Origin: Egicoccus sp. AB-alg6-2
GTDB lineage: Bacteria > Actinomycetota > Nitriliruptoria > Nitriliruptorales > Nitriliruptoraceae
Assembly: GCF_041821025.1 (NCBI RefSeq)
Contig: NZ_JBGUAY010000002.1
Location: 434,001-498,000, forward strand
DNA: 64,000 nt
Direction: 5' to 3'
Below the pieces are notes generated by a model. It searched no databases, had not been told where the DNA came from, and worked only from the letters and a program-made list of their open reading frames with translations. The position numbers and the translations under genes are program-made. This document shows, one piece after another, positions 1-64,000 of this stretch. How positions within the stretch are numbered: position 1 is the first letter of the stretch; each line of letters opens with the position of its first letter.

Positions 1-558
1 CCGTCACTGCTCGGCAGCAGCGTCGCGATCGCCATCCTGTGGCGCCGCGTGTTCGGGGCCGAGGGACTCGTCAACGCGGTGCTCGCCCTGGTCGGCATCC
101 AGGGACCGGGTTGGGTGTCGCACCCCGACTGGGCACTCAGCAGCCTGATCGTGCTCAACGTGTGGACGTTCGGCTCGCCCATGGTGATCTTCCTTGCCGG
201 GCTGCGCCAGATCCCGGGGATGTACTACGAGGCGGCCCAGGTCGACGGCGCCAGCACCTGGCAGCAGTTCCGCCGGATCACCCTGCCCCTGCTGACGCCG
301 ATCATCTTCTTCAACCTCGTCCTGCAGCTCATCAACGCGTTCCAGAGCTTCACCCAGGCGTTCATCGTCAGCGGCGGTACCGGCGGACCCGCGGACTCGA
401 CGTTGTTCTACACGCTCTACCTCTACCAGCGGGGGTTCGGCGCGTTCGACATGGGTTACGCGTCGGCGCTCGCGTGGGTGCTGCTGATGATCGTGGCGGC
501 GCTGACCGCCATCAACTTCCTGGCCTCCAAGTACTGGGTGTTCTATGGCGACGAGTGA
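1..558 (+). CDS. Sugar ABC transporter permease (MalF/UgpA type), 5' end cut off
   Basis: Inner-membrane permease of a carbohydrate ABC importer. It forms the channel with the next gene product and docks the ATPase. The frame is open from base 1, so the start and first membrane segments lie outside the window; 185 codons remain. The EAA loop that contacts the ATPase is visible near nt 229 (EAAQVDGAS followed by ITLPLLTP). Hydrophobic segments lie on both sides. It overlaps the next permease by 14 bp, which implies translational coupling. No ATPase gene lies next to it in the window; a shared MsmK/UgpC-type ATPase, perhaps the one at 19556, may serve it (inference). Confidence 0.93.
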   Translation, partial: PSLLGSSVAIAILWRRVFGAEGLVNAVLALVGIQGPGWVSHPDWALSSLIVLNVWTFGSPMVIFLAGLRQIPGMYYEAAQVDGASTWQQFRRITLPLLTPIIFFNLVLQLINAFQSFTQAFIVSGGTGGPADSTLFYTLYLYQRGFGAFDMGYASALAWVLLMIVAALTAINFLASKYWVFYGDE

Positions 559-1417
559 GCTGACCCTGCCCCGCGGCAGCGCCGCCCGGGCACGGCGCAA
601 GCGCAAGTGGCCGATCCACCTCGGGCTGATCCTGTTCGGGATCGTGCTGCTCTACCCGCTGCTGTGGCTGCTGGCGAGTTCGTTCAAGCCGACGGCCGAG
701 ATCTTCACGCAGCCTGGCCTGCTGCCGACGACGGTGCGGGCGCAGAACTACCCCGACGGCTGGGACGCGCTGCGGCACCCGTTCAGCCGCTACCTGATGA
801 ACTCGGCCATCGTGGTGATGGGTGCGGTCATCGGCAACCTGGTGGCCTGCTCGCTCGCGGCCTACGCGTTCGCCCGGCTGGAGTTCCCGGGCAAGAAGAT
901 CTGGTTCGCGGTGATGCTCGGCACGATCATGCTGCCCATCCACGTCATCATCGTGCCCCAGTACATCCTGTTCTCGCAGCTGGACTGGATCAACACCTTC
1001 TATCCGCTGATCGTGCCGAAGTTCCTGGCCACCGACGCGTTCTTCATCTTCCTGATGGTCCAGTTCATCCGGGCACTCCCGGGCGAGCTCGACGACGCGG
1101 CCCGCATCGACGGGTGCGGCCACTTCGGGATCTTCACGCGGGTGATCCTGCCGCTGTCGGTGCCCGCCCTGGCGACGACGGCGATCTTCACCTTCATCTG
1201 GACCTGGAACGACTTCTTCAGCCAGCTGATCTTTCTGACCAGCCCCGACCTCTACACCGTCCCGGTGGCGCTGCGGACCTTCGTCGACGCCACCAGCGCG
1301 ACGCCGTGGGGGCCGCTCTTCGCCATGTCCATCGTCGCCCTGGGCCCGATCTTCGGGTTCTTCCTGGCCGGGCAGCGCTACCTCGTCCAGGGGATCGCGA
1401 CCACCGGGATCAAGTGA
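545..1417 (+). CDS. Sugar ABC transporter permease (MalG/UgpE type)
   Basis: Second channel subunit of the importer, 290 aa. A basic N-terminus (residues 13-22) precedes the first membrane helix at about 25-46, and further hydrophobic stretches follow at about 88-110, 122-145 and 160-178. The EAA-type loop is at about 181-205 (ELDDAARIDG, then VILPLS), with DAA replacing EAA, a common variant. The ATG lies inside the end of the upstream permease gene. The binding-protein gene follows, so the order is permease, permease, binding protein. Carbohydrate uptake family CUT1 is the likely class; the substrate cannot be read from the sequence. Confidence 0.93.
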   Translation: MATSELTLPRGSAARARRKRKWPIHLGLILFGIVLLYPLLWLLASSFKPTAEIFTQPGLLPTTVRAQNYPDGWDALRHPFSRYLMNSAIVVMGAVIGNLVACSLAAYAFARLEFPGKKIWFAVMLGTIMLPIHVIIVPQYILFSQLDWINTFYPLIVPKFLATDAFFIFLMVQFIRALPGELDDAARIDGCGHFGIFTRVILPLSVPALATTAIFTFIWTWNDFFSQLIFLTSPDLYTVPVALRTFVDATSATPWGPLFAMSIVALGPIFGFFLAGQRYLVQGIATTGIK

Positions 1418-1531
1418 CGACCACCGATGTCCGGGCCGGCAACGGTCCAGACCAGGCCCGCGCCGTCCGCGGCGCGCCGACCGACCCGCTCGCGCAGACG
1501 CGTGGGCGGACCAACACAAGGGAGCAGGAAC

Positions 1532-2890
1532 GTGCACGCATCGGGAGAACGGCACGGACGACGCGCGCCCGCGCGGGCGATGGCGCTCGTCGGCGCGCTC
1601 GCGCTGGCAGCCACCGCATGCGGGGGAGGTGACAGCGGCGCGACTCCGGCCCCGGAGGACACCGCCGCCGCCGGCAACGGCGCCGGGGAGACGACCAGCG
1701 ACGAGCAGGTCACCCTGCGCTTCTCGTGGTGGGGCTCCGACGCCCGCCACGAGGACACGCAGGAGGTGATCGACCGCTTCGAGGCGGAACACCCCAACAT
1801 CAAGATCGAGGGCGAGTACACCGGCTGGGGCGACTACTGGGACCGCCTCGCCACCACCGTGGCCGGTGGTGACGCGCCCGACATCATGCAGCACGAGTCG
1901 CGCTACCTGCGTGAGTACGCCGACCGTGGCGCGCTGCTCGACCTGACCACGGTCTCGGACACGCTCGACCTGTCCGAACTCGATCCGCTCGTCGCCGAGT
2001 CGGGTGCGGTCGACGGCGCCGTCTACGGCGTGCCGACCGGCATCAACGCCTACACCCTCATGGTCGACCCGCAGGCCTTCGAGGAGGCCGGGCTCGAACT
2101 GCCCGACGACACCAGCTGGACCTGGGACGACTTCGTGCAGCTCGCCGCGGACCTGAGCGAGAACACCGAGGGCTACGGCGCCCAGGACAAGGGCTTCAAC
2201 GAGACCGACCTGCAGATCTTCGCCCGTCAGCGCGGCGAGGACATGTACACCGAGGACGGGCAGCTCGGCTTCAGCCAGCAGACCGCCGCCGACTGGTGGC
2301 AGGTCGGACTCGACCTGCTGGAGACCGGTGGGACGCCGGACGCCTCCATCACGACCGAGGTCCAGGCGGGCGGCGTCGACCAGTCGCTGTTGGCCACCAA
2401 CCGCGGCGCGATGGCGTTCTTCTGGACCAACGAGCTCGGCGCGCTGTCGGAGACCTCCGGCCGTGAACTGCAGCTGCTGCGCTACCCCGGTGAGAGCGAG
2501 CACGAGCAGCCCGGCATGTTCTTCAAGCCGGCGATGTTCTACGCCGTCGCCGCCGACACCCCCCACCCCGAGGAGGCGGCGCTGTTCGTCGACTTCCTCC
2601 TCAACGACGAGCAGGCGGCCGAGATCATCATGACCGACCGCGGTCTGCCCGCCAACACGCGCATCCGTGACTTCGTCCTGCCCGACCTCTCGCCCGCCGA
2701 GCAGCAGGCCGCCGACTTCCTCGCCGAGATCGAGGACGAGCTGGCCAGCCCGCCGCCGGTACCGCCGGTCGGCGCCGGTGAGATCGTCTCGATCGTGCAG
2801 CGCATCAACGAAGAGGTGCTGTTCGGCCGGCTCACGCCGGAGGAAGCCGCGGAACGGTTCCTGTCCGAGGCCAACGCCGCCATCGGCTGA
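1532..2890 (+). CDS. Extracellular sugar-binding lipoprotein of ABC importer
   Basis: Family 1 solute-binding protein, 452 aa, which captures the sugar outside the membrane. The GTG start was chosen because GGAGCAGGAA lies just upstream; a longer open frame from 1427 has no ribosome site. An Arg-rich n-region, a short hydrophobic stretch (about 17-28) and Cys30 in ALAATAC resemble a lipoprotein signal, although the lipobox is weak (Ala at -3). A glycine/acidic linker follows. The mature part begins with TLRFSWWGSD and includes an LKIEGEYTGWGDYWDRL-like stretch typical of CUT1 binding proteins (the gene has IKIEGEYTGW). A strong hairpin follows the stop codon. Substrate unknown; the downstream genes suggest a uronate or an oligosaccharide. 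Confidence 0.9.
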   Translation: MHASGERHGRRAPARAMALVGALALAATACGGGDSGATPAPEDTAAAGNGAGETTSDEQVTLRFSWWGSDARHEDTQEVIDRFEAEHPNIKIEGEYTGWGDYWDRLATTVAGGDAPDIMQHESRYLREYADRGALLDLTTVSDTLDLSELDPLVAESGAVDGAVYGVPTGINAYTLMVDPQAFEEAGLELPDDTSWTWDDFVQLAADLSENTEGYGAQDKGFNETDLQIFARQRGEDMYTEDGQLGFSQQTAADWWQVGLDLLETGGTPDASITTEVQAGGVDQSLLATNRGAMAFFWTNELGALSETSGRELQLLRYPGESEHEQPGMFFKPAMFYAVAADTPHPEEAALFVDFLLNDEQAAEIIMTDRGLPANTRIRDFVLPDLSPAEQQAADFLAEIEDELASPPPVPPVGAGEIVSIVQRINEEVLFGRLTPEEAAERFLSEANAAIG

Positions 2891-2896
2891 CAAACC

Positions 2897-2935
2897 ACGG
2901 CGGAGGCCGCGTGACCGCCCCGCGGCCTCCGCCGT
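2897..2935 (+). terminator. 15-bp perfect stem-loop after the binding-protein gene
   Basis: Bases 2897-2911 (ACGGCGGAGGCCGCG) pair perfectly with 2921-2935, leaving a 9-nt loop. There is no T-run. It begins 6 bp after the stop of the binding-protein gene and precedes more genes of the same operon. It could be a partial terminator or an mRNA-stabilising hairpin that keeps binding-protein levels high (inference). Confidence 0.7.
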
Positions 2936-2989
2936 CAACCTCCTCCACCCACCATCCCTCCTCGTCCACCGCCCGCCAGGAGCTCCACG

Positions 2990-4366
2990 ATGCCAACGCC
3001 CGGCCCGTCCCCGCGACGGCGCTACCTCGTGGTCGGCACGGGACACCGTGCCGAGCTCTACCTCGAGGCGTTGCGCACGACCCATGCCGACGTGGGTGAG
3101 GTGGTCGCCCTGTGCGACGTCAACCGCACCCGGATGCGCCATCACGCGGCCGCGTTCGACGACGAGGTCGTCTGCTACGCGGCCGAGGACTTCGAACGCG
3201 CGCTCGTCGAGTCGCGTCCGGACGGTGTGGTCGTCTGCAGCGTCGACCGCACCCACCACCTCTACGTGGTTCCGGCCCTCGCGGCCGGCTGCCATGTCGT
3301 GGTGGAGAAGCCGCTGACCACCACGGCGGCCGCCTGTGCCGACATCGTCACCGCCGCCGAACGTGGCCCCGGCACGCTGACCGTCACGTTCAACTACCGC
3401 TATGCACCCCGCAACAGCCGGGTGAAGGAACTGCTGCTCGACGGTGCCATCGGCACCCCGACGTCGGTGAGCTTCGAGTGGCTGCTCGACACCGTCCACG
3501 GGGCGGACTACTTCCGCCGCTGGCACCGGGACAAGTCGCAGTCCGGCGGCCTGTTCGTGCACAAGGCCACTCACCACTTCGACCTCGTCAACTGGTGGCT
3601 CGACGACGTCGCCGAGGCGGTCTCGGCGCAGGCGTCGCTCCGCTTCTACGGCGACGCGGCCGCCCGCGAACGGGGCCTGCCGCAACGACCGCACGTCGGC
3701 CGTGACGCCGCCCCCGGCGATCCGTTCGCGATCGACCTCGCCGCCGACGAACGCCTGCGGGCGCTCTACCTCGACGCCGAGCACGAGGACGGCTACCGCC
3801 GCGACGTCGACGTCTTCGCGCCCGGCGTCACCATCGAGGACAATCACGCCGCCACCATCCGGTACGCCCGCGGGGCCCTGCTCAGCTACGCCCTCAACGC
3901 GCACGCGCCGTGGGAGGGCTACCGCGTCGGCATCAACGGCACGGAGGGCCGGCTCGAGCTCGAGGTCGTCGAGCGGCCGGCCGTCGCGACCGACCAGGCC
4001 GCCGACGTCGTCAACGGCCGCCGCCGCCCGCGGCCCGAGATCGACCCGAGTGCCGTCGAGGTCGCCGACGCCGGCGATCCGGTCCGCAGCCGCGGGACCC
4101 GCCTGCTGCTGCAGCGCCACTGGCAGACCGCCGAACGCATCCCCGTCGACGAGCAGGGCGGCGGCCACGGCGGCGGCGACCAGCGCCTGCTCGACGACGT
4201 CTTCCGCGGCCGGGCCGCCGACCCCCTCGGGCGGGCCGCCGGCCACCTCGACGGGGTGCGCAGCGTCCTCGTCGGCCTCGCCGCCAACGCCTCCGCCGCG
4301 GCGGACGGCGCCCCCGTCCGACCCGCCGACCTCGGGGTCGCGACGGCCTCCGCCTCCCGCGGCTGA
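2990..4366 (+). CDS. Gfo/Idh/MocA family oxidoreductase
   Basis: NAD(P)-dependent dehydrogenase of the glucose-fructose oxidoreductase/inositol dehydrogenase family, 458 aa, longer than the usual 330-400. The Rossmann motif is at residues 14-20 (VVGTGHR) and the family EKP motif at 106-108 (VVEKPLTTT). The C-terminal substrate domain contains HKATHHFDLVNWW, where the His residues are candidate catalytic residues. A region around 230-270 and a Gly/Ala-rich tail account for the extra length. The ATG has AGGAG about 10 nt upstream. It lies 54 bp after the hairpin that follows the binding protein and probably oxidises the imported sugar or its glycoside. Exact substrate unknown. Confidence 0.9.
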   Translation: MPTPGPSPRRRYLVVGTGHRAELYLEALRTTHADVGEVVALCDVNRTRMRHHAAAFDDEVVCYAAEDFERALVESRPDGVVVCSVDRTHHLYVVPALAAGCHVVVEKPLTTTAAACADIVTAAERGPGTLTVTFNYRYAPRNSRVKELLLDGAIGTPTSVSFEWLLDTVHGADYFRRWHRDKSQSGGLFVHKATHHFDLVNWWLDDVAEAVSAQASLRFYGDAAARERGLPQRPHVGRDAAPGDPFAIDLAADERLRALYLDAEHEDGYRRDVDVFAPGVTIEDNHAATIRYARGALLSYALNAHAPWEGYRVGINGTEGRLELEVVERPAVATDQAADVVNGRRRPRPEIDPSAVEVADAGDPVRSRGTRLLLQRHWQTAERIPVDEQGGGHGGGDQRLLDDVFRGRAADPLGRAAGHLDGVRSVLVGLAANASAAADGAPVRPADLGVATASASRG

Positions 4367-4407
4367 GCCGTCCGCCACCCGACCTGAACGAGCAAGGAAA
4401 CGACGCG

Positions 4408-5562
4408 ATGACCACCACGACCATGCCCATCATCGTCAACGGTGTGACCGGACGCATGGGCTACCGGCAGCACCTCGTGCGATCGCTGCTGGCCATCCGC
4501 GACCAGGGTGGCATCGAGTTGGCCGACGGCAGCCGGTGGGTGCCGGAACCGGTGCTCGTCGGGCGCAACGAGAGCAAGCTGCGCGACATCGCCGAGCGGC
4601 ACGACATCGCGCGGTGGACCACCGACCTCGACGGGGTGCTCGCCGACGCGGACCTGCCGATCTACTTCGACGCGCAGATCACCCAGGCCCGCGAGAAGGC
4701 GATCAAGGCCGCCATCGCCGCCGGCAAGCACGTCTACACCGAGAAGCCGACCGCCGAGAGCCTCGAGGGCGCGCTCGAGCTGGCGCGACTCGCCGACGAC
4801 GCCGGGATCAAGCACGGCGTCGTCCACGACAAGCTGTTCCTGCCCGGCCTGGTCAAGCTCAAGCGCCTCATCGACGGCGGGTTCTTCGGCCGCATCCTGT
4901 CGGTGCGCGGCGAATTCGGGTACTGGGTCTTCGAAGGCGACTGGCAGGCGGCGCAACGCCCGAGCTGGAACTACCGCAAGGAGGAGGGCGGCGGCATCGT
5001 CGTGGACATGTTCTGCCACTGGTCCTACGTGCTGCACGAGCTGTTCGGGCGCGTCGAGGCGGTCACCGCCAGGGCGGTCACCCACGTCCCCGAACGCGTC
5101 GACGAGCGGGGTGAGCGCTACGCCGCGACCGCGGATGACGCCGCGTACGGCATCTTCGAGCTGGCGGGCGGCATCGTCGCGCAGCTCAACTCCTCGTGGT
5201 GCGTGCGGGTCTACCGCGACGAACTGGTCGAGTTCCAGATCGACGGCACCGAGGGCAGTGCGGTCGCCGGGCTGCGCGAGTGCCGGATCCAGCACCGCGC
5301 GACCACGCCGAAGCCGGTCTGGAACCCCGACCTGCCCGTGTCCGAGCCCTTCCGGGACCAGTGGCAGGTCGTGCCCGACAACGACGACCTCGACAACGGC
5401 TTCAAGGTGCAGTGGGAGCAGTTCCTGCGCCACGTCGTGGAGGACGCCCCGTTCCCGTACGACTTCCTGGCCGGTGCGCGCGGGGTGCAGCTGGCCGAAC
5501 TGGGCCTGCGTTCCTCCGACGAGGGCTGCCGGGTCGAGGTGCCGGTCCTGGAGCTGCCATGA
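4408..5562 (+). CDS. Gfo/Idh/MocA family oxidoreductase (DUF993-associated type)
   Basis: Second NAD(P)-dependent sugar dehydrogenase of the operon, 384 aa. The start follows AAGGAAA by 7 nt. The N-terminal nucleotide loop is VNGVTGRMGYR (10-20), unlike the usual GxGxxG spacing, and TEKPTAES is at 111-118. It is diverged from the preceding paralogue. Its stop overlaps the start of the DUF993 gene (ATGA), and a sugar isomerase follows with another ATGA. The tight order oxidoreductase, DUF993, isomerase suggests three successive steps on one sugar. Reaction unknown; oxidation of a hydroxyl to a keto group is the family expectation. Confidence 0.9.
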   Translation: MTTTTMPIIVNGVTGRMGYRQHLVRSLLAIRDQGGIELADGSRWVPEPVLVGRNESKLRDIAERHDIARWTTDLDGVLADADLPIYFDAQITQAREKAIKAAIAAGKHVYTEKPTAESLEGALELARLADDAGIKHGVVHDKLFLPGLVKLKRLIDGGFFGRILSVRGEFGYWVFEGDWQAAQRPSWNYRKEEGGGIVVDMFCHWSYVLHELFGRVEAVTARAVTHVPERVDERGERYAATADDAAYGIFELAGGIVAQLNSSWCVRVYRDELVEFQIDGTEGSAVAGLRECRIQHRATTPKPVWNPDLPVSEPFRDQWQVVPDNDDLDNGFKVQWEQFLRHVVEDAPFPYDFLAGARGVQLAELGLRSSDEGCRVEVPVLELP

Positions 5563-6755
5563 CCGCGCCCTCCGTCCCCGCGACGCGGGACACGCTGCTC
5601 CTGCCGGGCACCGACGGCGGGATGGAACCGTTCACCCTGTCGGACCCGCCCGCACTGGTACGCCCCGCGGGGCCGCCGTCCTCGCGGGTGGTCTTCGCCG
5701 CCGCCCACGTCGTCGCCGACCCGCTCGCCGACACGGCGCCCGAGGCGCCGGCCGTGCTCGACTGGGACGCGACCCTCGCGTTCCGGCACCACTTGTGGGA
5801 TCTCGGGCTCGGGGTCGCCGACGCGATGGACACCGCGCAGCGCGGCATGGGCCTGACCTGGGACACCTGTGCGGAGCTCATCCGTCGCTCGGCCGCCGAG
5901 GCGACCGGCCGGGGTGCCCGCATCGCCGTCGGTGTCGGGACGGACCACGCCCCCGCCGACCTCGCCGACCCGGCAGCGGTGCTCGACGCCTACCGCCAGC
6001 AGCTCGAGGTCGTCGTTGCCACCGGCGCGACCCCGATCCTGATGGCGAGCCGCCAGCTCGTGCGCGCCGCCCGCGGGCCCGAGGACTACCTCGACCTCTA
6101 CGGCCGGCTGCTCGACGACCTCCCCGACGGCGCCATCCTGCACTGGCTCGGCCCGATGTTCGACCCCGCGCTGGACGGCTACTGGGGCACCGATGACGTC
6201 GCCGCGGCGACCGGGCACGTCCTCGATCTCATCGAGCGACACGCGTCGCGCGTGCAGGGCATCAAGGTGTCGCTGCTCGACCGGGCGCACGAGGTCGACC
6301 TGCGCCGGCGGCTCCCCGCCGGCGTGCGGATGTTCACCGGCGACGACTTCAACTACCCCGAGCTCATCGAGGGGGACGGACAGGGCTACTCCGACGCCCT
6401 GCTCGGCATCCTCGATCCCATCGCGCCCGTCGCCGCGTCCGCGTTGCAGGCCCTCGACGCCGGCGACCTCGACCGCTACCGCGAGCTGCTCGCGCCGACG
6501 GTGCCCCTGGCGCGGCACGTGTTCGGCGCCCCGACGAGGTACTACAAGGTCGGCATCGTCTTCCTCGCCTGGCTCGCCGGCCACCAGCCGGCCTTCACGA
6601 TGGTCGGCGGCCTCACCGCCGCCCGCAGCCTCACCCACCTGGCCGAGACGTTCCGGCTGGCCGACCGTGCCGGTCTGCTGCCCGACCCCGACCTCGCCGC
6701 CGGCCGGATGCGGGCGCTCCTGGCCGTCCACGGGATCGACGGAGGCCGGACATGA
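5559..6755 (+). CDS. DUF993 family TIM-barrel protein (dihydrodipicolinate-synthase-like)
   Basis: 398 aa, recognised as DUF993 (Pfam PF06187), a family often labelled dihydrodipicolinate-synthase-like and without a settled function. Conserved-looking stretches include WDATLAFR (69-76), GMGLTWDTC (97-104), a strand ending in GIKVSLLD (234-241) and MFTGDDFNYPELI. Lys236 lies where class I aldolases of this fold carry a Schiff-base lysine (inference). Translation is coupled to the dehydrogenase upstream and the isomerase downstream by 4-bp overlaps. A retro-aldol or dehydration of a keto-sugar made by the upstream dehydrogenase is the simplest model. No signal peptide, so cytoplasmic. Confidence 0.82.
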   Translation: MTAPSVPATRDTLLLPGTDGGMEPFTLSDPPALVRPAGPPSSRVVFAAAHVVADPLADTAPEAPAVLDWDATLAFRHHLWDLGLGVADAMDTAQRGMGLTWDTCAELIRRSAAEATGRGARIAVGVGTDHAPADLADPAAVLDAYRQQLEVVVATGATPILMASRQLVRAARGPEDYLDLYGRLLDDLPDGAILHWLGPMFDPALDGYWGTDDVAAATGHVLDLIERHASRVQGIKVSLLDRAHEVDLRRRLPAGVRMFTGDDFNYPELIEGDGQGYSDALLGILDPIAPVAASALQALDAGDLDRYRELLAPTVPLARHVFGAPTRYYKVGIVFLAWLAGHQPAFTMVGGLTAARSLTHLAETFRLADRAGLLPDPDLAAGRMRALLAVHGIDGGRT

Positions 6756-7657
6756 GCGTGTCCACGACCGTCCTCGACGTGCCGTCGGGTGCGCCGGCGC
6801 GGGTGCCGACGCCGGCCGCGACCGACCCGCGCCTGGACCGCCTCGCCCTCAACCAGAAGACCACCGACGGGTGGGGGCTCGAGGACCTCGTCGCCGGCTG
6901 TGTCGACGCCGGGATCCCCGCCGTCGGGCTGTGGCGTGAACCGGTCCAGGCCTACGGCGTCGAACGTGCCGCCGCCCTGGTCCGCGACGCCGGACTGCGG
7001 GTGTCGTCGCTGTGTCGCGGCGGGTTCCTGACGGCCACCGACCCGGCCGCGGCCGCCACGGCGCTGGCGGACAACCGTCGCGCCATCGACGAGGCCGCCA
7101 CGCTGGGTGCCCCGTGCCTGGTCATGGTGGTCGGTGGCCTGCCCGAGGGATCACGGGACCTTCCCGGGGCACGCCGACAGGTCGAGGAGGCACTCGCCGC
7201 CCTCGCCCCCTACGCCGCCGAACGCGGGGTCCAGCTCGCCCTCGAGCCGCTGCACCCGCTGTTCTGCGCCGACCGTGCCGTGCTGTCGACCCTCGGGCAG
7301 GCGCTCGACCTCGCCGAGCGGTTCGCCCCCGAGACCGTCGGGGTCGTGGTCGACGCCTACCACGTGTGGTGGGACCCCGAACTCGAGGCACAGGTCGCCC
7401 GGGCCGCGGGCCGCATCGCCAGCTACCAGGTGTGCGACTTCGTGCTCCCGCTGGCCGACGACCCGCTGCTCTCCCGCGGGATGATGGGCGACGGCTACGT
7501 CGACTTCACCGCGCTCACCCGGGCCGTCGCCGCCGCGGGCTACGACGGCGACATCGAGGTCGAGATCTTCGACCGTGCCCTGTGGGCGGCCGACCCGCGT
7601 GACGTGGTCGACACCGTCAAGCGGCGCTACGTCGAACTCGTCGTGGACCCCGTATGA
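6752..7657 (+). CDS. Sugar phosphate isomerase/epimerase (xylose-isomerase-like TIM barrel)
   Basis: 301 aa AP-endonuclease-2/IolE-like TIM barrel. Candidate metal ligands typical of the family are visible: Glu in ALEPLHP, Asp and His in VVDAYHVWWDP, and Glu in IEVEIFD near the C-terminus. The first about 25 residues are Ala/Pro-rich and may be partly untranslated. The start overlaps the DUF993 stop (ATGA), and its own stop overlaps the SDR start. It probably isomerises or epimerises a keto-sugar in the same pathway. Substrate unknown. Confidence 0.88.
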   Translation: MSVSTTVLDVPSGAPARVPTPAATDPRLDRLALNQKTTDGWGLEDLVAGCVDAGIPAVGLWREPVQAYGVERAAALVRDAGLRVSSLCRGGFLTATDPAAAATALADNRRAIDEAATLGAPCLVMVVGGLPEGSRDLPGARRQVEEALAALAPYAAERGVQLALEPLHPLFCADRAVLSTLGQALDLAERFAPETVGVVVDAYHVWWDPELEAQVARAAGRIASYQVCDFVLPLADDPLLSRGMMGDGYVDFTALTRAVAAAGYDGDIEVEIFDRALWAADPRDVVDTVKRRYVELVVDPV

Positions 7658-8583
7658 CCCGGGTGCTGGTCACCGGCGGTGAGGGGCGCCTCGGACGCCC
7701 GACCGTGGCCTGGCTGCGCGACCGCGGTCACGACGTGGTGGCGGTCGACCGGCGCGCGGACGCGACCGACACCCTCGTCGCCGACCTGACCGATCCCGCG
7801 CAGGCCGCAGCGGTCGTCGCCCGCGTGCGTCCCGACGCGATCGTGCACCTGGCCGCCATCGCGGTGCCGTTCAGTGCCCCCGAGCCGACCATCTTCGCCG
7901 TCAACACCTCGATGGCGTTCAACGTGTGCCAGGCCGGCCTGAACGCGGGCGTCGACGCCGTCGTGGTGGCTTCGAGCCCGACGCTGGCGGGATACGGCAA
8001 CCCCAACGGCTGGACCCCCCGCTACCTGCCGCTCGACGAGGACCACCCACCCGCGCCGTGGCACGCCTACGGACTGTCGAAGGTCGTGCTCGAGGAGACC
8101 GTGCGGGCGTTCGCGCGCGCCGCCGGCGACCGCACGCACTTCAGCGCCGTTCGGCCCTGCTACGTGATCACACCCGAGGAGTGGCAGGGGGCCCCGACCC
8201 AGCAGGGCCACACCGTCCGGGAACGCCTCGAGGATCCGGCCCTGTCCGCGGTGGCCCTGTTCAACTACGTCGACGCGCGAGACGCCGCGGCGCTGTTCGA
8301 GGCGCTCGTCGCCGGCGGGCGCGCCGTTGCCAGCGGCGAGGTGTTCTACGCGACCGCGCCCGACGCCCTCGCCATCCGCCCGCTCGCCGAGCTGCTACCG
8401 CGCTTCCACCCGGGAACCGCGGCGACCGCCGCGTCGCTCACCGGCGACCGCCCGGCGTTCAGCGCCGACAAGGCGAACCGCCTGCTGGGTTGGCGTGCGC
8501 GGCACACCTGGCGCAGCGAACTGACCGATCCGCCGACGTCGGTCGCCGACGACCGCCCGGCGACCACCGCCCCCAACGTCTAG
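7654..8583 (+). CDS. NAD-dependent epimerase/dehydratase, candidate uronate dehydrogenase
   Basis: Extended short-chain dehydrogenase, 309 aa. The nucleotide motif is GGEGRLG (8-14), SSPT is at 107-110, and the catalytic YxxxK is Tyr139-Lys143 (YGLSK). The family includes sugar epimerases and uronate dehydrogenase. Uronate dehydrogenase is suggested by context: the next three genes are a 5-dehydro-4-deoxyglucarate dehydratase, an enolase-superfamily cycloisomerase/dehydratase and a semialdehyde dehydrogenase. In Agrobacterium, Udh oxidises galacturonate or glucuronate to the aldarolactone that feeds such enzymes (established). Epimerase activity cannot be excluded from sequence alone. Confidence 0.8.
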   Translation: MTRVLVTGGEGRLGRPTVAWLRDRGHDVVAVDRRADATDTLVADLTDPAQAAAVVARVRPDAIVHLAAIAVPFSAPEPTIFAVNTSMAFNVCQAGLNAGVDAVVVASSPTLAGYGNPNGWTPRYLPLDEDHPPAPWHAYGLSKVVLEETVRAFARAAGDRTHFSAVRPCYVITPEEWQGAPTQQGHTVRERLEDPALSAVALFNYVDARDAAALFEALVAGGRAVASGEVFYATAPDALAIRPLAELLPRFHPGTAATAASLTGDRPAFSADKANRLLGWRARHTWRSELTDPPTSVADDRPATTAPNV

Positions 8584-8593
8584 GAGCGCGACG

Positions 8594-9511
8594 ATGCGTC
8601 TGCACGACGGTGTCCTGTTCTTTCCCGTCACCCCCTTCGACGATGCCGGGGCGGTGGCACCCGACGTCCTCGCCAAGCACGTCGCCGACGGGATGGCGCA
8701 CCGACCCGGGGGCGTGTTCGCGGCGTGCGGCACGGGCGAACTGCACGCGCTCGACCTCCCCGAGCACGAGCTGACCGTACGGGCCGCCCGCGAGGTCGTG
8801 GACGGTCGGGTGCCGGTGGTCGCCGGCGCCGGCGGGCCGCTGGCGCTCGCCCGCGAGCAGGCCCGCCAGGCGCAACGGGCCGGTGCGGACGGACTGCTGC
8901 TGCTGCCTCCCTACCTCGTCGGCGGCCCCCAGCAGGGCATCGTCGACTACGTCACCGACGTCGCGGCCGCCAGCGAGCTGCCGATCGTCCTCTACCAGCG
9001 CGGCCAGGTCCGCTTCGACGTCGACGCCCTGCGCACCCTCGCCGCGCACCCGCGGGTGGTCGGGCTCAAGGACGGCGCCGGCGACTTCGACCTGCTGCAG
9101 CGGCAGCTGCTGGCACTGCGCGCCGACCTCGGCGACGGGCTCGGCAGCGACTTCGCGCTGTTCAACGGCCTGCCGACCGCCGAGTTCACCATGCCGGCGT
9201 ACCGCGGCATCGGCATGACCCGGTGGTCGTCCGCCGCGTTCGCCTTCCTGCCCGAGGTGGCCAACGCCTTCCACGACGCCCACGTCGGCGGCGACGTCGA
9301 CCGCGAACGCGAGCTGCTGACCCGCTTCTACGCGCCGCTGGTGCGCCTGCGCGACCAGGTCCCCGGCTACGCGGTGTCCCTGGTCAAGGCGGGCGTCCGC
9401 CTGCGGGGCCTCGACGTCGGGGGCGTGCGCGCGCCTCTGGTCGACCCCTCGCCCCAGCACCTCGCCGAGCTCGAGTCCCTGGTCGCGGTGGGACTGGAGC
9501 TCGCGGAATGA
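8594..9511 (+). CDS. kdgD: 5-dehydro-4-deoxyglucarate dehydratase
   Basis: 305 aa member of the dihydrodipicolinate synthase/N-acetylneuraminate lyase family. It catalyses dehydration and decarboxylation of 5-dehydro-4-deoxy-D-glucarate to 2,5-dioxopentanoate. The pattern is characteristic: FFPVTPFDD (9-17), ACGTGELHAL (44-53), LLLLPPYLV (101-109), Tyr134 in VLYQRG and Schiff-base Lys159 in GLKDGAGDF. The length is typical. AGGAG lies 7-8 nt before the ATG. The stop overlaps the start of the next gene (ATGA). Together with the aldehyde dehydrogenase two genes later, it completes aldarate conversion to 2-oxoglutarate. Confidence 0.93.
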   Translation: MRLHDGVLFFPVTPFDDAGAVAPDVLAKHVADGMAHRPGGVFAACGTGELHALDLPEHELTVRAAREVVDGRVPVVAGAGGPLALAREQARQAQRAGADGLLLLPPYLVGGPQQGIVDYVTDVAAASELPIVLYQRGQVRFDVDALRTLAAHPRVVGLKDGAGDFDLLQRQLLALRADLGDGLGSDFALFNGLPTAEFTMPAYRGIGMTRWSSAAFAFLPEVANAFHDAHVGGDVDRERELLTRFYAPLVRLRDQVPGYAVSLVKAGVRLRGLDVGGVRAPLVDPSPQHLAELESLVAVGLELAE

Positions 9512-10596
9512 GCCCACCGGCCGTGATCCGCGACCTCACGACGCGCCATCTGCGCCTGTCGCTGCCGCGGCCGTGGGGCCCCGACGTCGCCGCCAACCAT
9601 CTCGTGGTGGTCGAGATCACGCTCGACGACGGCACGCAGGGGACCGGCGTGAGCTGGACACCACGGGTCGGCCCGGAGGCCGTGCACGCCCTGCTCGAGC
9701 ACGACTGCCGCCGGATCGTGACCGGCCTGCCCGGTGAGCCCGAGCTGGTCTGGGACCTGCTGTGGGAGCGCCTGCACGAGGGCGGCAGCGGCGGGCTGAC
9801 CACCATCGCGATGGCGGGGATCGACCTCGCCCTGTGGGACGCCCGCGGACGTCGCCAGGAGCGCAGCCTCGTCGACCTGCTCGGACGACGCCACGTCGCG
9901 GTCCCGACCTACGCGAGCGGCATCAACCTGTACTACCCGCTCGACGACCTGCTGGCGCAGGTGAAGGGCTGGATCGACGCCGGACACCGCGCCGTGAAGA
10001 TCAAGGTCGGCCGGCCCGACCTCGCCGAGGACGTCGAGCGGGTCGCCGCCGTACGCGACCTGCTGGGCCCGGACCGGCTGCTGATGGTCGACGCCAACCA
10101 GCGGTGGGACCTGCCGACGGCCCGGCGCGCCATCGGAGCGCTCGCCCCCTACGGGCTGTACTGGGTCGAGGAGCCGCTGCTCGCCGACGCGACCTGGGCG
10201 TACGCCCAGCTGCGGGCGAGCGTGGACGTCCCGATCGCCGCGGGCGAGAACGCCCACACCATCCACCGCTTCCGCGACCTGCTCGACGCCGGTGCCGTCG
10301 ACGTCGCCCAACCCAACGTCGTGCGGGTCGGCGGCGTCACCCCCTTCCTGCGCATCGCCCAACTCGCCGCCACCTACGGCGTCACCGTCGTACCCCACCT
10401 GCTTCCCGAACTGTCGGGCCAACTGGCGTCGTGCCTGCCCGGCCCCACGATGGTGGAGGACGTCGACGGCGCCTCGTTCGCCGCGCTCGGCGCGCTCGCC
10501 GCGCCCTCCGGCGTCACCATGGAGGACGCGGTCCTGACCGCGCGCACCGGACCGGGGCTCGGCCTCCGGTTCGTCGACCACAAGGAATCGTCGTGA
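9508..10596 (+). CDS. Mandelate racemase/muconate lactonizing enzyme family protein (sugar-acid dehydratase or aldarolactone cycloisomerase)
   Basis: Enolase-superfamily enzyme, 362 aa. It has an N-terminal capping domain and then a TIM barrel. The KxK base motif is Lys164/Lys166 (KIKVG). Metal ligands are Asp195 (VDANQ), Glu in the EEP motif (221-223) and Glu247 (AGEN). His297 (PHLLPE) is the opposite-face base. The start overlaps the kdgD stop. The pathway context points to galactarolactone cycloisomerase (Gci-like) or a glucarate/galactarate dehydratase, which would supply the kdgD substrate. Which one cannot be decided without active-site comparison. Confidence 0.88.
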   Translation: MSPPAVIRDLTTRHLRLSLPRPWGPDVAANHLVVVEITLDDGTQGTGVSWTPRVGPEAVHALLEHDCRRIVTGLPGEPELVWDLLWERLHEGGSGGLTTIAMAGIDLALWDARGRRQERSLVDLLGRRHVAVPTYASGINLYYPLDDLLAQVKGWIDAGHRAVKIKVGRPDLAEDVERVAAVRDLLGPDRLLMVDANQRWDLPTARRAIGALAPYGLYWVEEPLLADATWAYAQLRASVDVPIAAGENAHTIHRFRDLLDAGAVDVAQPNVVRVGGVTPFLRIAQLAATYGVTVVPHLLPELSGQLASCLPGPTMVEDVDGASFAALGALAAPSGVTMEDAVLTARTGPGLGLRFVDHKESS

Positions 10597-12077
10597 CCAC
10601 CAGCCAGCCCACCGCCACCATCGGCGCCAGCCAGCCCCTGGAGCGCGCCGTCGCGGCCGCCGCCGAGGCGGCCCGTCCGCTTGCGGACCTCTCCGGCGAC
10701 GAGCGCGCCGGCCTGCTGGAGGCCGTGGCTGCCGCGCTCGACGACCACGTCGAGGAACTGGTCGCCATCGCCGACCGCGAGACCTCGCTCGGCACCACGC
10801 GTCTCACGGGTGAGGTGGCCCGCACCAGCGGGCAGCTGCGCCTGTTCGCCAGCGTGGTCCGCGAGGGCGCCCACCTCGAGGTCACCATCGACCACGCCGA
10901 CCCCGACGCGACCCCGCCACGGCCCGACCTGCGTCGCATGCTGGTGCCGTTGGGGCCGGTCGCGGTGTTCTCGGCCAGCAACTTCCCGTTCGCCTTCAGC
11001 GTGGCCGGTGGCGACACCGCCTCGGCGCTGGCCGCCGGCTGTCCCGTCGTGGTCAAGGCCCACTCCGGCCACCTCGAGCTGTCGCGCCGTACGGCCGAGA
11101 TCGTCGCCGCGGCGCTCGACGACGCCGGCGCTCCGGCCGGCACGTTCGCGCTGGTCGAAGGACGTCGCACCGGCCAGGACCTGGTCCAGGACCCGGCCAT
11201 CACCGCGGTCGGGTTCACGGGCTCGGTCGCCGGTGGTCGCGCCCTCTTCGATCTCGCCACCTCACGGCCCGACCCGATCCCGTTCTACGGCGAACTCGGC
11301 AGCATCAACCCGGTCGTGATCACCGCCGGCGCCGTCGCCGCCCGTGCCGACGAGCTGGCCGTCGGCCTGACCGGCTCCTTCACGATGGGGGTGGGCCAGT
11401 TCTGCACCAAGCCGGGGGTGCTGCTGATCCCCGCCGAAACCGGGTTCGAACAGCGCCTCGCCGACGCCGTCACCGAGGCTGCGGTCGGCCCGCAGCGAAT
11501 GCTCACCGACCGGATGGCGACCTCCTTCGACGAGGGCACGCGCGACCTGGCCGCCGCCGACGGGGTCGAGACCCTGGTGGCCGCCGCGGAGACGCCGTCG
11601 GGCGCGGCGACACCGCAGGTCTTCGCCACCGACGTCGCGGCCCTGCTCGCCGACCCCGAGCGGCTGCTCGAGGAGCGCTTCGGTCCCGCCTGCCTGCTCG
11701 TGCGCTACCGCGACGAGGACGAACGGGATGCCGCCGTGGCCGTCCTGCCCGGAAGCCTGACCGCGACCGTGCACGCCGAACCGGAGGAGTTCGACGCCAT
11801 CCGGGCCACGGTCCGGCTGCTGCGTGAGCGGGCCGGCCGGGTGCTCTTCGACGGCTGGCCGACCGGCGTCGCCGTCACGTGGTCGCAGCACCACGGCGGA
11901 CCGTGGCCCGCGACGACCGCGCCGCTGCACACCTCGGTCGGAGCCACCGCGATCCGCCGCTTCCTGCGTCCGGTGACCTTCCAGGACGCACCCGAGGCCC
12001 TGCTGCCCGAGGCGTTGCACGAGCACAACCCACTCGGCGTGCCGCGTAGGGTGGACGGGGTTCTCGAACCCAGGTAG
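10593..12077 (+). CDS. Aldehyde dehydrogenase, probable 2,5-dioxovalerate (2-oxoglutarate semialdehyde) dehydrogenase
   Basis: 494 aa NAD(P)-dependent aldehyde dehydrogenase. Catalytic Cys271 is in GQFCTKPG, the general-base Glu234 in FYGELGSINP, the oxyanion Asn130 in FSASNFPF, and Lys155 in VVVKAHSGH. GELGSINP and the FSASNFPFAFS stretch are typical of the 2-oxoglutarate semialdehyde dehydrogenase subfamily. The GTG start overlaps the previous stop (GTGA). It oxidises the KdgD product 2,5-dioxopentanoate to 2-oxoglutarate, which enters the TCA cycle. Well supported by both sequence and neighbours. Confidence 0.92.
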   Translation: MTTSQPTATIGASQPLERAVAAAAEAARPLADLSGDERAGLLEAVAAALDDHVEELVAIADRETSLGTTRLTGEVARTSGQLRLFASVVREGAHLEVTIDHADPDATPPRPDLRRMLVPLGPVAVFSASNFPFAFSVAGGDTASALAAGCPVVVKAHSGHLELSRRTAEIVAAALDDAGAPAGTFALVEGRRTGQDLVQDPAITAVGFTGSVAGGRALFDLATSRPDPIPFYGELGSINPVVITAGAVAARADELAVGLTGSFTMGVGQFCTKPGVLLIPAETGFEQRLADAVTEAAVGPQRMLTDRMATSFDEGTRDLAAADGVETLVAAAETPSGAATPQVFATDVAALLADPERLLEERFGPACLLVRYRDEDERDAAVAVLPGSLTATVHAEPEEFDAIRATVRLLRERAGRVLFDGWPTGVAVTWSQHHGGPWPATTAPLHTSVGATAIRRFLRPVTFQDAPEALLPEALHEHNPLGVPRRVDGVLEPR

Positions 12078-12081
12078 CCAC

Positions 12082-13185
12082 GTGCGCGTACTGATCTGCC
12101 CCGACTCGTTCAAGGGCACCCTGACCGCCGCCCAGGCCGCCGAGGCCATCGCCGCCGGGTGGGGGTCTGCGCGGCCGGAGGACGTGCTGGAGTCGTGTCC
12201 GCTCTCCGACGGTGGCGACGGCCTGCTCGAGGTCGTGGCCGCGTCGGGGGAGTGGCGTCACGAACGCGGTCGAGCCGAGGATCCACTGCGTCGCCCGGTC
12301 GAGGTCGCCTGGTTGCGGCGCGGGAACACCGTCGTGGTCGAGTCGGCCGCGGCGTGCGGTCTGCACCTCGTCGACGAGGCCGAACGCGACCCGGCCGGCG
12401 CCTCCACCTTCGGCGTCGGACAGCTGTTGCGCCTGGCCCGGCAGGGCGGCGTCGAGGCGGTCCACGTCGGCCTGGGCGGCTCGGCGACGGTCGACGGGGG
12501 GATCGGCATGCTGGCCGCCCTGGGCGCCGACCTCGTCGACGCCGACGGCGCCCCGGTGGGCGCCGCCGGTGCGCCCGACCTCGCCCGGATCGCACGGGCC
12601 GCACCCGGCCGGGCCCGCGACTGGTTCGACCTCGACCTGGTCGTGGTCAGCGACGTCACCACCACGCTGCCCGACGCCGCCGCGGTGTTCGGCCCGCAGA
12701 AGGGCGCCACGCCGCAGGACGTCGTCCGGCTGACGGCCGGCCTGACGCGGTTCGCCGACGCCGTCGAGGCCGGATTCGACCGGCCCGGCCTGCGGCAGCA
12801 GCCGGGGACGGGCGCCGCCGGCGGTCTCGGGTTCGCGCTGGCGGCGCTCGGTGCCCGCGTCGTCGACGGCGCCGACCACGTCGCCGCCATGGTGGGACTG
12901 GAGGAGGCCGTCGCCGCGGCCGATCTGGTCGTCGTCGGCGAGGGACAGCTCGACGCGACCTCGCTGCAGGGCAAGGTGATCGGCGGTGTGCTCGCCCGGG
13001 CCGTCCGGCACGGGGTGCCGGTCGCGGCCGTGGTGGGCCGCGTCGCCGAGCGGTCCGACGGACTGGTCGACGTCGCCGAGGCGTCGCCGGACGGACCCGG
13101 CGTCGACCCGGTTGCCGACGTTCGCGCCGCCGCGAGGCGCCTGGCGTCCGGGATCAGGCTCGACGCGCGATCGGCAGGCCGGTGA
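12082..13185 (+). CDS. Glycerate kinase
   Basis: 367 aa glycerate kinase of the GarK/GlxK fold, phosphorylating D-glycerate with ATP. Family motifs include CPDSFKGTLTAAQAAEAI at the N-terminus, LSDGGDG (41-47), GLGGSATVDGG around residue 130, GTGAAGGLGFAL, and VVGEGQLDATSLQGK near the C-terminus. It starts with GTG 4 bp after the aldehyde dehydrogenase stop. It is the last gene of the first operon, and its 3' end overlaps the convergent regulator gene by 32 bp. The KdgD route makes no glycerate, so this kinase may serve the glycosyl-glycerate hydrolase candidates in the neighbouring locus (inference). Confidence 0.92.
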   Translation: MRVLICPDSFKGTLTAAQAAEAIAAGWGSARPEDVLESCPLSDGGDGLLEVVAASGEWRHERGRAEDPLRRPVEVAWLRRGNTVVVESAAACGLHLVDEAERDPAGASTFGVGQLLRLARQGGVEAVHVGLGGSATVDGGIGMLAALGADLVDADGAPVGAAGAPDLARIARAAPGRARDWFDLDLVVVSDVTTTLPDAAAVFGPQKGATPQDVVRLTAGLTRFADAVEAGFDRPGLRQQPGTGAAGGLGFALAALGARVVDGADHVAAMVGLEEAVAAADLVVVGEGQLDATSLQGKVIGGVLARAVRHGVPVAAVVGRVAERSDGLVDVAEASPDGPGVDPVADVRAAARRLASGIRLDARSAGR

Positions 13186-14590
13186 TGGCCTCGATCATCT
13201 CGCTGGCCCGGGTGGCGGCCGCCGCGGGGGCGTGCCGGCCGGTGAGCACCGCCTCGCACATCGCCTGCAACTGCACGGACACGCGCAGGTAGGCCGACGT
13301 CTGCGGGCGCACGGCCGCCGGCGCCACCAGCGAGGCGGTCAGCGCCAGCAACGGTGAGTCGCAGACGGTCTCCTCGAGCGCGGAACGCCGCGGTGGGATG
13401 CGTCCGGTGTGGCGTGCCATCTGCACCACGCGTTCGGTGTCCACCAGGTACTGCAGCGTGCGCATCGCCAGCTTGGGATTGGCCGCCTGGCGCATGATCA
13501 CGTAGGTCATGCTGCCGAGCACGCAGGCCGGCGCGCCACGCGGACCGGCGGGAACCGCGACGAACCCGACCTGGTCCCACAGCGCGTCGACGGAGATGCC
13601 CATGGCGTCGGCGATGGTGCCGGCCTCGTAACTGCCCCCGAAGCTGAAGGCGGCGGCGCCCTCCGCGAGCAGCCGCGCGGGACGGTCCCACGGCCAGCGC
13701 ACGCACTCGCGGGAGAGCAGTCCGTCCGCCGTCAGGCGTTGCAGGAACGCCAACGCCTCGACGGTGGCCGGTGCGTCCAGCCGGATCCCGTCCGCACCGA
13801 GCACCTCGGCGCTGTTGGAGGCCAGCAGAGCCACGAGGCAGTACGTCGTGGTCTCGTCGGCGCGGGTCCCACCCGGCATGGTCACCGGGTGTGCGATGCC
13901 GCGTGCGGCCGCGGCCTGCGCCGCCACGTGCAGTTCTTCCCACGTGGTCGGCGGGTCGTGACCGATCGCGGCCAGCACGTCGCGGCGGTACCACAACCCC
14001 GCGACGTCGGCGTCGGCGGACACGCCGTAGGGGCGACCCTCGTGCTGGCCGGCCGTCACACAGGCGTCGAGGAAGTCGCGGTCGTGCTCGTCGGCGAACC
14101 AGGCCGGGTCCAACTCGTCAAGGGGATGCAGGAAGCCCGCCGACGCCAGCTCCGAGACCCACACGGCGTCGAGCAGGGCCACGTCGGGTGCGCGACCCTC
14201 GGCGACCGCCCGGGTGAGCGTCGCGTGCAGCGCCGGCCGCGCCACCGTCGCCACGTTGAGCCGCACCTCGGGCGGGGCGGCGTCACGCACGATCCGGTCC
14301 CAGGCGCCTTCGGTGACCAGGACCCGCAGCTCCGGGCCGTCGGAGGGCCGGTGGATCCAGTGCGGGTTGACGAAGGTGCCGCTGCCGCGGCGGCGGATGA
14401 TGGCCCCCTCGTCGGCCAGTTCACGAAGGGCGCGGTTGACCGGACTGCGGCTGATCGCGAAGCGCTCGCACAGCTCGTGCTCGGTCGGCAGCTGCCCGTC
14501 GGTCCCGTAGCGCCCCTGCAGGATGTCTTCGAGGAGCAGCGTCTTGAGCTGGTAGTAGATCGGCACCGGCAGCGAGGGATCGATGGACAC
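13154..14590 (-). CDS. GntR-type regulator fused to a MalE-like solute-binding domain
   Basis: 478 aa, cytoplasmic (no signal peptide). Residues 1-75 form a GntR winged helix: PIYYQLKTLL, LPTEHELCERFAISR (recognition region) and IIRRRGSGTFV. From about residue 85 it reads as a family 1 sugar ABC-binding protein: PDVALLDAVWVSELASAGFLHPLD, GRPYGVSADADVAGLWYR, PTTWEELHVAAQ, AAFSFGGSYEAG and a C-terminal helical lobe. GAGGAT lies 7 nt before the GTG. It probably senses a sugar with the binding-protein fold and represses the divergent operon at 14804 onward, via the palindrome at 14713. Most GntR proteins use FadR, HutC or MocR effector domains, so this fusion is uncommon. Confidence 0.88.
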   Translation of the reverse strand: MSIDPSLPVPIYYQLKTLLLEDILQGRYGTDGQLPTEHELCERFAISRSPVNRALRELADEGAIIRRRGSGTFVNPHWIHRPSDGPELRVLVTEGAWDRIVRDAAPPEVRLNVATVARPALHATLTRAVAEGRAPDVALLDAVWVSELASAGFLHPLDELDPAWFADEHDRDFLDACVTAGQHEGRPYGVSADADVAGLWYRRDVLAAIGHDPPTTWEELHVAAQAAAARGIAHPVTMPGGTRADETTTYCLVALLASNSAEVLGADGIRLDAPATVEALAFLQRLTADGLLSRECVRWPWDRPARLLAEGAAAFSFGGSYEAGTIADAMGISVDALWDQVGFVAVPAGPRGAPACVLGSMTYVIMRQAANPKLAMRTLQYLVDTERVVQMARHTGRIPPRRSALEETVCDSPLLALTASLVAPAAVRPQTSAYLRVSVQLQAMCEAVLTGRHAPAAAATRASEMIEAITGLPIARRA

Positions 14591-14712
14591 CCGCAGATCC
14601 TCGTTCGTGGTCGCAGCCGCCGGGCCGCCGCGCGCCCGCGGACAAGGTGTATCGCATCGAGGCAGCGATGTTGCCCTGACCGGGGGTTGACGCGGATGAT
14701 CGAGCGACTAGG

Positions 14713-14734
14713 TTTGTCATAAAGCTATAACAAA
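14713..14734. promoter_or_regulatory. AT-rich palindrome in the divergent regulator/GH63 intergenic region
   Basis: Imperfect inverted repeat with arms TTTGT-c-ATA and TAT-a-ACAAA around a 4-nt centre (AAGC). It is one of the few AT-rich stretches in the window and lies between the GntR-type regulator (start 14590) and the GH63-like gene. Its length and symmetry suit a dimeric winged-helix repressor. It is the best candidate operator for the regulator; it may also contain the -10 region of the rightward promoter. Confidence 0.6.
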
Positions 14735-14803
14735 GATGCAATTGGGAGCGTCCGGGTCGCGACGGGAGTCGTGCTCGGGCCGGCATCGGGAGTGGTCCTC
14801 GGT

Positions 14804-16153
14804 ATGGCCGTCACCGGATCGCACGACGAGTTGGCCGCCGCGGCGTCGGCGGTGCTCGAGCGCAACTGGATGGGACACGCCACGCGGCCCTCCCCGCGGC
14901 TGTATCCGCACCAGTGGAGCTGGGACTCGGCGTTCATGGCCATGGGGCAGGCGCTCGCCGACCCGCAGCGGGCCCAGCAGGAGTTGCGCAGCCTCTTCGC
15001 GGCCCAGTGGTCCAACGGGCTGCTGCCCCACATCGTCTTCAGCGAGGGTCCCGGGCGCTACTTCCCGGGCGCGGACTTCTGGCAGAGCGGCCGTTGTCCC
15101 TACGCACCGCGGCGTCCGCAGACCTCGGGGATCGTGCAGCCGCCCGTGCACGCGCTGTCGGCCTGGCGGGTCTTCGAGCGCCTGCCCGATCGTGACCTCG
15201 GACGTGCCTTCCTGGCCGAGCTGTTGCCCCAGCTGACCGCCTGGCACGCCTACCTGTACCGCGAACGTGCCGACGAGCACGGCCTGGTCGAGATCTGGCA
15301 TCCCTGGGAGTCGGGGATGGACAACTCGCCGCTGTGGGACGCCGCGCTCGCCCGGATCGATCCGGCGCCCGAGCAGATCCCGTCCTACGAGCGGATCGAC
15401 CTCGACTACGCCGAGGTCGACCACCGCCCGACCGACCGCGAGTACGACCGCTACGTCTTCCTCGTGGCGTCGATGCGCGACCGGGCCTACCTGCCCGACC
15501 GCATCCGGGCCGACCTGCCGTTCCGGGTGCAGGACGCGCTGTTCAACAGCATCCTCGTCCGCGCCAACCGCGACCTCGCGCGCATCGCCCGCGAGGTCGG
15601 CGCCGACCACCGCCAGTTCGACGACTGGGCCGCGTGGACCGCGGGCGGCATCGAGGCGCGCATGTGGAGCGAGGACGAGGGCCTCTACCTCGACGTCGAC
15701 GCCTGCACCGGTGAACGCATCGGCATCCGCACCTTCGCCGGGTTCACCCCGCTGCTCGCGGGCGTGCCCGACTCGACGCGCGCCGCCCGCCTGGTGGCCG
15801 AACTCGACACGTTCGCGGTCGCCTCGGCCGACGGCCTGCTCGTGCCGAGTCTCGGGCGCGACGATCCCCGCTTCGAGCCCGCCCGCTACTGGCGTGGGCC
15901 CGCCTGGCCCGTCGTGCAGTGGGTGCTGCAGGACGGGCTCGACCAGTACGGCTATCGCGACCACGCAGCGCGCCTGCGTGCCGGCCTGCTCGCGGTGGTC
16001 GAACGCTCCGGTTTCTGGGAGCACTACGACCCCACCAGTGGCGACGCCAACGGTGGGGAGCACTTCGCCTGGACGGCCGCGATCGTCCTGGACGTTCTCG
16101 CGGCGGGTTCGGGAGCAGCACGCCGTTCGGGGGAGCCGGCACCGATCCCGTGA
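14804..16153 (+). CDS. GH63-like hydrolase (mannosyl-/glucosylglycerate hydrolase type)
   Basis: 449 aa (alpha/alpha)6-barrel glycosidase without signal peptide. Motifs match the MGH/GgH-like group of GH63: LYPHQWSWDSAFMA near the N-terminus (catalytic Asp candidate), AQWSNGLLPHIVF, EIWHPWESGMDNSP, YWRGPAWPVVQW and GGEHFAWTA near the C-terminus (catalytic Glu candidate). The ATG at 14804 has GGGAG 11 nt upstream. In-frame GTGs at 14771 and 14792 are alternatives. Characterised relatives release mannose or glucose from glyceryl glycosides, which fits the nearby glycerate kinase. It is the first gene of the operon facing the regulator. Confidence 0.85.
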   Translation: MAVTGSHDELAAAASAVLERNWMGHATRPSPRLYPHQWSWDSAFMAMGQALADPQRAQQELRSLFAAQWSNGLLPHIVFSEGPGRYFPGADFWQSGRCPYAPRRPQTSGIVQPPVHALSAWRVFERLPDRDLGRAFLAELLPQLTAWHAYLYRERADEHGLVEIWHPWESGMDNSPLWDAALARIDPAPEQIPSYERIDLDYAEVDHRPTDREYDRYVFLVASMRDRAYLPDRIRADLPFRVQDALFNSILVRANRDLARIAREVGADHRQFDDWAAWTAGGIEARMWSEDEGLYLDVDACTGERIGIRTFAGFTPLLAGVPDSTRAARLVAELDTFAVASADGLLVPSLGRDDPRFEPARYWRGPAWPVVQWVLQDGLDQYGYRDHAARLRAGLLAVVERSGFWEHYDPTSGDANGGEHFAWTAAIVLDVLAAGSGAARRSGEPAPIP

Positions 16154-16229
16154 CCGGGACGGCGTCGGAGCCAGCGCACCAGTCAACCGCCATCGTCATC
16201 CGTACCAGGGAGCTTGGGAGAACAACCGC

Positions 16230-17666
16230 ATGAACCACCACGACATCCGCACGGCCCGACGCGGGCGCCGCCGGCGCCGGCTCGCCGCAGCACTGGCGAC
16301 CGCTCTGTTGCTCGCCGCGTGTGGGGGCGGCTCCACCGCCGACCTCGACCCCGACGACCTGGCGGGGGACACCGAACCCGACACCACCGACACCGACACC
16401 GACACGGACACCGACGGCGACACTGCCGAGGGCGCAGACGACGGGGGCGATCTCGACCTCACCCTGCTGTCGACCCAGTTGCGTCCCGTGGAGGAGGCGG
16501 AGGCCGTCCGCAACGTGGTCCTCGCCGACTTCCCGGGCAACGTCGAGTTCATCGGTGAGGACGACGGGCCGTTCGTCGACCGTATCCTCGCCGAAGCGCA
16601 GGCCGGCAGCGGCTCGGTCGACGTCATCGGCGCCCTGCACGGCGACTTCGGCACGTTCGCGGCCGAGGACGTGCTCATGGACCTGTCCGACCTCCTCGAG
16701 GAGCTCTCGGCCGACCGCGAGTTCCCCGAGAGCCTGATCGATCTGACCCGCTTCGGCGGCGACGCGGTCTACTACATCCCCTGGGTGCAGGCGACCTACG
16801 CGATGGTCGCCAGCAACGAGGCGGTCGAGTACCTGCCAGACGGCGCCGACCTCAACGCCCTGACCTACGACGAGCTGCTCGAATGGGCCCGCATCCTCGA
16901 GGAGGAGACGGGGGCACCCCAGTTCGGTCTGCCGGCCGGCGAGGACGGCCTGCTCCACCGCTTCTTCCAGGGCTTCTTGTACCCCGCCTTCACCGGTGGC
17001 GTGAACACCACCTTCACCAGCGACAGCGCCGTCGAGGGCTGGTCCTGGCTGCAGGAGATCTGGGAGCACGCCAACCCGCAGTCGACCACCTACGGCTTCA
17101 TGCAGGAGCCGCTGCTGTCCGGCGAGGTCATGGTGGCCTGGGACCACACCGCCCGGCTCGTCGGCGCGCTCGAGGAGCGGCCGGACGACTTCGTGGCGTT
17201 CCCGTCGCCGACCGGTCCCGAGGGGCTGGCGTTCATGCCGGTCGTCGGTGGTCTCGGGATCCCGGCCAACGCGCCCGACCCCGAGGGTGCCAAGGCGCTC
17301 ATCGAGTACCTGACCCGGCCCGAGGTGGCGGCGCTCACCCTGCGCGAGACCGCCTTCTTCCCCGGCACGGGTGACGAGCTGCCCGACGACCTCGAGGGTG
17401 GCGTGGCCGCACTCGCCGAGGTGGTCGCCGCGCAGCAGCAGAGCCCGGACGCGCTGCCGTCGTTGCTCCCGATCGGGCTCGGCGACCAGGGCGGCGCCTA
17501 CAACAAGGTGTTCCAGGACAGCTTCCGTGCCATCGTGCTGCAGGGCAACGACCCGGCTGGCGTGCTGAGCGCCGAAGCCGACAACCTGCAACGGGTGCTG
17601 GACACCGCCGGCGCCTCGTGCTGGTTCCCCGATCCCGACAGCGAAGGTCCCTGCCAGGTGCAGTGA
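16230..17666 (+). CDS. Extracellular sugar-binding lipoprotein of the second ABC importer
   Basis: 478 aa family 1 solute-binding protein. A clear lipoprotein signal: Arg-rich n-region (8-17), hydrophobic core (18-28) and lipobox LLAAC with Cys31. A very acidic linker follows (about 36-75) with repeated Asp-Thr dipeptides encoded by near-perfect GACACC hexamers (about 16377-16430). The mature domain contains MDLSDLLEEL, LPAGEDGLLHRFFQGFLYPAF and VVGGLGIPANAPDPEGA. The ATG follows GGGAG by about 10 nt. A perfect 13-bp hairpin separates it from the permease genes. Glycoside substrate inferred from the intracellular glycosidases downstream. Confidence 0.93.
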   Translation: MNHHDIRTARRGRRRRRLAAALATALLLAACGGGSTADLDPDDLAGDTEPDTTDTDTDTDTDGDTAEGADDGGDLDLTLLSTQLRPVEEAEAVRNVVLADFPGNVEFIGEDDGPFVDRILAEAQAGSGSVDVIGALHGDFGTFAAEDVLMDLSDLLEELSADREFPESLIDLTRFGGDAVYYIPWVQATYAMVASNEAVEYLPDGADLNALTYDELLEWARILEEETGAPQFGLPAGEDGLLHRFFQGFLYPAFTGGVNTTFTSDSAVEGWSWLQEIWEHANPQSTTYGFMQEPLLSGEVMVAWDHTARLVGALEERPDDFVAFPSPTGPEGLAFMPVVGGLGIPANAPDPEGAKALIEYLTRPEVAALTLRETAFFPGTGDELPDDLEGGVAALAEVVAAQQQSPDALPSLLPIGLGDQGGAYNKVFQDSFRAIVLQGNDPAGVLSAEADNLQRVLDTAGASCWFPDPDSEGPCQVQ

Positions 17667-17676
17667 CCGACCACGT

Positions 17677-17719
17677 CCCCCGGGCGGGGCCCTCCGCATC
17701 CCCGTACCCCGCCCGGGGG
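17677..17719 (+). terminator. 13-bp perfect stem-loop between binding-protein and permease genes
   Basis: CCCCCGGGCGGGG at 17677-17689 pairs with 17707-17719; the loop is 17 nt. It starts 11 bp after the binding-protein stop and has no T-run. Hairpins at this position in other importers lower permease expression relative to the binding protein (established for malE-malF); the same role is inferred here. Confidence 0.65.
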
Positions 17720-17750
17720 CGCACCACCCCTCGAGACAGGGAGAGCTGCC

Positions 17751-18644
17751 GTGGCCACCGCAACGCCACCGCGCGCGGGTTCGCGCCGCCCCATCGGTCG
17801 GCTCGGTATCGCGCCCTACGTCCTGCTGCTGCCCTCGGTCGTCTTCCTCGCGGTCTTCTTCGCGCGACCCATGGTCGACGCGTTCACCCTGGCGTTCGAG
17901 GACCCCTCGGGCGGCTTCGGCCTGGCCCCGATCCGCACGATGCTCGCGGACTCGCGGTTCGGCGAGGCGCTGACCACGACGTTGATCCTGTTGATCGCCA
18001 TCATCCCGGTGCAGTTCTTCCTGGCGATGTCCATGGCGCTGGTCATCAACGCCAAGCTCAAGGGCCAGAGCATCTGGCTCTACATCTACGCCATCCCGCT
18101 CGCGGTGTCGGAGTTGGCGGCCGGGATCATCTGGCTGTCGATCTTCACCCAACGCGGGTGGCTCAACAGCTGGCTGATCCAGACCGGCATCCTCGAGCAG
18201 CCGTTCGACTTCCTCGGCTACCAGAACCGTGGCTGGCTGATCGCGGTGATCGTGCTCGCCGAGGCCTGGCGGGCGACCTCGATCATCATGATCATCCTCG
18301 TCGCCGGCCTGCAGTCGATCCCGAGCGACTACCTCGAGGCGGCCGAGATCTACGGCGCGAGCCTGTGGAAACGCATCCGGTACGTGATCCTGCCGATGCT
18401 GCGCCCGAGCCTGCAGGTGGCACTGATCCTGCGGACCGTGCTGGCGTTGCAGGTGTTCGCGGTGGTGATCGCGCTCGCCGGCAGTTCCATGACCGTGCTG
18501 TCGGCCGAGGCCTTCAAGTGGCAGGTCACCTACCGCGGCCCCAACGTCGCCGCCGCCTACGCCGGCCTGATCCTGGTCTTCTCCTCGTCGGCCGCCGCGC
18601 TGTTCCTGTGGCTGCTGCCGACCAAGAACTCGCAACCCACGTGA
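17751..18644 (+). CDS. Sugar ABC transporter permease (MalF type)
   Basis: 297 aa inner-membrane subunit. Hydrophobic helices are visible at about 20-45 (APYVLLLPSVVFLAVFF), 78-100, 105-130, 160-180, 210-230 and 262-285. The EAA loop YLEAAEIYGASLWKRI followed by VILPML is near residues 197-220. GGGAGAG precedes the GTG start. It is followed 17 bp later by its partner permease and then the ATPase, so this importer is complete. No unusual feature apart from the upstream hairpin. Confidence 0.94.
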   Translation: MATATPPRAGSRRPIGRLGIAPYVLLLPSVVFLAVFFARPMVDAFTLAFEDPSGGFGLAPIRTMLADSRFGEALTTTLILLIAIIPVQFFLAMSMALVINAKLKGQSIWLYIYAIPLAVSELAAGIIWLSIFTQRGWLNSWLIQTGILEQPFDFLGYQNRGWLIAVIVLAEAWRATSIIMIILVAGLQSIPSDYLEAAEIYGASLWKRIRYVILPMLRPSLQVALILRTVLALQVFAVVIALAGSSMTVLSAEAFKWQVTYRGPNVAAAYAGLILVFSSSAAALFLWLLPTKNSQPT

Positions 18645-18661
18645 GCGGCGGAGGTGCAGCC

Positions 18662-19543
18662 ATGAGCACGACCGTCCCCGGCGAGTCGGCGCCCGCCCGG
18701 GCACCGCTGCCGATGCGCCAGCCACCCCGGAGCCGCCGCCGGCGCCTGAGCCGGTTCGGCGCCTACGTCGCCGCGACCCTGCTCGCCCTGTGGGTCCTGC
18801 TGCCACTGGTGTTGATCACGTTCGTCACGTTCGTGCCACGCGAACGCGTCCGCGACTTCCCGAAGTCGCTGTGGCCCGAGGAGTGGTCGGCCGACACGTT
18901 CATGTTCTTCATCAACTCCGCCGGGGTCCGGCCGGCGTTGCTCAACTCGGTCGTCATCGCGCTGATGACGGTGGTCATGGCGATGGCGATCGGTGCGCCC
19001 GGTGGTTACGCCCTGGCACGGTTCGTGTTCCGCGGCGCCAACGCCTACCGGATCACGGTGCTGTCCACCCGCGCGTTCCCGATCGTCATCCTGTCGATCC
19101 CGCTCGCGATCACCTTCCTGATCTGGGGCATCGCCGACACCCGCCTGGCGGTCGCGCTGATGCACACGGCGTTGGCGCTGCCCTTCGTCGTCCTGATCAC
19201 CAGCAGCATCTTCCTGAGCGTCTCGAAGGACCTCGAGGAGGCGGCCCAGACCCTCGGGTGCACCGCCTTCCAGGCCTTCTACCGGGTCTCGCTGCCGTTG
19301 ACGCTGCCGGGGCTGACCGCCGCGGCGATCTTCACCTTCGTGCTGTCGTGGAACGAGGTGTTCGCCGCGGTGATCCTCACGCTGCGCAATCCCACGCTGC
19401 CGGCGCTGGTGCTCGACGCCCTGACGGTGTCGCCGCTGCCGTTCCAGTTCGCGGCCGGCTTCGTGCTGATGGCGCCGTCGCTGATCTTTTTGTTCTTCAT
19501 CCGCAAGTACCTGCTCGGCCTCTGGGGCCGCGTCGAACGCTGA
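18662..19543 (+). CDS. Sugar ABC transporter permease (MalG type)
   Basis: 293 aa. A basic, Pro/Arg-rich cytoplasmic N-terminus (1-30) precedes the first helix (about 32-57). A periplasmic loop contains SLWPEEWSADTFMFF. The EAA loop reads LEEAAQTLGCTAFQAF followed by VSLPLTLPG (about 193-220). The ATG at 18662 has GGCGGAGG about 9 nt upstream. A 12-bp gap separates it from the ATPase. Partner of the upstream permease; sugar import across the cytoplasmic membrane. Confidence 0.94.
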   Translation: MSTTVPGESAPARAPLPMRQPPRSRRRRLSRFGAYVAATLLALWVLLPLVLITFVTFVPRERVRDFPKSLWPEEWSADTFMFFINSAGVRPALLNSVVIALMTVVMAMAIGAPGGYALARFVFRGANAYRITVLSTRAFPIVILSIPLAITFLIWGIADTRLAVALMHTALALPFVVLITSSIFLSVSKDLEEAAQTLGCTAFQAFYRVSLPLTLPGLTAAAIFTFVLSWNEVFAAVILTLRNPTLPALVLDALTVSPLPFQFAAGFVLMAPSLIFLFFIRKYLLGLWGRVER

Positions 19544-19555
19544 GGAGCCGCCACC

Positions 19556-20668
19556 ATGGCCGACATCCGCATCGAGGGCGTGACCAAGGTCTTCGACAAG
19601 AAGACCCGCGCGGTCGACGAGGTCGACCTGCTCGTCGAGGACGGCGAACTGCTGGTCCTGCTCGGCCCGTCCGGCTGCGGCAAGACCACGCTGCTGCGCA
19701 TGATCGCGGGGCTGGAGTACCCCTCCGCGGGGCAGATCCGCGTGGGCGGCAAGGACATCACCGACCTGCCCCCGCGCAAGCGCGAGCTGGCGATGGTGTT
19801 CCAGAGCTACGCGGTGTTCCCGCACCTGACCGTCGCCGGCAACATCGGCTTCGGGCTGAAGATGCGCGGTGAACTGAAGGCCGAGATCCGGCGCAAGGTC
19901 GAACGCGTCGCCGAACTCGTCGAGCTCACCGAGTACCTCGACCGGCACCCGGCCCAGCTCTCCGGCGGCCAGCGTCAACGGATCGCCGTCGCCCGGGCGG
20001 TCGTGATGGAACCGGCCGTGCTGCTGATGGACGAGCCGCTGTCCAACCTCGACGCGCTGCTGCGGCTCAACTTCCGGGCCGACCTCAAGGAACTCGTGCG
20101 CGAGCTGAAGACCACCACCGTCTACGTCACCCACGACCAGGTCGAGGCGCTCAGCCTCGGCGACCGGATCGCCGTCATGCGCAAGGGACAGGTGATCCAG
20201 ATCGACACGCCGACGGCCGTCTACGACCAGCCGAGCCACCGCTTCGTCGGCGGGTTCATGGGCAACCCGCCCATGAACTTCCTGCAGGCCTCCGTCGTCG
20301 TCGACGACGGTCGCGCGGTCGCGCACATCGGCGACCACGCCATCGAGGTGCCCGACCAGGTCCGGGCGGCGCAGGTCGAGGAGGTGCTGGTCGGGGTCCG
20401 CGCGGAGAACCTCACGCTCGCCGATGGACCGGGGCCCAACACCTTCGCGATGCAGACCGCCGTCGTCGAACCGCTCGGCTCGCACGCGCTGGTGACGGGT
20501 CGCGTGGGCGCCGAGACCTGCAAGCTGCAGGCGCCGATGGACTTCTTCGTCGAGTCCGGAACGCCGCTTTGGGTGACCGCGCAGCCGGGCAAGCTGCGCT
20601 GGTTCGATCCCGACAGCGGCGTGCGCCTCGACCCCCTGCCCGCGCCGAGCCCGGCCCGCGCCGGCTGA
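19556..20668 (+). CDS. Sugar ABC transporter ATP-binding protein (MalK/MsmK/UgpC type)
   Basis: 370 aa ATPase that powers the importer. Walker A GPSGCGKTT (37-45), Q-loop VFQSY (81-85), signature LSGGQ (135-139), Walker B LLMDEP (156-161) and the switch His in YVTHD. The C-terminal third is the TOBE/regulatory region of CUT1 ATPases (from about 240, GNPPMNFLQ). GAGGAG precedes the ATG. It could also energise the first importer at the window start, which lacks an adjacent ATPase (inference). A strong hairpin follows. Confidence 0.95.
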   Translation: MADIRIEGVTKVFDKKTRAVDEVDLLVEDGELLVLLGPSGCGKTTLLRMIAGLEYPSAGQIRVGGKDITDLPPRKRELAMVFQSYAVFPHLTVAGNIGFGLKMRGELKAEIRRKVERVAELVELTEYLDRHPAQLSGGQRQRIAVARAVVMEPAVLLMDEPLSNLDALLRLNFRADLKELVRELKTTTVYVTHDQVEALSLGDRIAVMRKGQVIQIDTPTAVYDQPSHRFVGGFMGNPPMNFLQASVVVDDGRAVAHIGDHAIEVPDQVRAAQVEEVLVGVRAENLTLADGPGPNTFAMQTAVVEPLGSHALVTGRVGAETCKLQAPMDFFVESGTPLWVTAQPGKLRWFDPDSGVRLDPLPAPSPARAG

Positions 20669-20683
20669 CCGTAGGCGCTCCGC

Positions 20684-20718
20684 GACGCCGGCCGCCCGCG
20701 CTCCGGGCGGCCGGCGTC
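20684..20718 (+). terminator. 15-bp perfect stem-loop after the ATPase gene
   Basis: GACGCCGGCCGCCCG at 20684-20698 pairs perfectly with 20704-20718, with a 5-nt loop CGCTC. It lies 15 bp after the ATPase stop and 29 bp before the next start. No T-run. A partial or GC-type terminator that would uncouple transporter from hydrolase expression (inference). Confidence 0.7.
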
Positions 20719-20747
20719 CGCCCGCACACCACCGAGGACCCAACCCG

Positions 20748-21917
20748 ATGACGGATCCCGTCGACTCCGTGGACTCCGCGGCCGCCCTGCGGGTGCTCGA
20801 GCGCAACTGGCGCTCCGACGGCTACACCAGCCCCAACCTCGAGACCTACCCGTGGCAGTGGCTGTGGGATTCCTGCTTCCACGCCATCATCTGGGCCGCA
20901 CTGGGCGACGGCCGGGCGACGGTCGAGCTCGAACGCGCTTTCGTCCACCAGCGCCCGAACGGGTTCGTGCCCCACGTCGGCTACCAGCACGACCCACCCG
21001 CCGCCCTCGCGTTGTGGGGGATCGAGGGCGCCTCGACCCTCACGCAGCCGCCCATGTACGCGCACGCCGCCCGTCGCCTCGCGAACGCGGGGCGTCCGCC
21101 GTCGCCGGTCTTGCTCGCGCGCATCGAGGCCGGGCTGGAGCACCTGTGGCGGGTGCGCCCGGCCGGCAACGGACTGCTGTCGTGTTTCCACCCCTGGGAG
21201 GGCGGCACCGACGACTCGCCCCGCTGGGACGCCTGGACCCTGACCCCGTTCGACCGCTTCGGGCACTGGAAGCGGCGCAAGCGGGAGCTGGTCGACGCGC
21301 TGGTGCTCGACGAGCACGCGAGCCCGACCGGCAGCCGCGCGTTCGTGGTGCAGTCGGCCGCGTTCAACGCGCTGTGCGCCTTCAACGCGCTCGAGTTCGC
21401 CGACCTGACCGGCAGCTCCGAGTGGCGCCGCCGCGGCGAGGACCTGACCGCGGCGCTCGACGCGCGGTGGGACGAGGCGCTCGGAACCTGGACCGACGCC
21501 GCCGACGACGGCCCGTGCGACACCGGTGTGGACCACGACAGCGGCGCCGTGCGGACCCTCGAAGCGCTGCTGGGTGTGCTCGTGACACCGGACGAACGTC
21601 GTGCCGACCGGGTCTTCACGGACCTGTTCGACCCGACGGCGTACGGTGCCCGGTTCGGGCCCTGCGGTCTGCACCGCGACGAACCGGCCTTCGACCCCGA
21701 CGCGTACTGGCGCGGCGCCAACTGGCCCCAGCTGGTCTACCTGCTGTGGGTCGCGGCCACCCGCCGCGGGCACCCCCAGCTGGCCGAACGCCTGGCGTGT
21801 GCCCTGCGGGAGGGAGCGGCGGCCAGCGGTCACGCCGAGTACTGGAACCCCGACACCGGCGAGGGGCGCGGTGCCGCACCGCAGTCGTGGACCTGCCTGT
21901 ACGTGGCCACCGTATGA
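20748..21917 (+). CDS. Second GH63-like hydrolase, short form
   Basis: 389 aa, related to the enzyme at 14804 but about 60 residues shorter and diverged. Shared landmarks: VLERNW (17-22), YPWQWLWDSCFHA (about 34-46, versus YPHQWSWDS), SCFHPWEGGTDDSPRWD, AFNALCAFNALEF, YWRGANWPQLVYLLW and EYWNPDTGEGRG near the end. No signal peptide. The stop overlaps the alpha-galactosidase start (ATGA). Presumed glycosidase with an (alpha/alpha)6 barrel. Two different GH63-like enzymes in one operon suggest related but distinct glycosides or sequential trimming. Substrate unknown. Confidence 0.78.
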   Translation: MTDPVDSVDSAAALRVLERNWRSDGYTSPNLETYPWQWLWDSCFHAIIWAALGDGRATVELERAFVHQRPNGFVPHVGYQHDPPAALALWGIEGASTLTQPPMYAHAARRLANAGRPPSPVLLARIEAGLEHLWRVRPAGNGLLSCFHPWEGGTDDSPRWDAWTLTPFDRFGHWKRRKRELVDALVLDEHASPTGSRAFVVQSAAFNALCAFNALEFADLTGSSEWRRRGEDLTAALDARWDEALGTWTDAADDGPCDTGVDHDSGAVRTLEALLGVLVTPDERRADRVFTDLFDPTAYGARFGPCGLHRDEPAFDPDAYWRGANWPQLVYLLWVAATRRGHPQLAERLACALREGAAASGHAEYWNPDTGEGRGAAPQSWTCLYVATV

Positions 21918-23224
21918 GCTTCGCACGCTTCGACGAGGTCCCGGTCGACCCGGCGGCCGGGCGGGTGCACGAGCACGGCTGGCAGAGCTGGAGCCCCGTC
22001 GGCACCCATCCGCTGGACGCGACCACCCCACGCCCGGAGACCGACGTCCTGCACGTCATGCGGTTCCGGCCCGAGGCCCCGGCCCCCGCCGTGGGCGCCC
22101 AGGGCGAGGGCCTGCTGGTCGTCGACCCCGGCAACGGGGCGCCGCTGCGCCGGTACGCGGTGACCAGCGCCGCGGAACGGGTCGCCTCGATCCGTACCAG
22201 GCTGGTCGGCGACCGGCTGCTCGTCGACGCCGACGGCCCTCTTGTCGTCGACGAGGTCGACGGCGACGTCGAGACGGCGCTGCGCACCTTCGGGGACCGC
22301 TTCGCCGCCGACAACGCACTGCCCCCGCCACGCTCGGCCCCGACGGTGTGGTGCTCCTGGTACCACTACTTCCTCGACGTCACCGAGGACGACGTCGTCG
22401 AGAACCTGCGTGCCATCGAGGCCGCCGATCTGCCGGTCGACGTGATCCAGCTCGACGACGGCTGGGCGAGCCAGGTGGGGGACTGGCGCTCGCTCTCCGA
22501 CCGGTTCGCCTCCGTACCGGCCGTGGCCGACCGGATCGCCGCCGCCGGCCGCCGACCGGGCATCTGGGTGGCACCGTTCACCGCCCTCGCCGGCAGCGAG
22601 CTCGCGCGCCGCAACCCGAGCTGGCTTCTCGAGGCCGACGCCGGGTGGAACTGGGACCAGCCGATGCGGGGACTCGACCTGACCCATTCCGGGGTCCGCC
22701 AATACCTCCACGACGTGTTCGGGCAGCTGCGCGCGTGGGGCTTCGACTACTTCAAGCTCGACTTCCTCTACACGGGTGCGCTCGAGGCGGCTCGCCACGA
22801 GGACGCGTCCGCGATCGCGGCCTACCGGTCCGGCCTGGAACTGGTCCGCGACGCGGTCGGCGACGCCTACGTGCTGGGTTGCGGTGCCCCGATGCTGCCG
22901 AGTGCGGGGCTGGTCGACGCGATGCGGGTCTCGCCCGACACCTACCACCCCGGGACCGGTACCGACGAGGTGCAGACGCTGCGCAGTGAACCCGCCACGA
23001 TCGCCCGGTCGTGGCAGCACGGCCGCTTCTGGGTCAACGACCCCGACTGTCTCGTCCTGCGTCCCTCGGCCCCGTGGCGGGCGCACTGGGCCGCGGTCGT
23101 CGAACGCCACGGCGGTCTGCGCGGGTTCTCCGACCGGGTGGCCGACCTCGATGCCTGGGGCCTCGACGCTGTCCGCCGGCTGCTCGGCGACCCGCCGCCG
23201 CCGACACCGTTCGACCTTCACTGA
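21914..23224 (+). CDS. GH36-type alpha-galactosidase
   Basis: 436 aa clan GH-D glycosidase. WCSWYHYF (147-154) and IQLDDGWA (178-185) mark the start of the barrel. The nucleophile Asp283 is in YFKLDFLY, and acid/base Asp342 is in MRVSPDT. WVNDPDCLVLR lies near the C-terminus. A shortened N-terminal beta region (1-135) makes it much shorter than the usual 700-residue GH36 enzymes. No signal peptide, so cytoplasmic. Translationally coupled to the GH63-like gene. Likely releases galactose (or a related alpha-linked sugar) from the imported glycoside; other clan GH-D specificities are possible. Confidence 0.87.
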   Translation: MSFARFDEVPVDPAAGRVHEHGWQSWSPVGTHPLDATTPRPETDVLHVMRFRPEAPAPAVGAQGEGLLVVDPGNGAPLRRYAVTSAAERVASIRTRLVGDRLLVDADGPLVVDEVDGDVETALRTFGDRFAADNALPPPRSAPTVWCSWYHYFLDVTEDDVVENLRAIEAADLPVDVIQLDDGWASQVGDWRSLSDRFASVPAVADRIAAAGRRPGIWVAPFTALAGSELARRNPSWLLEADAGWNWDQPMRGLDLTHSGVRQYLHDVFGQLRAWGFDYFKLDFLYTGALEAARHEDASAIAAYRSGLELVRDAVGDAYVLGCGAPMLPSAGLVDAMRVSPDTYHPGTGTDEVQTLRSEPATIARSWQHGRFWVNDPDCLVLRPSAPWRAHWAAVVERHGGLRGFSDRVADLDAWGLDAVRRLLGDPPPPTPFDLH

Positions 23225-23278
23225 GCCCGCCGTGCGCCGCCGGCGCGACCCACCCACCCATCAGCGCGAGGAGCGAGC

Positions 23279-24331
23279 GTGCCGCAGGTCGTCCAGTTCA
23301 CCGCACCACACGAGGTCGCGCTCGTCGACGAGGACCCGGTGCCGTTGCCGGCGGGTCACGTGCGGGTCCGCACCTGGTACTCGGGCATCTCGGCCGGCAC
23401 GGAGATGACCGCCTACCGCGGTTCCAACCCCTACCTGTCCAAGACCTGGGACGAGGCACGGCGCCTGTTCGTGGCCGGCGAACCCCGGTTCGCCTACCCG
23501 CTGCGCGGGTGGGGCTACCAGGAGGTCGGCGAGGTCGTCGAGGTGGCCGCGGACGTGACCGAGCCGCGGACGGGGGAGGTCGTGTTCGGCATCTGGGGGC
23601 ACCGATCGGAAGCGGTCGTGCCGGTGGGGAAGCTCGCGGCGCAACGGATGCCCGCCGGGACCGACCCCATCCATGGCGTCTTCGCCCGTCTCGGCGCGAT
23701 CGCCCTCAACGCCGTCCTCGCCGCCGAGGTCCACCTCGGCGAGGACGTGGCCGTCTTCGGACAGGGCGTGATCGGTCTGCTCGCCACCCGGCTCGCCATC
23801 CGCAGCGGCGCCCGGGTGCACGCGATCGACGGGTTCGCGCAACGCCTGCGGCTCGCGCACCGCATGGGGGCGGTGACCACCCTGACGGCGGATACGGCGG
23901 GCGGCGTCGCCGAGGCCCTGCGCGTCGCCACCGACGACCGTGGGGTCGACACCGCCATCGAACTCAGCGGCAACCACCACGCGTTGCACGAGGCCGTCCG
24001 CAGCGTCGGCGCCGACGGCACCGTCGTCGCGGCCAGCTTCTACCAGGGGGACGCCGTCGGCCTCCGGCTGGTGGAGGAGTTCCACCACAACCGGGTCCGG
24101 ATCCTGTCGAGCCAGATCGGCGGGACGCCGCCTGCACTGGGCACACGCTGGAACCACGGTCGGCTCGTCGAGGTCTTCATGCGCGAGGTCGCGACCGGCG
24201 GGGTGGACGTCGCCCCGCTCGTCAGCCACGTGGTGGACGCCGCGGATGCCGCCGCGGCGTTCGCCCGCATCGACGACGATCCTGCGTCGGTGCTGCAGAC
24301 GGTGCTGCGCTTCCCCGGCGCGCCGGCATGA
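23279..24331 (+). CDS. Medium-chain dehydrogenase lacking the usual zinc ligands
   Basis: 350 aa MDR-superfamily oxidoreductase. The coenzyme motif VFGQGVIGLLA lies at about 159-169. GAIALNAVLAA and FYQG are also family-like. The position normally holding the catalytic-zinc Cys reads YSGISAGTE (Ser), and the four-Cys structural-zinc lobe is absent, so it is probably a zinc-independent member. GAGGAG precedes the GTG start. The stop overlaps the next dehydrogenase gene (ATGA). This pairing is seen in bacterial sugar-oxidation loci. Probable NAD(P)-dependent oxidation or reduction of a sugar or polyol; substrate unknown. Confidence 0.85.
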   Translation: MPQVVQFTAPHEVALVDEDPVPLPAGHVRVRTWYSGISAGTEMTAYRGSNPYLSKTWDEARRLFVAGEPRFAYPLRGWGYQEVGEVVEVAADVTEPRTGEVVFGIWGHRSEAVVPVGKLAAQRMPAGTDPIHGVFARLGAIALNAVLAAEVHLGEDVAVFGQGVIGLLATRLAIRSGARVHAIDGFAQRLRLAHRMGAVTTLTADTAGGVAEALRVATDDRGVDTAIELSGNHHALHEAVRSVGADGTVVAASFYQGDAVGLRLVEEFHHNRVRILSSQIGGTPPALGTRWNHGRLVEVFMREVATGGVDVAPLVSHVVDAADAAAAFARIDDDPASVLQTVLRFPGAPA

Positions 24332-25416
24332 ACGACGCACCCACGGGTCAGCCGACACGGCGACCGCTTCCCGACCACCGGCCCCGCATCCCGGCCGACG
24401 CCCGCGCCTACGGCATCGGCATCCTCGGCTGTGGGGAGATCGCGAAGAAGGCGCATCTGCCCGCCTACGAGCAGCACGGCCTGCGGGTCGCCGGCGTGTG
24501 GAGTGCCACGGCCGCCTCGGCCGACGACGCGCGGCGCCGGTTTCCGGCGATCGAACGCGTCCACGCGACACCCGGGGACCTGCTCGCCGACCCGCAGGTC
24601 CGGGTGGTCGACCTCGCCACCCGTCCCGAGCACCGCCTGCGCTGGCTGCGGGCCGCGGTGGAGGCGGGCAAGCACGTCCTGGCACAGAAGCCGCTGACCA
24701 CCGACCTGGGCGCGCTCGAGCCGATCCTCGACCTCGCCGACGCGCAGGGGGTCGTCGTCGCCGTCAACCAGAACGCCCGGTGGGCGCCGGTGTGGCGGCT
24801 GGCGACCCTGTTGGTGCGCGACGGTGCGATCGGGGACGTGGTCGGGGTGACCCACCTGCACGACAAGCCGCTCCCGCCGATCGCGGGCACGCACTTCGAC
24901 GACCTGCCGCACATGCTGATCGTCGACTACCTGATGCACTGGATCGACATCACCCGGTGCTGGCTCGAAGGCAAGGACGTCGAGGTGGTCCAGGCCTCCG
25001 ACCACCGCGTCCCCGGTCAGCCGGCCGACGCCCGCAACCCCTGGGCGGCGGCCATCTCGTTGCGCTGCGCCGACGGCGCCAGTGCGTGGCTGCGCGTCGT
25101 CGGGGACGCGCATGCCACGACACCCGGGTGTCCGTTCTGGATCCACGGCACGGCCGGCACGATCCGCGGCCGCATCCTCGGCGACGACCACCTCGAACTC
25201 GACCGCGACGGCGAGGTGCGACGTCTCGTCCCGGACGGTGCGTGGTTCGTGGACGGCTTCGCGGGCGCGATGGGCGAACTACTGTCCGCACTCGACGAGG
25301 GTCGACCACCCGAGCACGCCGCGCGCCACAACGTCGCGTCGCTGCGGCTGATGTTGGCGGCCCGCGCCTCGGCCGAGCAGGATGGCGCACCCGTCGGACC
25401 GGCCGTGCCGTTGTAG
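24328..25416 (+). CDS. Gfo/Idh/MocA family oxidoreductase
   Basis: 362 aa NAD(P)-dependent dehydrogenase. After a Pro-rich leader of about 28 residues, the Rossmann motif GILGCGEIAKKAHLPAY appears, then the QKPLTT form of the EKP motif and a substrate domain with DYLMHWIDITRCWL (His candidate catalytic). The ATG overlaps the MDR stop by 4 bp. It is the third of four members of this family in the window, and the family is known for sugar oxidation and for NAD-dependent glycosidases. Here it may act on the sugars freed by the hydrolases upstream, together with the AGE isomerase. Confidence 0.9.
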   Translation: MNDAPTGQPTRRPLPDHRPRIPADARAYGIGILGCGEIAKKAHLPAYEQHGLRVAGVWSATAASADDARRRFPAIERVHATPGDLLADPQVRVVDLATRPEHRLRWLRAAVEAGKHVLAQKPLTTDLGALEPILDLADAQGVVVAVNQNARWAPVWRLATLLVRDGAIGDVVGVTHLHDKPLPPIAGTHFDDLPHMLIVDYLMHWIDITRCWLEGKDVEVVQASDHRVPGQPADARNPWAAAISLRCADGASAWLRVVGDAHATTPGCPFWIHGTAGTIRGRILGDDHLELDRDGEVRRLVPDGAWFVDGFAGAMGELLSALDEGRPPEHAARHNVASLRLMLAARASAEQDGAPVGPAVPL

Positions 25417-25433
25417 CAGTCGAGGGAGAGCGC

Positions 25434-26669
25434 ATGAGCGCATGGAATGGGGCATACGACGCCGCCTGGTTGCAGGCGGAGGCCGAGCGCCTGCTGCGCT
25501 TCGGAACCGTAGGGCGGCATCCCGCCGGCGGTTTCGCGTGGCTCCGCGACGACGGCACCGCCGACACCGACCGCGACGTCGAGTTGTGGATCACCTGCCG
25601 GATGACCCACGTCTACGCACTGGGGCACCTGCTCGGCTTCGAGGGGGCCTCGGCGCTGGTCGACCACGGACTCGAGGCGCTCAACGGGCGCCTGCACGAC
25701 ACCGCCAACGGCGGCTGGTTCGCGTCGGTCGACACCAATGGCCCCACGGCGCCGACCAAGGGCGCCTACGAGCACGCCTTCGTGCTGCTGGCGGCGACCT
25801 CGGCCGTCGTCGCCGACCGTCCGGGCGGTCAGCAGCTGCTCGACAACGCCCTCGAGGTCCAGGAACGCCACTTCTGGGACGAGGAGGACGGCGCGGTCGT
25901 CGACGTGTTCCTCGACCCCGCGTTCGGTGAGCTCGAGCCCTACCGCGGCGCCAACGCCAACATGCACACCGTCGAGGCCTACCTCGCGGCCGCGGACGTG
26001 ACCGGCGACCGGGTCTGGCTGGAGCGTGCCGACCGGATCGTGCACCGCTTCGTCCACGCCGGCGCCGGCGGGCACGGCTGGCGGCTGCCGGAACACTTCG
26101 ACGGGCAGTGGCGCCCGATGCTGTCGTACAACCGCGACCAGCCGAGCCACCCGTTCCGCCCGTACGGCGCCACCGTCGGCCACGCCTTCGAGTGGGCCCG
26201 GCTGGCGCTGCACCTCGAAGCAGCCCTCGACGGCGTGCACTCGCAGCTGCGCAGCGACGCCGCGTCGCTGTTCGAGCGCGCGGTCGACGACGGCTGGGCC
26301 GTCGACGGGTCCCCGGGGTTCGTCTACACCACCGACTGGGACGGCGAACCGGTCGTGCGCAACCGGCTCCACTGGGTCGTCACCGAGGCCACCAACGCGG
26401 CCGCCGCGCTGTACCGGGCGACCGGCGTGGAGGACTACGCCGCGTCGTACCGGGCGTGGTGGTCCTACGCCGACGACCACCTGCTCGACCGCGATGCCGG
26501 GTCGTGGCGGCACGAGCTCGACCCCGACAACCGCCCGGCCGCCAGCGTCTGGGCCGGCAAGCCCGACCTCTACCACGCGCTCCAGGCGACCCTGATCCCG
26601 CGCCTGCCGTTGGCCCCGTCGCTGGCCAGCGCCCTCGCGGCCGGCCACCTCGACGCCTCGACGGGCTAG
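25434..26669 (+). CDS. AGE-family sugar isomerase/epimerase (mannose isomerase/YihS-like)
   Basis: 411 aa N-acylglucosamine 2-epimerase-family (alpha/alpha)6 barrel. Landmarks: RMTHVYALG, YEHAFVLLA, NANMHTVEAYLAA (His), GHAFEWARLALHL (catalytic His region), SWRHELDP (second catalytic His region) and GKPDLYHALQA near the C-terminus. The last two features fit the aldose-ketose isomerase branch (mannose isomerase, YihS) better than cellobiose epimerase. GAGGGAGAG precedes the ATG. It ends the operon and overlaps the convergent gene by 4 bp. It would convert a released aldose such as mannose to a ketose for glycolysis (inference). Confidence 0.85.
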   Translation: MSAWNGAYDAAWLQAEAERLLRFGTVGRHPAGGFAWLRDDGTADTDRDVELWITCRMTHVYALGHLLGFEGASALVDHGLEALNGRLHDTANGGWFASVDTNGPTAPTKGAYEHAFVLLAATSAVVADRPGGQQLLDNALEVQERHFWDEEDGAVVDVFLDPAFGELEPYRGANANMHTVEAYLAAADVTGDRVWLERADRIVHRFVHAGAGGHGWRLPEHFDGQWRPMLSYNRDQPSHPFRPYGATVGHAFEWARLALHLEAALDGVHSQLRSDAASLFERAVDDGWAVDGSPGFVYTTDWDGEPVVRNRLHWVVTEATNAAAALYRATGVEDYAASYRAWWSYADDHLLDRDAGSWRHELDPDNRPAASVWAGKPDLYHALQATLIPRLPLAPSLASALAAGHLDASTG

Positions 26670-27118
26670 TTGCCGGCGACGCCGACCGGAACCGGCGCCG
26701 CCGCCACCTGCAGCAGGGGCCGTCCGGTGTCGATGAGCGTCCCCGGCTCGTCGTCGGACGGTGCGACGGTGACCGGCGCCTGCCGGAACAGCTGGACCGG
26801 GATGCGGTCGCTGCCGGCCGCGAGATGGGCGGCGAGGACGTGGTGGCCCTTGAGCACGTACAGGCGCCGGTCGTGCAACAGCGACACGTACGAGGCTTCC
26901 AGCGGGTGCACCGTGCGGCGGGTGTGCCAACGGACCCGCTCCGGGTCGATGTCGGCGTTTCGGACGAACACCTCGAGGCCGTAGCGGGGGACGGACACGC
27001 GCACGCCGTTGGTCACCCACGCGCCCGTCGGCCAGCGCTCCGGCTCGACGACGTGGATGCGTCCGGGTAGGTAGTCGGGCAGCGCGGAGGGCAGCTGCTC
27101 CGGGACGTGCAGGTTCAC
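26666..27118 (-). CDS. Hypothetical protein with ParB/sulfiredoxin-like motif
   Basis: 150 aa, not recognised with confidence. The GTG at 27118 follows GAGGAAC by about 4 nt; a longer frame to 27247 overlaps the upstream gene and looks like out-of-frame coding. Residues about 97-122 read VLKGHHVLAAHLAAGSDRIPV, which resembles the ParB-like nuclease motif (GHHRLAA...IPV), with WHTRRTVHPLEA just before. It lies 26 bp downstream of the EAL/GGDEF gene on the same strand and is probably co-transcribed with it. Function unknown. Confidence 0.6.
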   Translation of the reverse strand: MNLHVPEQLPSALPDYLPGRIHVVEPERWPTGAWVTNGVRVSVPRYGLEVFVRNADIDPERVRWHTRRTVHPLEASYVSLLHDRRLYVLKGHHVLAAHLAAGSDRIPVQLFRQAPVTVAPSDDEPGTLIDTGRPLLQVAAAPVPVGVAGN

Positions 27119-27144
27119 GGGTGTTCCTCGAAGGGCCGTCGGCG

Positions 27145-30123
27145 CTAGGAGGCGCAGCGCACGCGTCGTTGCAGGGTACGCGATGCCAGCGCCTCGACGA
27201 GCGGCACCACCTCCTGCATCGGCCGGCTGTCCTCGTCGCCGTAGCACTCGAGCAGCCAGCGGGTGCCGTCCGGCATGGTCTCGGTCAGGCCGACGACGTA
27301 GCGGAAGCCGTCGGCCTCGAGGACGGCGACCTCCTGGGGGTCGGCCGCCGGGTCGTCGCTGCTGACCGCGAAGCCCTGTCCGTCCACGAACGCGGCGGCC
27401 GTGATCGGGAAGTCGTCGATGGTGTACTGCTCGTCGGGCTCGGGCGGGGCCAGCGGCGCCCGCGGACGCCGGCGGCGGAGGTGGGTGTCGTGGATCGTCA
27501 GGACCGAGGAGTCGGGCTGGGCGACACTGAGCGTCCAGCGGTTGAGATCGAACAGGTTGAGTGCCACCTCGCCGACGAGCTGCAGGCCGGGCACCGCCGG
27601 GCCGCGTTCGGCGAGCGCCCGGCTCCAGCGCCCCAGGGAAGCGTCGACCGAGCGGCCGGGCCGCTCGCTTCGCACACGCTGGTCCGGTGTCGGGTCGTCG
27701 TGGAGCAGCCTGGACGGGATCGGGCGGTCGTCGGCGCCGTCGTCGAACACGACGGCGACCCCCGACGCCTTGGCGCGGTACTGCGCGGCATCGGCGCGCG
27801 CCAGCAGGTCCGTGAACGAGTGGTCGTCCGATCGCGCGGCCGCCACGCCGACCGACACCTGCGGCTGCCGGGTGGGGGCGGCGCGCAGGAGCTCGAAGAA
27901 GCGCTCGACCATCCGTAGCGCGTCGTCCGCGTCGCCAGCGAGGACGACGCAGAACTCGTCGCCGCCCAGCCGCGCCGCCAGCGCCTCGGACTGCGTCACC
28001 GCCACGCGGTTGAGCGCGTCGGCGACCGTGATCAGCAGCTCGTCACCGGCGGCGTGGCCGTAGACGTCGTTGATCTCCTTGAGGCCGTTGACGTCGAGCA
28101 TGACCGCGGTGACGTGGCCGGTGTCGCTGCGGGCCAGCTGCGATGCGGCGAAGTCCTCGAGGCGCCGGCGGTTGGCCAGACGCGTCAGCGGGTCCTCGCC
28201 CGCCAGCCGAGACAGGTTGCCGAGGTGCTCGGCGCGGGCGATCGCGAAGCCGATGAAGCCCGCGACGGCACTGACGTAGGGGATGTCGGCCGAGGTGAAG
28301 GGCGGGGAGCTCTCCGCCGTCGTGGCGTACAACTCGCCCCAGACGGTGCCCTCCACCACGATCGGCACGCCGGCGGCCGAACCCTTGCGCAGCCGCCGCA
28401 GGATGTCGCGCTCGCCGGGTTCGGTGGTGGGGTCGTCGACGGCGGTGAGCAGTACCCGTCGTTCGAGCACGAGCCGGGACGAGGCCGGCAGCTCCTTGAG
28501 CGAGTAGTGCTCGGCCGTCGGCCGGCGTTCCTCGTCGGGGCCGAGCCAGCCGACGTTGACGACGGTGCGCAGTTCCGCCGCCTCGCGGTCCCAGCGGGAG
28601 ATCGACAGCGACGCCGCCCCCATCGCGCCCAGGGCAGCGTCGGCCGCGATCTCGAGCACGTCCGCCAACTCGCCGTCGGAGCCGATGGCGCGGGCGACAC
28701 CGACGAGTCCGCGCAGCCGTTCGGCCGCGTCGTCGCGGCCACGGACCCGTTGTTCGAACTCCCGGACGACGGGGAGCGGCGGCGGGGAGGTCGCCGGCTC
28801 GTGCCACCAGGCATCGAGGCGCTCCAGCAGGTGCCCGCGGAGCGCGACGTCGTCGAGCACGTCGTCGAGCGCGTCCTCGAGCGGGCGCCCGACGCGGCGT
28901 GCGACCGCGAGGCGGGCCACGGCGGCGGCGACCGCGCCGGGATGGACGTCGACGGCCAACCGCGGCGCCTGCGACAGGGCTTCCTCGAGCTCCCGCCAGG
29001 CGGGTACCGCGTGCATCGTGCGCAGCACCTGGAGCAGGTCACCGGTGCCGACCAGCGCCGCGAGCAGGCCGATGACGTCGACGCGCGCGCGCGTCAGCGA
29101 CAGCGCGAACCCGACGATCCGGGCGGCCTCGACCGCGTCGGCCCGCAGAGACCCCGGGCGGGGGTCGCCCGCCACCACGGCCACCGCGATGATCGCGGCC
29201 AGGTCGAGTGCCTGGGCCCCGATCAGGCTGGCCGCCGGCTCGACGGCGGACTCCTGGTGTCCGGCCACGTAGTCGCGCAGCTCGGCGTCGCCGCTCGCCG
29301 GGGCGTAGAGGTGGCCCTGACCCAGTTCGCAGCCCCACTCCCGAAGCAGCACGACCTGTTCGCGGTGCTCGATGCCCTCGGCCACGACGTCCAGGCCGAG
29401 GGAGGTGCCGAGGCCGATCGCCGCCTGCACCACCAGCGCCCGCCCGCGGGCCGGTCCGCTGGTGGTGCCCACGGCCGCGACGAACGAGCGGTCCAGCTTG
29501 AGCATCGTGAACGGAGCCGAGGCGAGCAGGTCCAGGGTCGCGAACCCGGTGCCGAAGTCGTCCAGCGCGATCCCCACGCCGAGGTCGGCCAGCGCGTGCA
29601 GTTGCGAGCCGTCGCTCAAGTGGTCGAACGCCGCCGTCTCCGTGACCTCGACGACCAGGCAGCCGGCGGGGAGCGCCGTCGCGGCCAGCGTGCGTCGCAC
29701 CAGCTCGACGAACGCGCGGGAGCCGAGTTGGAGCGGCGAGACGTTGACGTGCAGCCGCAACGCGGCCAGTTCGGGTTGCCGCCGCCAGGCGGCGAGCTGC
29801 GCGCAGGCGCGCACGAGCACGTCGGTGCCCAGGGCCTGGATCAGCCCGGACCGCTCCGCGACGCGCACGATGCCGCTGGCGGCGGCCAGCGGCGGGTCGA
29901 GCGGGCCGGACAGTCGCACCAGCGCCTCGACCGCCACGGCGCGCCCGCAGGACAGATCGACGACGGGCTGGTAGACGACCTGCAGCCGGCCCTCGTCGAT
30001 CGCGTCCGCGAGCAGCAGCGCCTCCGGGTCGGCGTGGGTGCCGTGGTCACGGCGCCAGTCGCGGGTGGCGAACGGCACGGCGGAGCGCAGCTCGCGCGGG
30101 ACCGGCGCCTCGCGCCGGTCCAT
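27145..30123 (-). CDS. c-di-GMP signalling protein: EAL, HD-like helical region, GAF, GGDEF, C-terminal GAF-like
   Basis: 992 aa, no obvious membrane helix. EAL phosphodiesterase domain at about 45-285: EALVRL (66-71), NVSPLQL, VTETAAF, LDDFGTGF (187-194), KLDRSF and VAEGIE. A helical segment at about 305-440 resembles a degenerate HD-GYP domain without HD residues. GAF-like domain at about 465-630. GGDEF cyclase domain at about 640-770 with intact GGDEF (720-724). A further GAF-like domain at about 800-992. The start ATG 30123 was chosen because the longer frame to 30342 crosses the kaiC promoter region. The EAL-before-GGDEF order is reversed from the common one. Divergent from kaiC. Confidence 0.9.
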   Translation of the reverse strand: MDRREAPVPRELRSAVPFATRDWRRDHGTHADPEALLLADAIDEGRLQVVYQPVVDLSCGRAVAVEALVRLSGPLDPPLAAASGIVRVAERSGLIQALGTDVLVRACAQLAAWRRQPELAALRLHVNVSPLQLGSRAFVELVRRTLAATALPAGCLVVEVTETAAFDHLSDGSQLHALADLGVGIALDDFGTGFATLDLLASAPFTMLKLDRSFVAAVGTTSGPARGRALVVQAAIGLGTSLGLDVVAEGIEHREQVVLLREWGCELGQGHLYAPASGDAELRDYVAGHQESAVEPAASLIGAQALDLAAIIAVAVVAGDPRPGSLRADAVEAARIVGFALSLTRARVDVIGLLAALVGTGDLLQVLRTMHAVPAWRELEEALSQAPRLAVDVHPGAVAAAVARLAVARRVGRPLEDALDDVLDDVALRGHLLERLDAWWHEPATSPPPLPVVREFEQRVRGRDDAAERLRGLVGVARAIGSDGELADVLEIAADAALGAMGAASLSISRWDREAAELRTVVNVGWLGPDEERRPTAEHYSLKELPASSRLVLERRVLLTAVDDPTTEPGERDILRRLRKGSAAGVPIVVEGTVWGELYATTAESSPPFTSADIPYVSAVAGFIGFAIARAEHLGNLSRLAGEDPLTRLANRRRLEDFAASQLARSDTGHVTAVMLDVNGLKEINDVYGHAAGDELLITVADALNRVAVTQSEALAARLGGDEFCVVLAGDADDALRMVERFFELLRAAPTRQPQVSVGVAAARSDDHSFTDLLARADAAQYRAKASGVAVVFDDGADDRPIPSRLLHDDPTPDQRVRSERPGRSVDASLGRWSRALAERGPAVPGLQLVGEVALNLFDLNRWTLSVAQPDSSVLTIHDTHLRRRRPRAPLAPPEPDEQYTIDDFPITAAAFVDGQGFAVSSDDPAADPQEVAVLEADGFRYVVGLTETMPDGTRWLLECYGDEDSRPMQEVVPLVEALASRTLQRRVRCAS

Positions 30124-30335
30124 CGTCGTTTCGCTTCTCACGCCATCGCACCTCGGGGCACTCGCGCTCCCGTCGGCCGGAGCGGGCGCGGGTCGAGTGG
30201 TTGCGCGCGCAGGTACGGACGGACACCTCGGTGGCCCGATCCGGGCGCACCGCTGTCCGTCTAGGCTGTCGGGCGGCGACCGGAGCCGCATGCGAGAGCC
30301 GCCCGGGCTGACGCGGTCACCTCGATGGGTGTGCC

Positions 30336-31838
30336 ATGTCAATCACCCCGGTCCGCAAGGTTCCCACGGGGATCCCGGGCTTCGACGCGATGGCCCACGG
30401 TGGCCTGCCGGAGGGCCGGACGACGCTCGTCGCCGGGTCGGCCGGCTCGGCGAAGACGTTGTTCGCGTCCCAGTACCTGGCGGGCGGCATCACCGAGTTC
30501 GACCAGTCCGGTGTCTTCGTCACCTTCGAGGAGACGCCGCTCGACCTGCGCCGCAACCTGATCTCGCTCGGCTGGGACGTCGAAGCGTGGGAGCAGGCGG
30601 GCAAGTGGCGGTTCGTGGACGCCTCGCCCGATCCCGAGCACGAGCTCACGTTGGCCGGGTCGTGGGACTTCGGGGCGTTGATGGCCAGGATCACCCGCGC
30701 CGTGGAAGCCGTCGGCGCCACCCGTGTCGTGGTGGACTCCCTCGGCGCGGTCTTCAGCGAGTTCTCCGACGGCGGTCGCGTGCGCCGCGAACTGCGGCGC
30801 CTCGTCCGCGCCCTGCGCGACCTCGACGTCACCTCGGTCATGACGGTCGAGCGCACGACCGAGTATGGCGACGTCAGCCGTTGGGGGGTCGAGGAGTTCG
30901 TCGCCGAGGACGTCGTACTGCTGCGCAACATCCTCGAGGACGAGGCCGCGCGCCGGACCATGCAGATCCTGAAGTTCCGCGGCACGACCCACCGCAAGGG
31001 CGAGTTCCCGTTCGCGATCATCAACGACCGTGGCATCGTGGCGCTCCCGCTGGCCGACTCGGCGCTGACGAGCCTGCGGTCGCGGGCCGACCGGATCGAC
31101 TCCGGCAACGACGTCCTCGACGACATGTGTGGCGGCGGTCCGTTCCGTGACTCCATCAGCCTGGTGTCGGGCGCGACGGGTACGGGCAAGACGCTGACGG
31201 TCACGGAGTTCATGAAGGGCGGGGCTCGAAACGGCGAGCGCTGCCTGCTGTTCGCGTTCGAGGAGAGCCGGGCCCAGCTGATCCGCAACGCCCGCGGTTG
31301 GGGGGTCGACTACGAGCAGATGGAGCGCGACGGGCTGCTGAGGATCGTCGCCGCCTATCCCGAGACCGCCTCGCTCGAGGAGCACCTGGTCGCCGTCACC
31401 GACGCGGTGCGCGACTTCGACCCGCAGCGGTTCGCGCTGGACTCGCTGTCGGCGCTCGAGCGGGCATCGACCCCGCGGGGGTTCCGCCATTTCGTGATCG
31501 GCATCACCTCGATGCTCAAGGAACGCCAGGTCACCGGGCTGTACACGGCGACCACGCCCAGTCTCACCGGGGGCGCGTCGGTCACGGAGTCGCACATCTC
31601 GACCCTGACCGACGCCATCATCCTGCTGCGCTACGTCGAGATCCACGGGGAGGTGAAACGCGCCATCTCGGTGCTCAAGATGCGGGGGTCCGCGCACGAC
31701 CGCGACATCCGCGAGATCACCATCGACGGCACCGGCATGCACATCGGTGAGGCGTTGCGCAACATCTCGGGCGTGCTCGCCGGTGCGCCACGTCAGCTCG
31801 GCCCCGACGAGGTCGAGGTCATCGGCACGAGTGCCTGA
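30336..31838 (+). CDS. kaiC: KaiC-family circadian clock/RecA-like ATPase with two domains
   Basis: 500 aa, tandem KaiC domains as in the cyanobacterial clock protein. CI: Walker A GSAGSAKT (34-41), catalytic Glu pair 65-66 (FEET). CII: Walker A GATGTGKT (279-286), Glu pair 309-310 (FEES). The autophosphorylation site is conserved: ESHIST with Ser422-Thr423, corresponding to Ser431-Thr432 of Synechococcus KaiC, plus Thr417 (Thr426). KMRGSAHD follows as in the family. The length is slightly below the 519 of Synechococcus. kaiB follows 50 bp downstream, and a kinase/receiver pair converges on it. No kaiA is present in the window. Oscillator function is not proven; a timer or stress role is possible. 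Confidence 0.93.
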   Translation: MSITPVRKVPTGIPGFDAMAHGGLPEGRTTLVAGSAGSAKTLFASQYLAGGITEFDQSGVFVTFEETPLDLRRNLISLGWDVEAWEQAGKWRFVDASPDPEHELTLAGSWDFGALMARITRAVEAVGATRVVVDSLGAVFSEFSDGGRVRRELRRLVRALRDLDVTSVMTVERTTEYGDVSRWGVEEFVAEDVVLLRNILEDEAARRTMQILKFRGTTHRKGEFPFAIINDRGIVALPLADSALTSLRSRADRIDSGNDVLDDMCGGGPFRDSISLVSGATGTGKTLTVTEFMKGGARNGERCLLFAFEESRAQLIRNARGWGVDYEQMERDGLLRIVAAYPETASLEEHLVAVTDAVRDFDPQRFALDSLSALERASTPRGFRHFVIGITSMLKERQVTGLYTATTPSLTGGASVTESHISTLTDAIILLRYVEIHGEVKRAISVLKMRGSAHDRDIREITIDGTGMHIGEALRNISGVLAGAPRQLGPDEVEVIGTSA

Positions 31839-31888
31839 GCCACCACGGGTACCGAGTCACTGGATATCACGACGGACGGGAGGTGAGG

Positions 31889-32215
31889 GTGGACCGACCG
31901 GATCAGCTCCGACTCCAGCTGCGGTTGTACGTCCACGGCGACGCCCCCGAGACCGCGGCCGTGGAGCGCAACCTGCACGAGGTGTTCGCCTCGATCGGCC
32001 TGGACTACGACGTCGAGATCCTCGACGTGCGTGCGCACGCCGACGAGGCCGAGGCGGACAAGATTCTGCTGACCCCGACCCTGATCCGGTTGACACCCCC
32101 GCAGCTGCGTGTGGCCGGTGACCTGGCCGACGTCGAAACCGCGCTCGACGGGCTCGGCTTGCGCATCTGGTCCCAGCGGGCACGCGCACGACCGATGGCC
32201 GACAACGAGGGCTGA
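31889..32215 (+). CDS. kaiB: KaiB-family protein
   Basis: 108 aa thioredoxin-like KaiB fold. The family pattern is clear: LRLYVHGDAPE near the N-terminus, ERNLHEVF, VEILDVRAHADEAEADKIL, TPTLIRLTPPQLR and AGDLADVETALDGLGL. GTG 31889 was chosen because GGAGG ends 5 nt before it; GTG 31883 would overlap that site. It is downstream of kaiC in the same direction. In cyanobacteria KaiB binds phosphorylated KaiC and redirects the output kinases; the same role with the neighbouring kinase is inferred. Its end is 8 bp from the convergent receiver gene. Confidence 0.9.
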   Translation: MDRPDQLRLQLRLYVHGDAPETAAVERNLHEVFASIGLDYDVEILDVRAHADEAEADKILLTPTLIRLTPPQLRVAGDLADVETALDGLGLRIWSQRARARPMADNEG

Positions 32216-32223
32216 CGGCCCGC

Positions 32224-32616
32224 TCAGGCGCGGCGGCTGGCCACGGCCTGGGCGATCGCGTCGTACAGGTCGGTGTCGGTGTAGGGCTTGGGCAGGAACG
32301 CGGTGTGCGCCGTGGGGTCGACCAGGTGTTCGGCGACCTCGCTCTGGTCGAAGCCACTGAAGAACACGATCGGCAGCCGGGGCGCGGCCGCCCGCATGCG
32401 CGGGAACGCCTCGTGTCCGGTCATCACGGGCATCATCACGTCGAGGAGCACGACGTCGAGGGCGTCCGCCTGCTCGGTGACGCGTTCCACCGCCTCGCGT
32501 CCGTTGGTGGCCTGCACCACCTCGTAGCCGGCCTTGCGGAGTAGGAGGGCGGTGACCTGGCGCACCATGGCGTCGTCGTCGACGACGAGAACCGTCCCCT
32601 CCGTCGCGGTCGTCAT
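32224..32616 (-). CDS. Stand-alone response regulator receiver protein
   Basis: 130 aa CheY-like receiver without output domain. Acidic pocket Asp13-15 (VVDDD), phospho-acceptor Asp59 (LLDVMMP) and conserved Lys110 (FLPKPY). Its ATG overlaps the stop of the histidine kinase gene (ATGA), so the two are translationally coupled and form a cognate pair. It converges with kaiB with an 8-bp gap. Such single-domain regulators act through protein contacts or phosphorelay. Confidence 0.93.
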   Translation of the reverse strand: MTTATEGTVLVVDDDAMVRQVTALLLRKAGYEVVQATNGREAVERVTEQADALDVVLLDVMMPVMTGHEAFPRMRAAAPRLPIVFFSGFDQSEVAEHLVDPTAHTAFLPKPYTDTDLYDAIAQAVASRRA

Positions 32617-34175
32617 CCGGTGGCCTGGCCGGGGAAGGGCAACAGGAGCCGGAAGCGGGCGCCCTGGCCCGGGGCGCTGTCGACGTCGATGGCGCCGCCG
32701 TGCGCCGCGACGATGCCGGCACTGGCGGCGAGACCGAGGCCGCGTCCGGCGAACTTGGTGCTGAAGAACGGGGCGAACATCCGCTGGCGCACCTCGTCGT
32801 CCATGCCGGGACCGTCGTCGACGACGTCCACGATGACGTAGGAGCCGGGTGGCAGGAGGCGCGTGGGATGGGTGAGCGCGGCGTCGCCGGCCAGGTCGAG
32901 GGTGCCGCTGGTGACCAGAATCTGCCCGCCCTGTTCGCCGATGGCCTCGGAGGCGTTGATGACGAGGTTCATCAGCACCTGGCGTAGCTGGGTCGCGTCG
33001 GCGCGCACCTGGGGCACCTCCGCGTCCAGCGCGACCTCGAGGCGGGTCTTCGGCGGGACGCTCGAGCGGAGCAGCCGGATCATGCCCGTGACGAGGTCGT
33101 TGAGGTCGACGGTCGTCAGCTCGATGCTGCCGCGCCCGCTGTAGGCGAGCATCGAACGGGCCAGCTCGGCAGCCCGGCCGCTCGCCTCGAGGATCTGTTC
33201 GAGCGCGTGGTCGACCATCTGGGGGTCGTCGGTGCTCGCGCGGGCGATGCTGGCCCAGCCCTGGACGCCGACGAGCAGGTTGTTGAAGTCGTGGGCGACC
33301 CCGCCGGCCAACGTGGCCAGGCTCTCGGCCTGCTGCAGGTGGCGCAGGCGCTCCTCGCTCTGCCGTTCCCGGGTGATGTCACGCCCGATGACGACGTGGC
33401 CGACGATCGATCCCTCGCCATCGGTCATCGGGGCCGCCGTGACCGAGAGCAGCAAGGGCGCCTCGGGCGGACGTTCGAGCGCGAGCTCGCGGCGGACCTG
33501 CGATCGCGACGCGTCGGCGGCCGCGAGCATCTCGACCACCTCGGCGGGGTCGGCGGTGGCCAGGACCGCTTCCAGCGGCCGTCCTTCCACGGTCTGCAGG
33601 TTCGTGGTGAGCAGGCGCTCCCCGGACTCGTTGAGGGTGACGATGCGGCCGCCGGCGTCCACGCTCAGGATCAGGTCGGGGGCGTGGTCGATCAGGGCGC
33701 TGAGGTACTGCTCGGACATCGGCGACACGGCCTCCGGAGCCGTCACCGGCGGGGCGTCGAGGACGTCGCGGTTGATGGTGTCCAGCGCCCGGCGCAGCTG
33801 GGCGCGGCGCGAGGCGGACGTGGCCACCGCGTCCAGCGTCATCCGCAGCTGCGCGTCGTCGGTGTCACCCGCGACCACGACGGCGTTGGTGATCTCCGGA
33901 GCGAGCGCCAACCTGGTGCGCGCCACGTCGACCTGGTCCTCGGGCACCAGCAGGGCGAGACCGACGGTGCCGTTCGCACGCCGGATGCGTCGGGCGGCGG
34001 TCAGCGGCTGGGACCAGGACGAACCGATGGCGACCAGCAGGGGGGCCGGCCGGCCGCGCTGGAGCGCCGCCAGGCAGCCGTCGAGGTCGGTCACCGCCTC
34101 GAGCCCGGTGTCGCCGCGGGCGGCCAGCATCGCCAGCGGTCCGGTACCGGAGTCGAGGGCCAGGATGCGCGACAT
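32613..34175 (-). CDS. PAS histidine kinase with N-terminal pseudo-receiver-like region, kai-linked
   Basis: 520 aa cytoplasmic kinase. Residues 1-125 look like a receiver fold without the phospho-acceptor pattern. PAS domain at about 155-270 (LIDHAPDLILSVD, VIGRDITRE). Dimerisation domain with phospho-His295 (GGVAHDFNNLL). ATPase domain with N-box NLVINASEA, G1 DGPGMD and G2 GRGLGLA. The HDFNN motif is typical of hybrid/NtrB-like kinases. Coupled to the receiver gene and next to kaiCB; similar kinase-receiver-kaiBC groupings occur outside cyanobacteria. It could be the clock output or input kinase (inference). Confidence 0.9.
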   Translation of the reverse strand: MSRILALDSGTGPLAMLAARGDTGLEAVTDLDGCLAALQRGRPAPLLVAIGSSWSQPLTAARRIRRANGTVGLALLVPEDQVDVARTRLALAPEITNAVVVAGDTDDAQLRMTLDAVATSASRRAQLRRALDTINRDVLDAPPVTAPEAVSPMSEQYLSALIDHAPDLILSVDAGGRIVTLNESGERLLTTNLQTVEGRPLEAVLATADPAEVVEMLAAADASRSQVRRELALERPPEAPLLLSVTAAPMTDGEGSIVGHVVIGRDITRERQSEERLRHLQQAESLATLAGGVAHDFNNLLVGVQGWASIARASTDDPQMVDHALEQILEASGRAAELARSMLAYSGRGSIELTTVDLNDLVTGMIRLLRSSVPPKTRLEVALDAEVPQVRADATQLRQVLMNLVINASEAIGEQGGQILVTSGTLDLAGDAALTHPTRLLPPGSYVIVDVVDDGPGMDDEVRQRMFAPFFSTKFAGRGLGLAASAGIVAAHGGAIDVDSAPGQGARFRLLLPFPGQATG

Positions 34176-34177
34176 CG

Positions 34178-35347
34178 CTACAGCAGCGGCAGGTCGAGCA
34201 GGGAACGGCCGAGCCAGGTCCGGAGCAGGTCGGTCGAGGGCGACATGACGTGGGCGGCCCTGGCGTCACGCAGCGCACGCGTCAGGCGGCTGTTGCTCTG
34301 GTAGGCGATGCCGCCGGTCAGCGTCAACGCCTCGTTGGCGACGTGCACCGCGGCCTCGGCGACCTCCGCCTTGCAGGCGAACAGCGCCTGCCGCGCGGCC
34401 GGGTCACCCGCGTCGCCGAGCGCGGCGGCGTGGTGGAGCAGTTGGCGGGTGCGTTCGACGGTCGACCACAGCCCGCCGAGGCGGTGGGCGATGATGTCGT
34501 TGGCACCGATCCGCTCGCCGGTGTGCTCGTAGGTCCGCTTGCGCACGTGCTCGATCGTGGCTTCGAGGGCGCTGCGGGCGACCCCGAGGTAGGCGCCGGC
34601 CATCGCCACGATGAAGTACGGCGCGATGACCTCGAACACGTACCAGGTCTCGTCGCCCTCGGCGCCGAGCAGGTTGGCGGCCGGGACCCTCGCCTCGTCG
34701 AGCACGACGCCGCGGGAGCTGTTGCCACGCATCCCGAAACCGTTCCACTCCTGCTGCCAGGTGGCGCCCGGGGCTCCGGCGTCCAGCAGCAGGCACGAGA
34801 ACGTGCCCGGGTCGAGCTCGCTGCCCTCACCGACGACGCTGAGCACGTAGGAGTCCGCGCGCCCGCCGCTGGTCACGAACGACTTGCAGCCGTTGACGCG
34901 GTAGTCGTCCCCGTCCCGCCGGTAGGTGACCTGGGGCAGGTAGAAGTGGACACCCGTCCCGGGTTCGGACAGCGCCAGCGAGGTGACGTGCCGACCGGCG
35001 GCGATGGGCGCGAGATAGCGCTCCTTCTGGGCGTCGGTCGCCTTGACGTCGATGACCTTGGCGGCAACGCAGTGCATGCCGAAGACCAGCCCGGTGGAGC
35101 CGCACTCCCGACCGAGTTCCTCGGTCACGACGGCGAGTGCGAGCAGTCCCTCGTCGTGGCCTCCGACGTCGGTCCCCACGTTGAGCCCGAGCAGTCCCGC
35201 CTCGCCCAGCGCGTGGAGTCCCCGGGCCGGCCACTGCGCCTCGCCGTCGACCTTGTCGGCGTCCTCGGCGAGCACCGTCGACGCAATGCCGCGTGCGGTC
35301 TCGGCGAAGTGCGCCACCCGGGCCGGAGGGCCCGCCGGATCCCGCAC
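34178..35347 (-). CDS. Acyl-CoA dehydrogenase family protein
   Basis: 389 aa FAD-dependent dehydrogenase. N-terminal helical domain, then LALSEPGTGVHF (FAD/substrate signature), NGCKSFVTSGGRADSYVL, WNGFGMRGNSSRGVVLDEARVPAANLLG, and a C-terminal domain ending TLTGGIAYQSNSRLTRALRDARAAHVMSP-like, the usual family ending in shortened form. GAGGAG lies 6-7 nt before the GTG. The catalytic base cannot be assigned. Oxidation of an acyl-CoA or a related flavin reaction is expected. It begins just downstream of the kinase gene on the same strand, with no evident functional tie. Confidence 0.9.
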   Translation of the reverse strand: MRDPAGPPARVAHFAETARGIASTVLAEDADKVDGEAQWPARGLHALGEAGLLGLNVGTDVGGHDEGLLALAVVTEELGRECGSTGLVFGMHCVAAKVIDVKATDAQKERYLAPIAAGRHVTSLALSEPGTGVHFYLPQVTYRRDGDDYRVNGCKSFVTSGGRADSYVLSVVGEGSELDPGTFSCLLLDAGAPGATWQQEWNGFGMRGNSSRGVVLDEARVPAANLLGAEGDETWYVFEVIAPYFIVAMAGAYLGVARSALEATIEHVRKRTYEHTGERIGANDIIAHRLGGLWSTVERTRQLLHHAAALGDAGDPAARQALFACKAEVAEAAVHVANEALTLTGGIAYQSNSRLTRALRDARAAHVMSPSTDLLRTWLGRSLLDLPLL

Positions 35348-35450
35348 GTCGATCTCCTCAGAAAAGGCGCATTGCGCCGCGAACCCTAGCCACGATCCTC
35401 CCGGCTGCGCGACGCCGCGACCGCTCGCCGGGCGGTCGACGGGTGGCCCG

Positions 35451-36326
35451 TCAACCCAGATCGCGTTGCGCGGCCTCGAGAATCTCGACGATGCGGGTGC
35501 CGAACCGCACGTCGCACGCGTGCGCCTGACCGGTGTCGGCGGCGTCCTGCAGCGCCCGGATCGCCTCGCCGAGCGCCTGCGTGGCGTCGAAGGCCAGACC
35601 GGTCGGAAGCTCCCGCCAGCCCCCTTCGCCGTAGAAGACCACGCGCTGGCCGGTCGCCGGCTCGGGCATGGTCAGGCTCAACGTCAGCTGGCTCGAGGCA
35701 CCTTCGGCGTGGCGAAGGGCGAGGTGGACGGTGTCGCCGGGCCCGCGGGCCGCCCGGACGTCCTCGACCGGCCCCAGCACGGGCAGCAGCAGCGACAGCA
35801 TGTGCGGGCCGACGTCCCACAGCGCCCCGTGCTCGCGCCGCCAGGGCGAGTTGCCGAAGGGGTTGCCAGGGGTGTCGAGCGCCGCGAGGACGGTCGCCTG
35901 TCCGCCCAGCCAGCCGGACTCGGCCGCGGTGTCCTCGAGCCAGCGCTGGATGCCCGGCACGAATCTCGACGTCAGGAAGACCACCGACGCGACGCCGGTC
36001 CGCGCCGCAGCGTCGACGATCTCTCCGGCCGCCGCGGTCGACAGCGCGACCGGCTTCTCGAGCAGCAGATGGCAGCCGGCTCGCGCCGCCCGAACCGCCA
36101 GGTCGGCCTGCACGTCCGGCGGGACGGCGAACGACACCGCCTCCACGTCGGCGAACAGCTCGTCCGGATCGTCGTAGGCGCGAACGTCGCGGGCCTCGAC
36201 GACCGCGTCGGCCTTGGCACGGTCGCGACCCCAGACGCCGACGAACTCGACGTCGTCGGCCTCGGCCAGTGCCTGCGCGTGGATCTCCGCGGCCCAGTAG
36301 CCGGTGCCGATGAGTCCGTACCTCAC
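35451..36326 (-). CDS. Gfo/Idh/MocA family oxidoreductase, compact form
   Basis: 291 aa, at the short end for the family. The Rossmann motif GLIGTGYWAAEIH (4-16) is followed by VWGRDRAKA, FAVPPDVQADLA and the EKP motif LLLEKPVALS. Short C-terminal domain with TSRFVPGIQRWL, WDVGPHMLSLLLPV and a small beta sheet. The GTG at 36326 follows ACGGGGAC. The frame continues upstream, but only as the shadow of the divergent oxidase gene. Divergent from 36429 with a 102-bp gap. Substrate unknown. Confidence 0.88.
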   Translation of the reverse strand: MRYGLIGTGYWAAEIHAQALAEADDVEFVGVWGRDRAKADAVVEARDVRAYDDPDELFADVEAVSFAVPPDVQADLAVRAARAGCHLLLEKPVALSTAAAGEIVDAAARTGVASVVFLTSRFVPGIQRWLEDTAAESGWLGGQATVLAALDTPGNPFGNSPWRREHGALWDVGPHMLSLLLPVLGPVEDVRAARGPGDTVHLALRHAEGASSQLTLSLTMPEPATGQRVVFYGEGGWRELPTGLAFDATQALGEAIRALQDAADTGQAHACDVRFGTRIVEILEAAQRDLG

Positions 36327-36428
36327 GTCGTCCCCGTCCGTCGTCGTGCCCACGCTGCACCGAGGTGGTGGCGACGGGCCACTGTACGGTGCCCGGACCG
36401 CACGGCACCGGCCCGGGAGGAACGTTCG

Positions 36429-39266
36429 ATGGATGCCGCGGGCCGCCGCCCGGACGAGGTGGCCGCGGCGCTGCGCAGGGCGGGCGTCCGTGACGTCGAC
36501 ACCAGCACACGACGGCGCGCGGAGTACTCCTCGGACGCCTCCCTGTACCGGGTGCCGCCGACGGTCGTCGCCTTCCCCCACGACGCCGACGACCTCGCGG
36601 CCGCACTGGAGGTCGCCCGCTCGCTCGGCGTGCCGGTCACCGCCCGTGGAGCGGGGACCTCGATCGCCGGCAACGCCATCGGTCCCGGGATCGTGCTCGA
36701 CGTCCGCCGCCACATGGACCGCGTCCTGGAGCTCGACCCGCAGGCGCGGCACGCGGTGGTCCAGCCGGGCGTGGTGCTCGACGACCTGCAGCGCGTGCTC
36801 GCGCTCCACGGTCTGCGGTTCGGGCCCGACCCGTCGAGCCACGACCGGTGCACGCTCGGCGGGATGATCGGCAACAACGCCTGCGGCTCGCGGGCCCTCG
36901 GCTACGGACGCACGGTCGACAACGTGGTGGCGCTCGACGTCGTCGCGGGGACCGGTGAGCGGCTGCTGGCCACCGCCGATCCATCTCCGTCGTCGCCGCT
37001 CGCGGGAGCCGCCCTCGCCCTGGCGCAGCGGCACGGCGAGGTCATCCGGACCGAACTCGACCGTTTCAGCCGGCAGGTCTCGGGGTACGGCCTGCACCAC
37101 CTGCTGCCCGAACGGGGAAGCGACCTGGCCCGTGCGCTGGTCGGCAGCGAAGGGACCTGCGCACTGACGGCCGCCGCCGTCCTCGCGCTGGTCCCCGAGC
37201 CGGCCGTCACCGCCCTGGTGGTGCTCGGCTACGAGGACATGGTGGCCGCGGCCGAGGCGACGCCCGGCCTGCTCGGGCACGACGCGGTCGCGATCGAGGG
37301 CATGGACGCGAGGATCGTCGACGTGGTGCGGTCGCGTCGGGGCCGGGTCCCGGACCTCCCGGACGGTGGCGGATGGCTGGTCGTCGAGCTCGCGGGCGAA
37401 TCGGTCGGGGACCTCATGAGCCGGGTGCCGGCGCTCCTGGCGGACGCGGGCGCACGGGACCACCGCACGATCACCGATCCGGCCGAGGCGAGGGAGCTGT
37501 GGCGCATCCGTGAGGACGGAGCGGGACTCGTCGCCCGGGCGACACCGACCCCCTCCCATGCCGGCTGGGAGGACGCGGCCGTCCCGCCGGCCCGGCTGGG
37601 CGCCTATCTCGGCGACTTCGACCGGTTGCTCGAGCACCACGGCCTGAAGGGCGTGCCCTACGGCCACTTCGGTGACGGTTGCGTCCACGTCCGCATCGAC
37701 TTCCCGTTCCACGAGCCACGCGGTCGGGCGGTGTTCCGCGGCTTCCTGACCGACGCAGCCGCACTGGTCGCGTCGCACGGTGGCACGGTGTCGGGCGAGC
37801 ACGGTGACGGACGCGCCCGCAGCGAGCTGTTGCCGGCGATGTACGGCCCCGACGCCATCGCGGCCTTCGCCGCCTTCAAGGGCCTGCTCGATCCCGACGA
37901 CCTCCTCAATCCGGGTGTGCTCGTGCGCCCCGCCGCCGTCGATGCCGAGTTGCGCGTGGCCGGCGGGCACCGGCTCACCGACGGCCTGGCGCTGCACTAC
38001 GACCAGGACGGTGGCGACTTCGCCGCGGCGGTCCATCGCTGCACCGGCATCGGCCGGTGCACGACCACGCACGCGGCCCCCGGTCGGGTCATGTGCCCCT
38101 CCTACCTGGCCACCGGCGACGAACGCGACTCGACGCGGGGTCGTGCCCGGGTGCTGCAGGAGATGGTCGACGGCCGGCTCGTCGCGGGAGGTTGGTCGTC
38201 GCCCGAGGTGCACGACGCACTGGAGCTGTGCCTGGCCTGCAAGGGATGCGCCAGTGACTGTCCCACGGGTGTCGACATGGGGACCTACAAGGTCGAGGTG
38301 CTGCACCAGACCTACCGTCGGCGTCTGCGGCCGCGAACCCACTACTCGCTCGGCTGGCTGCCCCGGTGGGCCCGGCTGGCGGCACGGGTGCCGCGCGCGA
38401 CGGCGTGGGCCATGGGGCGCCCACGGCTCGTTCGGCTCGCGAAGCAGGTCGCCGGGATCGACCCAGGGCGCCGGGTTCCCGAACTCACCACCGACGACCT
38501 GCAGACCTGGTTCGAAGCACGTGAACGGCCGCCGGGCGAAGGCGGCGACGTGCTGCTGTGGGTGGACACCTTCACGCGACGCTTCGCCCCGCGGGTCGGG
38601 CGGGCGGCCGTCGAGGTCCTCGAATCGGCCGGACTCACGGTCAGGCTGACCGGCCCGGACCAGTGCTGCGGTCTGACCTGGATCTCGACGGGCCAGCTCG
38701 CGACCGCCAGGCGGCTCGTTCGTCGCCTCGTAGATGATCTCGCGGCCGAGATCGACCGGTCCGGAGGCGCGCTGACCGTGCTCGGCCTCGAGCCCTCGTG
38801 CACCGCGGTCCTGCGCCAGGACGCGATGCACCTGCTCGGCCACGACGACCCGGCCGCCCGCACGGTCGCGGCCGCCACCAGGACGCTGGCCGAGGTACTG
38901 GCGAGCCGGAGACCGGCATGGACGCCACCACGGCTCGACGGTGTCACCGTGGTGGCGCAGCCGCACTGTCACCACCACGCGGTCATGGGGTGGCACGCCG
39001 ACCGGGCGCTGCTGGCGGCCTGCGGCGCCACCGTCGAACAGGTCGGCGGTTGTTGTGGTCTGGCCGGCGACTTCGGCATGACGCGCGGCCGGCGCGACGT
39101 CTCGGTCCGCATCGCGGAGTCGGCGCTGCTGCCCGCGCTGCGTACCGCCGGCCGCGACGCGGTCGTCCTCGCCGACGGCTTCTCCTGCCGCACCCAGGTC
39201 GCCGACCTGACCGGCCGACGATCGGTGCACTTGGCCGAACTGCTCGCGGGCGGCACGCCGGGCTGA
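36429..39266 (+). CDS. FAD-linked oxidase fused to Fe-S/CCG domains (GlcD-GlcF or D-lactate dehydrogenase type)
   Basis: 945 aa. N-terminal FAD_binding_4 region (about 45-215): VTARGAGTSIAGNAIG and GGMIGNNACGSRALGYG. GlcD-like FAD C domain to about 515: PYGHFGDGCVHVRI and GTVSGEHGDGRARSELLP, then LLDPDDLLNPG. Iron-sulfur region: CTGIGRCTTT...MCPSY and CLACKGCASDCPTGVDM supply the Cys sets of two [4Fe-4S] clusters. Two CCG domains at the C-terminus (PDQCCGLTW and GGCCGLAGDFG). It oxidises a 2-hydroxy acid such as D-lactate or glycolate and passes electrons to quinone or another carrier. AGGAACGTTCG precedes the ATG. Confidence 0.93.
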   Translation: MDAAGRRPDEVAAALRRAGVRDVDTSTRRRAEYSSDASLYRVPPTVVAFPHDADDLAAALEVARSLGVPVTARGAGTSIAGNAIGPGIVLDVRRHMDRVLELDPQARHAVVQPGVVLDDLQRVLALHGLRFGPDPSSHDRCTLGGMIGNNACGSRALGYGRTVDNVVALDVVAGTGERLLATADPSPSSPLAGAALALAQRHGEVIRTELDRFSRQVSGYGLHHLLPERGSDLARALVGSEGTCALTAAAVLALVPEPAVTALVVLGYEDMVAAAEATPGLLGHDAVAIEGMDARIVDVVRSRRGRVPDLPDGGGWLVVELAGESVGDLMSRVPALLADAGARDHRTITDPAEARELWRIREDGAGLVARATPTPSHAGWEDAAVPPARLGAYLGDFDRLLEHHGLKGVPYGHFGDGCVHVRIDFPFHEPRGRAVFRGFLTDAAALVASHGGTVSGEHGDGRARSELLPAMYGPDAIAAFAAFKGLLDPDDLLNPGVLVRPAAVDAELRVAGGHRLTDGLALHYDQDGGDFAAAVHRCTGIGRCTTTHAAPGRVMCPSYLATGDERDSTRGRARVLQEMVDGRLVAGGWSSPEVHDALELCLACKGCASDCPTGVDMGTYKVEVLHQTYRRRLRPRTHYSLGWLPRWARLAARVPRATAWAMGRPRLVRLAKQVAGIDPGRRVPELTTDDLQTWFEARERPPGEGGDVLLWVDTFTRRFAPRVGRAAVEVLESAGLTVRLTGPDQCCGLTWISTGQLATARRLVRRLVDDLAAEIDRSGGALTVLGLEPSCTAVLRQDAMHLLGHDDPAARTVAAATRTLAEVLASRRPAWTPPRLDGVTVVAQPHCHHHAVMGWHADRALLAACGATVEQVGGCCGLAGDFGMTRGRRDVSVRIAESALLPALRTAGRDAVVLADGFSCRTQVADLTGRRSVHLAELLAGGTPG

Positions 39267-39343
39267 ACCGCACGCCGGCGGCCATGGGCGCTCGGCCCCG
39301 AGGTGGCGCGGTTCGGGGGGCCGCCCGGCCTATCGTCCCGCCG

Positions 39344-40639
39344 GTGAGCGCCGAACTGATCTATTTCGTCTGCGGTGCCGGCCTGCTGCTGGCGACGGTG
39401 CTGCCGCGCGTGTTGCACGGTCGCGCGTTCTCGGTCCCCATGGTGGTCCTCGCCGTCGGCGTCCTCGCCGGTGTGCTGATCCCGGGCGACGACCCGCTCG
39501 ACGACGTCCTCGAGGCGACGGCGACCACCCACATCGCCGAGGCGTGCGTGATCATCTCGCTCATGGGGGTCGGCCTGGCCATCGACCGGCCGTTGCGGTG
39601 GCGAACCTGGGGGCCGACGTGGCGACTGCTCGTCATCGCGATGCCGTTGTGCATCGGCGGGGTCGCCCTCGTCGGCTGGTGGGCGGTCGGGCTGAGCGTC
39701 CCGGCGGCGGTGCTGCTCGGTGCCGTGCTGGCGCCGACCGACCCCGTGCTGGCCTCCGAGGTGCAGGTTGCGCCGCCCACCGTCGAGGAGGGCGGCGGCA
39801 CGCTCGAGGACCAGCGGGGAACCGAGGACGAGGACCCGGAGGAGGACGCCGTCCGGTTCACGCTGACGTCGGAAGCCGGGCTCAACGACGCGTTCGCGTT
39901 CCCCTTCGTCTACTTCGGGCTGTTCCTGATGGACCGCGGTCCGCTCGGCGACTGGCTGCTCGAGTGGGTGCTGTGGACGCTGGTCGGCAAGATCGTCGTC
40001 GGCGCCGTGGTCGGCTGGCTCGCGGGCGCCGCGCTGGGACGGATGGCGTTTCGGGCCACGGCCGGCCCGCTGCGGATCGCCGACGGGGGCAATCCGCTCC
40101 TGGCGATCGCGGCGACCTTCGCGGTCTACGGGCTGACCGAACTCGTGGGTGGGTACGGATTCCTGGCCGTCTTCGCGGCGGCACTCGCGATCCGTTCGGT
40201 GGAGCGGGGGCACGGCTACCACCGGCAGCTGCACGAGCTGGTCGAGCGGCTGGAGGCGATCCTGACGCTGGTGCTGCTGCTGATGCTGGGTGCGGCCATG
40301 GGCGACGGGCTGCTGGTGGAGCTCAGTTGGGCCGGGGTGGCGGTCGCGGTGGCGCTGGTCGTCGTGATCCGGCCGGTGCTCGCCTGGCTGTCGCTCGCCG
40401 GTGCGCCGGAGCTGCAGGGCGCGGAGCGCTGGGCCGTGGCCGCGTTCGGGGTGCGCGGCATCGGATCGGTGTACTACCTCTCGTACGCACTCGGCAGCGA
40501 GTACACGCCCGAGCAACTCGACCTGTGGGCCGTCGTCGGCTTCACCATCGTGCTGTCGGTGATCGTGCACGGGGCGGCCGCCACGCCCGTGATGAGATGG
40601 CTCGACCGACGGCGGCAGGCCGCGGAACCGGTCGCCTGA
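39344..40639 (+). CDS. CPA1-family sodium/proton antiporter
   Basis: 431 aa polytopic membrane protein with about 11-12 hydrophobic helices. Family landmarks: GVGLAIDRPL, LLGAVLAPTDPVLASEVQ (the TDP motif), LTSEAGLNDAFAFPFVYFGL (the ND motif of CPA1) and FGVRGIGSVYYLSYAL. An acidic insert (about 143-166, GGGTLEDQRGTEDEDPEE) sits between the TDP and ND helices and is probably cytoplasmic. The GTG start was chosen at the first codon before the leading helix; a longer open frame upstream is out-of-frame coding of the oxidase region. Exchanges Na+ (or K+) for H+, for pH and salt homeostasis. Confidence 0.9.
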   Translation: MSAELIYFVCGAGLLLATVLPRVLHGRAFSVPMVVLAVGVLAGVLIPGDDPLDDVLEATATTHIAEACVIISLMGVGLAIDRPLRWRTWGPTWRLLVIAMPLCIGGVALVGWWAVGLSVPAAVLLGAVLAPTDPVLASEVQVAPPTVEEGGGTLEDQRGTEDEDPEEDAVRFTLTSEAGLNDAFAFPFVYFGLFLMDRGPLGDWLLEWVLWTLVGKIVVGAVVGWLAGAALGRMAFRATAGPLRIADGGNPLLAIAATFAVYGLTELVGGYGFLAVFAAALAIRSVERGHGYHRQLHELVERLEAILTLVLLLMLGAAMGDGLLVELSWAGVAVAVALVVVIRPVLAWLSLAGAPELQGAERWAVAAFGVRGIGSVYYLSYALGSEYTPEQLDLWAVVGFTIVLSVIVHGAAATPVMRWLDRRRQAAEPVA

Positions 40640-40703
40640 CAGCGCGCTCGACGCCTCGTCGTCGCAACGACGTCACGTCGAACGCACGGCGGTATGGCGG
40701 TCG

Positions 40704-40735
40704 AGCTGTCGGCGTCGCACACTGGTGCGACAGCT
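40704..40735. promoter_or_regulatory. Inverted repeat upstream of the 40754 gene
   Basis: AGCTGTCG at 40704-40711 is repeated inverted as CGACAGCT at 40728-40735, with 16 nt between. Nested within and partly overlapping is TCGCAC-actg-GTGCGA. It ends 18 bp before the start codon. It could be an operator or an mRNA hairpin that alternates between two pairings. No regulator gene is adjacent. Confidence 0.4.
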
Positions 40736-40753
40736 TGGATGCCGGAGGTGCTC

Positions 40754-41467
40754 GTGGCGATGACCGACCTCTCTGTCCCCGACCGGCTGCCGGTCCTGTC
40801 GCGGGGACGGCACCGCAACCCGCGCAAGGGCGCCTGCTTCATGGAACTGGCGTCCTATCTCGCCGGGGAGCGCTGGAGCGACCATCCAGCCTGCACGCAT
40901 CCGCTGCTCGCCGCCGTCGCCCGCGCCGTCAACGACTGCACGTCGGACGAGGCGCGGCCGCAGTTGGCGCCACTGATCCCGTCCGTGATCGGGCTGACCA
41001 GCGACGACCCGCGGGTGACGGTGCGGATCGCCCGGCGGTGCGCCGTGGCCGCCCTGCCCGTCGTCGCCTTCGAGCGTCAGCGCATGCTGGCGGTGGCGCT
41101 GCTGACGTGCGAGCGGCTGCTGGACGACCTCGACGGACGCCAGCCCGGCAGCATGGACGCGACGACCCGCGAGGCCCTGGCGCAGGTGCCGGACGCGGCC
41201 GCCTGGGCGCGCCGGTTCACCAACGGCATCCGGAGCTCGCCGAAGGACTTCCCGCGATACACCGCACCCAGGATCGTCGGTGTCGCCGTGAAGGGGATCG
41301 CCGAAGCCTGTGTGCCCGATCCGGCGGTGCGGCTGCGCGACCTCCTCGTCGAGGTGATCGACGAGTGCCGCAGCGACGTCGACCGCGAGGCGAGCCCGGC
41401 GGCGGACCCCGGCCCGGCCATGTGGCACGAGGTCTGCTCCCTGACCGGTGCCGTGCCCGTTCGCTGA
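40754..41467 (+). CDS. Conserved hypothetical actinobacterial protein
   Basis: 237 aa. GTG 40754 is chosen because GGAGG ends 5 nt before it; an in-frame start at 40694 has no ribosome site. The N-terminal part RGRHRNPRKGACFMELASYLAGERWSDHPACTHPLL-like region (written in pieces: RGRHRNPRKGACFMELASY, then ERWSDHPACTHPLL) looks strongly conserved and I believe recurs in actinobacterial genomes, without an assigned function. The rest is mostly helical. Cys residues at about 30 and 47 and nearby His could bind metal (inference). No signal peptide. Monocistronic by context. Confidence 0.75.
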   Translation: MAMTDLSVPDRLPVLSRGRHRNPRKGACFMELASYLAGERWSDHPACTHPLLAAVARAVNDCTSDEARPQLAPLIPSVIGLTSDDPRVTVRIARRCAVAALPVVAFERQRMLAVALLTCERLLDDLDGRQPGSMDATTREALAQVPDAAAWARRFTNGIRSSPKDFPRYTAPRIVGVAVKGIAEACVPDPAVRLRDLLVEVIDECRSDVDREASPAADPGPAMWHEVCSLTGAVPVR

Positions 41468-41491
41468 CGCGAACTGGTCGCCCGGCTGTCG

Positions 41492-41576
41492 TGCGAGCGG
41501 GGGGACTCGAACCCCCACAGCCTTGTGGGCCACTGGGACCTAAACCCAGCGCGTCTGCCAATTCCGCCACGCTCGC
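41492..41576 (-). tRNA. tRNA-Leu (anticodon TAG)
   Basis: 85-nt class II tRNA read on the minus strand. Acceptor stem GCGAGCG/CGCTCGC with discriminator A, anticodon stem CTGGG/CCCAG with loop TTTAGGT giving anticodon TAG, a long variable arm, and T-arm GGGGGTTCGAGTCCCCC. CCA is not encoded. Confidence 0.96.
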
Positions 41577-41745
41577 CTGCGCCGGAAACCTACCGGCGAG
41601 CCGGCAGCGGACGCGCACGCGGTGGCGCGAGCCGACGGCTGTGCGGCCAGCCCGAGGTCCACCTCCGCTCCGCACCACGGCCGCGCCCCGGCATCACGGC
41701 GTGCCGAGGGTGGCGACCGGTCGCGCGTTGGACGCGCCGCCGGCG
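41577..41745. other. Intergenic region, nothing recognised
   Basis: About 170 bp between the 5' end of tRNA-Leu (minus strand) and a small membrane-protein gene. It must hold the tRNA promoter, but no clear -35/-10 pair, terminator or operator was recognised. Confidence 0.4.
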
Positions 41746-41937
41746 TCAGCGGCTGGCGACCAGCAGGAAGACGCCCGCGACGACGACCGCGAGCAGCAGG
41801 CCGACGACACCGGCGAGCCAGGTGCCGACCACCGTCAGTCCGACGGCCACCGCGATGATCCAGCCGCGACGGGCGAAGGCGGGTTCGTTCTCGCGGTCGG
41901 CGCCCGGCCGTGGTGTGCCCGGTCCGTTGTCGGCCAT
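41746..41937 (-). CDS. Small membrane protein
   Basis: 63 aa. The ATG follows GGGGAGC by about 7 nt. A polar N-terminus of about 24 residues, then a hydrophobic hairpin from about 26 to 62 (GWIIAVAVGLTVVGTWLAG, then GLLLAVVVAGVFLLVA) gives one or two membrane helices. A longer frame to 41988 lacks a ribosome site. Function unknown; no family recognised. Confidence 0.6.
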   Translation of the reverse strand: MADNGPGTPRPGADRENEPAFARRGWIIAVAVGLTVVGTWLAGVVGLLLAVVVAGVFLLVASR

Positions 41938-42036
41938 GGCGGTGCTCCCCGTCTCGGCTCCACCGTAGGGCTGGTCGCGCCCCACCATGAGGTGCCCGTC
42001 ACGTTCGGACGACCGTGAGCCAAGCTCGGCCCGTCG

Positions 42037-42291
42037 TCACCGTGGCAGGCGTGCCCGAGCCCAGGCAAGGGCGCCGGGCGCCAGTCCCCTGCACTTGGGC
42101 ACCTCGTGCACTTCGGCCACCAGCAGCGGCGCGCCGGCCGGCAACGCGTCCTTGACGGCGTGGTAGACGGCCGAGCGGTGCTGGTCGCTGTCGACGAACG
42201 CCAGGCCGGCCTCGACGGGACGGACCTCGGTCCAGGGGCCCTCGGTGCCGGCGGCCAGTTGCTGGCCGGGCGTTGCGACGAGGTAGAGCAC
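42037..42291 (-). CDS. Hypothetical small protein
   Basis: 84 aa from a GTG with GAGGAC about 7 nt upstream. The reading VLYLVATPGQQLAAGTEG, then VDSDQHRSAVYHAVK and LLVAEVHEVPKCRG, looks like an ordinary folded cytoplasmic protein with codon use like its neighbours. An alternative start at 42360 would add 23 residues. Function unknown. Confidence 0.5.
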   Translation of the reverse strand: MLYLVATPGQQLAAGTEGPWTEVRPVEAGLAFVDSDQHRSAVYHAVKDALPAGAPLLVAEVHEVPKCRGLAPGALAWARARLPR

Positions 42292-42438
42292 GGGTCCGTC
42301 CTCTTCTGCGGCCAGTGGGTGGCAGCGTAGGCAGGGCCTCGCCACCTCCCTGCGGATCATGGCCGGCCCGGTCCCATGGCCGTGCTGCCGTCGCCGCCGA
42401 CCGCTCTAGCGTGACGCGACGGACCGCAGGAGGTGGGC

Positions 42439-43437
42439 ATGGTCACCGTCGGTTTCCACGCATCGCACGAGCAACTCCGGCCCAGCGACGCCCTGGCCGC
42501 CGTTCGTCACGCCACGGCCGCCGGCTTCCAGGCCGCGATGTGCTCGGACCATCTCGCGCCCTGGAGCGCCCGACAGGGGGAGTCCGGCTTCGCGTGGTCG
42601 TGGCTCGGGGCGGCGCTCGAGGCGACCGACGTCTCGTTCGGCGTCGTCTCCGCCCCCGGCCAGCGCTACCACCCGGTCATCGCCGCACAGGCCATCGCGA
42701 CGCTCGGCGAGATGTATCCCGGGCGGTTCTGGGCGGCCCTCGGTTCCGGCGAGAACGTCAACGAGCACGTGACCGGCGACCGCTGGCCCGACAAGCCGAC
42801 GCGTGACGCGCGCCTGCTCGAGTGTGTCGAGGTGATGCGTGCACTGCTGGCGGGGGAGGAGGTCACCCACGACGGGCTGATCCGTGTCGACCGTGCCAGG
42901 TTGTGGAGCCTGCCCGAGCAGATGCCCGCTCTGGTCGGGGCCGCGGTCAGCGCGCAGACCGCCGGCATCGTCGGTGGCTGGGCGGACGGCCTCATCACGG
43001 TCAACCAGCCGCTGGACACGCTCGAGCGGGTCATCGGCGCCTTCCGCGACGGCGGGGGCGACGGGAAGCCGGTGTACGTCCAGGTGCATGTGTCCTGGGC
43101 ACCGGACGAGGACACGGCGCTCGCCATCGCCCACGACCAGTGGCGCAGCAACGTCTTCTCGTCCGAGTTGGCGTGGAACCTCGCCTTTCCCGAGCAGTTC
43201 GACGCCGCGGCGGAGCACGTGACGCCAGACGCCGTCCGGGAACCGGTCCTGGTCTCGGCCGACCTCGACCAGCACGTGGAGTGGCTGTCGGCGATCGCCG
43301 CGCTGGGGGTCGACGGGCTCTATCTGCACCACGTCGGACAACGGCAGGACGAGTTCGTCGACGCCTTCGCCGAGCACGTGCTGCCACATCTGACGGGGAA
43401 CGGGATGTCGACCGGCGCCGAGAGGAACGCGTCGTGA
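42439..43437 (+). CDS. LLM-class flavin-dependent oxidoreductase
   Basis: 332 aa luciferase-like monooxygenase fold. AGGAGG ends 5 nt before the ATG at 42439. Landmarks: VTVGFHASHEQ (2-11), AAMCSDHLAPWSARQGESGFAW in part, LGEMYPGRFWAALGSGENVNEH, and GGWADGLITVN. It resembles the subfamily described as probable FMN-dependent, non-F420 LLM oxidoreductases (TIGR03885-like); F420 use cannot be excluded. The stop overlaps the GH13 gene start (GTGA), so the two are translationally coupled. Substrate unknown. Confidence 0.85.
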   Translation: MVTVGFHASHEQLRPSDALAAVRHATAAGFQAAMCSDHLAPWSARQGESGFAWSWLGAALEATDVSFGVVSAPGQRYHPVIAAQAIATLGEMYPGRFWAALGSGENVNEHVTGDRWPDKPTRDARLLECVEVMRALLAGEEVTHDGLIRVDRARLWSLPEQMPALVGAAVSAQTAGIVGGWADGLITVNQPLDTLERVIGAFRDGGGDGKPVYVQVHVSWAPDEDTALAIAHDQWRSNVFSSELAWNLAFPEQFDAAAEHVTPDAVREPVLVSADLDQHVEWLSAIAALGVDGLYLHHVGQRQDEFVDAFAEHVLPHLTGNGMSTGAERNAS

Positions 43438-45092
43438 GTACCGCCCGCACCGCCGACCTGTGGTGGAAGAACGCCGTCTTCTACTGCCTCGACGCCGAGA
43501 CCTTCCGTGACAGCGACGGCGACGGCGCCGGTGACCTGGTCGGTCTGACCGAACGGATCGACTACCTCGCCGGCCTCGGGATCACGTGCCTGTGGCTGAT
43601 GCCGTTCTATCCCTCGCCCAACCGCGACGACGGCTACGACATCACCGACTACTACGGCGTCGACGACCGACTCGGAACCCTCGGCGACTTCGTCGCGCTG
43701 GTCCGCACGGCGAAGGACCGTGGGCTCCGCGTCATCATCGACCTGGTCATCAACCACACCTCGGACCAGCATCCGTGGTTCCGGACGGCGCGTCGCAGCG
43801 CCAACTCGAGGTTCCGCGACTACTACGTGTGGCAGGACGAGCCGCAGGACGAACCCGACGCCGAGGTGGTGTTCCCCGACGCCGAGGACAGCATCTGGTC
43901 GTGGGACGAACAGGCGCAGCAGTGGTATCTGCACCACTTCTACGGCCATCAGCCCGACCTCAACATCGCCAGCCCCGCCGTGCGCGAGGAGATGGCCAAG
44001 ATCGCCGGGTTCTGGCTCGAGCTCGGCGTCGACGGCTTCCGCGTCGACGCGGTGCCCTACCTGCTCGAGACGGGCGGCATCGACGGTGAGCTGCAACTCG
44101 ACCCGCACTCCTACCTCAAGGACCTGCGCTCGTTCATCGCGCGGCGACGCGGTGACGCGGTGCTGCTCGGCGAGGTGAACCTGCCAACGGACGAACTCGT
44201 GGCGTACTTCGGCGACGAGCAGGCCGACGAGATCCAGATGCTGTTCGCGTTCCCGCTGATGCAGCAGCTCTACCTGTCCCTCGCCCGGCAGGACGCCCGT
44301 CCGCTCGCCGCGGCCGTGCGCGAACTCCCCGAGGTCTCCGAGCAGAGCCAGTGGGCGATCTTCGTGCGCAACCACGACGAGCTCACCCTCGACAAGCTCA
44401 GCGACGACGAACGCGAGGAGGTGTTCGCCGCGTTCGGCCCCGACGAGTCGATGCAGCTGTTCGGTCGTGGGCTGCGCCGACGGCTGCCGCCGATGCTCGA
44501 CGGCGACCAGCAACGCCTGCGGCTCGTGTACAGCCTGATGTTCTCGTTGCCGGGCAGCCCCGTGCTGTTCTACGGCGAGGAGATCGGCATGGGGGAGAAC
44601 CTCGACATCGAGGGACGACTCAGCGTCCGCACCCCGATGCAGTGGACCGATGGAAAGAATGCCGGCTTTTCCGACGCCCGCCCGTCGCGCCTGCGGCGGC
44701 CCGTCACCGAAGGGCAGTTCGGTCCGCTGGCGGTCAACGTCAGCGACCAGGAACGGGACCCGGACTCGCTGCTGAACTGGATGCAGCGCCTGATCCGTCG
44801 CCGCCGCGAGACGCCCGAGTTCGGTTGGGGCGCCTGGCAGCTGCTGGACACCGGTGACGACGCGGTGCTCGGCCACCAGTGCGACTGGGAGGGGCGGCGC
44901 GTTCTCGCCCTGCACAACCTGTCCTCGTCGCCTCGGGAGCTGCGCGTCGCGGTTCCCGACACCGGGGCCTCGGAGGTGGTCGACCTGCTCGGCAGTGACG
45001 GCAAGGCGCTCGAGCTCGAGAACGGACGACTCGAGTTGAAACTGGAGGGCTACGGCTACCGCTGGCTGCGGGTCCGGCCGTCGACGGCCTGA
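43434..45092 (+). CDS. GH13 alpha-glucosidase/trehalose synthase-like enzyme
   Basis: 552 aa GH13 barrel. FRDSDGDGAGDLVGL (24-38) is the subfamily calcium-loop region; DGYDITDY, IIDLVINHTS (101-110), nucleophile Asp205 (GFRVDAVPYL), acid/base Glu247 (LLGEVNL) and transition-state Asp315 (VRNHDEL) are all intact. SPVLFYGEEIGMGEN and TPMQWTDGKNAGFS follow, and the C-terminal beta domain ends at about 550. The pattern is closest to trehalose synthase (maltose-trehalose interconversion), but alpha-glucosidase activity is possible. Trehalose would serve as an osmolyte. Coupled to the LLM oxidoreductase upstream. Confidence 0.9.
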   Translation: MSTARTADLWWKNAVFYCLDAETFRDSDGDGAGDLVGLTERIDYLAGLGITCLWLMPFYPSPNRDDGYDITDYYGVDDRLGTLGDFVALVRTAKDRGLRVIIDLVINHTSDQHPWFRTARRSANSRFRDYYVWQDEPQDEPDAEVVFPDAEDSIWSWDEQAQQWYLHHFYGHQPDLNIASPAVREEMAKIAGFWLELGVDGFRVDAVPYLLETGGIDGELQLDPHSYLKDLRSFIARRRGDAVLLGEVNLPTDELVAYFGDEQADEIQMLFAFPLMQQLYLSLARQDARPLAAAVRELPEVSEQSQWAIFVRNHDELTLDKLSDDEREEVFAAFGPDESMQLFGRGLRRRLPPMLDGDQQRLRLVYSLMFSLPGSPVLFYGEEIGMGENLDIEGRLSVRTPMQWTDGKNAGFSDARPSRLRRPVTEGQFGPLAVNVSDQERDPDSLLNWMQRLIRRRRETPEFGWGAWQLLDTGDDAVLGHQCDWEGRRVLALHNLSSSPRELRVAVPDTGASEVVDLLGSDGKALELENGRLELKLEGYGYRWLRVRPSTA

Positions 45093-45210
45093 CGCCGATC
45101 GCATCCTCACCGCTTCCATACGGCGTGACGCGAAATCCTGATACCGCCCTCACGGGATCGCGCCCATGATCACCACATGGCCGACGCACCCCCGACGTCG
45201 GCGCACCTCC

Positions 45211-45280
45211 GGGCCGGCGCGGGACGCGGCTTTCACCCACTCCCCGTCTCGGTGAAGGCGATCATTCCCCGCGCCGGCCC
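45211..45280. terminator. Large inverted repeat between convergent genes
   Basis: GGGCCGGCGCGGG at 45211-45223 pairs perfectly with 45268-45280. The 44-nt loop carries a smaller stem (TTTCACC with GGTGAAG). It lies between the GH13 gene and the convergent kinase gene, so it probably terminates both transcripts. The rest of 45093-45298 holds nothing recognised. Confidence 0.6.
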
Positions 45281-45298
45281 GCCATCCTCGTTCCGGCG

Positions 45299-46828
45299 TC
45301 AGCCGCTCGGCGTGAGGTGGGCATGCCCGTCGCCGCCGATGCCGATGCCGGCCAGTTCGACGACGACGCGCAGGCCGCTCGGCACGTTGTGCTCGACCCA
45401 GGCGCGTCCGCCGTGCAGTTGCGCGAACTCGGCGACCAGTGCCAGCCCGACGCCGGTGCCGGGACTCGGGTGCTGGTCGTCAGCGCGGTAGAACGGTTGG
45501 ACGAGCTGGTTCAGGTCGTCGGCGGCGACCCCGGGCCCGCTGTCCGACACCTCCAGGCGGCAGCCCTCGGCGCCGAAACGCTCGACCGACACCGACACCT
45601 CCGCCCCGGGCGCGTACTTGGCGGCGTTGGTCAGCAGGTTCACCAGGATGCGGTCGAGCTGGACGGGGTCGGCGCACACCTGCAGGTGCTCCGGCGCGTC
45701 GAGCGAGACCAGCGCACGATGGTCGGACGAGGCGATGGCGCGCCGGACCACGTCGACGGCGTCGACGTACTCCGGCTCCGCGTACAGGGTGCCACGCGCC
45801 AGACGGTCCACGTCGAGCAGGTCGTCGAGCAGGCGCTGCATCCGCTCCGCGTGGTCGGCGAGCGCGTCCTCGATCTGGTCCCGCCGGCCCGTCGGCAGTC
45901 GACCGCGCAGGCGCTGCAGGGTGTTGGCCATCCCCTGGACCACCGCGAGTGGGGTGCGCAGCTCGTGCGAGACCGCGCTGAGGAAGGCGTTCTTGAGCTC
46001 GTCGAGGCCCCGCAGGCGTTCGGCGGCCTCCTGCTCCAACGCCGCGGCCCGGCGCAGCTCGGCTTCGGTCGCACGCTGTGCCGTGATGTCCTTGACGGTG
46101 CCGAACATGCGCACGGTGCGGCCCTCGTCGACGACCGACTCGCCCCGCTCCCACACCACGACCTCGCGACCGTCCGGGCGCCGCAGCCGGTACTCGGTGC
46201 TGAACGAGGTGCCGTGCGCGAGCGCGTCGCCGACGTCACGTTCGAGCGCCTCGCGGTCCTCGGGCACCGCCATCTCCAGCAGCTGCGCGAAGCTGAACGG
46301 CTCGGACGGGTCGGTGCCGAAGATCTGGTGGAGCCCGTCGGAGAGATAGGCGCTGTCGTGCGCGACCTCCCACTCCCACACCCCGATGCCGGCCGCCTGT
46401 TCGGCCGCGGACAGCAGCCGGGCGTCGTGGGCGACACGGACGAAGGTCTCGACCCGGCCGGTGATGTCACGCCCGCTGCAGAACACCAGTCCGGTTTCCG
46501 CGTCGAGTGCGGCCGACCAGCTGATGAACCGGTGCCCGCCGTCGCGGGTCGGCCACCGGTTCTCGAAGTCACCGACGGTGCGGCCGGCCAACACGTCCGA
46601 CTCCCACAGGCTCCAGGTGCGACGGCGGTCGCTCTCGCTCAGGAAGTCGCCGAAGGGGCGACCCACGAGGTCCTCGGCCGACCAGCCCAGCAGCCGGTGC
46701 CAGGCCGGGTTGACCGCGCGGAAGGAGCCGTCCCGGTCGATGGCGCAGAGAAGGTCCGGCGAGACCCGCGCGAGCGCGCTCAGCCACTGCTCACCGACCT
46801 CCGAGAGGTCACGTGCCTCGCCGTGCAT
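45299..46828 (-). CDS. PAS-PAS sensor histidine kinase
   Basis: 509 aa soluble kinase. First PAS at about 15-125 (DLLCAIDRDGSFRAVN, CSGRDITGR), second PAS/PAC at about 140-255 (GVWEWEVAHDSAYLSD, FGTVKDITAQ). Dimerisation helix with phospho-His288 (SHELRTPL). ATPase domain with NLLTNAAKYAP, DSGPGV and GTGVGLAL. No membrane helix and no partner regulator next to it, so an orphan kinase. Signal unknown; PAS domains can bind flavin, haem or small ligands. Confidence 0.93.
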   Translation of the reverse strand: MHGEARDLSEVGEQWLSALARVSPDLLCAIDRDGSFRAVNPAWHRLLGWSAEDLVGRPFGDFLSESDRRRTWSLWESDVLAGRTVGDFENRWPTRDGGHRFISWSAALDAETGLVFCSGRDITGRVETFVRVAHDARLLSAAEQAAGIGVWEWEVAHDSAYLSDGLHQIFGTDPSEPFSFAQLLEMAVPEDREALERDVGDALAHGTSFSTEYRLRRPDGREVVVWERGESVVDEGRTVRMFGTVKDITAQRATEAELRRAAALEQEAAERLRGLDELKNAFLSAVSHELRTPLAVVQGMANTLQRLRGRLPTGRRDQIEDALADHAERMQRLLDDLLDVDRLARGTLYAEPEYVDAVDVVRRAIASSDHRALVSLDAPEHLQVCADPVQLDRILVNLLTNAAKYAPGAEVSVSVERFGAEGCRLEVSDSGPGVAADDLNQLVQPFYRADDQHPSPGTGVGLALVAEFAQLHGGRAWVEHNVPSGLRVVVELAGIGIGGDGHAHLTPSG

Positions 46829-47102
46829 GGCCCGTCCCCGTCCACCGCACGGGCTGGGACCCGCGCACCGCCACCGACCGGCACGGTAGCGCGGTCAGAG
46901 GCTCCTGGCGTGGGCGACACGCGTCCGGAGATGCCTCCGAGCTCGGGCAGCAGGATCAACGTCGCGCTACCGATCAGCAGCCCGACCAGCGCACACAAGG
47001 CGGTGTTCCTCGAGTTTTGCGGTTGTCCGCGTCGTGTCGGCCCGGCAAGCTGAGCGCTCACCGGGCCGACCCGACACGTGACCGACCTGGGCCGTCAGGC
47101 GG

Positions 47103-50100
47103 TCAGCGGACGCGAGGTCCCGGCGTGTGCGCCGGAGGGCCGGGCTGGTGTGGCGGGGGACCCGGCACGTGCGCCGGTGGACCCGGCTGCGCGGTTCCGA
47201 CCGGCGGGAACAGGGTGATGGAGGTCGGGTTCGGGTTGGCGGCCAGGCGGGCACCGGTGGTCTCGGGCGCCTGGTCGGTCAGCTCGAGCAGACCGTGCAT
47301 CTCGATGCTGCCGTCCGCGGCGATCTCCGGACGCACCACCTCGGTGTCGAGGCTGGCGAACCAGTCGTCGGCCACGCGGACGCCCTCGGAGTTGCGGCTG
47401 GCGTCCCGGCTTCCCGACCCGGCGTAGGTGAGGAAGTTCGACGGATCGGTGGTGATGTCGTCGTCCTGGCCGCGCAGGTTGACCTGGTCGGCCTGGCTGG
47501 CGACGTACGAGAGCACGCCGGTGGCCCGGTAGTCGGTCTGGGCGGCGCTGGTGGTCAGCTGCAGGTTCATCCCGCTGGCCGCCGGCAGCACCAGCCCGTT
47601 CCGGTAGGCGGTCACGTCGACGACGCGCACGTCCGGGCCGGAGTTGGAGGTGATGCCCTTGGCGAGGTTGTCGAACGCGACCGAGTTCCGCAGCACGTGC
47701 TGGCCCGGCATGTTCTCGCCGCCGAGCTTGAACCCGTTGCCCTCGCCGAGGAGCGACTCGTCGTCCTCGAGCCAGCCGTTGCGGTACGCCACCGAGTGCT
47801 CCACGACCACGTTGCCGATCACGCCCGTGGTCGACTTGGCGTACAGGTCCCAGCCGTCGTCGATGTTGTGGTGCGCGATGCAGTAGCGGAACACGTTGCC
47901 GTCGCCCACGGTGAGCTTGGCGGCGAAGCCGTCGGCGTCGTTCGCCAGCGGGTCGGCGTTGTTGTGCGCCACGCTGGACAGCACGAGGTTGTGCGACGGC
48001 CACAGTTCGTAGGGCTCGTTCTCGTTGCCCGAGATCTGCACGCCCGTGTCACCGTTGTGGTGCGACTCGATCCGCTCGACCACGTTGTGGTGGCCCGAGA
48101 CGAGCAGCGGCTTCTGGTAGCCGCGGGACCCCGTGATCTCGAGGTCGTACAGGTGCCAGTGGTCACCGCGCAGCCGGATGCCGCCGGAGGAGGAGTCGGA
48201 CAGGTCGAGGGTCGCGCGCCCGTCGGGTTCGGACATCAGCGTGATCGGCGCGTCAACGGTGCCGTCGTTGCCGCGGTCGATCGTGATCGCCCGGGTCGGC
48301 CGGTAGGTACCTGACCTCAGCACGACCTGCTGGCCGGGCTGGGCGAAACCGATGGCCGTGTGCAGGTCCAGCGGACGTCGCGGGGTCCCGTCGCCGTCGG
48401 CATTCCCGTCCGGAGCGACATGGATCGCCTGACCGGGCTGGCCGAACCGGGCCACCGTGATGGTGAGGTCGGTCGTGTGGACGTCGTAGGAGGACAGGTC
48501 CTCGTACGCGCCGAGTTGGGGCTGCTCCTCGCGCGGCGCCGGCGCGAGTTCGGCGACGAACTCGTTCGCGCCGTCCTCCAACGCTGCGGTCAGGGAAACC
48601 CGCTCGCCGGGGGTCACCGGGGCGGTGCCGACGACCTCGCCGGCACCGTCCCGAAGCGTGACCTCGCCGCGGACGTTGGACACGAACGGGATGTCGAGCG
48701 TGTCGTGCGGCGTGGTGCGGGTGACGTCGGAGGTCAGGGTCGGCTCGATGTAGGTCGTCGGCCGCTCCAGGGGGGCGTCGTCGTCGTCCGGGTGGATCGT
48801 GGTGAACTCGATGTCGCGCACCTCGACCACGATCTTGCGGGCGACGAACACGCCGACGTAGTAGTCGTCTCCGTCCTGCTGCAGCAGCAGGTCGGGGTCG
48901 TAGTCGATGAGTTCCTCGGTCACGCCGTCGTGGCTCCAGAGCGCGTGGAAGCCGGTGTTGGACTTGCGCAACGTGTACTCGTACACATCGCCGTCGCGGA
49001 ACTTCGGCGGGTTGGCGTTGGATCCCTCGACCATGTCCTCCCGGTAGTTCCAGTCGAAGGGCACCGAGCGCGTCATGTCGCGGTCGGGTGTGGAGACGTC
49101 GGGGCGGTCGGTGTAGCCGGTGACGATCTTCAGGCCCGGGATCCCGTAGCGGTAGGAGACCGAACCGTCGGTCGTCCGTGCATGCTTGGCCGTCATCGCC
49201 CCGGCGTTGTTGAAGTAACGGGCCGAGCGGTCGCCGGGGACGAAGGTGTCGACCGCGATCACGCCGAAGCCGGACTGGTTGTCCTTGTTGCTGGCATCGA
49301 TCACCTCGAAGGTGGCCGAGAGCGTGAAGTTCTCCGTCTCGGGATCGATCCGCGTGTAGTGGTAGAGGAAGCCGTCCTCGGAGTCGGCGATCTTGCCGTT
49401 GTTCTCCCGCGTGTCGAACAGCAGGGCGCCGTCGTCGAGTTCGGTCACCGAGCCGTGGCTGCTGATGCCGGCGTGGGCGGTCAGCCATCGCTCGACGGTG
49501 TCGGCGACCGTGACCTCGTGAGGCGCCGAGGTGGTCGTGTCGTCACCGCGGTGGGCGGTCACCTGGAACTCGTACGTGGTGCCGGGGCTGAGGTCGGCGA
49601 CGTCGGCCTCGGCGTCGGTGACGCTCGGGCCGGCGGTCCAGTCGGTCGTGCCGGCCTCGCGGTGGTCGACCCGGTAGCCCTCGGCCTCGGGGACCGAGGT
49701 CCACGCCAGGCTGACGGTGGCGCGCCCGTCGCTGATGGCGGTGGTGAGTGCGGTGTGGATCTCGGCGGTGGCCAGCGGCAGCGTGAACGACGGTGCGGCG
49801 ACGCGCTCGGAGGACTTCTCCGTCTCCTCGTCGGTACGCGACAACGTGACCTGGACCTCGTAGTTCCCGGAGGCGGCCGGGGTCAGGGCGATGCTGCCGG
49901 CGTCACCAGGCGTGCCGGAGATGTTGGTGTCGACCACCTGTCCATCGGTGTCGAACAGGGTCGCGGTCGCGAGGTCGGCACCGGTGAAACCGACGACGCC
50001 GTCGTAGGCGACGACGATGTCGCCGGCGGACGTGGTCACGTCGGTGATGGTCGGGTCGGCCACGTCGTTCCAGGCGGGGCGTTGCGGTGGGGGACCGCCC

Positions 50101-50630
50101 TCGAGTTCGAGGTAGTAGATGTTCACGCCGGAGGATGGCGAGGCGACGTAGTAGTCACCCGCCTCCGGGACGATCAGCATCGCCTCGGGGATGTCGTTGG
50201 GGGCGCCGTAGGCGGGGACGCGGGCGAGCTCGGTGCCGTCGGTGCGGAACAGCGCCAGGGCGCGGTCGGCGCTCGAACTGCTGCTGAGGGCGTACACCCG
50301 GACCGTCGCCTCGCCGTCGGTGCTGAACCGCACCGAACGGGCCGTCGCGCTCCCGCCGCCGTTGAGCTTCAACCGCTGGGTGAAGGACATGCCGCCACCG
50401 GTCTTGTTGTTTCCGTCGACCTCGACGGGGCTGCTCTCGGTGGCCGTGACGGTGAATCGACCGACCTGGACGTTGCTGGTGAGGACGCCGGGCTCCATCG
50501 TCGACGCGTTCAGTACGTCTGCGTGCGTGTCGGCCATCGCGACGGCACTGAGGCCGGTCAGCGTCATCGCCGCGGTGACGAGCACCGCCAGCGACGCTCT
50601 GAGGCGTCTCCCGGGCATGGTGGTGTGCAT
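47103..50630 (-). CDS. Secreted PL9-type pectate lyase with FN3 domain
   Basis: 1175 aa. Signal peptide at residues 1-33 (RRLRASLAVLV, then cleavage near AVAMAD). Beta-rich N-terminal region, a fibronectin type III domain at about 290-380 (TVSLAWTSVPEAEGYRVDHR in part), a concanavalin-like region, then a right-handed beta-helix from about 735. The helix holds HHNGDTGVQISG, DADGFAAK near residue 897 and NIDDGWDLYAK near 920, the hallmark calcium-binding Asp and catalytic Lys region of PL9 pectate lyases. Pro-rich repeats close the C-terminus. GGGAG precedes the ATG. It would cleave polygalacturonate outside the cell and feed the uronate operon. Confidence 0.85.
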   Translation of the reverse strand: MHTTMPGRRLRASLAVLVTAAMTLTGLSAVAMADTHADVLNASTMEPGVLTSNVQVGRFTVTATESSPVEVDGNNKTGGGMSFTQRLKLNGGGSATARSVRFSTDGEATVRVYALSSSSSADRALALFRTDGTELARVPAYGAPNDIPEAMLIVPEAGDYYVASPSSGVNIYYLELEGGPPPQRPAWNDVADPTITDVTTSAGDIVVAYDGVVGFTGADLATATLFDTDGQVVDTNISGTPGDAGSIALTPAASGNYEVQVTLSRTDEETEKSSERVAAPSFTLPLATAEIHTALTTAISDGRATVSLAWTSVPEAEGYRVDHREAGTTDWTAGPSVTDAEADVADLSPGTTYEFQVTAHRGDDTTTSAPHEVTVADTVERWLTAHAGISSHGSVTELDDGALLFDTRENNGKIADSEDGFLYHYTRIDPETENFTLSATFEVIDASNKDNQSGFGVIAVDTFVPGDRSARYFNNAGAMTAKHARTTDGSVSYRYGIPGLKIVTGYTDRPDVSTPDRDMTRSVPFDWNYREDMVEGSNANPPKFRDGDVYEYTLRKSNTGFHALWSHDGVTEELIDYDPDLLLQQDGDDYYVGVFVARKIVVEVRDIEFTTIHPDDDDAPLERPTTYIEPTLTSDVTRTTPHDTLDIPFVSNVRGEVTLRDGAGEVVGTAPVTPGERVSLTAALEDGANEFVAELAPAPREEQPQLGAYEDLSSYDVHTTDLTITVARFGQPGQAIHVAPDGNADGDGTPRRPLDLHTAIGFAQPGQQVVLRSGTYRPTRAITIDRGNDGTVDAPITLMSEPDGRATLDLSDSSSGGIRLRGDHWHLYDLEITGSRGYQKPLLVSGHHNVVERIESHHNGDTGVQISGNENEPYELWPSHNLVLSSVAHNNADPLANDADGFAAKLTVGDGNVFRYCIAHHNIDDGWDLYAKSTTGVIGNVVVEHSVAYRNGWLEDDESLLGEGNGFKLGGENMPGQHVLRNSVAFDNLAKGITSNSGPDVRVVDVTAYRNGLVLPAASGMNLQLTTSAAQTDYRATGVLSYVASQADQVNLRGQDDDITTDPSNFLTYAGSGSRDASRNSEGVRVADDWFASLDTEVVRPEIAADGSIEMHGLLELTDQAPETTGARLAANPNPTSITLFPPVGTAQPGPPAHVPGPPPHQPGPPAHTPGPRVR

Positions 50631-50939
50631 GAGGGCTCCCTGTCTCCCAGGCCCGGCGGCCAGCCACGCGTCGAACGTTGGCTGTCTTCGGGGGACCGCT
50701 TCGGGCCGCTGCGGACGTGGCGGACTCCCGCATCGAGGCCCCCAACCGTCGCTGCGGAAAGCGCTTTCCCATCCGGCGGTTCGACCGTAGCCCTGCGTCC
50801 CGAGGCCGTCAAGAGGTCGAGTCCGGTCCCGCGCGGTCCCGTGCGGCGGCACACGGCCGGAGCAATTCCCACCGCCTCGTGAAGAGGAGATCGCCGCGGC
50901 GAGACCCGCCGTGACCGGGGGCGGGACGGCGATGCACCG
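50631..50939. other. Intergenic region upstream of the pectate lyase gene
   Basis: 309 bp with no supported gene. It contains the perfect palindrome at 50756-50769 and should hold the leftward promoter of the lyase. The stretch 50770-50939, next to the end of the SDR gene, shows no recognised element. Confidence 0.6.
50756..50769. promoter_or_regulatory. LacI-type operator palindrome
   Basis: Perfect 14-bp palindrome GGAAAGCGCTTTCC with a central CG step, the classic form of operators bound by LacI-family sugar regulators. It lies 126 bp upstream of the pectate lyase start and is the only copy noticed in the window. No LacI-family gene is present in the window, so the regulator would act from elsewhere. 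Confidence 0.7.
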
Positions 50940-51581
50940 CTACCAGCTGACCACCGGTGCCTGCCGGATCCAGGTGCCCTGCTCGAGCTCATCGAGGAGG
51001 AACCGCGCGAGATCGCGGCGTCCGAGGGTGGTGCCCGAGCCGTCACCGACACGGCCGCCCGTGCGCACACGTCCGCGCCCACCCGCGTCCACCAGCCGAG
51101 GGACGCGCACCACGGTCCAGTCGAGGTCCGATGCGGTGATTGCCGCAACCGCGGCCTGGCCGTCGTCGAGGATGTCGCGCTGGACCAGCGACATCAGGCC
51201 GCGGATGGCGCGGTCCGCGACGCCCGGGACGTCGCCATCGAGGCGGACCCCGGCCCCGGTGAGAAACACCAGGCGTCGCACCCCGTGGCGGTGCATCGCC
51301 GGGAGCACGTGGGAGACGACCTCGGCGCGCAGCCGCTTTGGGCCGCCGCGCACCGGGCCGCTGGCGTCGAGGACCGCGTCCGCACCGGCGATGGCGGCAT
51401 CCACGGCCGACGCGTCGGTCGCATCGCCGACGACGAGGCGCAGGCGATCGTCGGACGGGAGCAGCCGGGCGGCCTTGCCCTCGTCGCGCACGAGACAGGT
51501 GAGGCGGTGGCCGCGGGCCAGCGCGTCGGGGACGAGCGGTACACCGGTCCGACCGGTCGCTCCGAGCAACGTCAGGTTCAT
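50940..51581 (-). CDS. NAD(P)H-binding SDR/NmrA-like protein
   Basis: 213 aa atypical short-chain dehydrogenase. The dinucleotide motif LLGATGRTG (4-12), DATDASAVDAAI, and DLDWTVVRVPRL (characteristic of the NAD(P)H-binding flavin-reductase-like family) are visible. There is no YxxxK. GGGAG lies 6-7 nt before the ATG. It is divergent from the MarR gene, with operator palindromes between them, so probably repressed by that regulator. A redox or stress role is typical of such pairs (inference). Confidence 0.88.
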   Translation of the reverse strand: MNLTLLGATGRTGVPLVPDALARGHRLTCLVRDEGKAARLLPSDDRLRLVVGDATDASAVDAAIAGADAVLDASGPVRGGPKRLRAEVVSHVLPAMHRHGVRRLVFLTGAGVRLDGDVPGVADRAIRGLMSLVQRDILDDGQAAVAAITASDLDWTVVRVPRLVDAGGRGRVRTGGRVGDGSGTTLGRRDLARFLLDELEQGTWIRQAPVVSW

Positions 51582-51641
51582 GGCGGGCTCCCTGGCCTGT
51601 CCGCCCAGTCGCCTGGTGCGGCGGGCCGCCGGGCGAAGATC

Positions 51642-51656
51642 GTCAACGGCGTTGAC
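51642..51656. promoter_or_regulatory. MarR operator site 1
   Basis: Perfect inverted repeat GTCAAC-ggc-GTTGAC. It has the same half-sites as site 2 and lies 61 bp before the SDR start. TTGAC within the half-site may serve as a -35 element. Probable binding site of the divergent MarR regulator. Confidence 0.72.
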
Positions 51657-51678
51657 CGTAGGTCCGGGTCGGTGAAAT

Positions 51679-51704
51679 GTCAACAACGTTGACGTATCGT
51701 TGAC
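51679..51704. promoter_or_regulatory. MarR operator site 2 with extra half-site
   Basis: Perfect inverted repeat GTCAAC-aac-GTTGAC at 51679-51693, then a third GTTGAC half-site at 51699-51704. Centres of sites 1 and 2 are 37 bp apart. The position just before the MarR gene start (51731) suits autorepression plus control of the SDR gene. Confidence 0.75.
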
Positions 51705-51730
51705 GTCACCGAGCTGCAAAGGGGCGGGAC

Positions 51731-52180
51731 GTGCCGACACCATCGAGCAACGAACTCCCGCCCGGCCGGCTCGCGGCGGCGTTGCTCGAGGCGAGCCAGT
51801 GGTTCGACGAGGCGCTGCTGGCCCGCCTGGAGCAGGAAGGGGGCCCGGTGCTGTCACCGAACCGGTCGCGCGCGTTCCTCGCGATGTCCTCCGGGCCGCT
51901 GCGCGTCATCGAGCTCGCCCGCCAGCTCGACATCTCCCGACAGGCCGCGCACAAGCTCCTGGACGGCCTCGAACGGGACGCGCTCGTGGAGCGGTGGACC
52001 GACGAGCGCGACCGACGGGCGCAGTTGGTCACGCTGACCGACCGGGGCCGCGACGTCGCGCGCCGGGCCGCCCGGATCCTGGGTGAGCTCGAAGCGGAGT
52101 TGCGCGGCCGGATCGGGCCTGGCCACGTCGACGCGTTGCGCCGGGCCCTGGCCGTGGACTGGGGGCGGAGCCCGCGGTGA
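51731..52180 (+). CDS. MarR-family transcriptional regulator
   Basis: 149 aa winged-helix regulator. Helix-turn-helix at about 56-80 (RVIELARQLDISRQAAHKLLDGLE), wing at about 85-105 (VERWTDERDRRAQLVTLT) and the long C-terminal dimerisation helix. The wing sequence DERDRRAQLV is the family DxRxxR signature. AAGGGGCGGGAC precedes the GTG. Divergent from the SDR gene with two palindromic operators between. No Cys suggestive of a redox switch is evident; ligand unknown. Confidence 0.92.
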   Translation: MPTPSSNELPPGRLAAALLEASQWFDEALLARLEQEGGPVLSPNRSRAFLAMSSGPLRVIELARQLDISRQAAHKLLDGLERDALVERWTDERDRRAQLVTLTDRGRDVARRAARILGELEAELRGRIGPGHVDALRRALAVDWGRSPR

Positions 52181-52277
52181 TCACCGCACGCATCCGTGCT
52201 TTTCGCCGTTCTCGGGCGCAACGCGGCGTACGATCGGTCGTCGCGGTGACCGAGCATCGGCTCGTCGGAGGGTGGCC

Positions 52278-52739
52278 GTGGAAGATGTCCTTGCCTGGTA
52301 CGTGGCCGGCCCGGTGTTCGGGCTGCTCGTCGTCGCCCTGTACGCGGTCTCCAACCAGCGTCTCGGTGTGTCGGGGTCGTACCTGCACCTCGGCTTCGCG
52401 CTTCGCGGCCAGCCGGCAGAAGCGTGGCGACTGTGGTTCCTGGCCGGGCTGCTGGCCGGTGCCGCGGCGGCTGCCGCGTCCCGGGGGCAGCTCGCGCCCA
52501 GCGCCTACTACGGGCGGCTGAGCGAGGTCGTCCCGGCGATGCTGCTGCCCCCGGTGCTGGTCGCCGGCGGGCTGCTGATCGGCTACGGCGCCCGTTGGGC
52601 CGGCGGCTGCACCTCCGGCAACGGGCTGGCGGGCTGCTCGACCCGCTCGACCGGGAGCCTGACGGCCACCGTGACCTTCTTCTCCACCGCCGTGGCCGTG
52701 ACCTGGCTCGTGCACTGGGTGACGGGTGGTGCGTTGTGA
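52278..52739 (+). CDS. YeeE/YedE family membrane protein, N-terminal half
   Basis: 153 aa with about four membrane helices. The family motif GGCTSGNGL (about 111-119) carries the conserved Cys thought to handle sulfur species in YeeE/TsuA thiosulfate channels. GGAGG lies 6 nt before GTG 52278. The stop overlaps the following gene (GTGA), which encodes the complementary half, so the transporter is a two-polypeptide form. It may import thiosulfate or another reduced sulfur compound (family knowledge; substrate inferred). Confidence 0.87.
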   Translation: MEDVLAWYVAGPVFGLLVVALYAVSNQRLGVSGSYLHLGFALRGQPAEAWRLWFLAGLLAGAAAAAASRGQLAPSAYYGRLSEVVPAMLLPPVLVAGGLLIGYGARWAGGCTSGNGLAGCSTRSTGSLTATVTFFSTAVAVTWLVHWVTGGAL

Positions 52740-53173
52740 AGGTTGCCGGGGCGCTGATCGGGTTGGTCTTCGGAGCCGCCCTGTGGCTCAGCGGCATGGC
52801 CGACTACGACGTCATCCACCGCGGCCTGCTGTTCCAGGAGGCGCACCTGTACCTGATGATGGTCGCGTCGATCGGGACCGCCGCCCCGCTGTTGTGGCTG
52901 CTCGAGCGTCGTGGTTGGCGCACGGCCCTCGGCGGCGCGCTGCGGATCGGTCGCGAGCCGCCCAAGGCCAAACACGTCGAGGGGGGCCTGACGTTCGGCA
53001 TCGGCTGGGCGATCGCGGGCACCTGTCCGGGCGCGGTGGCCGCGATGGTCGCCGGCGGTCGTCTGCACGGCCTCTGGGTCATGCTCGGGATCGGGGCGGG
53101 CGTGATGATCCGGGACCGGCGTGAGAAGCGGTCCGCTTCTGCCGCTCCTGTCGACCAGGTGCTCACCGGGTAG
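52736..53173 (+). CDS. YeeE/YedE family membrane protein, C-terminal half
   Basis: 145 aa with about four membrane helices. It starts with GALIGLVFGAALWLSGMAD, a stretch typical of YeeE/YedE second halves, and carries the second conserved Cys in GTCPGAV (about 99-105). It overlaps the upstream half by 4 bp and must be made with it. The C-terminal tail is basic and cytoplasmic. Together the two make one pseudo-twofold channel. Confidence 0.87.
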   Translation: MKVAGALIGLVFGAALWLSGMADYDVIHRGLLFQEAHLYLMMVASIGTAAPLLWLLERRGWRTALGGALRIGREPPKAKHVEGGLTFGIGWAIAGTCPGAVAAMVAGGRLHGLWVMLGIGAGVMIRDRREKRSASAAPVDQVLTG

Positions 53174-53276
53174 GAGAGGCGCTGCCTCGACATCCTGGAC
53201 TTCTGCGCGGCGATCCCTTGACAGGCGGCACGGTCCGGCGGAACGTGAATGCAGGTTGAGCCTGGAGGAGGGGGCC

Positions 53277-53858
53277 ATGTTCGTCCAGTTCATCGAGGGG
53301 CCGATCGACGACCCGAAGGCACTCCGCGACCGGCTGGATCGCTGGCGCGACGACCTCGCCGCCGGGAGCGGCTGGGCCGGTACCACGGCCGGGGTGACCG
53401 ACGAGGGCACCGCCTTCGTCGCCGCCCGGTTCGAGTCCGCGGAGGCCGCGCGGGCCAACTCCGACCGCGCCGAGCAATCCGAGTGGTGGGCCGAGACCGA
53501 GCGCCTCTTCGGCGGACAGGTCTCGTTCGAGGACCACGAGGACGTGTCCACCTTCCGCTCGGGCGGCTCCGACGACGCGGGGTTCGTCCAGGTCATCCGT
53601 GGCAAGGTCAACGACGTCGACACCGCGCGCGAGCTCATGGTGGAGATGCCGGACGACATCCGTCCCGACGTGATCGGCGGACTCGTCGGGCTCGCTCCCG
53701 ACGGCACCTACACCACCGTGGTGTACTTCACCTCGGAGGCCGCGGCACGCGAAGGCGAGACCGACGAGGGCGACGAGTTCTCCGAGCAGATGAACGCACT
53801 CCACGACCAGCCGCCACGGTTCCTCGACCTCCCCGACCCGTGGATGTGGTCGCCCTGA
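53277..53858 (+). CDS. Hypothetical protein with two ferredoxin-like barrel repeats
   Basis: 193 aa soluble acidic protein. Two similar halves begin MFVQFIEGPIDDPKALRDRL (1-20) and FVQVIRGKVNDVDTARELM (about 102-120), each followed by GTTAGVTDEGTAFVAARFES or LVGLAPDGTYTTVVYFTS and an Ala-rich helix. This looks like a duplicated dimeric alpha/beta-barrel (antibiotic-monooxygenase/EthD-like) fold. GGAGGAGGG precedes the ATG. Function unknown. A clear terminator hairpin follows at 53921. Confidence 0.75.
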   Translation: MFVQFIEGPIDDPKALRDRLDRWRDDLAAGSGWAGTTAGVTDEGTAFVAARFESAEAARANSDRAEQSEWWAETERLFGGQVSFEDHEDVSTFRSGGSDDAGFVQVIRGKVNDVDTARELMVEMPDDIRPDVIGGLVGLAPDGTYTTVVYFTSEAAAREGETDEGDEFSEQMNALHDQPPRFLDLPDPWMWSP

Positions 53859-53920
53859 GACCGTGGCGGCACGCGCGAGGTGGGGTGACCGCGACGGATG
53901 GGCGACTCCCCGTGAAACGC

Positions 53921-53950
53921 CGAGAACCGGCCACGACGGGCCGGTTCTCG
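53921..53950. terminator. Bidirectional terminator hairpin
   Basis: CGAGAACCGGCC at 53921-53932 pairs perfectly with 53939-53950, loop 6 nt. It lies between the end of the 53277 gene and the 3' end of tRNA-Lys on the other strand, so it could terminate both. Confidence 0.75.
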
Positions 53951-53955
53951 TGTGG

Positions 53956-54028
53956 TGCGCCGCCAGGGACTCGAACCCCGAACCTGCCGGTTAAGAGCCG
54001 GATGCTCTACCAATTGAGCTAGCGGCGC
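53956..54028 (-). tRNA. tRNA-Lys (anticodon CTT)
   Basis: 73-nt cloverleaf on the minus strand. Acceptor stem GCGCCGC/GCGGCGC with discriminator A, D-arm AGCTCAATTGGTAGAGC, anticodon loop CTCTTAA giving CTT, and T-arm with GGTTCGAGTCC. No encoded CCA. Confidence 0.96.
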
Positions 54029-54073
54029 GTGCGCGGGGCGGAACGGTACAGCATCCGCGAACCCGCGACGCAG

Positions 54074-54148
54074 GGTGGATGAGGGGACTTGAACCCCCGG
54101 CCTCTTGGATCACAACCAAGCGCTCTAACCAAGCTGAGCTACACCCAC
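54074..54148 (-). tRNA. tRNA-His (anticodon GTG)
   Basis: Minus strand. Acceptor GTGGGTG/CATCCAC with one G-U pair, anticodon loop TTGTGAT giving GTG, T-arm GGGGGTTCAAGTCCCC. The discriminator is C and the base before position 1 (54149 complement) is G, the G-1/C73 pair expected for tRNA-His. Confidence 0.96.
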
Positions 54149-54206
54149 CAAGGCGTACCGGTCGCCCGGCACGATCGCGGAGAGTACGGCACCGCCACGG
54201 GGGCGG

Positions 54207-55352
54207 TCAAAGCGCACGCTGCCCGGTCGTCGTGGCGCCCCGCCCACCGGTGGCAACGTCCTCCACCAACGCGTAGAGGGCCGCGAGCTCAAACGGTTTA
54301 CCCAGGACCGGGCGCCCGTCGAGCTGACCGCCAGGTGCCGCGTCACCGGTGAGATACACCACCTGGCCCGCTGCCTCGGGCCAGCGCCGCGCGAGCCGTG
54401 CGGCGATGTCGGTGCCGAGCTCGTCACCGACGTGGAGGTCCAGCAGCACGACGTCGGCGGCTCCGGCCTCCAGCGCCGCTTCGGCGGCCGCGCCGTCCGC
54501 GACCGCCGTCACGGTCCAGCCCGCTCGCCCGAGGACGCTGATCAGGAGCTGTCGTGCCGACGCGTCGTCGTCGACCACCACGGCGCGCCACGAACGGGAC
54601 ACCGCGTCCGTCGCCGGGTCACCTTGGACTGCGGCAGCGTCGGTGGCGCCATCCGCCGCCGCGCGCAGGCGCACCGTCACGACGTTGCCCGCGTCCAACC
54701 CCGGGGTCAAGGTGAGCCCGGCGCCATGACCCGACAGGTGCACGCGCGCTGCCGCGACGTCCACTCCGACCCCGCGCCCGAGCGGCAGTTCCCCCAGGAA
54801 CGGCAGGAACGGGCGCTGGCTGATCCGGTCGGGGACGGGGTCACCGTCGTCGGTGATCGTGATCACCACCTCGTCGGTCCGGCGGTGCACCTCCACCACG
54901 ACGGGCCGGCCGCGCCCAGGGGTTCCGTGGGCATCCTCGATGAGGGCGAAGATCGCGCGTGGCAGCAACTCGGGATCGGCGTGGACCCTGGCGTCGCCCA
55001 TGGCGGCGGTCACCTCCACCTCGAGATCCTGCGCACGGCACCAGGCACGAATCCGTTCGACGACCGCCGTGAGTTCCGTCGGCTGCACCGACGCTTCGGA
55101 CGGCGCGTAGCGGCCCGAGGCGTCCGCGGCGAGCCGGCTGGCGCGCATGACCTCCCGCTCGACGATGTCGAGCAGCTCGTGACGCTGTTCGTCGTCGTCC
55201 ACCGACCGCAGCGCGGCCGCTGCCATCGCGACCGTCGCGAGCGGGTTGTTGAGGTCGTGCACGACGCCGCGCAGCACCGCGTGGACCATCGCGTGGCGGA
55301 ACCGCACCTCGGCGTCCGTGGTCGGTCGGTCCCCAGGCGTCGACGTGCTCAC
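54207..55352 (-). CDS. Histidine kinase-receiver hybrid, short form
   Basis: 381 aa soluble protein. Dimerisation domain with phospho-His in VVHDLNNPLATV (about residue 32), a reduced ATPase domain at about 95-230 in which the usual N-box Asn is not obvious (LPRAIFALIEDAHG) while ITDDGDPVPD and GRGVGVDVA remain, and a receiver at about 255-370 (VVVDDDAS, LLDLHVGDE with phospho-Asp, LGKPFE). No sensor domain. GGGAG precedes the GTG. The divergent N-box raises doubt about ATP-dependent kinase activity; it may act as a phosphotransfer module. Confidence 0.85.
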   Translation of the reverse strand: MSTSTPGDRPTTDAEVRFRHAMVHAVLRGVVHDLNNPLATVAMAAAALRSVDDDEQRHELLDIVEREVMRASRLAADASGRYAPSEASVQPTELTAVVERIRAWCRAQDLEVEVTAAMGDARVHADPELLPRAIFALIEDAHGTPGRGRPVVVEVHRRTDEVVITITDDGDPVPDRISQRPFLPFLGELPLGRGVGVDVAAARVHLSGHGAGLTLTPGLDAGNVVTVRLRAAADGATDAAAVQGDPATDAVSRSWRAVVVDDDASARQLLISVLGRAGWTVTAVADGAAAEAALEAGAADVVLLDLHVGDELGTDIAARLARRWPEAAGQVVYLTGDAAPGGQLDGRPVLGKPFELAALYALVEDVATGGRGATTTGQRAL

Positions 55353-55414
55353 GCGCCCCGCTCCCTCGTCGTCCCCGGGGGCAAGGCTACTGGGCGCGGG
55401 GCTTCACGAGCGGG

Positions 55415-55591
55415 TCAGAGGTCGGCCTCGTCCGGATCCACCCCGGGCGCCGTCTCGTCGGCACGGAAGTTGTCCCGGCCCGTGACGTCGTCCTCGCTGG
55501 CTCCCGCACGACGCTCGCGCAGTTCTGCCTGCTCGTCGGGGTGGTCGGCCTGGCCCTGGTGGGTGTCGTCGTCGATGGGTTGGTCGGACAT
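55415..55591 (-). CDS. Small acidic protein
   Basis: 58 aa, read directly from the minus strand. ATG preceded by GGGAGCGGGGA. It begins MSDQPIDDDTHQGQAD and ends PGVDPDEADL; it is rich in Asp and Glu and has no hydrophobic stretch, so it is probably disordered. Codon use is GC3-biased like its neighbours. It lies between the DUF2254 gene and the hybrid kinase, all on the same strand. Function unknown. Confidence 0.6.
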   Translation of the reverse strand: MSDQPIDDDTHQGQADHPDEQAELRERRAGASEDDVTGRDNFRADETAPGVDPDEADL

Positions 55592-55620
55592 TCCCCGCTC
55601 CCGGTTCGTGTGCCGTCACG

Positions 55621-56847
55621 CTACGAGCCAGCCCGTCGGCCCGGACGCACCGCCCCTGTCGTCGAGCCACCGGCCGAGAGCTCCTCTCGCAGCCGGTCCA
55701 ACGTCGCCCAGGCGTCGTCGTCGCCGACCTCGTCGGCCGTGCCCTGCAACGCCTCCACCGTCGCTTGCACCTGGCGGCACATCGAGGCGTCGGGGACGGC
55801 GGTGTGCAGCCGCTCGAAGACCGCCGTGAGGTGGTCGGCGGGGCTCCACGCCGCGCCGGAGACGACCGCCCGATCGTCCTCGCCCCGGCGGCATCCCGTG
55901 GCCGTGCCGCGGCGGATCAGAACGTGCAACACGCCGCGCAGGTGCACCAGGGCCTCGTAGGCCGTCGAGGTGTCCGACGAGTGGGGCGCCATCGCGTGCT
56001 CGGCGATGTCCACCAACTGCTGGACCGCGTAGGCGAGGTCCAGGCGGGTCGAGCGGGTGCGCGTGACCGTGAACGCCGCACGGAGCCGCGCCTGCGTGTC
56101 CTCGTCGACGTCGACCGACAGGGTGGCGACGCGCTCGCCCTCGGCCACGAAGTCGCCGACGTCGAGCCCGAGTTCCAGGGTGGCGCCCGCGGGGAGGGCG
56201 TCGAGCAGGCCGTCGAAGTCGATCCCCTGGATCCAACCCAGCGTGCGGCTGCGGATGACGGTGCCCGTGGGGCGCCCGGCCGGGACCGGGAGCGCGTCGT
56301 TCGGCCACGGCTCCTCCGCGAGGAGGTCCAGGACCTGATCGGCGAGCGTCCTGACCACGCTCGGCATCGACAGCGACGACACGGCGTTGCGCATCGCCAG
56401 CAGCACGCCGATCAGCGCTGCGATGACGGCCGCGAACCCCACCGACGCGCTCAGCAGCGGGATCGCCTCGGCGTCGGCCGGCAGCAGGACCATGACGCTG
56501 GCCAGATAGCTGAACATGCTCACCATGACGCCGAGGACGCGCCGCTGGAACCGGTCGTCGAGGTAGGCGACGAGGATGCGCGACGAGACCTGCCCGGACG
56601 CGAGCCCGACCACCACGGTGCGCATCCACAGGGCGAACACCGCGATGGTGAGAACGCCACCGAGGCACGCGCCCAGCAACGCCTGGGCCATCGACGAATC
56701 GACCGGGATCCCGATGCGGAGCAGCCGGTCGAGCTGCCACACCGCGAGGGCGACCGCGATGCCGGCCGCGACCCCGATCGCGCCACGGAGGGCGAGGCCG
56801 GCCGCGAACGTGCGCAGGCGGGTTTCGTCGTGCATGGAACGCGGCAC
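55621..56847 (-). CDS. DUF2254-type membrane protein
   Basis: 408 aa. GTG 56847 follows AGGAAAG by about 4-7 nt; ATG 56835 is an alternative. Four hydrophobic segments at about 12-37, 52-75, 97-120 and 127-152, then a soluble C-terminal domain of about 250 residues. VASGQVSSRILVAYLDDRFQRRVLG-like text (in pieces: SGQVSSRILVAYLDDR, QRRVLGVMVSMFSY) is the DUF2254 signature. The function of this family is not established; inner-membrane location expected. Confidence 0.85.
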   Translation of the reverse strand: MPRSMHDETRLRTFAAGLALRGAIGVAAGIAVALAVWQLDRLLRIGIPVDSSMAQALLGACLGGVLTIAVFALWMRTVVVGLASGQVSSRILVAYLDDRFQRRVLGVMVSMFSYLASVMVLLPADAEAIPLLSASVGFAAVIAALIGVLLAMRNAVSSLSMPSVVRTLADQVLDLLAEEPWPNDALPVPAGRPTGTVIRSRTLGWIQGIDFDGLLDALPAGATLELGLDVGDFVAEGERVATLSVDVDEDTQARLRAAFTVTRTRSTRLDLAYAVQQLVDIAEHAMAPHSSDTSTAYEALVHLRGVLHVLIRRGTATGCRRGEDDRAVVSGAAWSPADHLTAVFERLHTAVPDASMCRQVQATVEALQGTADEVGDDDAWATLDRLREELSAGGSTTGAVRPGRRAGS

Positions 56848-56958
56848 GAAACTTTCCTGACGATCGCCGGCACGAACCCCACCAGCCTGGTCGCACGCCG
56901 CCCGGCTGGCGCGGCCGCGGTGCCATCGCACGGACAGGTGACGGCCGCACGCCGTGAG

Positions 56959-57032
56959 CGCGCCCGGCAGGATTCGAACCTGCGACCGTCGGATTAGAAG
57001 TCCGGTGCTCTATCCAGCTGAGCTACGGGCGC
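56959..57032 (-). tRNA. tRNA-Arg (anticodon TCT)
   Basis: 74-nt cloverleaf on the minus strand. Acceptor GCGCCCG/CGGGCGC, discriminator G, D-arm AGCTCAGCTGGATAGAGC, anticodon loop CTTCTAA giving TCT, T-arm GCAGGTTCGAATCCTGC. No encoded CCA. It decodes AGA, a rare codon in this GC-rich genome. Confidence 0.96.
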
Positions 57033-57099
57033 GTGCCGCGGGATGGTAACGGCGGCACCCCCCGTGCCGGCTCCAAGCGCCCGCGGCCGGGCATCAGGC

Positions 57100-59094
57100 T
57101 CAGTCGTCGAGACCGGCCATGTACTCGGCCCAGATGCTGGCCGGCAGCGACCCGCCGGTCACGCTCTCGAAATAGCGGCCACCGATCGTGACGTCGCGCA
57201 GGGGAGCAGGACGTTCGTGGCCGATCCACGAGGCCGTGGAGTACGCCCCGGCGAAGCCGACGAACCAGGCGTCGGCGAAGTCCTGGGTCGTGCCCGTCTT
57301 CCCGAAGGCGTCCGGCACCGCCTGCCCGACGACGGGCGCGGTGCCGTCGCTGGCCACCGGCTGGTACAGCAGGCTGCGCATCAGTCCCGCGGTCTCCTCC
57401 GAGACGACCTGCTCGCAGACGGGCTCGTGCTCGTAGATGACCTCGCCCCAGCGGTCCTCGACCCGCTCGATCAGGTACGGCTCACAGCGCACGCCCGCGT
57501 TGGCCCACGTGCCGTACGCCACCGCCATCTCGAGGGGGAAGATCTCGGGGGTACCCAGCGCGATCGAGCACATCCGCTCCCCGAAGTCCTCGATGTTCGA
57601 GGACTCGGTGATGCCGTGCGCCTGCGCGAGGGCAACGATGCGCTCGATACCGACGTCACGGGCGAGCTTGACGAAGTACACGTTGTTGGAGGCGCGCATC
57701 GCCTCGGGCAGTTCGATCTCGCCACCGTCTTCGCCGCCGTAGTTCTGCGGCTCGTAGTCGTCCTCGTCGGAGAACCCGCATCCCTCGATCGGTTCACCCG
57801 ACGGCGTGTCGTACTCGTGGTCGAGCGTCACGCCGTCCTCGATGGCCGCCGCGGCGACGAAGGGCTTGAACGCCGAGCCTGCCTGACGCCCCGAGCCGCC
57901 CGCGTTGGGCAGTGCCGGGTTGACCTGCGTGGCCAGGCACGGCTCGTCCTCGTCGAGGTCGGGCGGGCAGGCCCCGAACTGTCGCGGTCCCAGAGCGACG
58001 GCACGCAAGGCACCGGTGGCGTGCTCGACCGTGATCAGCGCGCCCATCGGGTCGTGTTCTGGATCGTCGAGGTGGTTGGCCAGCGTCTCGTTAGCACGGG
58101 CGTGGACGGCCGGATCGAGGGTGGTGAAGATGCGCAGTCCGCCCTCGAAGACGGCGTCGATCCGCTCGGCCCGGGTTTCGCCGACAGCTTCGCGCAGCCC
58201 GGGCTGCATCGCCATGTTCTCGTCGTAGATCAGCCGCTTGACGTAGTCGATCCAGAACGGTTCGGCGGCGACCTCCTCGCGCAGGTCGAGTTCGAGCGGC
58301 TCGTTCCTGGCGGCGTCGAGGTCCTCGGCGTCGATGGCCCCCTCGGCCAGCATCCGGCTCAGGACCACGTCGCGGCGACGTTCGGCGGCCTCGGGATCGC
58401 TCACCGGGTTGGTGGTCGAGGGCGCCTGGATCGTGCCGGCCAGCGTGGCGGCCTCCGCGAGGGTCAGCTCCTCGATCGGCTTGCTGAAGTAGTGCTCGGC
58501 CGCGGTCCCGAACCCGTACACCCCGTCGCCGAGGTAGACGGCGTTGAGGTAGCGCTCGAGGATCTCGTCCTTGCTCAGGCGCTGCTCGAGTTCCACCGCC
58601 CACACGACCTCGTGCATCTTGCGGTCGAGGGTCTGCTCGGGGTCCAGCAACGTCATCTTGACGTACTGCTGGGTGATGGTGGAGGCGCCCTCCTCGATGC
58701 CGCCGGCCGTCGCGTTGCGCGCCGCGGCACGCAGGACCGACTGGTGGTTGACGCCGTTGTGCTCGTAGAACTCGTCGTCCTCGATGGCCAGCACGGCGTC
58801 GACGAGCACCTGGGGAACCTGGTCGAGCGTGACCGGTTCGCGCCGCTCGACGCCCGACAACTCCGCGATCCGTTCCCCACTGGACTCGTGGACCGTGGAG
58901 ATCTCCGCCGCGATCGGCAGGTTCTCCGGCAGCGGAGGTCGGTCGATCACCTGCGTCCGCGTCGCGTCGACCGTGTCGGCGGCCGCGACCACGAACGGCA
59001 CGATCGGCGCCAGGACCAGCAGGCCCAGGGCCACGACGATCACCAGCACCCCGGTGAGGCTGCGCAGCCCGCGACTGATCGAGTTGAACGACAT
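57100..59094 (-). CDS. Class A penicillin-binding protein (transglycosylase/transpeptidase)
   Basis: 664 aa bifunctional peptidoglycan synthase. N-terminal membrane anchor at about 12-38. GT51 domain with catalytic Glu105 (AIEDDEFYEHNGV) and GASTITQQYVK. Transpeptidase domain with SxxK serine near 406 (GSAFKPF), SxN near 467 (ASNNVYF) and KTG near 596 (FGKTGTTQDFADAWFVG). ATG 59094 was chosen just before the anchor; GTG 59100 is possible. It polymerises and cross-links glycan strands outside the membrane. The C-terminus lacks the PASTA domains found in some actinobacterial PBPs. Confidence 0.94.
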   Translation of the reverse strand: MSFNSISRGLRSLTGVLVIVVALGLLVLAPIVPFVVAAADTVDATRTQVIDRPPLPENLPIAAEISTVHESSGERIAELSGVERREPVTLDQVPQVLVDAVLAIEDDEFYEHNGVNHQSVLRAAARNATAGGIEEGASTITQQYVKMTLLDPEQTLDRKMHEVVWAVELEQRLSKDEILERYLNAVYLGDGVYGFGTAAEHYFSKPIEELTLAEAATLAGTIQAPSTTNPVSDPEAAERRRDVVLSRMLAEGAIDAEDLDAARNEPLELDLREEVAAEPFWIDYVKRLIYDENMAMQPGLREAVGETRAERIDAVFEGGLRIFTTLDPAVHARANETLANHLDDPEHDPMGALITVEHATGALRAVALGPRQFGACPPDLDEDEPCLATQVNPALPNAGGSGRQAGSAFKPFVAAAAIEDGVTLDHEYDTPSGEPIEGCGFSDEDDYEPQNYGGEDGGEIELPEAMRASNNVYFVKLARDVGIERIVALAQAHGITESSNIEDFGERMCSIALGTPEIFPLEMAVAYGTWANAGVRCEPYLIERVEDRWGEVIYEHEPVCEQVVSEETAGLMRSLLYQPVASDGTAPVVGQAVPDAFGKTGTTQDFADAWFVGFAGAYSTASWIGHERPAPLRDVTIGGRYFESVTGGSLPASIWAEYMAGLDD

Positions 59095-59159
59095 GGCCAC
59101 AGCATGGCGTGTCCAGGATCGACACCCCGCCGACGTCCCCGACCGGATGGTCGGGAAGA

Positions 59160-59528
59160 TCAGTCGATCCCGGCCTCGCGCTGGCGTTCGCGGACCCACG
59201 CGACGATGTCGTCGACCTGCGCGGTGTCGAGTCCGCCGATCGGGGGCATGTCCCCGAAGTCCCAGTGGTGGGCCGCCACGCCCTGCTCGACCGCCCGGTG
59301 GAACGACGCGTCGGAATGATGGCCGGGTTCGTACACCTCGTGGACGAGCGGGGGCCCGTTGTTGGTGCCCTGCCCCTGCGGCCCGTGGCAGAGGGCGCAG
59401 TTGGCCTGGAAGAGCTCCTCGCCGCGTTCGACGTCCGCGGCCGTCTCGCCATCGAGGGTGGCCGCGCCGCCACACGCCACGAGCGAGGCGGCGATCACCG
59501 TCAACAGGGTCGTCCGACGTCGGTGCAC
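59160..59528 (-). CDS. Cytochrome c lipoprotein
   Basis: 122 aa. The lipoprotein signal MHRRRTTLLTVIAASLVAC has Cys19. One haem site CALCH at about 44-48, and distal Met in GDMPPIGG at about 92-99. This is a small class I cytochrome c (cbb3/CccA-like module) anchored outside the membrane. GAAAGGTTGTC precedes the GTG. It transfers electrons to a terminal oxidase or another acceptor; the partner is not in the window. Confidence 0.92.
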   Translation of the reverse strand: MHRRRTTLLTVIAASLVACGGAATLDGETAADVERGEELFQANCALCHGPQGQGTNNGPPLVHEVYEPGHHSDASFHRAVEQGVAAHHWDFGDMPPIGGLDTAQVDDIVAWVRERQREAGID

Positions 59529-59676
59529 GACAACCTTTCAAAAACGATGGCGACGGCCGGCACGGTAGGCGAAGCCGCGGCCGCCGCGCCGCGCTGCACG
59601 GACCGACGGTCGGACAGCCCACGCCGGAGGACAACGCGTAGAGTCCCGCCGCCGACGAGACGGACAAGGAACCTCC

Positions 59677-60438
59677 GTGGCTGCACGCCGCGCCGGGCAC
59701 GACGACGGCCGCCCCGACTTCCTGGAACGCGTCGTCGACCGGATCCCGTTCCTGGAGAAGGAACTGTTCCTGCTGCGGCGTCTGGTGCGGCCGGGCGACG
59801 TCTGCATCGACGTCGGCGCTGCGGGCGGTGCCCACCTCCTCGTCATGGCCAGGGCCGCGGGACCCACCGGTCGGGTGCTCGGCTTCGAGCCGCGCCCCGG
59901 ATCGCTCGCCGTCCTGCGCCGGCTGGTCCGCCTGGCACGTCTCGCCGACCGCGTGGAGTTGCACCAGGTCGCGCTCGCCGACGAGGCGGGCACCCTGCCC
60001 CTGCGGATCCCGGTGGTACCGACGCGGGCGCACTTCCACGGCTCGGCGGCCGACCGCAGGTCCACCGCCGCGTTCTCACGCCTGCCCCACCGCGAGATCG
60101 AGGTTCCGACGGCTCGCCTCGACGACGTCGTCGAAACGGCCGGCCTCGCCCGGGTCGACCTGATCAAGTGCGACGTCGAGGGAGCGGAACTGCGCGTGCT
60201 GGCCGGCGCCGGACACGTCCTCGACACGCACCGCCCCCTGGTGATCCTCGAGGCCGACGACCTGCACCAGGCGCGCGAGGACGCCACGGGCGCCGACGTG
60301 CTGGCCGCCGTCGTCACCCACGGCTACCGGGTCTACCGCTACCGGCGGGGCCGGCTCGAAGCGGTGTCCGGGCCGGTCGAGGGCGAGGACGACTACCTGT
60401 TCGTGCCACAGGAGCGCGACGCCCCGCCGATTGCTTGA
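59677..60438 (+). CDS. FkbM-family methyltransferase
   Basis: 253 aa SAM-dependent methyltransferase. VCIDVGAAGGAHLLVMA (about 45-61) is the SAM-binding loop, VLGFEPRPGSLAVL motif II, LDDVVETAGLARVDLIKCDVEGAELRVLAGA (in part DLIKCDVEGAE) the FkbM hallmark, and PLVILEADD follows. AAGGAACCTCC precedes the GTG. Members methylate sugars or other hydroxyls in glycans and antibiotics; the substrate here is unknown. Divergent from the cytochrome gene with a 148-bp gap. Confidence 0.9.
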   Translation: MAARRAGHDDGRPDFLERVVDRIPFLEKELFLLRRLVRPGDVCIDVGAAGGAHLLVMARAAGPTGRVLGFEPRPGSLAVLRRLVRLARLADRVELHQVALADEAGTLPLRIPVVPTRAHFHGSAADRRSTAAFSRLPHREIEVPTARLDDVVETAGLARVDLIKCDVEGAELRVLAGAGHVLDTHRPLVILEADDLHQAREDATGADVLAAVVTHGYRVYRYRRGRLEAVSGPVEGEDDYLFVPQERDAPPIA

Positions 60439-60504
60439 CCACGGCCCGTCGCCGCCGATGGGGGCGCAGGAGGTCGCCGGCGTGGCGGCCGCAGCGCTGA
60501 GGCC

Positions 60505-62919
60505 GTGCCCGTGAGCGAGATCGACGAGATCGTCGGGGAGTTCCTCGTCGAGAGCTACGAGAACCTCGACCGCTACGACGAGGACCTGCTCGCCCTCGAG
60601 CGGGACCCGACGGACGCCGACGTGCTCGGCAGCATCTTCCGCACCATCCACACGATCAAGGGCACCTGCGGCTTCTTCGGCTTCAGCCGGCTCGAGTCCG
60701 TGTCCCACGTCGCCGAGAACCTGCTCGGCAAGCTGCGTGACGGTGAACTGGTCGTGACCGGCGAGATCGCCAGCGCACTGCTCACCACCGGTGACGCCCT
60801 GCGCGGCATGCTCGCCGACATCGAGGCGACCGGCGAGGAGGGCGCGAGCGAGCACGCCGACCTCGTCGCCGAGCTCGAACGGCTCCACGCCGGGGGCGCC
60901 GCGACGTTCGCGGCGGTCGGCGACGACACCGCGGTCGACGCGGCTGCGGACGGCGGCGACACCGAGGTCGCGGCTGCCGGCGTCGACGAGGACGCCGCCC
61001 CCGACGCCGCCGAGGAACCGCCGACGCCGCGCCTGGGGGACCTGCTCATCGAGCAGGGGCTCGCCACCGCCGAGGACGTCGCGCTCGCCCTCCACGCGCA
61101 GGAGCTGGGCGACAAGCGGCCCCTGGGCGAGATCCTGATGGAACAGGCGAAGGTTCCCGTCGAGGAGGTCGACCAGACCCTGGCGACGCAGGCGAGCGCC
61201 CGTGGGCTGGCAGAGAGCTCGATCCGGGTCGACGTCGGCCTGCTCGACGAGCTGATGAACCTGGTCGGGGAGCTGGTGCTCGCCCGCAACCAGATCGTGC
61301 AGCTGGTCACCGAGGAGCAGGACAGCTCCTTCGCCAACGCCTCCCAGCGGCTGAACCTGATCACGACCGAGCTGCAGGAAGGCGTCATGAAGACGCGCAT
61401 GCAGCCCATCGGCAACGTCTGGAACAAGCTGCCCCGCGTCGTGCGTGACCTGGCGCTGTCCTGTGGCAAGCAGGTCGACCTGGTGATGGAGGGCCAGGAC
61501 ACCGAGCTCGACAAGACCATCATCGAGGCCATCAAGGACCCGCTCACCCACCTGGTCCGCAACGCCGTCGACCACGGCATCGAGTCGGTCGAACGTCGCG
61601 TCGCCGTCGGCAAGTCCAGGACCGGCCGGCTCGTCCTGCGCGCCTACCACGAGGGCGGCCAGGTCAACATCGAGATCGCCGACGACGGGGCCGGCATCGA
61701 CGCCACCAAGCTGAAGGCGAAGGCGCTCGAGAAGGGGCTCATCACCGCCCAGCAGGCCGGATCGATGCGCGAGCGTGAGGCCCTGCAGCTGATCTTCGGC
61801 GCCGGGTTCTCCACCGCGGCGCAGGTCACCAACGTCTCGGGCCGCGGGGTCGGCATGGACGTCGTGCGTACCAACATCGAGCGCATCGGGGGCACGGTCG
61901 ACGTGCACACCGAGCTCGGTGGGGGCACCACGTTCAAGGTCAAGATCCCCCTGACGCTGGCGATCATCCCCGCACTGGTCGTCACCTCGCAGGGTGACCG
62001 TTTCGCGATCCCGCAGCTGAACCTGCTCGAGCTGCTGCGGCTGGAGGGTGAGCAGGCGCGCAGCGGCATCGAGCTGTTGCACGGTGCACCGGTCTACCGC
62101 CTGCGCGGCCGGCTGCTGCCGATCGTGCGGCTCGACGACCAGCTCGGCCAACCCCGTCTCGTGACCGCCGAGCCGGCGGACGGCGACCGGGAGGTCATCA
62201 ACATCGTCGTCCTGCAGGCCGACGGTCACCAGTTCGGGTTGGTCGTCGACGACATCACCGACACCCAGGAGATCGTGGTCAAGCCACTCGGTGGCCACCT
62301 CAAGGACGCCACCCTGTTCGCCGGTGCGACCATCATGGGCGACGGCCGGATCGCGCTGATCCTCGACGTCCTCGGCATCGCCCAGCGGGCCCGGGTGGTC
62401 TCCGAGGCACGTGAGCGTTCGGCGGCGATCACCGAACTCGACGACGTGGTCGCCACGGGCACGGCGACCCAGACGCTGCTGCTGGTCGGTGTCGGCGAGC
62501 GGCGCGCCGCCGTGGCGCTCTCCGAGGTGTCGCGCCTGGAGACCTTCGACGCCAGCACCCTGGAGTGGGCGGGCGGCCGCGAGGTCGTGCAGTACCGCGA
62601 CGAGATCCTGCCGCTGGTCCGCCTCGGCGCGGCGATCGGGGTGCATGGGACCAACGCGTCCGAGGGCCCCCTCGAGGTCGTGGTGCACCAGGTCGCCGGA
62701 CGCGCGGTCGGCATCGTCGTCGACGCGATCCTCGACATCGTCGAACAGCACCTCGACCTCGACGACGGCGACGGACGACCGGGCCTGCTCGGTTCGGCGG
62801 TGATCCAGGAACGCGTCACCGACGTGCTCGACGTCGCCGCCATCGTGGCGACGGTCGATCCCGGTCGGTTCGCGCACGACCCCAACCGCTTCGCGTCCGA
62901 CGCGTACCTCGGAGCCTGA
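60505..62919 (+). CDS. cheA: Chemotaxis histidine kinase CheA, atypical linker and two CheW-like domains
   Basis: 804 aa. Hpt domain with phospho-His49 (RTIHTIKGTCGFFGF). An acidic Ala-rich linker (130-172) leads to a segment at 176-230 with two repeats, LGDLLIEQG and LGEILMEQA, which resembles the type II secretion ATPase N-terminal domain rather than a P2 domain. P3 dimerisation from about 240, ATPase domain with LTHLVRNAVDHGIE, DDGAGID and GRGVGMDVV. Two CheW-like domains then follow (about 478-635 and 650-790). It phosphorylates CheY/CheB in response to receptors. GTG 60505; GTG 60511 is possible. Confidence 0.93.
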   Translation: MPVSEIDEIVGEFLVESYENLDRYDEDLLALERDPTDADVLGSIFRTIHTIKGTCGFFGFSRLESVSHVAENLLGKLRDGELVVTGEIASALLTTGDALRGMLADIEATGEEGASEHADLVAELERLHAGGAATFAAVGDDTAVDAAADGGDTEVAAAGVDEDAAPDAAEEPPTPRLGDLLIEQGLATAEDVALALHAQELGDKRPLGEILMEQAKVPVEEVDQTLATQASARGLAESSIRVDVGLLDELMNLVGELVLARNQIVQLVTEEQDSSFANASQRLNLITTELQEGVMKTRMQPIGNVWNKLPRVVRDLALSCGKQVDLVMEGQDTELDKTIIEAIKDPLTHLVRNAVDHGIESVERRVAVGKSRTGRLVLRAYHEGGQVNIEIADDGAGIDATKLKAKALEKGLITAQQAGSMREREALQLIFGAGFSTAAQVTNVSGRGVGMDVVRTNIERIGGTVDVHTELGGGTTFKVKIPLTLAIIPALVVTSQGDRFAIPQLNLLELLRLEGEQARSGIELLHGAPVYRLRGRLLPIVRLDDQLGQPRLVTAEPADGDREVINIVVLQADGHQFGLVVDDITDTQEIVVKPLGGHLKDATLFAGATIMGDGRIALILDVLGIAQRARVVSEARERSAAITELDDVVATGTATQTLLLVGVGERRAAVALSEVSRLETFDASTLEWAGGREVVQYRDEILPLVRLGAAIGVHGTNASEGPLEVVVHQVAGRAVGIVVDAILDIVEQHLDLDDGDGRPGLLGSAVIQERVTDVLDVAAIVATVDPGRFAHDPNRFASDAYLGA

Positions 62920-62924
62920 CCGCC

Positions 62925-63359
62925 ATGACCGACAACGAGTACTGCACCTTCCGGCTCGACGAGCTGACCTTCGGCATCGAGGTGCACCAGGTCCAGGAGG
63001 TCATCCGCCCGCAGGTCCTCACCCCCGTGCCACGCGCCAACGGCGTGGTCGAGGGACTGATCAACCTGCGCGGGCAGATCGTGACGGCGATCGACCTCCG
63101 CCGACGGCTGGAGCTCCAGGACCGCCCCGAGGGGCGCGAGGCCATGAACGTCGTCGTCCGTACCGCCGAGGGCGAGGTCAGCTTCCTCGTCGACGAGATC
63201 GGCGACGTGGTCCAGGTCGACGATGCGAGCTTCGAGACCCCGCCCGACACCGTCCAGGGCGTCGCGCGCGAGTTGATCACCGGCGCCTACAAGCTCGAGG
63301 ACCGGCTGCTGCTCATCCTCGACGTGCCACGCACGGTGCAGCTGCCCGCGCCCGCCTGA
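62925..63359 (+). CDS. cheW: Chemotaxis coupling protein CheW
   Basis: 144 aa. Typical CheW fold: YCTFRLDELTFGIEVHQVQEVI (in part), VPRANGVVEGLINLRGQIVTAIDLRRRLEL (in part NLRGQIV) and FLVDEIGDVVQV. It starts 5 bp after the cheA stop and links receptors to CheA. It is soluble and of normal length. A hairpin terminator follows, after which the receptor gene has its own promoter candidate. Confidence 0.94.
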   Translation: MTDNEYCTFRLDELTFGIEVHQVQEVIRPQVLTPVPRANGVVEGLINLRGQIVTAIDLRRRLELQDRPEGREAMNVVVRTAEGEVSFLVDEIGDVVQVDDASFETPPDTVQGVARELITGAYKLEDRLLLILDVPRTVQLPAPA

Positions 63360-63374
63360 CGGACACGTCGTCGT

Positions 63375-63402
63375 CGAGAGGGTCCGTGCGCGGGCCCTCT
63401 CG
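63375..63402 (+). terminator. Terminator hairpin after cheW
   Basis: CGAGAGGGTCC at 63375-63385 pairs with GGGCCCTCTCG ending at 63402 (one G-T pair), loop 6 nt. It begins 15 bp after the cheW stop. No T-run, as is common in GC-rich genomes. Confidence 0.65.
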
Positions 63403-63418
63403 GCATGTCGGGGTTGCG

Positions 63419-63444
63419 CTCCGCCGTGAATTTCCTGAGCCGAA
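63419..63444 (+). promoter_or_regulatory. Putative FliA-type (motility sigma) promoter upstream of the MCP gene
   Basis: CTCC at 63419-63422 and GCCGAA at 63439-63444 are 16 nt apart. Motility sigma factors of the FliA/WhiG group recognise a CTCA/TAAA-type -35 and a GCCGAA/GCCGAT-type -10 with 15-17 nt between. A hairpin (CCGCTCC with GGGGCGG near 63500-63520) lies in the resulting leader. One mismatch in the -35 keeps this tentative. Confidence 0.4.
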
Positions 63445-63540
63445 CGAGAAACCGCGAAACCTCGCGCAGGGGCGGTCGACAGATCCTGAAGGACAGTTGA
63501 ACCGCTCCGTCCGGGGCGGCTGTTCCCCGAGGTGACCGTC

Positions 63541-64000
63541 ATGTTGTCCAAGCTCTCGCTCAACCGCAAGCTGTTGTCGGCCTTCGCCATCGTGCTGGTC
63601 GCCTTCGGGGCCCTGTCCGCGTTCCTGATCGTCAGCACGGCCCGGGTCGACGCCGCCTACGAGCGCGTCCTCGCCGAGAACGCCGCGGCGGTGGCGCACG
63701 CCCGCACCATCGACGGCTCGGTCTGGTCCATGGCCAGCCTCGTACGCCAGCACACGGTGGCCACCAGCGAGACGGAGATGGCCGAGGTCGAGGCGGCGTT
63801 CGCGGAGAACGCCGAGATCGTGGTCACCGAGCTCGCGGCACTGCGCGCGGCGAGCGATCCCGCCGAGGAGCGGTGGCTGGCCGACGTGGACGACGGCTTC
63901 GCGGAGCTGTCCGACGTCTGGACCCAGGTGTTGGAGCTGTCGGCGGCCAACGACGACGTCGCCGCGCTCACGCGCATCGAGGACGCCGAACCGCTCCTCG
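63541..64000 (+). CDS. Methyl-accepting chemotaxis protein, 3' end cut off
   Basis: First 153 codons only. Begins MLSKLSLNRKLLSAFAIVLV; a membrane helix at about residues 10-35 is followed by an extracytoplasmic helical region (DAAYERVLAENAAAVAHAR, then EMAEVEAAFAENAEIVVTEL) typical of four-helix-bundle (4HB/Tar-like) sensors. GAGGTG precedes the ATG. HAMP and signalling domains would lie beyond the window. Located directly after cheA-cheW, so probably one of their receptors; the ligand cannot be deduced. Confidence 0.88.
   Translation, partial: MLSKLSLNRKLLSAFAIVLVAFGALSAFLIVSTARVDAAYERVLAENAAAVAHARTIDGSVWSMASLVRQHTVATSETEMAEVEAAFAENAEIVVTELAALRAASDPAEERWLADVDDGFAELSDVWTQVLELSAANDDVAALTRIEDAEPLL

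Follow-up and report, generated by a model that had tools for sequence, protein, structure and literature searches.

A KaiC3-like kaiC–kaiB pair in an actinobacterium that may descend from a KaiA3-containing system

The window, i.e., the whole analyzed stretch of 64,000 nucleotides from Egicoccus sp. AB-alg6-2, contains a kaiC–kaiB pair with the following genes and features in and around it:

27145–30342, minus strand: EAL-GAF-GGDEF protein, divergent from kaiC, assigned by its domains and neighbors; start uncertain, with an ATG at 30123
30336–31838, plus strand: kaiC, KaiC3-like double-domain ATPase/kinase of 500 aa, assigned by two NCBIfam models and by trees
31599–31604, plus strand: codons of Ser422-Thr423, by alignment the counterparts of Ser431-Thr432 of Synechococcus KaiC
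31776–31835, plus strand: KaiC residues 481–500, a shortened C-terminus without the E..RL..LF tail, ending in GAPRQLGPDEVEVIGTSA
31878–31883, plus strand: GGGAGG, likely ribosome-binding site of kaiB
31889–32215, plus strand: kaiB, divergent KaiB of 108 aa counted from GTG 31889 (open frame from 31883), assigned by PF07689 and predicted fold
32224–32616, minus strand: single-domain response regulator with intact phosphorylation site (PF00072; conservation), third gene of an ACAD-kinase-receiver operon and probably outside the Kai module
32613–34175, minus strand: histidine kinase with receiver-fold, PAS, HisKA, and HATPase parts (domains, conservation, predicted fold), second gene of the same operon and probably not dedicated to kaiBC
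34178–35347, minus strand: acyl-CoA dehydrogenase (ACAD), first gene of the operon; loci L086–L091 show the same arrangement with kinase and receiver

The receiver gene converges on kaiB with a gap of 8 bases, ACAD and kinase are separated by 2 bases, and kinase and receiver overlap by 4 bases. GTG 31889 is more likely to be the start of kaiB than 31883, because GGGAGG lies at 31878–31883 and the protein of relative L086 begins with a methionine at the matching place. A scan for sigma-70 promoters and terminators gave no signal above chance.

Profile and structure comparisons identify the first protein of the pair as a genuine full-length KaiC, with predicted autokinase, phosphatase, and ATPase activities. 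It exceeded the cut-offs of the NCBIfam equivalogs TIGR02655 (580.4 bits; cut-off 546.25) and NF006799 (653.2 bits; cut-off 408), contained two PF06745 stretches representing the two KaiC domains, and was matched over its whole length by solved KaiC structures in a PDB comparison. The equivalog scores and the PDB matches rule out a RadA/GvpD-type ATPase, and no tree placed the protein among such ATPases. An earlier, sequence-only reading of this DNA had credited both KaiC domains with Walker A motifs and catalytic glutamate pairs, and CII with an intact phosphorylation site. This holds for the catalytic glutamate pairs (VTFEET in CI and FAFEES in CII) and for the CII phosphorylation pair, Ser422-Thr423 within ESHIST, but not fully for the CI Walker A motif, GSAGSAKT, in which alanine replaces the glycine that usually precedes the lysine. 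The alanine is widespread among the KaiC3-like proteins fetched, cyanobacterial ones included, and, being common to most of them, is ruled out as a sign of decay. On sequence grounds and by its position in the trees, the window KaiC is KaiC3-like and not of the KaiC2 type of Rhodobacter. It matched Rhodobacter KaiC with 309 bits and KaiC1-like entries with about 540–650 bits, and shared 58% identity with a KaiA3-linked KaiC of Prochloron (the copy that follows KaiA3 and KaiB) versus about 52% with a KaiA-linked cyanobacterial KaiC. The split between KaiC1 and KaiC3 is less firm, as KaiC1 rows fell inside the same larger set in the tree calculated without the tail columns; the KaiC trees contained no Synechocystis KaiC3 sequence.

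KaiB was clearly recognizable and preceded by a good ribosome site, as the sequence-only reading had it, though the protein is divergent. It passed PF07689 (48.5 bits; cut-off 27), yet stayed far below the cut-offs of the clock-type equivalogs TIGR02654 (41.7 vs. 145.3 bits) and NF006798 (43.5 vs. 110 bits), and we therefore classify it as a divergent KaiB. Its predicted model was nearest to the KaiC-bound, fold-switched KaiB of 5jwr (pLDDT 74, moderate confidence). Lys57, Gly88, and Asp90 have been named as fold-switch residues of KaiB (PMC6989803). The glycine is retained, the lysine is retained in the window and replaced by arginine in four relatives (L003, L004, L032, and L086), and Asp90 is replaced by glycine (..DGLGL) in the window and in the same four relatives.

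The pair occurs without kaiA in an actinobacterium, as had been noticed before; KaiA (PF07688) had no match in the own genome. The earlier reading missed the relevant partner, KaiA3, which is common at related loci and absent here, where the KaiC tail is gone too. At most of the related loci, kaiB is immediately preceded by a gene whose product joins a receiver or PAS domain to a KaiA-like C-terminus, and its sequence identifies it as KaiA3 as in Synechocystis (PMC11372060). A profile of the KaiA3 C-terminus detected this gene directly before kaiB in 32 of 40 named related loci from nine phyla, and also matched the class-mates G023 (two matches) and G025. This spread over nine phyla, with Cyanobacteriota among them, suggests that KaiA3 systems reach far beyond the five non-cyanobacterial genera of PMC11372060. 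The profile had no match anywhere in the window, facing kinase and receiver included, and on this ground we reject a KaiA-like domain in these neighbors. Over whole genomes, it matched neither the own genome nor any other family member, and it found nothing in the genomes of L017, L033, and L034 or in G283 and G087; true cyanobacterial KaiA scores only 12–18 bits with this profile, so that both profile searches could miss a strongly diverged KaiA-type protein.

In cyanobacteria, the C-terminal tail of KaiC is the binding site of KaiA (PMC6378743). KaiA3-linked KaiCs finish in a conserved E..RL..LF tail, which sits in the region matching this grip site, and the tail is absent from the window-clade KaiCs as well as from L017, L033, L034, L094, L109, and L110. 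All 46 rows scored were concordant for tail and KaiA-type gene, both being present in 34 and both absent in 12; the tail pattern had been defined after the sequences had been viewed. KaiA3 was scored from the genome for L107 and from the adjacent gene for the other KaiA3-bearing rows. Two rows were left out, L108 (incomplete genome) and L116, the latter being the second, tailless KaiC of G380, whose only KaiA3 is located elsewhere. The tree requires four changes each of tail and KaiA-type gene, three of them forced by well-supported branches; a paired sign test gave a p-value of 0.25, and with three pairs 0.05 is out of reach. The co-occurrence points to a likely KaiA3 docking site on KaiC3. 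We also considered whether the loss of Asp90 in KaiB, like that of the tail, goes along with KaiA3 loss. The raw row counts (26 with and 8 without Asp90 in KaiA3-bearing rows, 0 of 10 with it in the others; p = 2e-5) ignore relatedness, and the link fails once relatedness is allowed for, as the pairs agree in 1.7 of 3.

The nearest named relatives belong to Nitriliruptoraceae, together with one unclassified Actinomycetota genome. KaiC was detected in 11 of the 66 genomes of the class (E ≤ 1e-30) and in 15 of 396 genomes sampled across the phylum (E ≤ 1e-80), and its distribution is therefore patchy; a plasmid collection contained three distant KaiCs only. The order kaiC-then-kaiB is found in the own genus (G000, G041, and G042) and in G051 and G052, which belong to a second genus of the family, and kaiB lies ahead of kaiC in the other KaiC3-like named loci. 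In G040, a single-contig genome of the same genus, kaiC is 86% identical and the EAL-GGDEF gene is still divergent from it. At this locus, one alcohol-dehydrogenase-like and one metallo-hydrolase-like gene (named from their translations, not by domain search) stand in place of kaiB, receiver, kinase, and ACAD, and KaiB was not found elsewhere in the genome by single sequence or profile.

In the tree without tail columns, the window KaiC and its relatives formed a clade of five rows (support 100/100). This clade was joined by L092, the KaiC of class-mate G023, which has KaiA3, KaiB, and the tail (support 100/98 without and 99/89 with the tail columns), and both were placed among mostly KaiA3-bearing KaiCs in the tree without tail columns. 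Since this sister KaiC from the same class keeps KaiA3 and tail, we read the window lineage as secondarily KaiA-less. The simplest reading that the sequences suggest is a loss of KaiA3 and tail on the window branch, with three to four separate losses overall. We are slightly inclined to go further and propose that bacteria have repeatedly reduced KaiA3-driven KaiC3 systems to KaiA-free ones, each loss being accompanied by that of the KaiC tail to which KaiA-type proteins would hold on, Nitriliruptoraceae being one case and G040 having moved on to KaiC alone. The reverse would be a primitive KaiA-less KaiBC pair in a lineage that never had KaiA3, the tail having arisen elsewhere along with KaiA3. 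This would suit the published view of kaiBC as older than kaiABC (PMC10076222), the deep branching of the tailless actinobacterial KaiCs L109, L033, and L034 in the tree without tail columns, and the insecure root of the KaiC tree, in which several branches, L092 among them, are long. However, KaiA3 and tail are present together not only in the sister L092 but also in L093 and L095, deep-branching members of the class; the two would have to be gained jointly, or transferred, more than once, which makes a primitive absence unlikely.

Two further alternatives concern function. KaiC dN/dS values were 0.12–0.19 within the genus and 0.15–0.19 for pairs with G040, and relaxed selection on KaiC in this KaiB-less genome was thus not seen. 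Selection on kaiC being similar in G040, where KaiB, kinase, and receiver are missing, KaiC should have a selected function that needs no KaiB. It could then be an ATPase/kinase switch without a role in timing, connected with stress, energy, or c-di-GMP, for which KaiB would be an optional modulator, in line with the EAL-GGDEF gene that remains beside kaiC in G040, and with the KaiC2-KaiB2 pair of Synechocystis, which is among those believed to be clock-independent (PMC11372060). We consider such a switch rather doubtful, as KaiB is retained in five of the six genomes carrying the window-type KaiC, from two genera, and as the phosphorylation pair and both catalytic glutamate pairs are conserved. 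The adjacent EAL-GGDEF gene, which adjoins kaiC in three of four genus members, is a weak candidate at best for a Kai output. Regarding the facing genes, which both lie on the minus strand, the sequence-only reading correctly described a receiver and a PAS histidine kinase converging on kaiCB, and the receiver-like N-terminus of the kinase (residues 1–150) was recovered as a predicted receiver fold (pLDDT 88), with glycine where the third strand ends in the window and L086 and aspartate there in some relatives. Its proposal that these two genes are the pair's own output amounts to a full clock module, in which the kinase would read the KaiB/KaiC state like SasA or CikA and pass it to the receiver. 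Kinase and receiver do face kaiB in G000, G041, and G042, and the N-terminus of KaiA is likewise receiver-like (PMC11372060). However, the two occur together in seven further loci, with ACAD in front in six and a contig end in the seventh, and they follow the same ACAD without adjacent kaiB in G038, G043, G044, G051, and G052; KaiB was not found in G038, G043, and G044, two of which are incomplete. The genes that come after kaiCB at L032, a locus of the second genus, encode a ThiF-rhodanese protein, a LuxR-type regulator, and an unrelated GAF kinase. The private-output proposal is therefore unsupported and highly unlikely, and the kinase-receiver pair is probably an unrelated neighbor, tied to the dehydrogenase and not to the Kai genes. 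Moreover, the predicted N-terminal receiver fold, in place of the KaiB-like thioredoxin fold of SasA, speaks against a SasA-like kinase, which we rule out on the model, and the facing receiver (130 aa, PF00072 only, without a DNA-binding domain) is not of the RpaA type.

The explanation we lean towards is a KaiC3-like KaiBC pair that descended from a KaiA3-KaiB3-KaiC3 ancestor, lost KaiA3 and the KaiC tail, and now serves as an hourglass or energy-state sensor, not as a self-sustained oscillator. Judging from KaiC3 and Rhodobacter KaiBC (PMC6989803, PMC10076222), KaiC would most likely autophosphorylate at Ser422/Thr423 without KaiA, to a level set by cellular ATP/ADP. KaiB, with its predicted thioredoxin-like fold, may bind the CI ring and thereby favor dephosphorylation or lower the ATPase activity. 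Such a device would have to be reset by the environment and would not keep oscillating by itself. KaiC3 and several non-cyanobacterial KaiCs are known to autophosphorylate without KaiA (PMC5520375, PMC6989803). However, the KaiA3-bearing KaiC3 of Synechocystis is clearly phosphorylated only with KaiA3 (PMC11372060); the loss of KaiA3 could therefore leave KaiC unphosphorylated, which counts against our explanation. As to the hourglass or oscillator envisaged in the sequence-only reading, an hourglass-like timer can fairly be inferred, whereas a free-running oscillator of the KaiABC type is less likely with KaiA3 and the KaiC tail gone.

A KaiBC system without KaiA is commonly taken for a relic of a primordial clock; here, sequence and gene content of at least one lineage point the opposite way. 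If repeated stripping is true, a KaiA-less KaiBC would often be a derived state and not the ancestral clock. A derived, simplified system whose nearest relative bears KaiA3 would also offer a natural series, from L092 (with KaiA3) via the window type (no KaiA3) to G040 (no KaiB).

Compared with the KaiA3-KaiB3-KaiC3 system of the Synechocystis type (PMC11372060), the window shares the KaiC group, the Ser-Thr pair, the CI alanine before lysine, and the KaiB partner; it differs in lacking KaiA3, the E..RL..LF tail, and the aspartate at position 90 of KaiB, and in its gene order (kaiC-kaiB vs. kaiA3-kaiB-kaiC). The KaiBC of Rhodobacter sphaeroides, an hourglass read from ATP/ADP (PMC10076222), likewise combines KaiB and KaiC without KaiA, and a similar ATP/ADP readout is likely in the window by analogy. 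However, Rhodobacter KaiC belongs to the KaiC2 type, has two serines, and ends in a long coiled coil, whereas the window KaiC has a Ser-Thr pair and 500 aa with a shortened C-terminus and no extension. Prochlorococcus, which lost KaiA and has no free-running rhythm (PMC8874327, PMC11372060), would be comparable in its secondary KaiA loss with KaiB and KaiC kept; it is a streamlined cyanobacterium, whereas the window belongs to a KaiC3-like lineage in a 3.7 Mb actinobacterium, where the KaiC tail would have been lost too. With KaiABC of Synechococcus elongatus, the window shares the KaiB fold and a double-domain KaiC whose catalytic and phosphorylation residues are conserved, and differs in having neither KaiA nor, at the locus, a partner of the SasA or RpaA type.

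KaiA3-type genes lie ahead of kaiB in nine phyla (loci L005-L041, L092, L093, and L095); the N-termini of the encoded proteins differ among these loci, a receiver being the majority form. Two PAS-like domains form the N-terminus in Chloroploca (L008 and L041) and a single one in L020 and L021, and in Planctomycetota (L018 and L022) the KaiA3-type C-terminal domain stands alone. The KaiA3-type gene of genome G380 (L118:1495-3351) is separated from kaiBC, adjoins a histidine kinase gene, and lies on a different contig from the tailed KaiC. The Magnetocorallium genome G077 has three KaiA3-type matches, all on one contig (L101, L105, and L106).

In the same genus as the window genome, G042 encodes an additional, long-branched kaiB-kaiC pair (L094:7162-9158) without KaiA3 or tail, whose KaiC compares with the window KaiC at 48%. 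G040 (L085:7245-10533) retains kaiC, and alcohol-dehydrogenase-like and metallo-hydrolase-like genes occupy the place of the missing kaiB, receiver, kinase, and acyl-CoA dehydrogenase genes. Two further KaiCs lack the Ser-Thr phosphorylation pair and carry FDE instead of FEE in CII:

L033:5084-6769, L034:7977-9428, KaiCs of Saccharopolyspora and Sphaerisporangium

Both loci lack KaiA3 and the KaiC tail and keep kaiB.

GGDEF-EAL genes were found close to kaiC in the window (27145-30342) and in several unrelated loci (L008, L023, L031, L035, L037, and L040).
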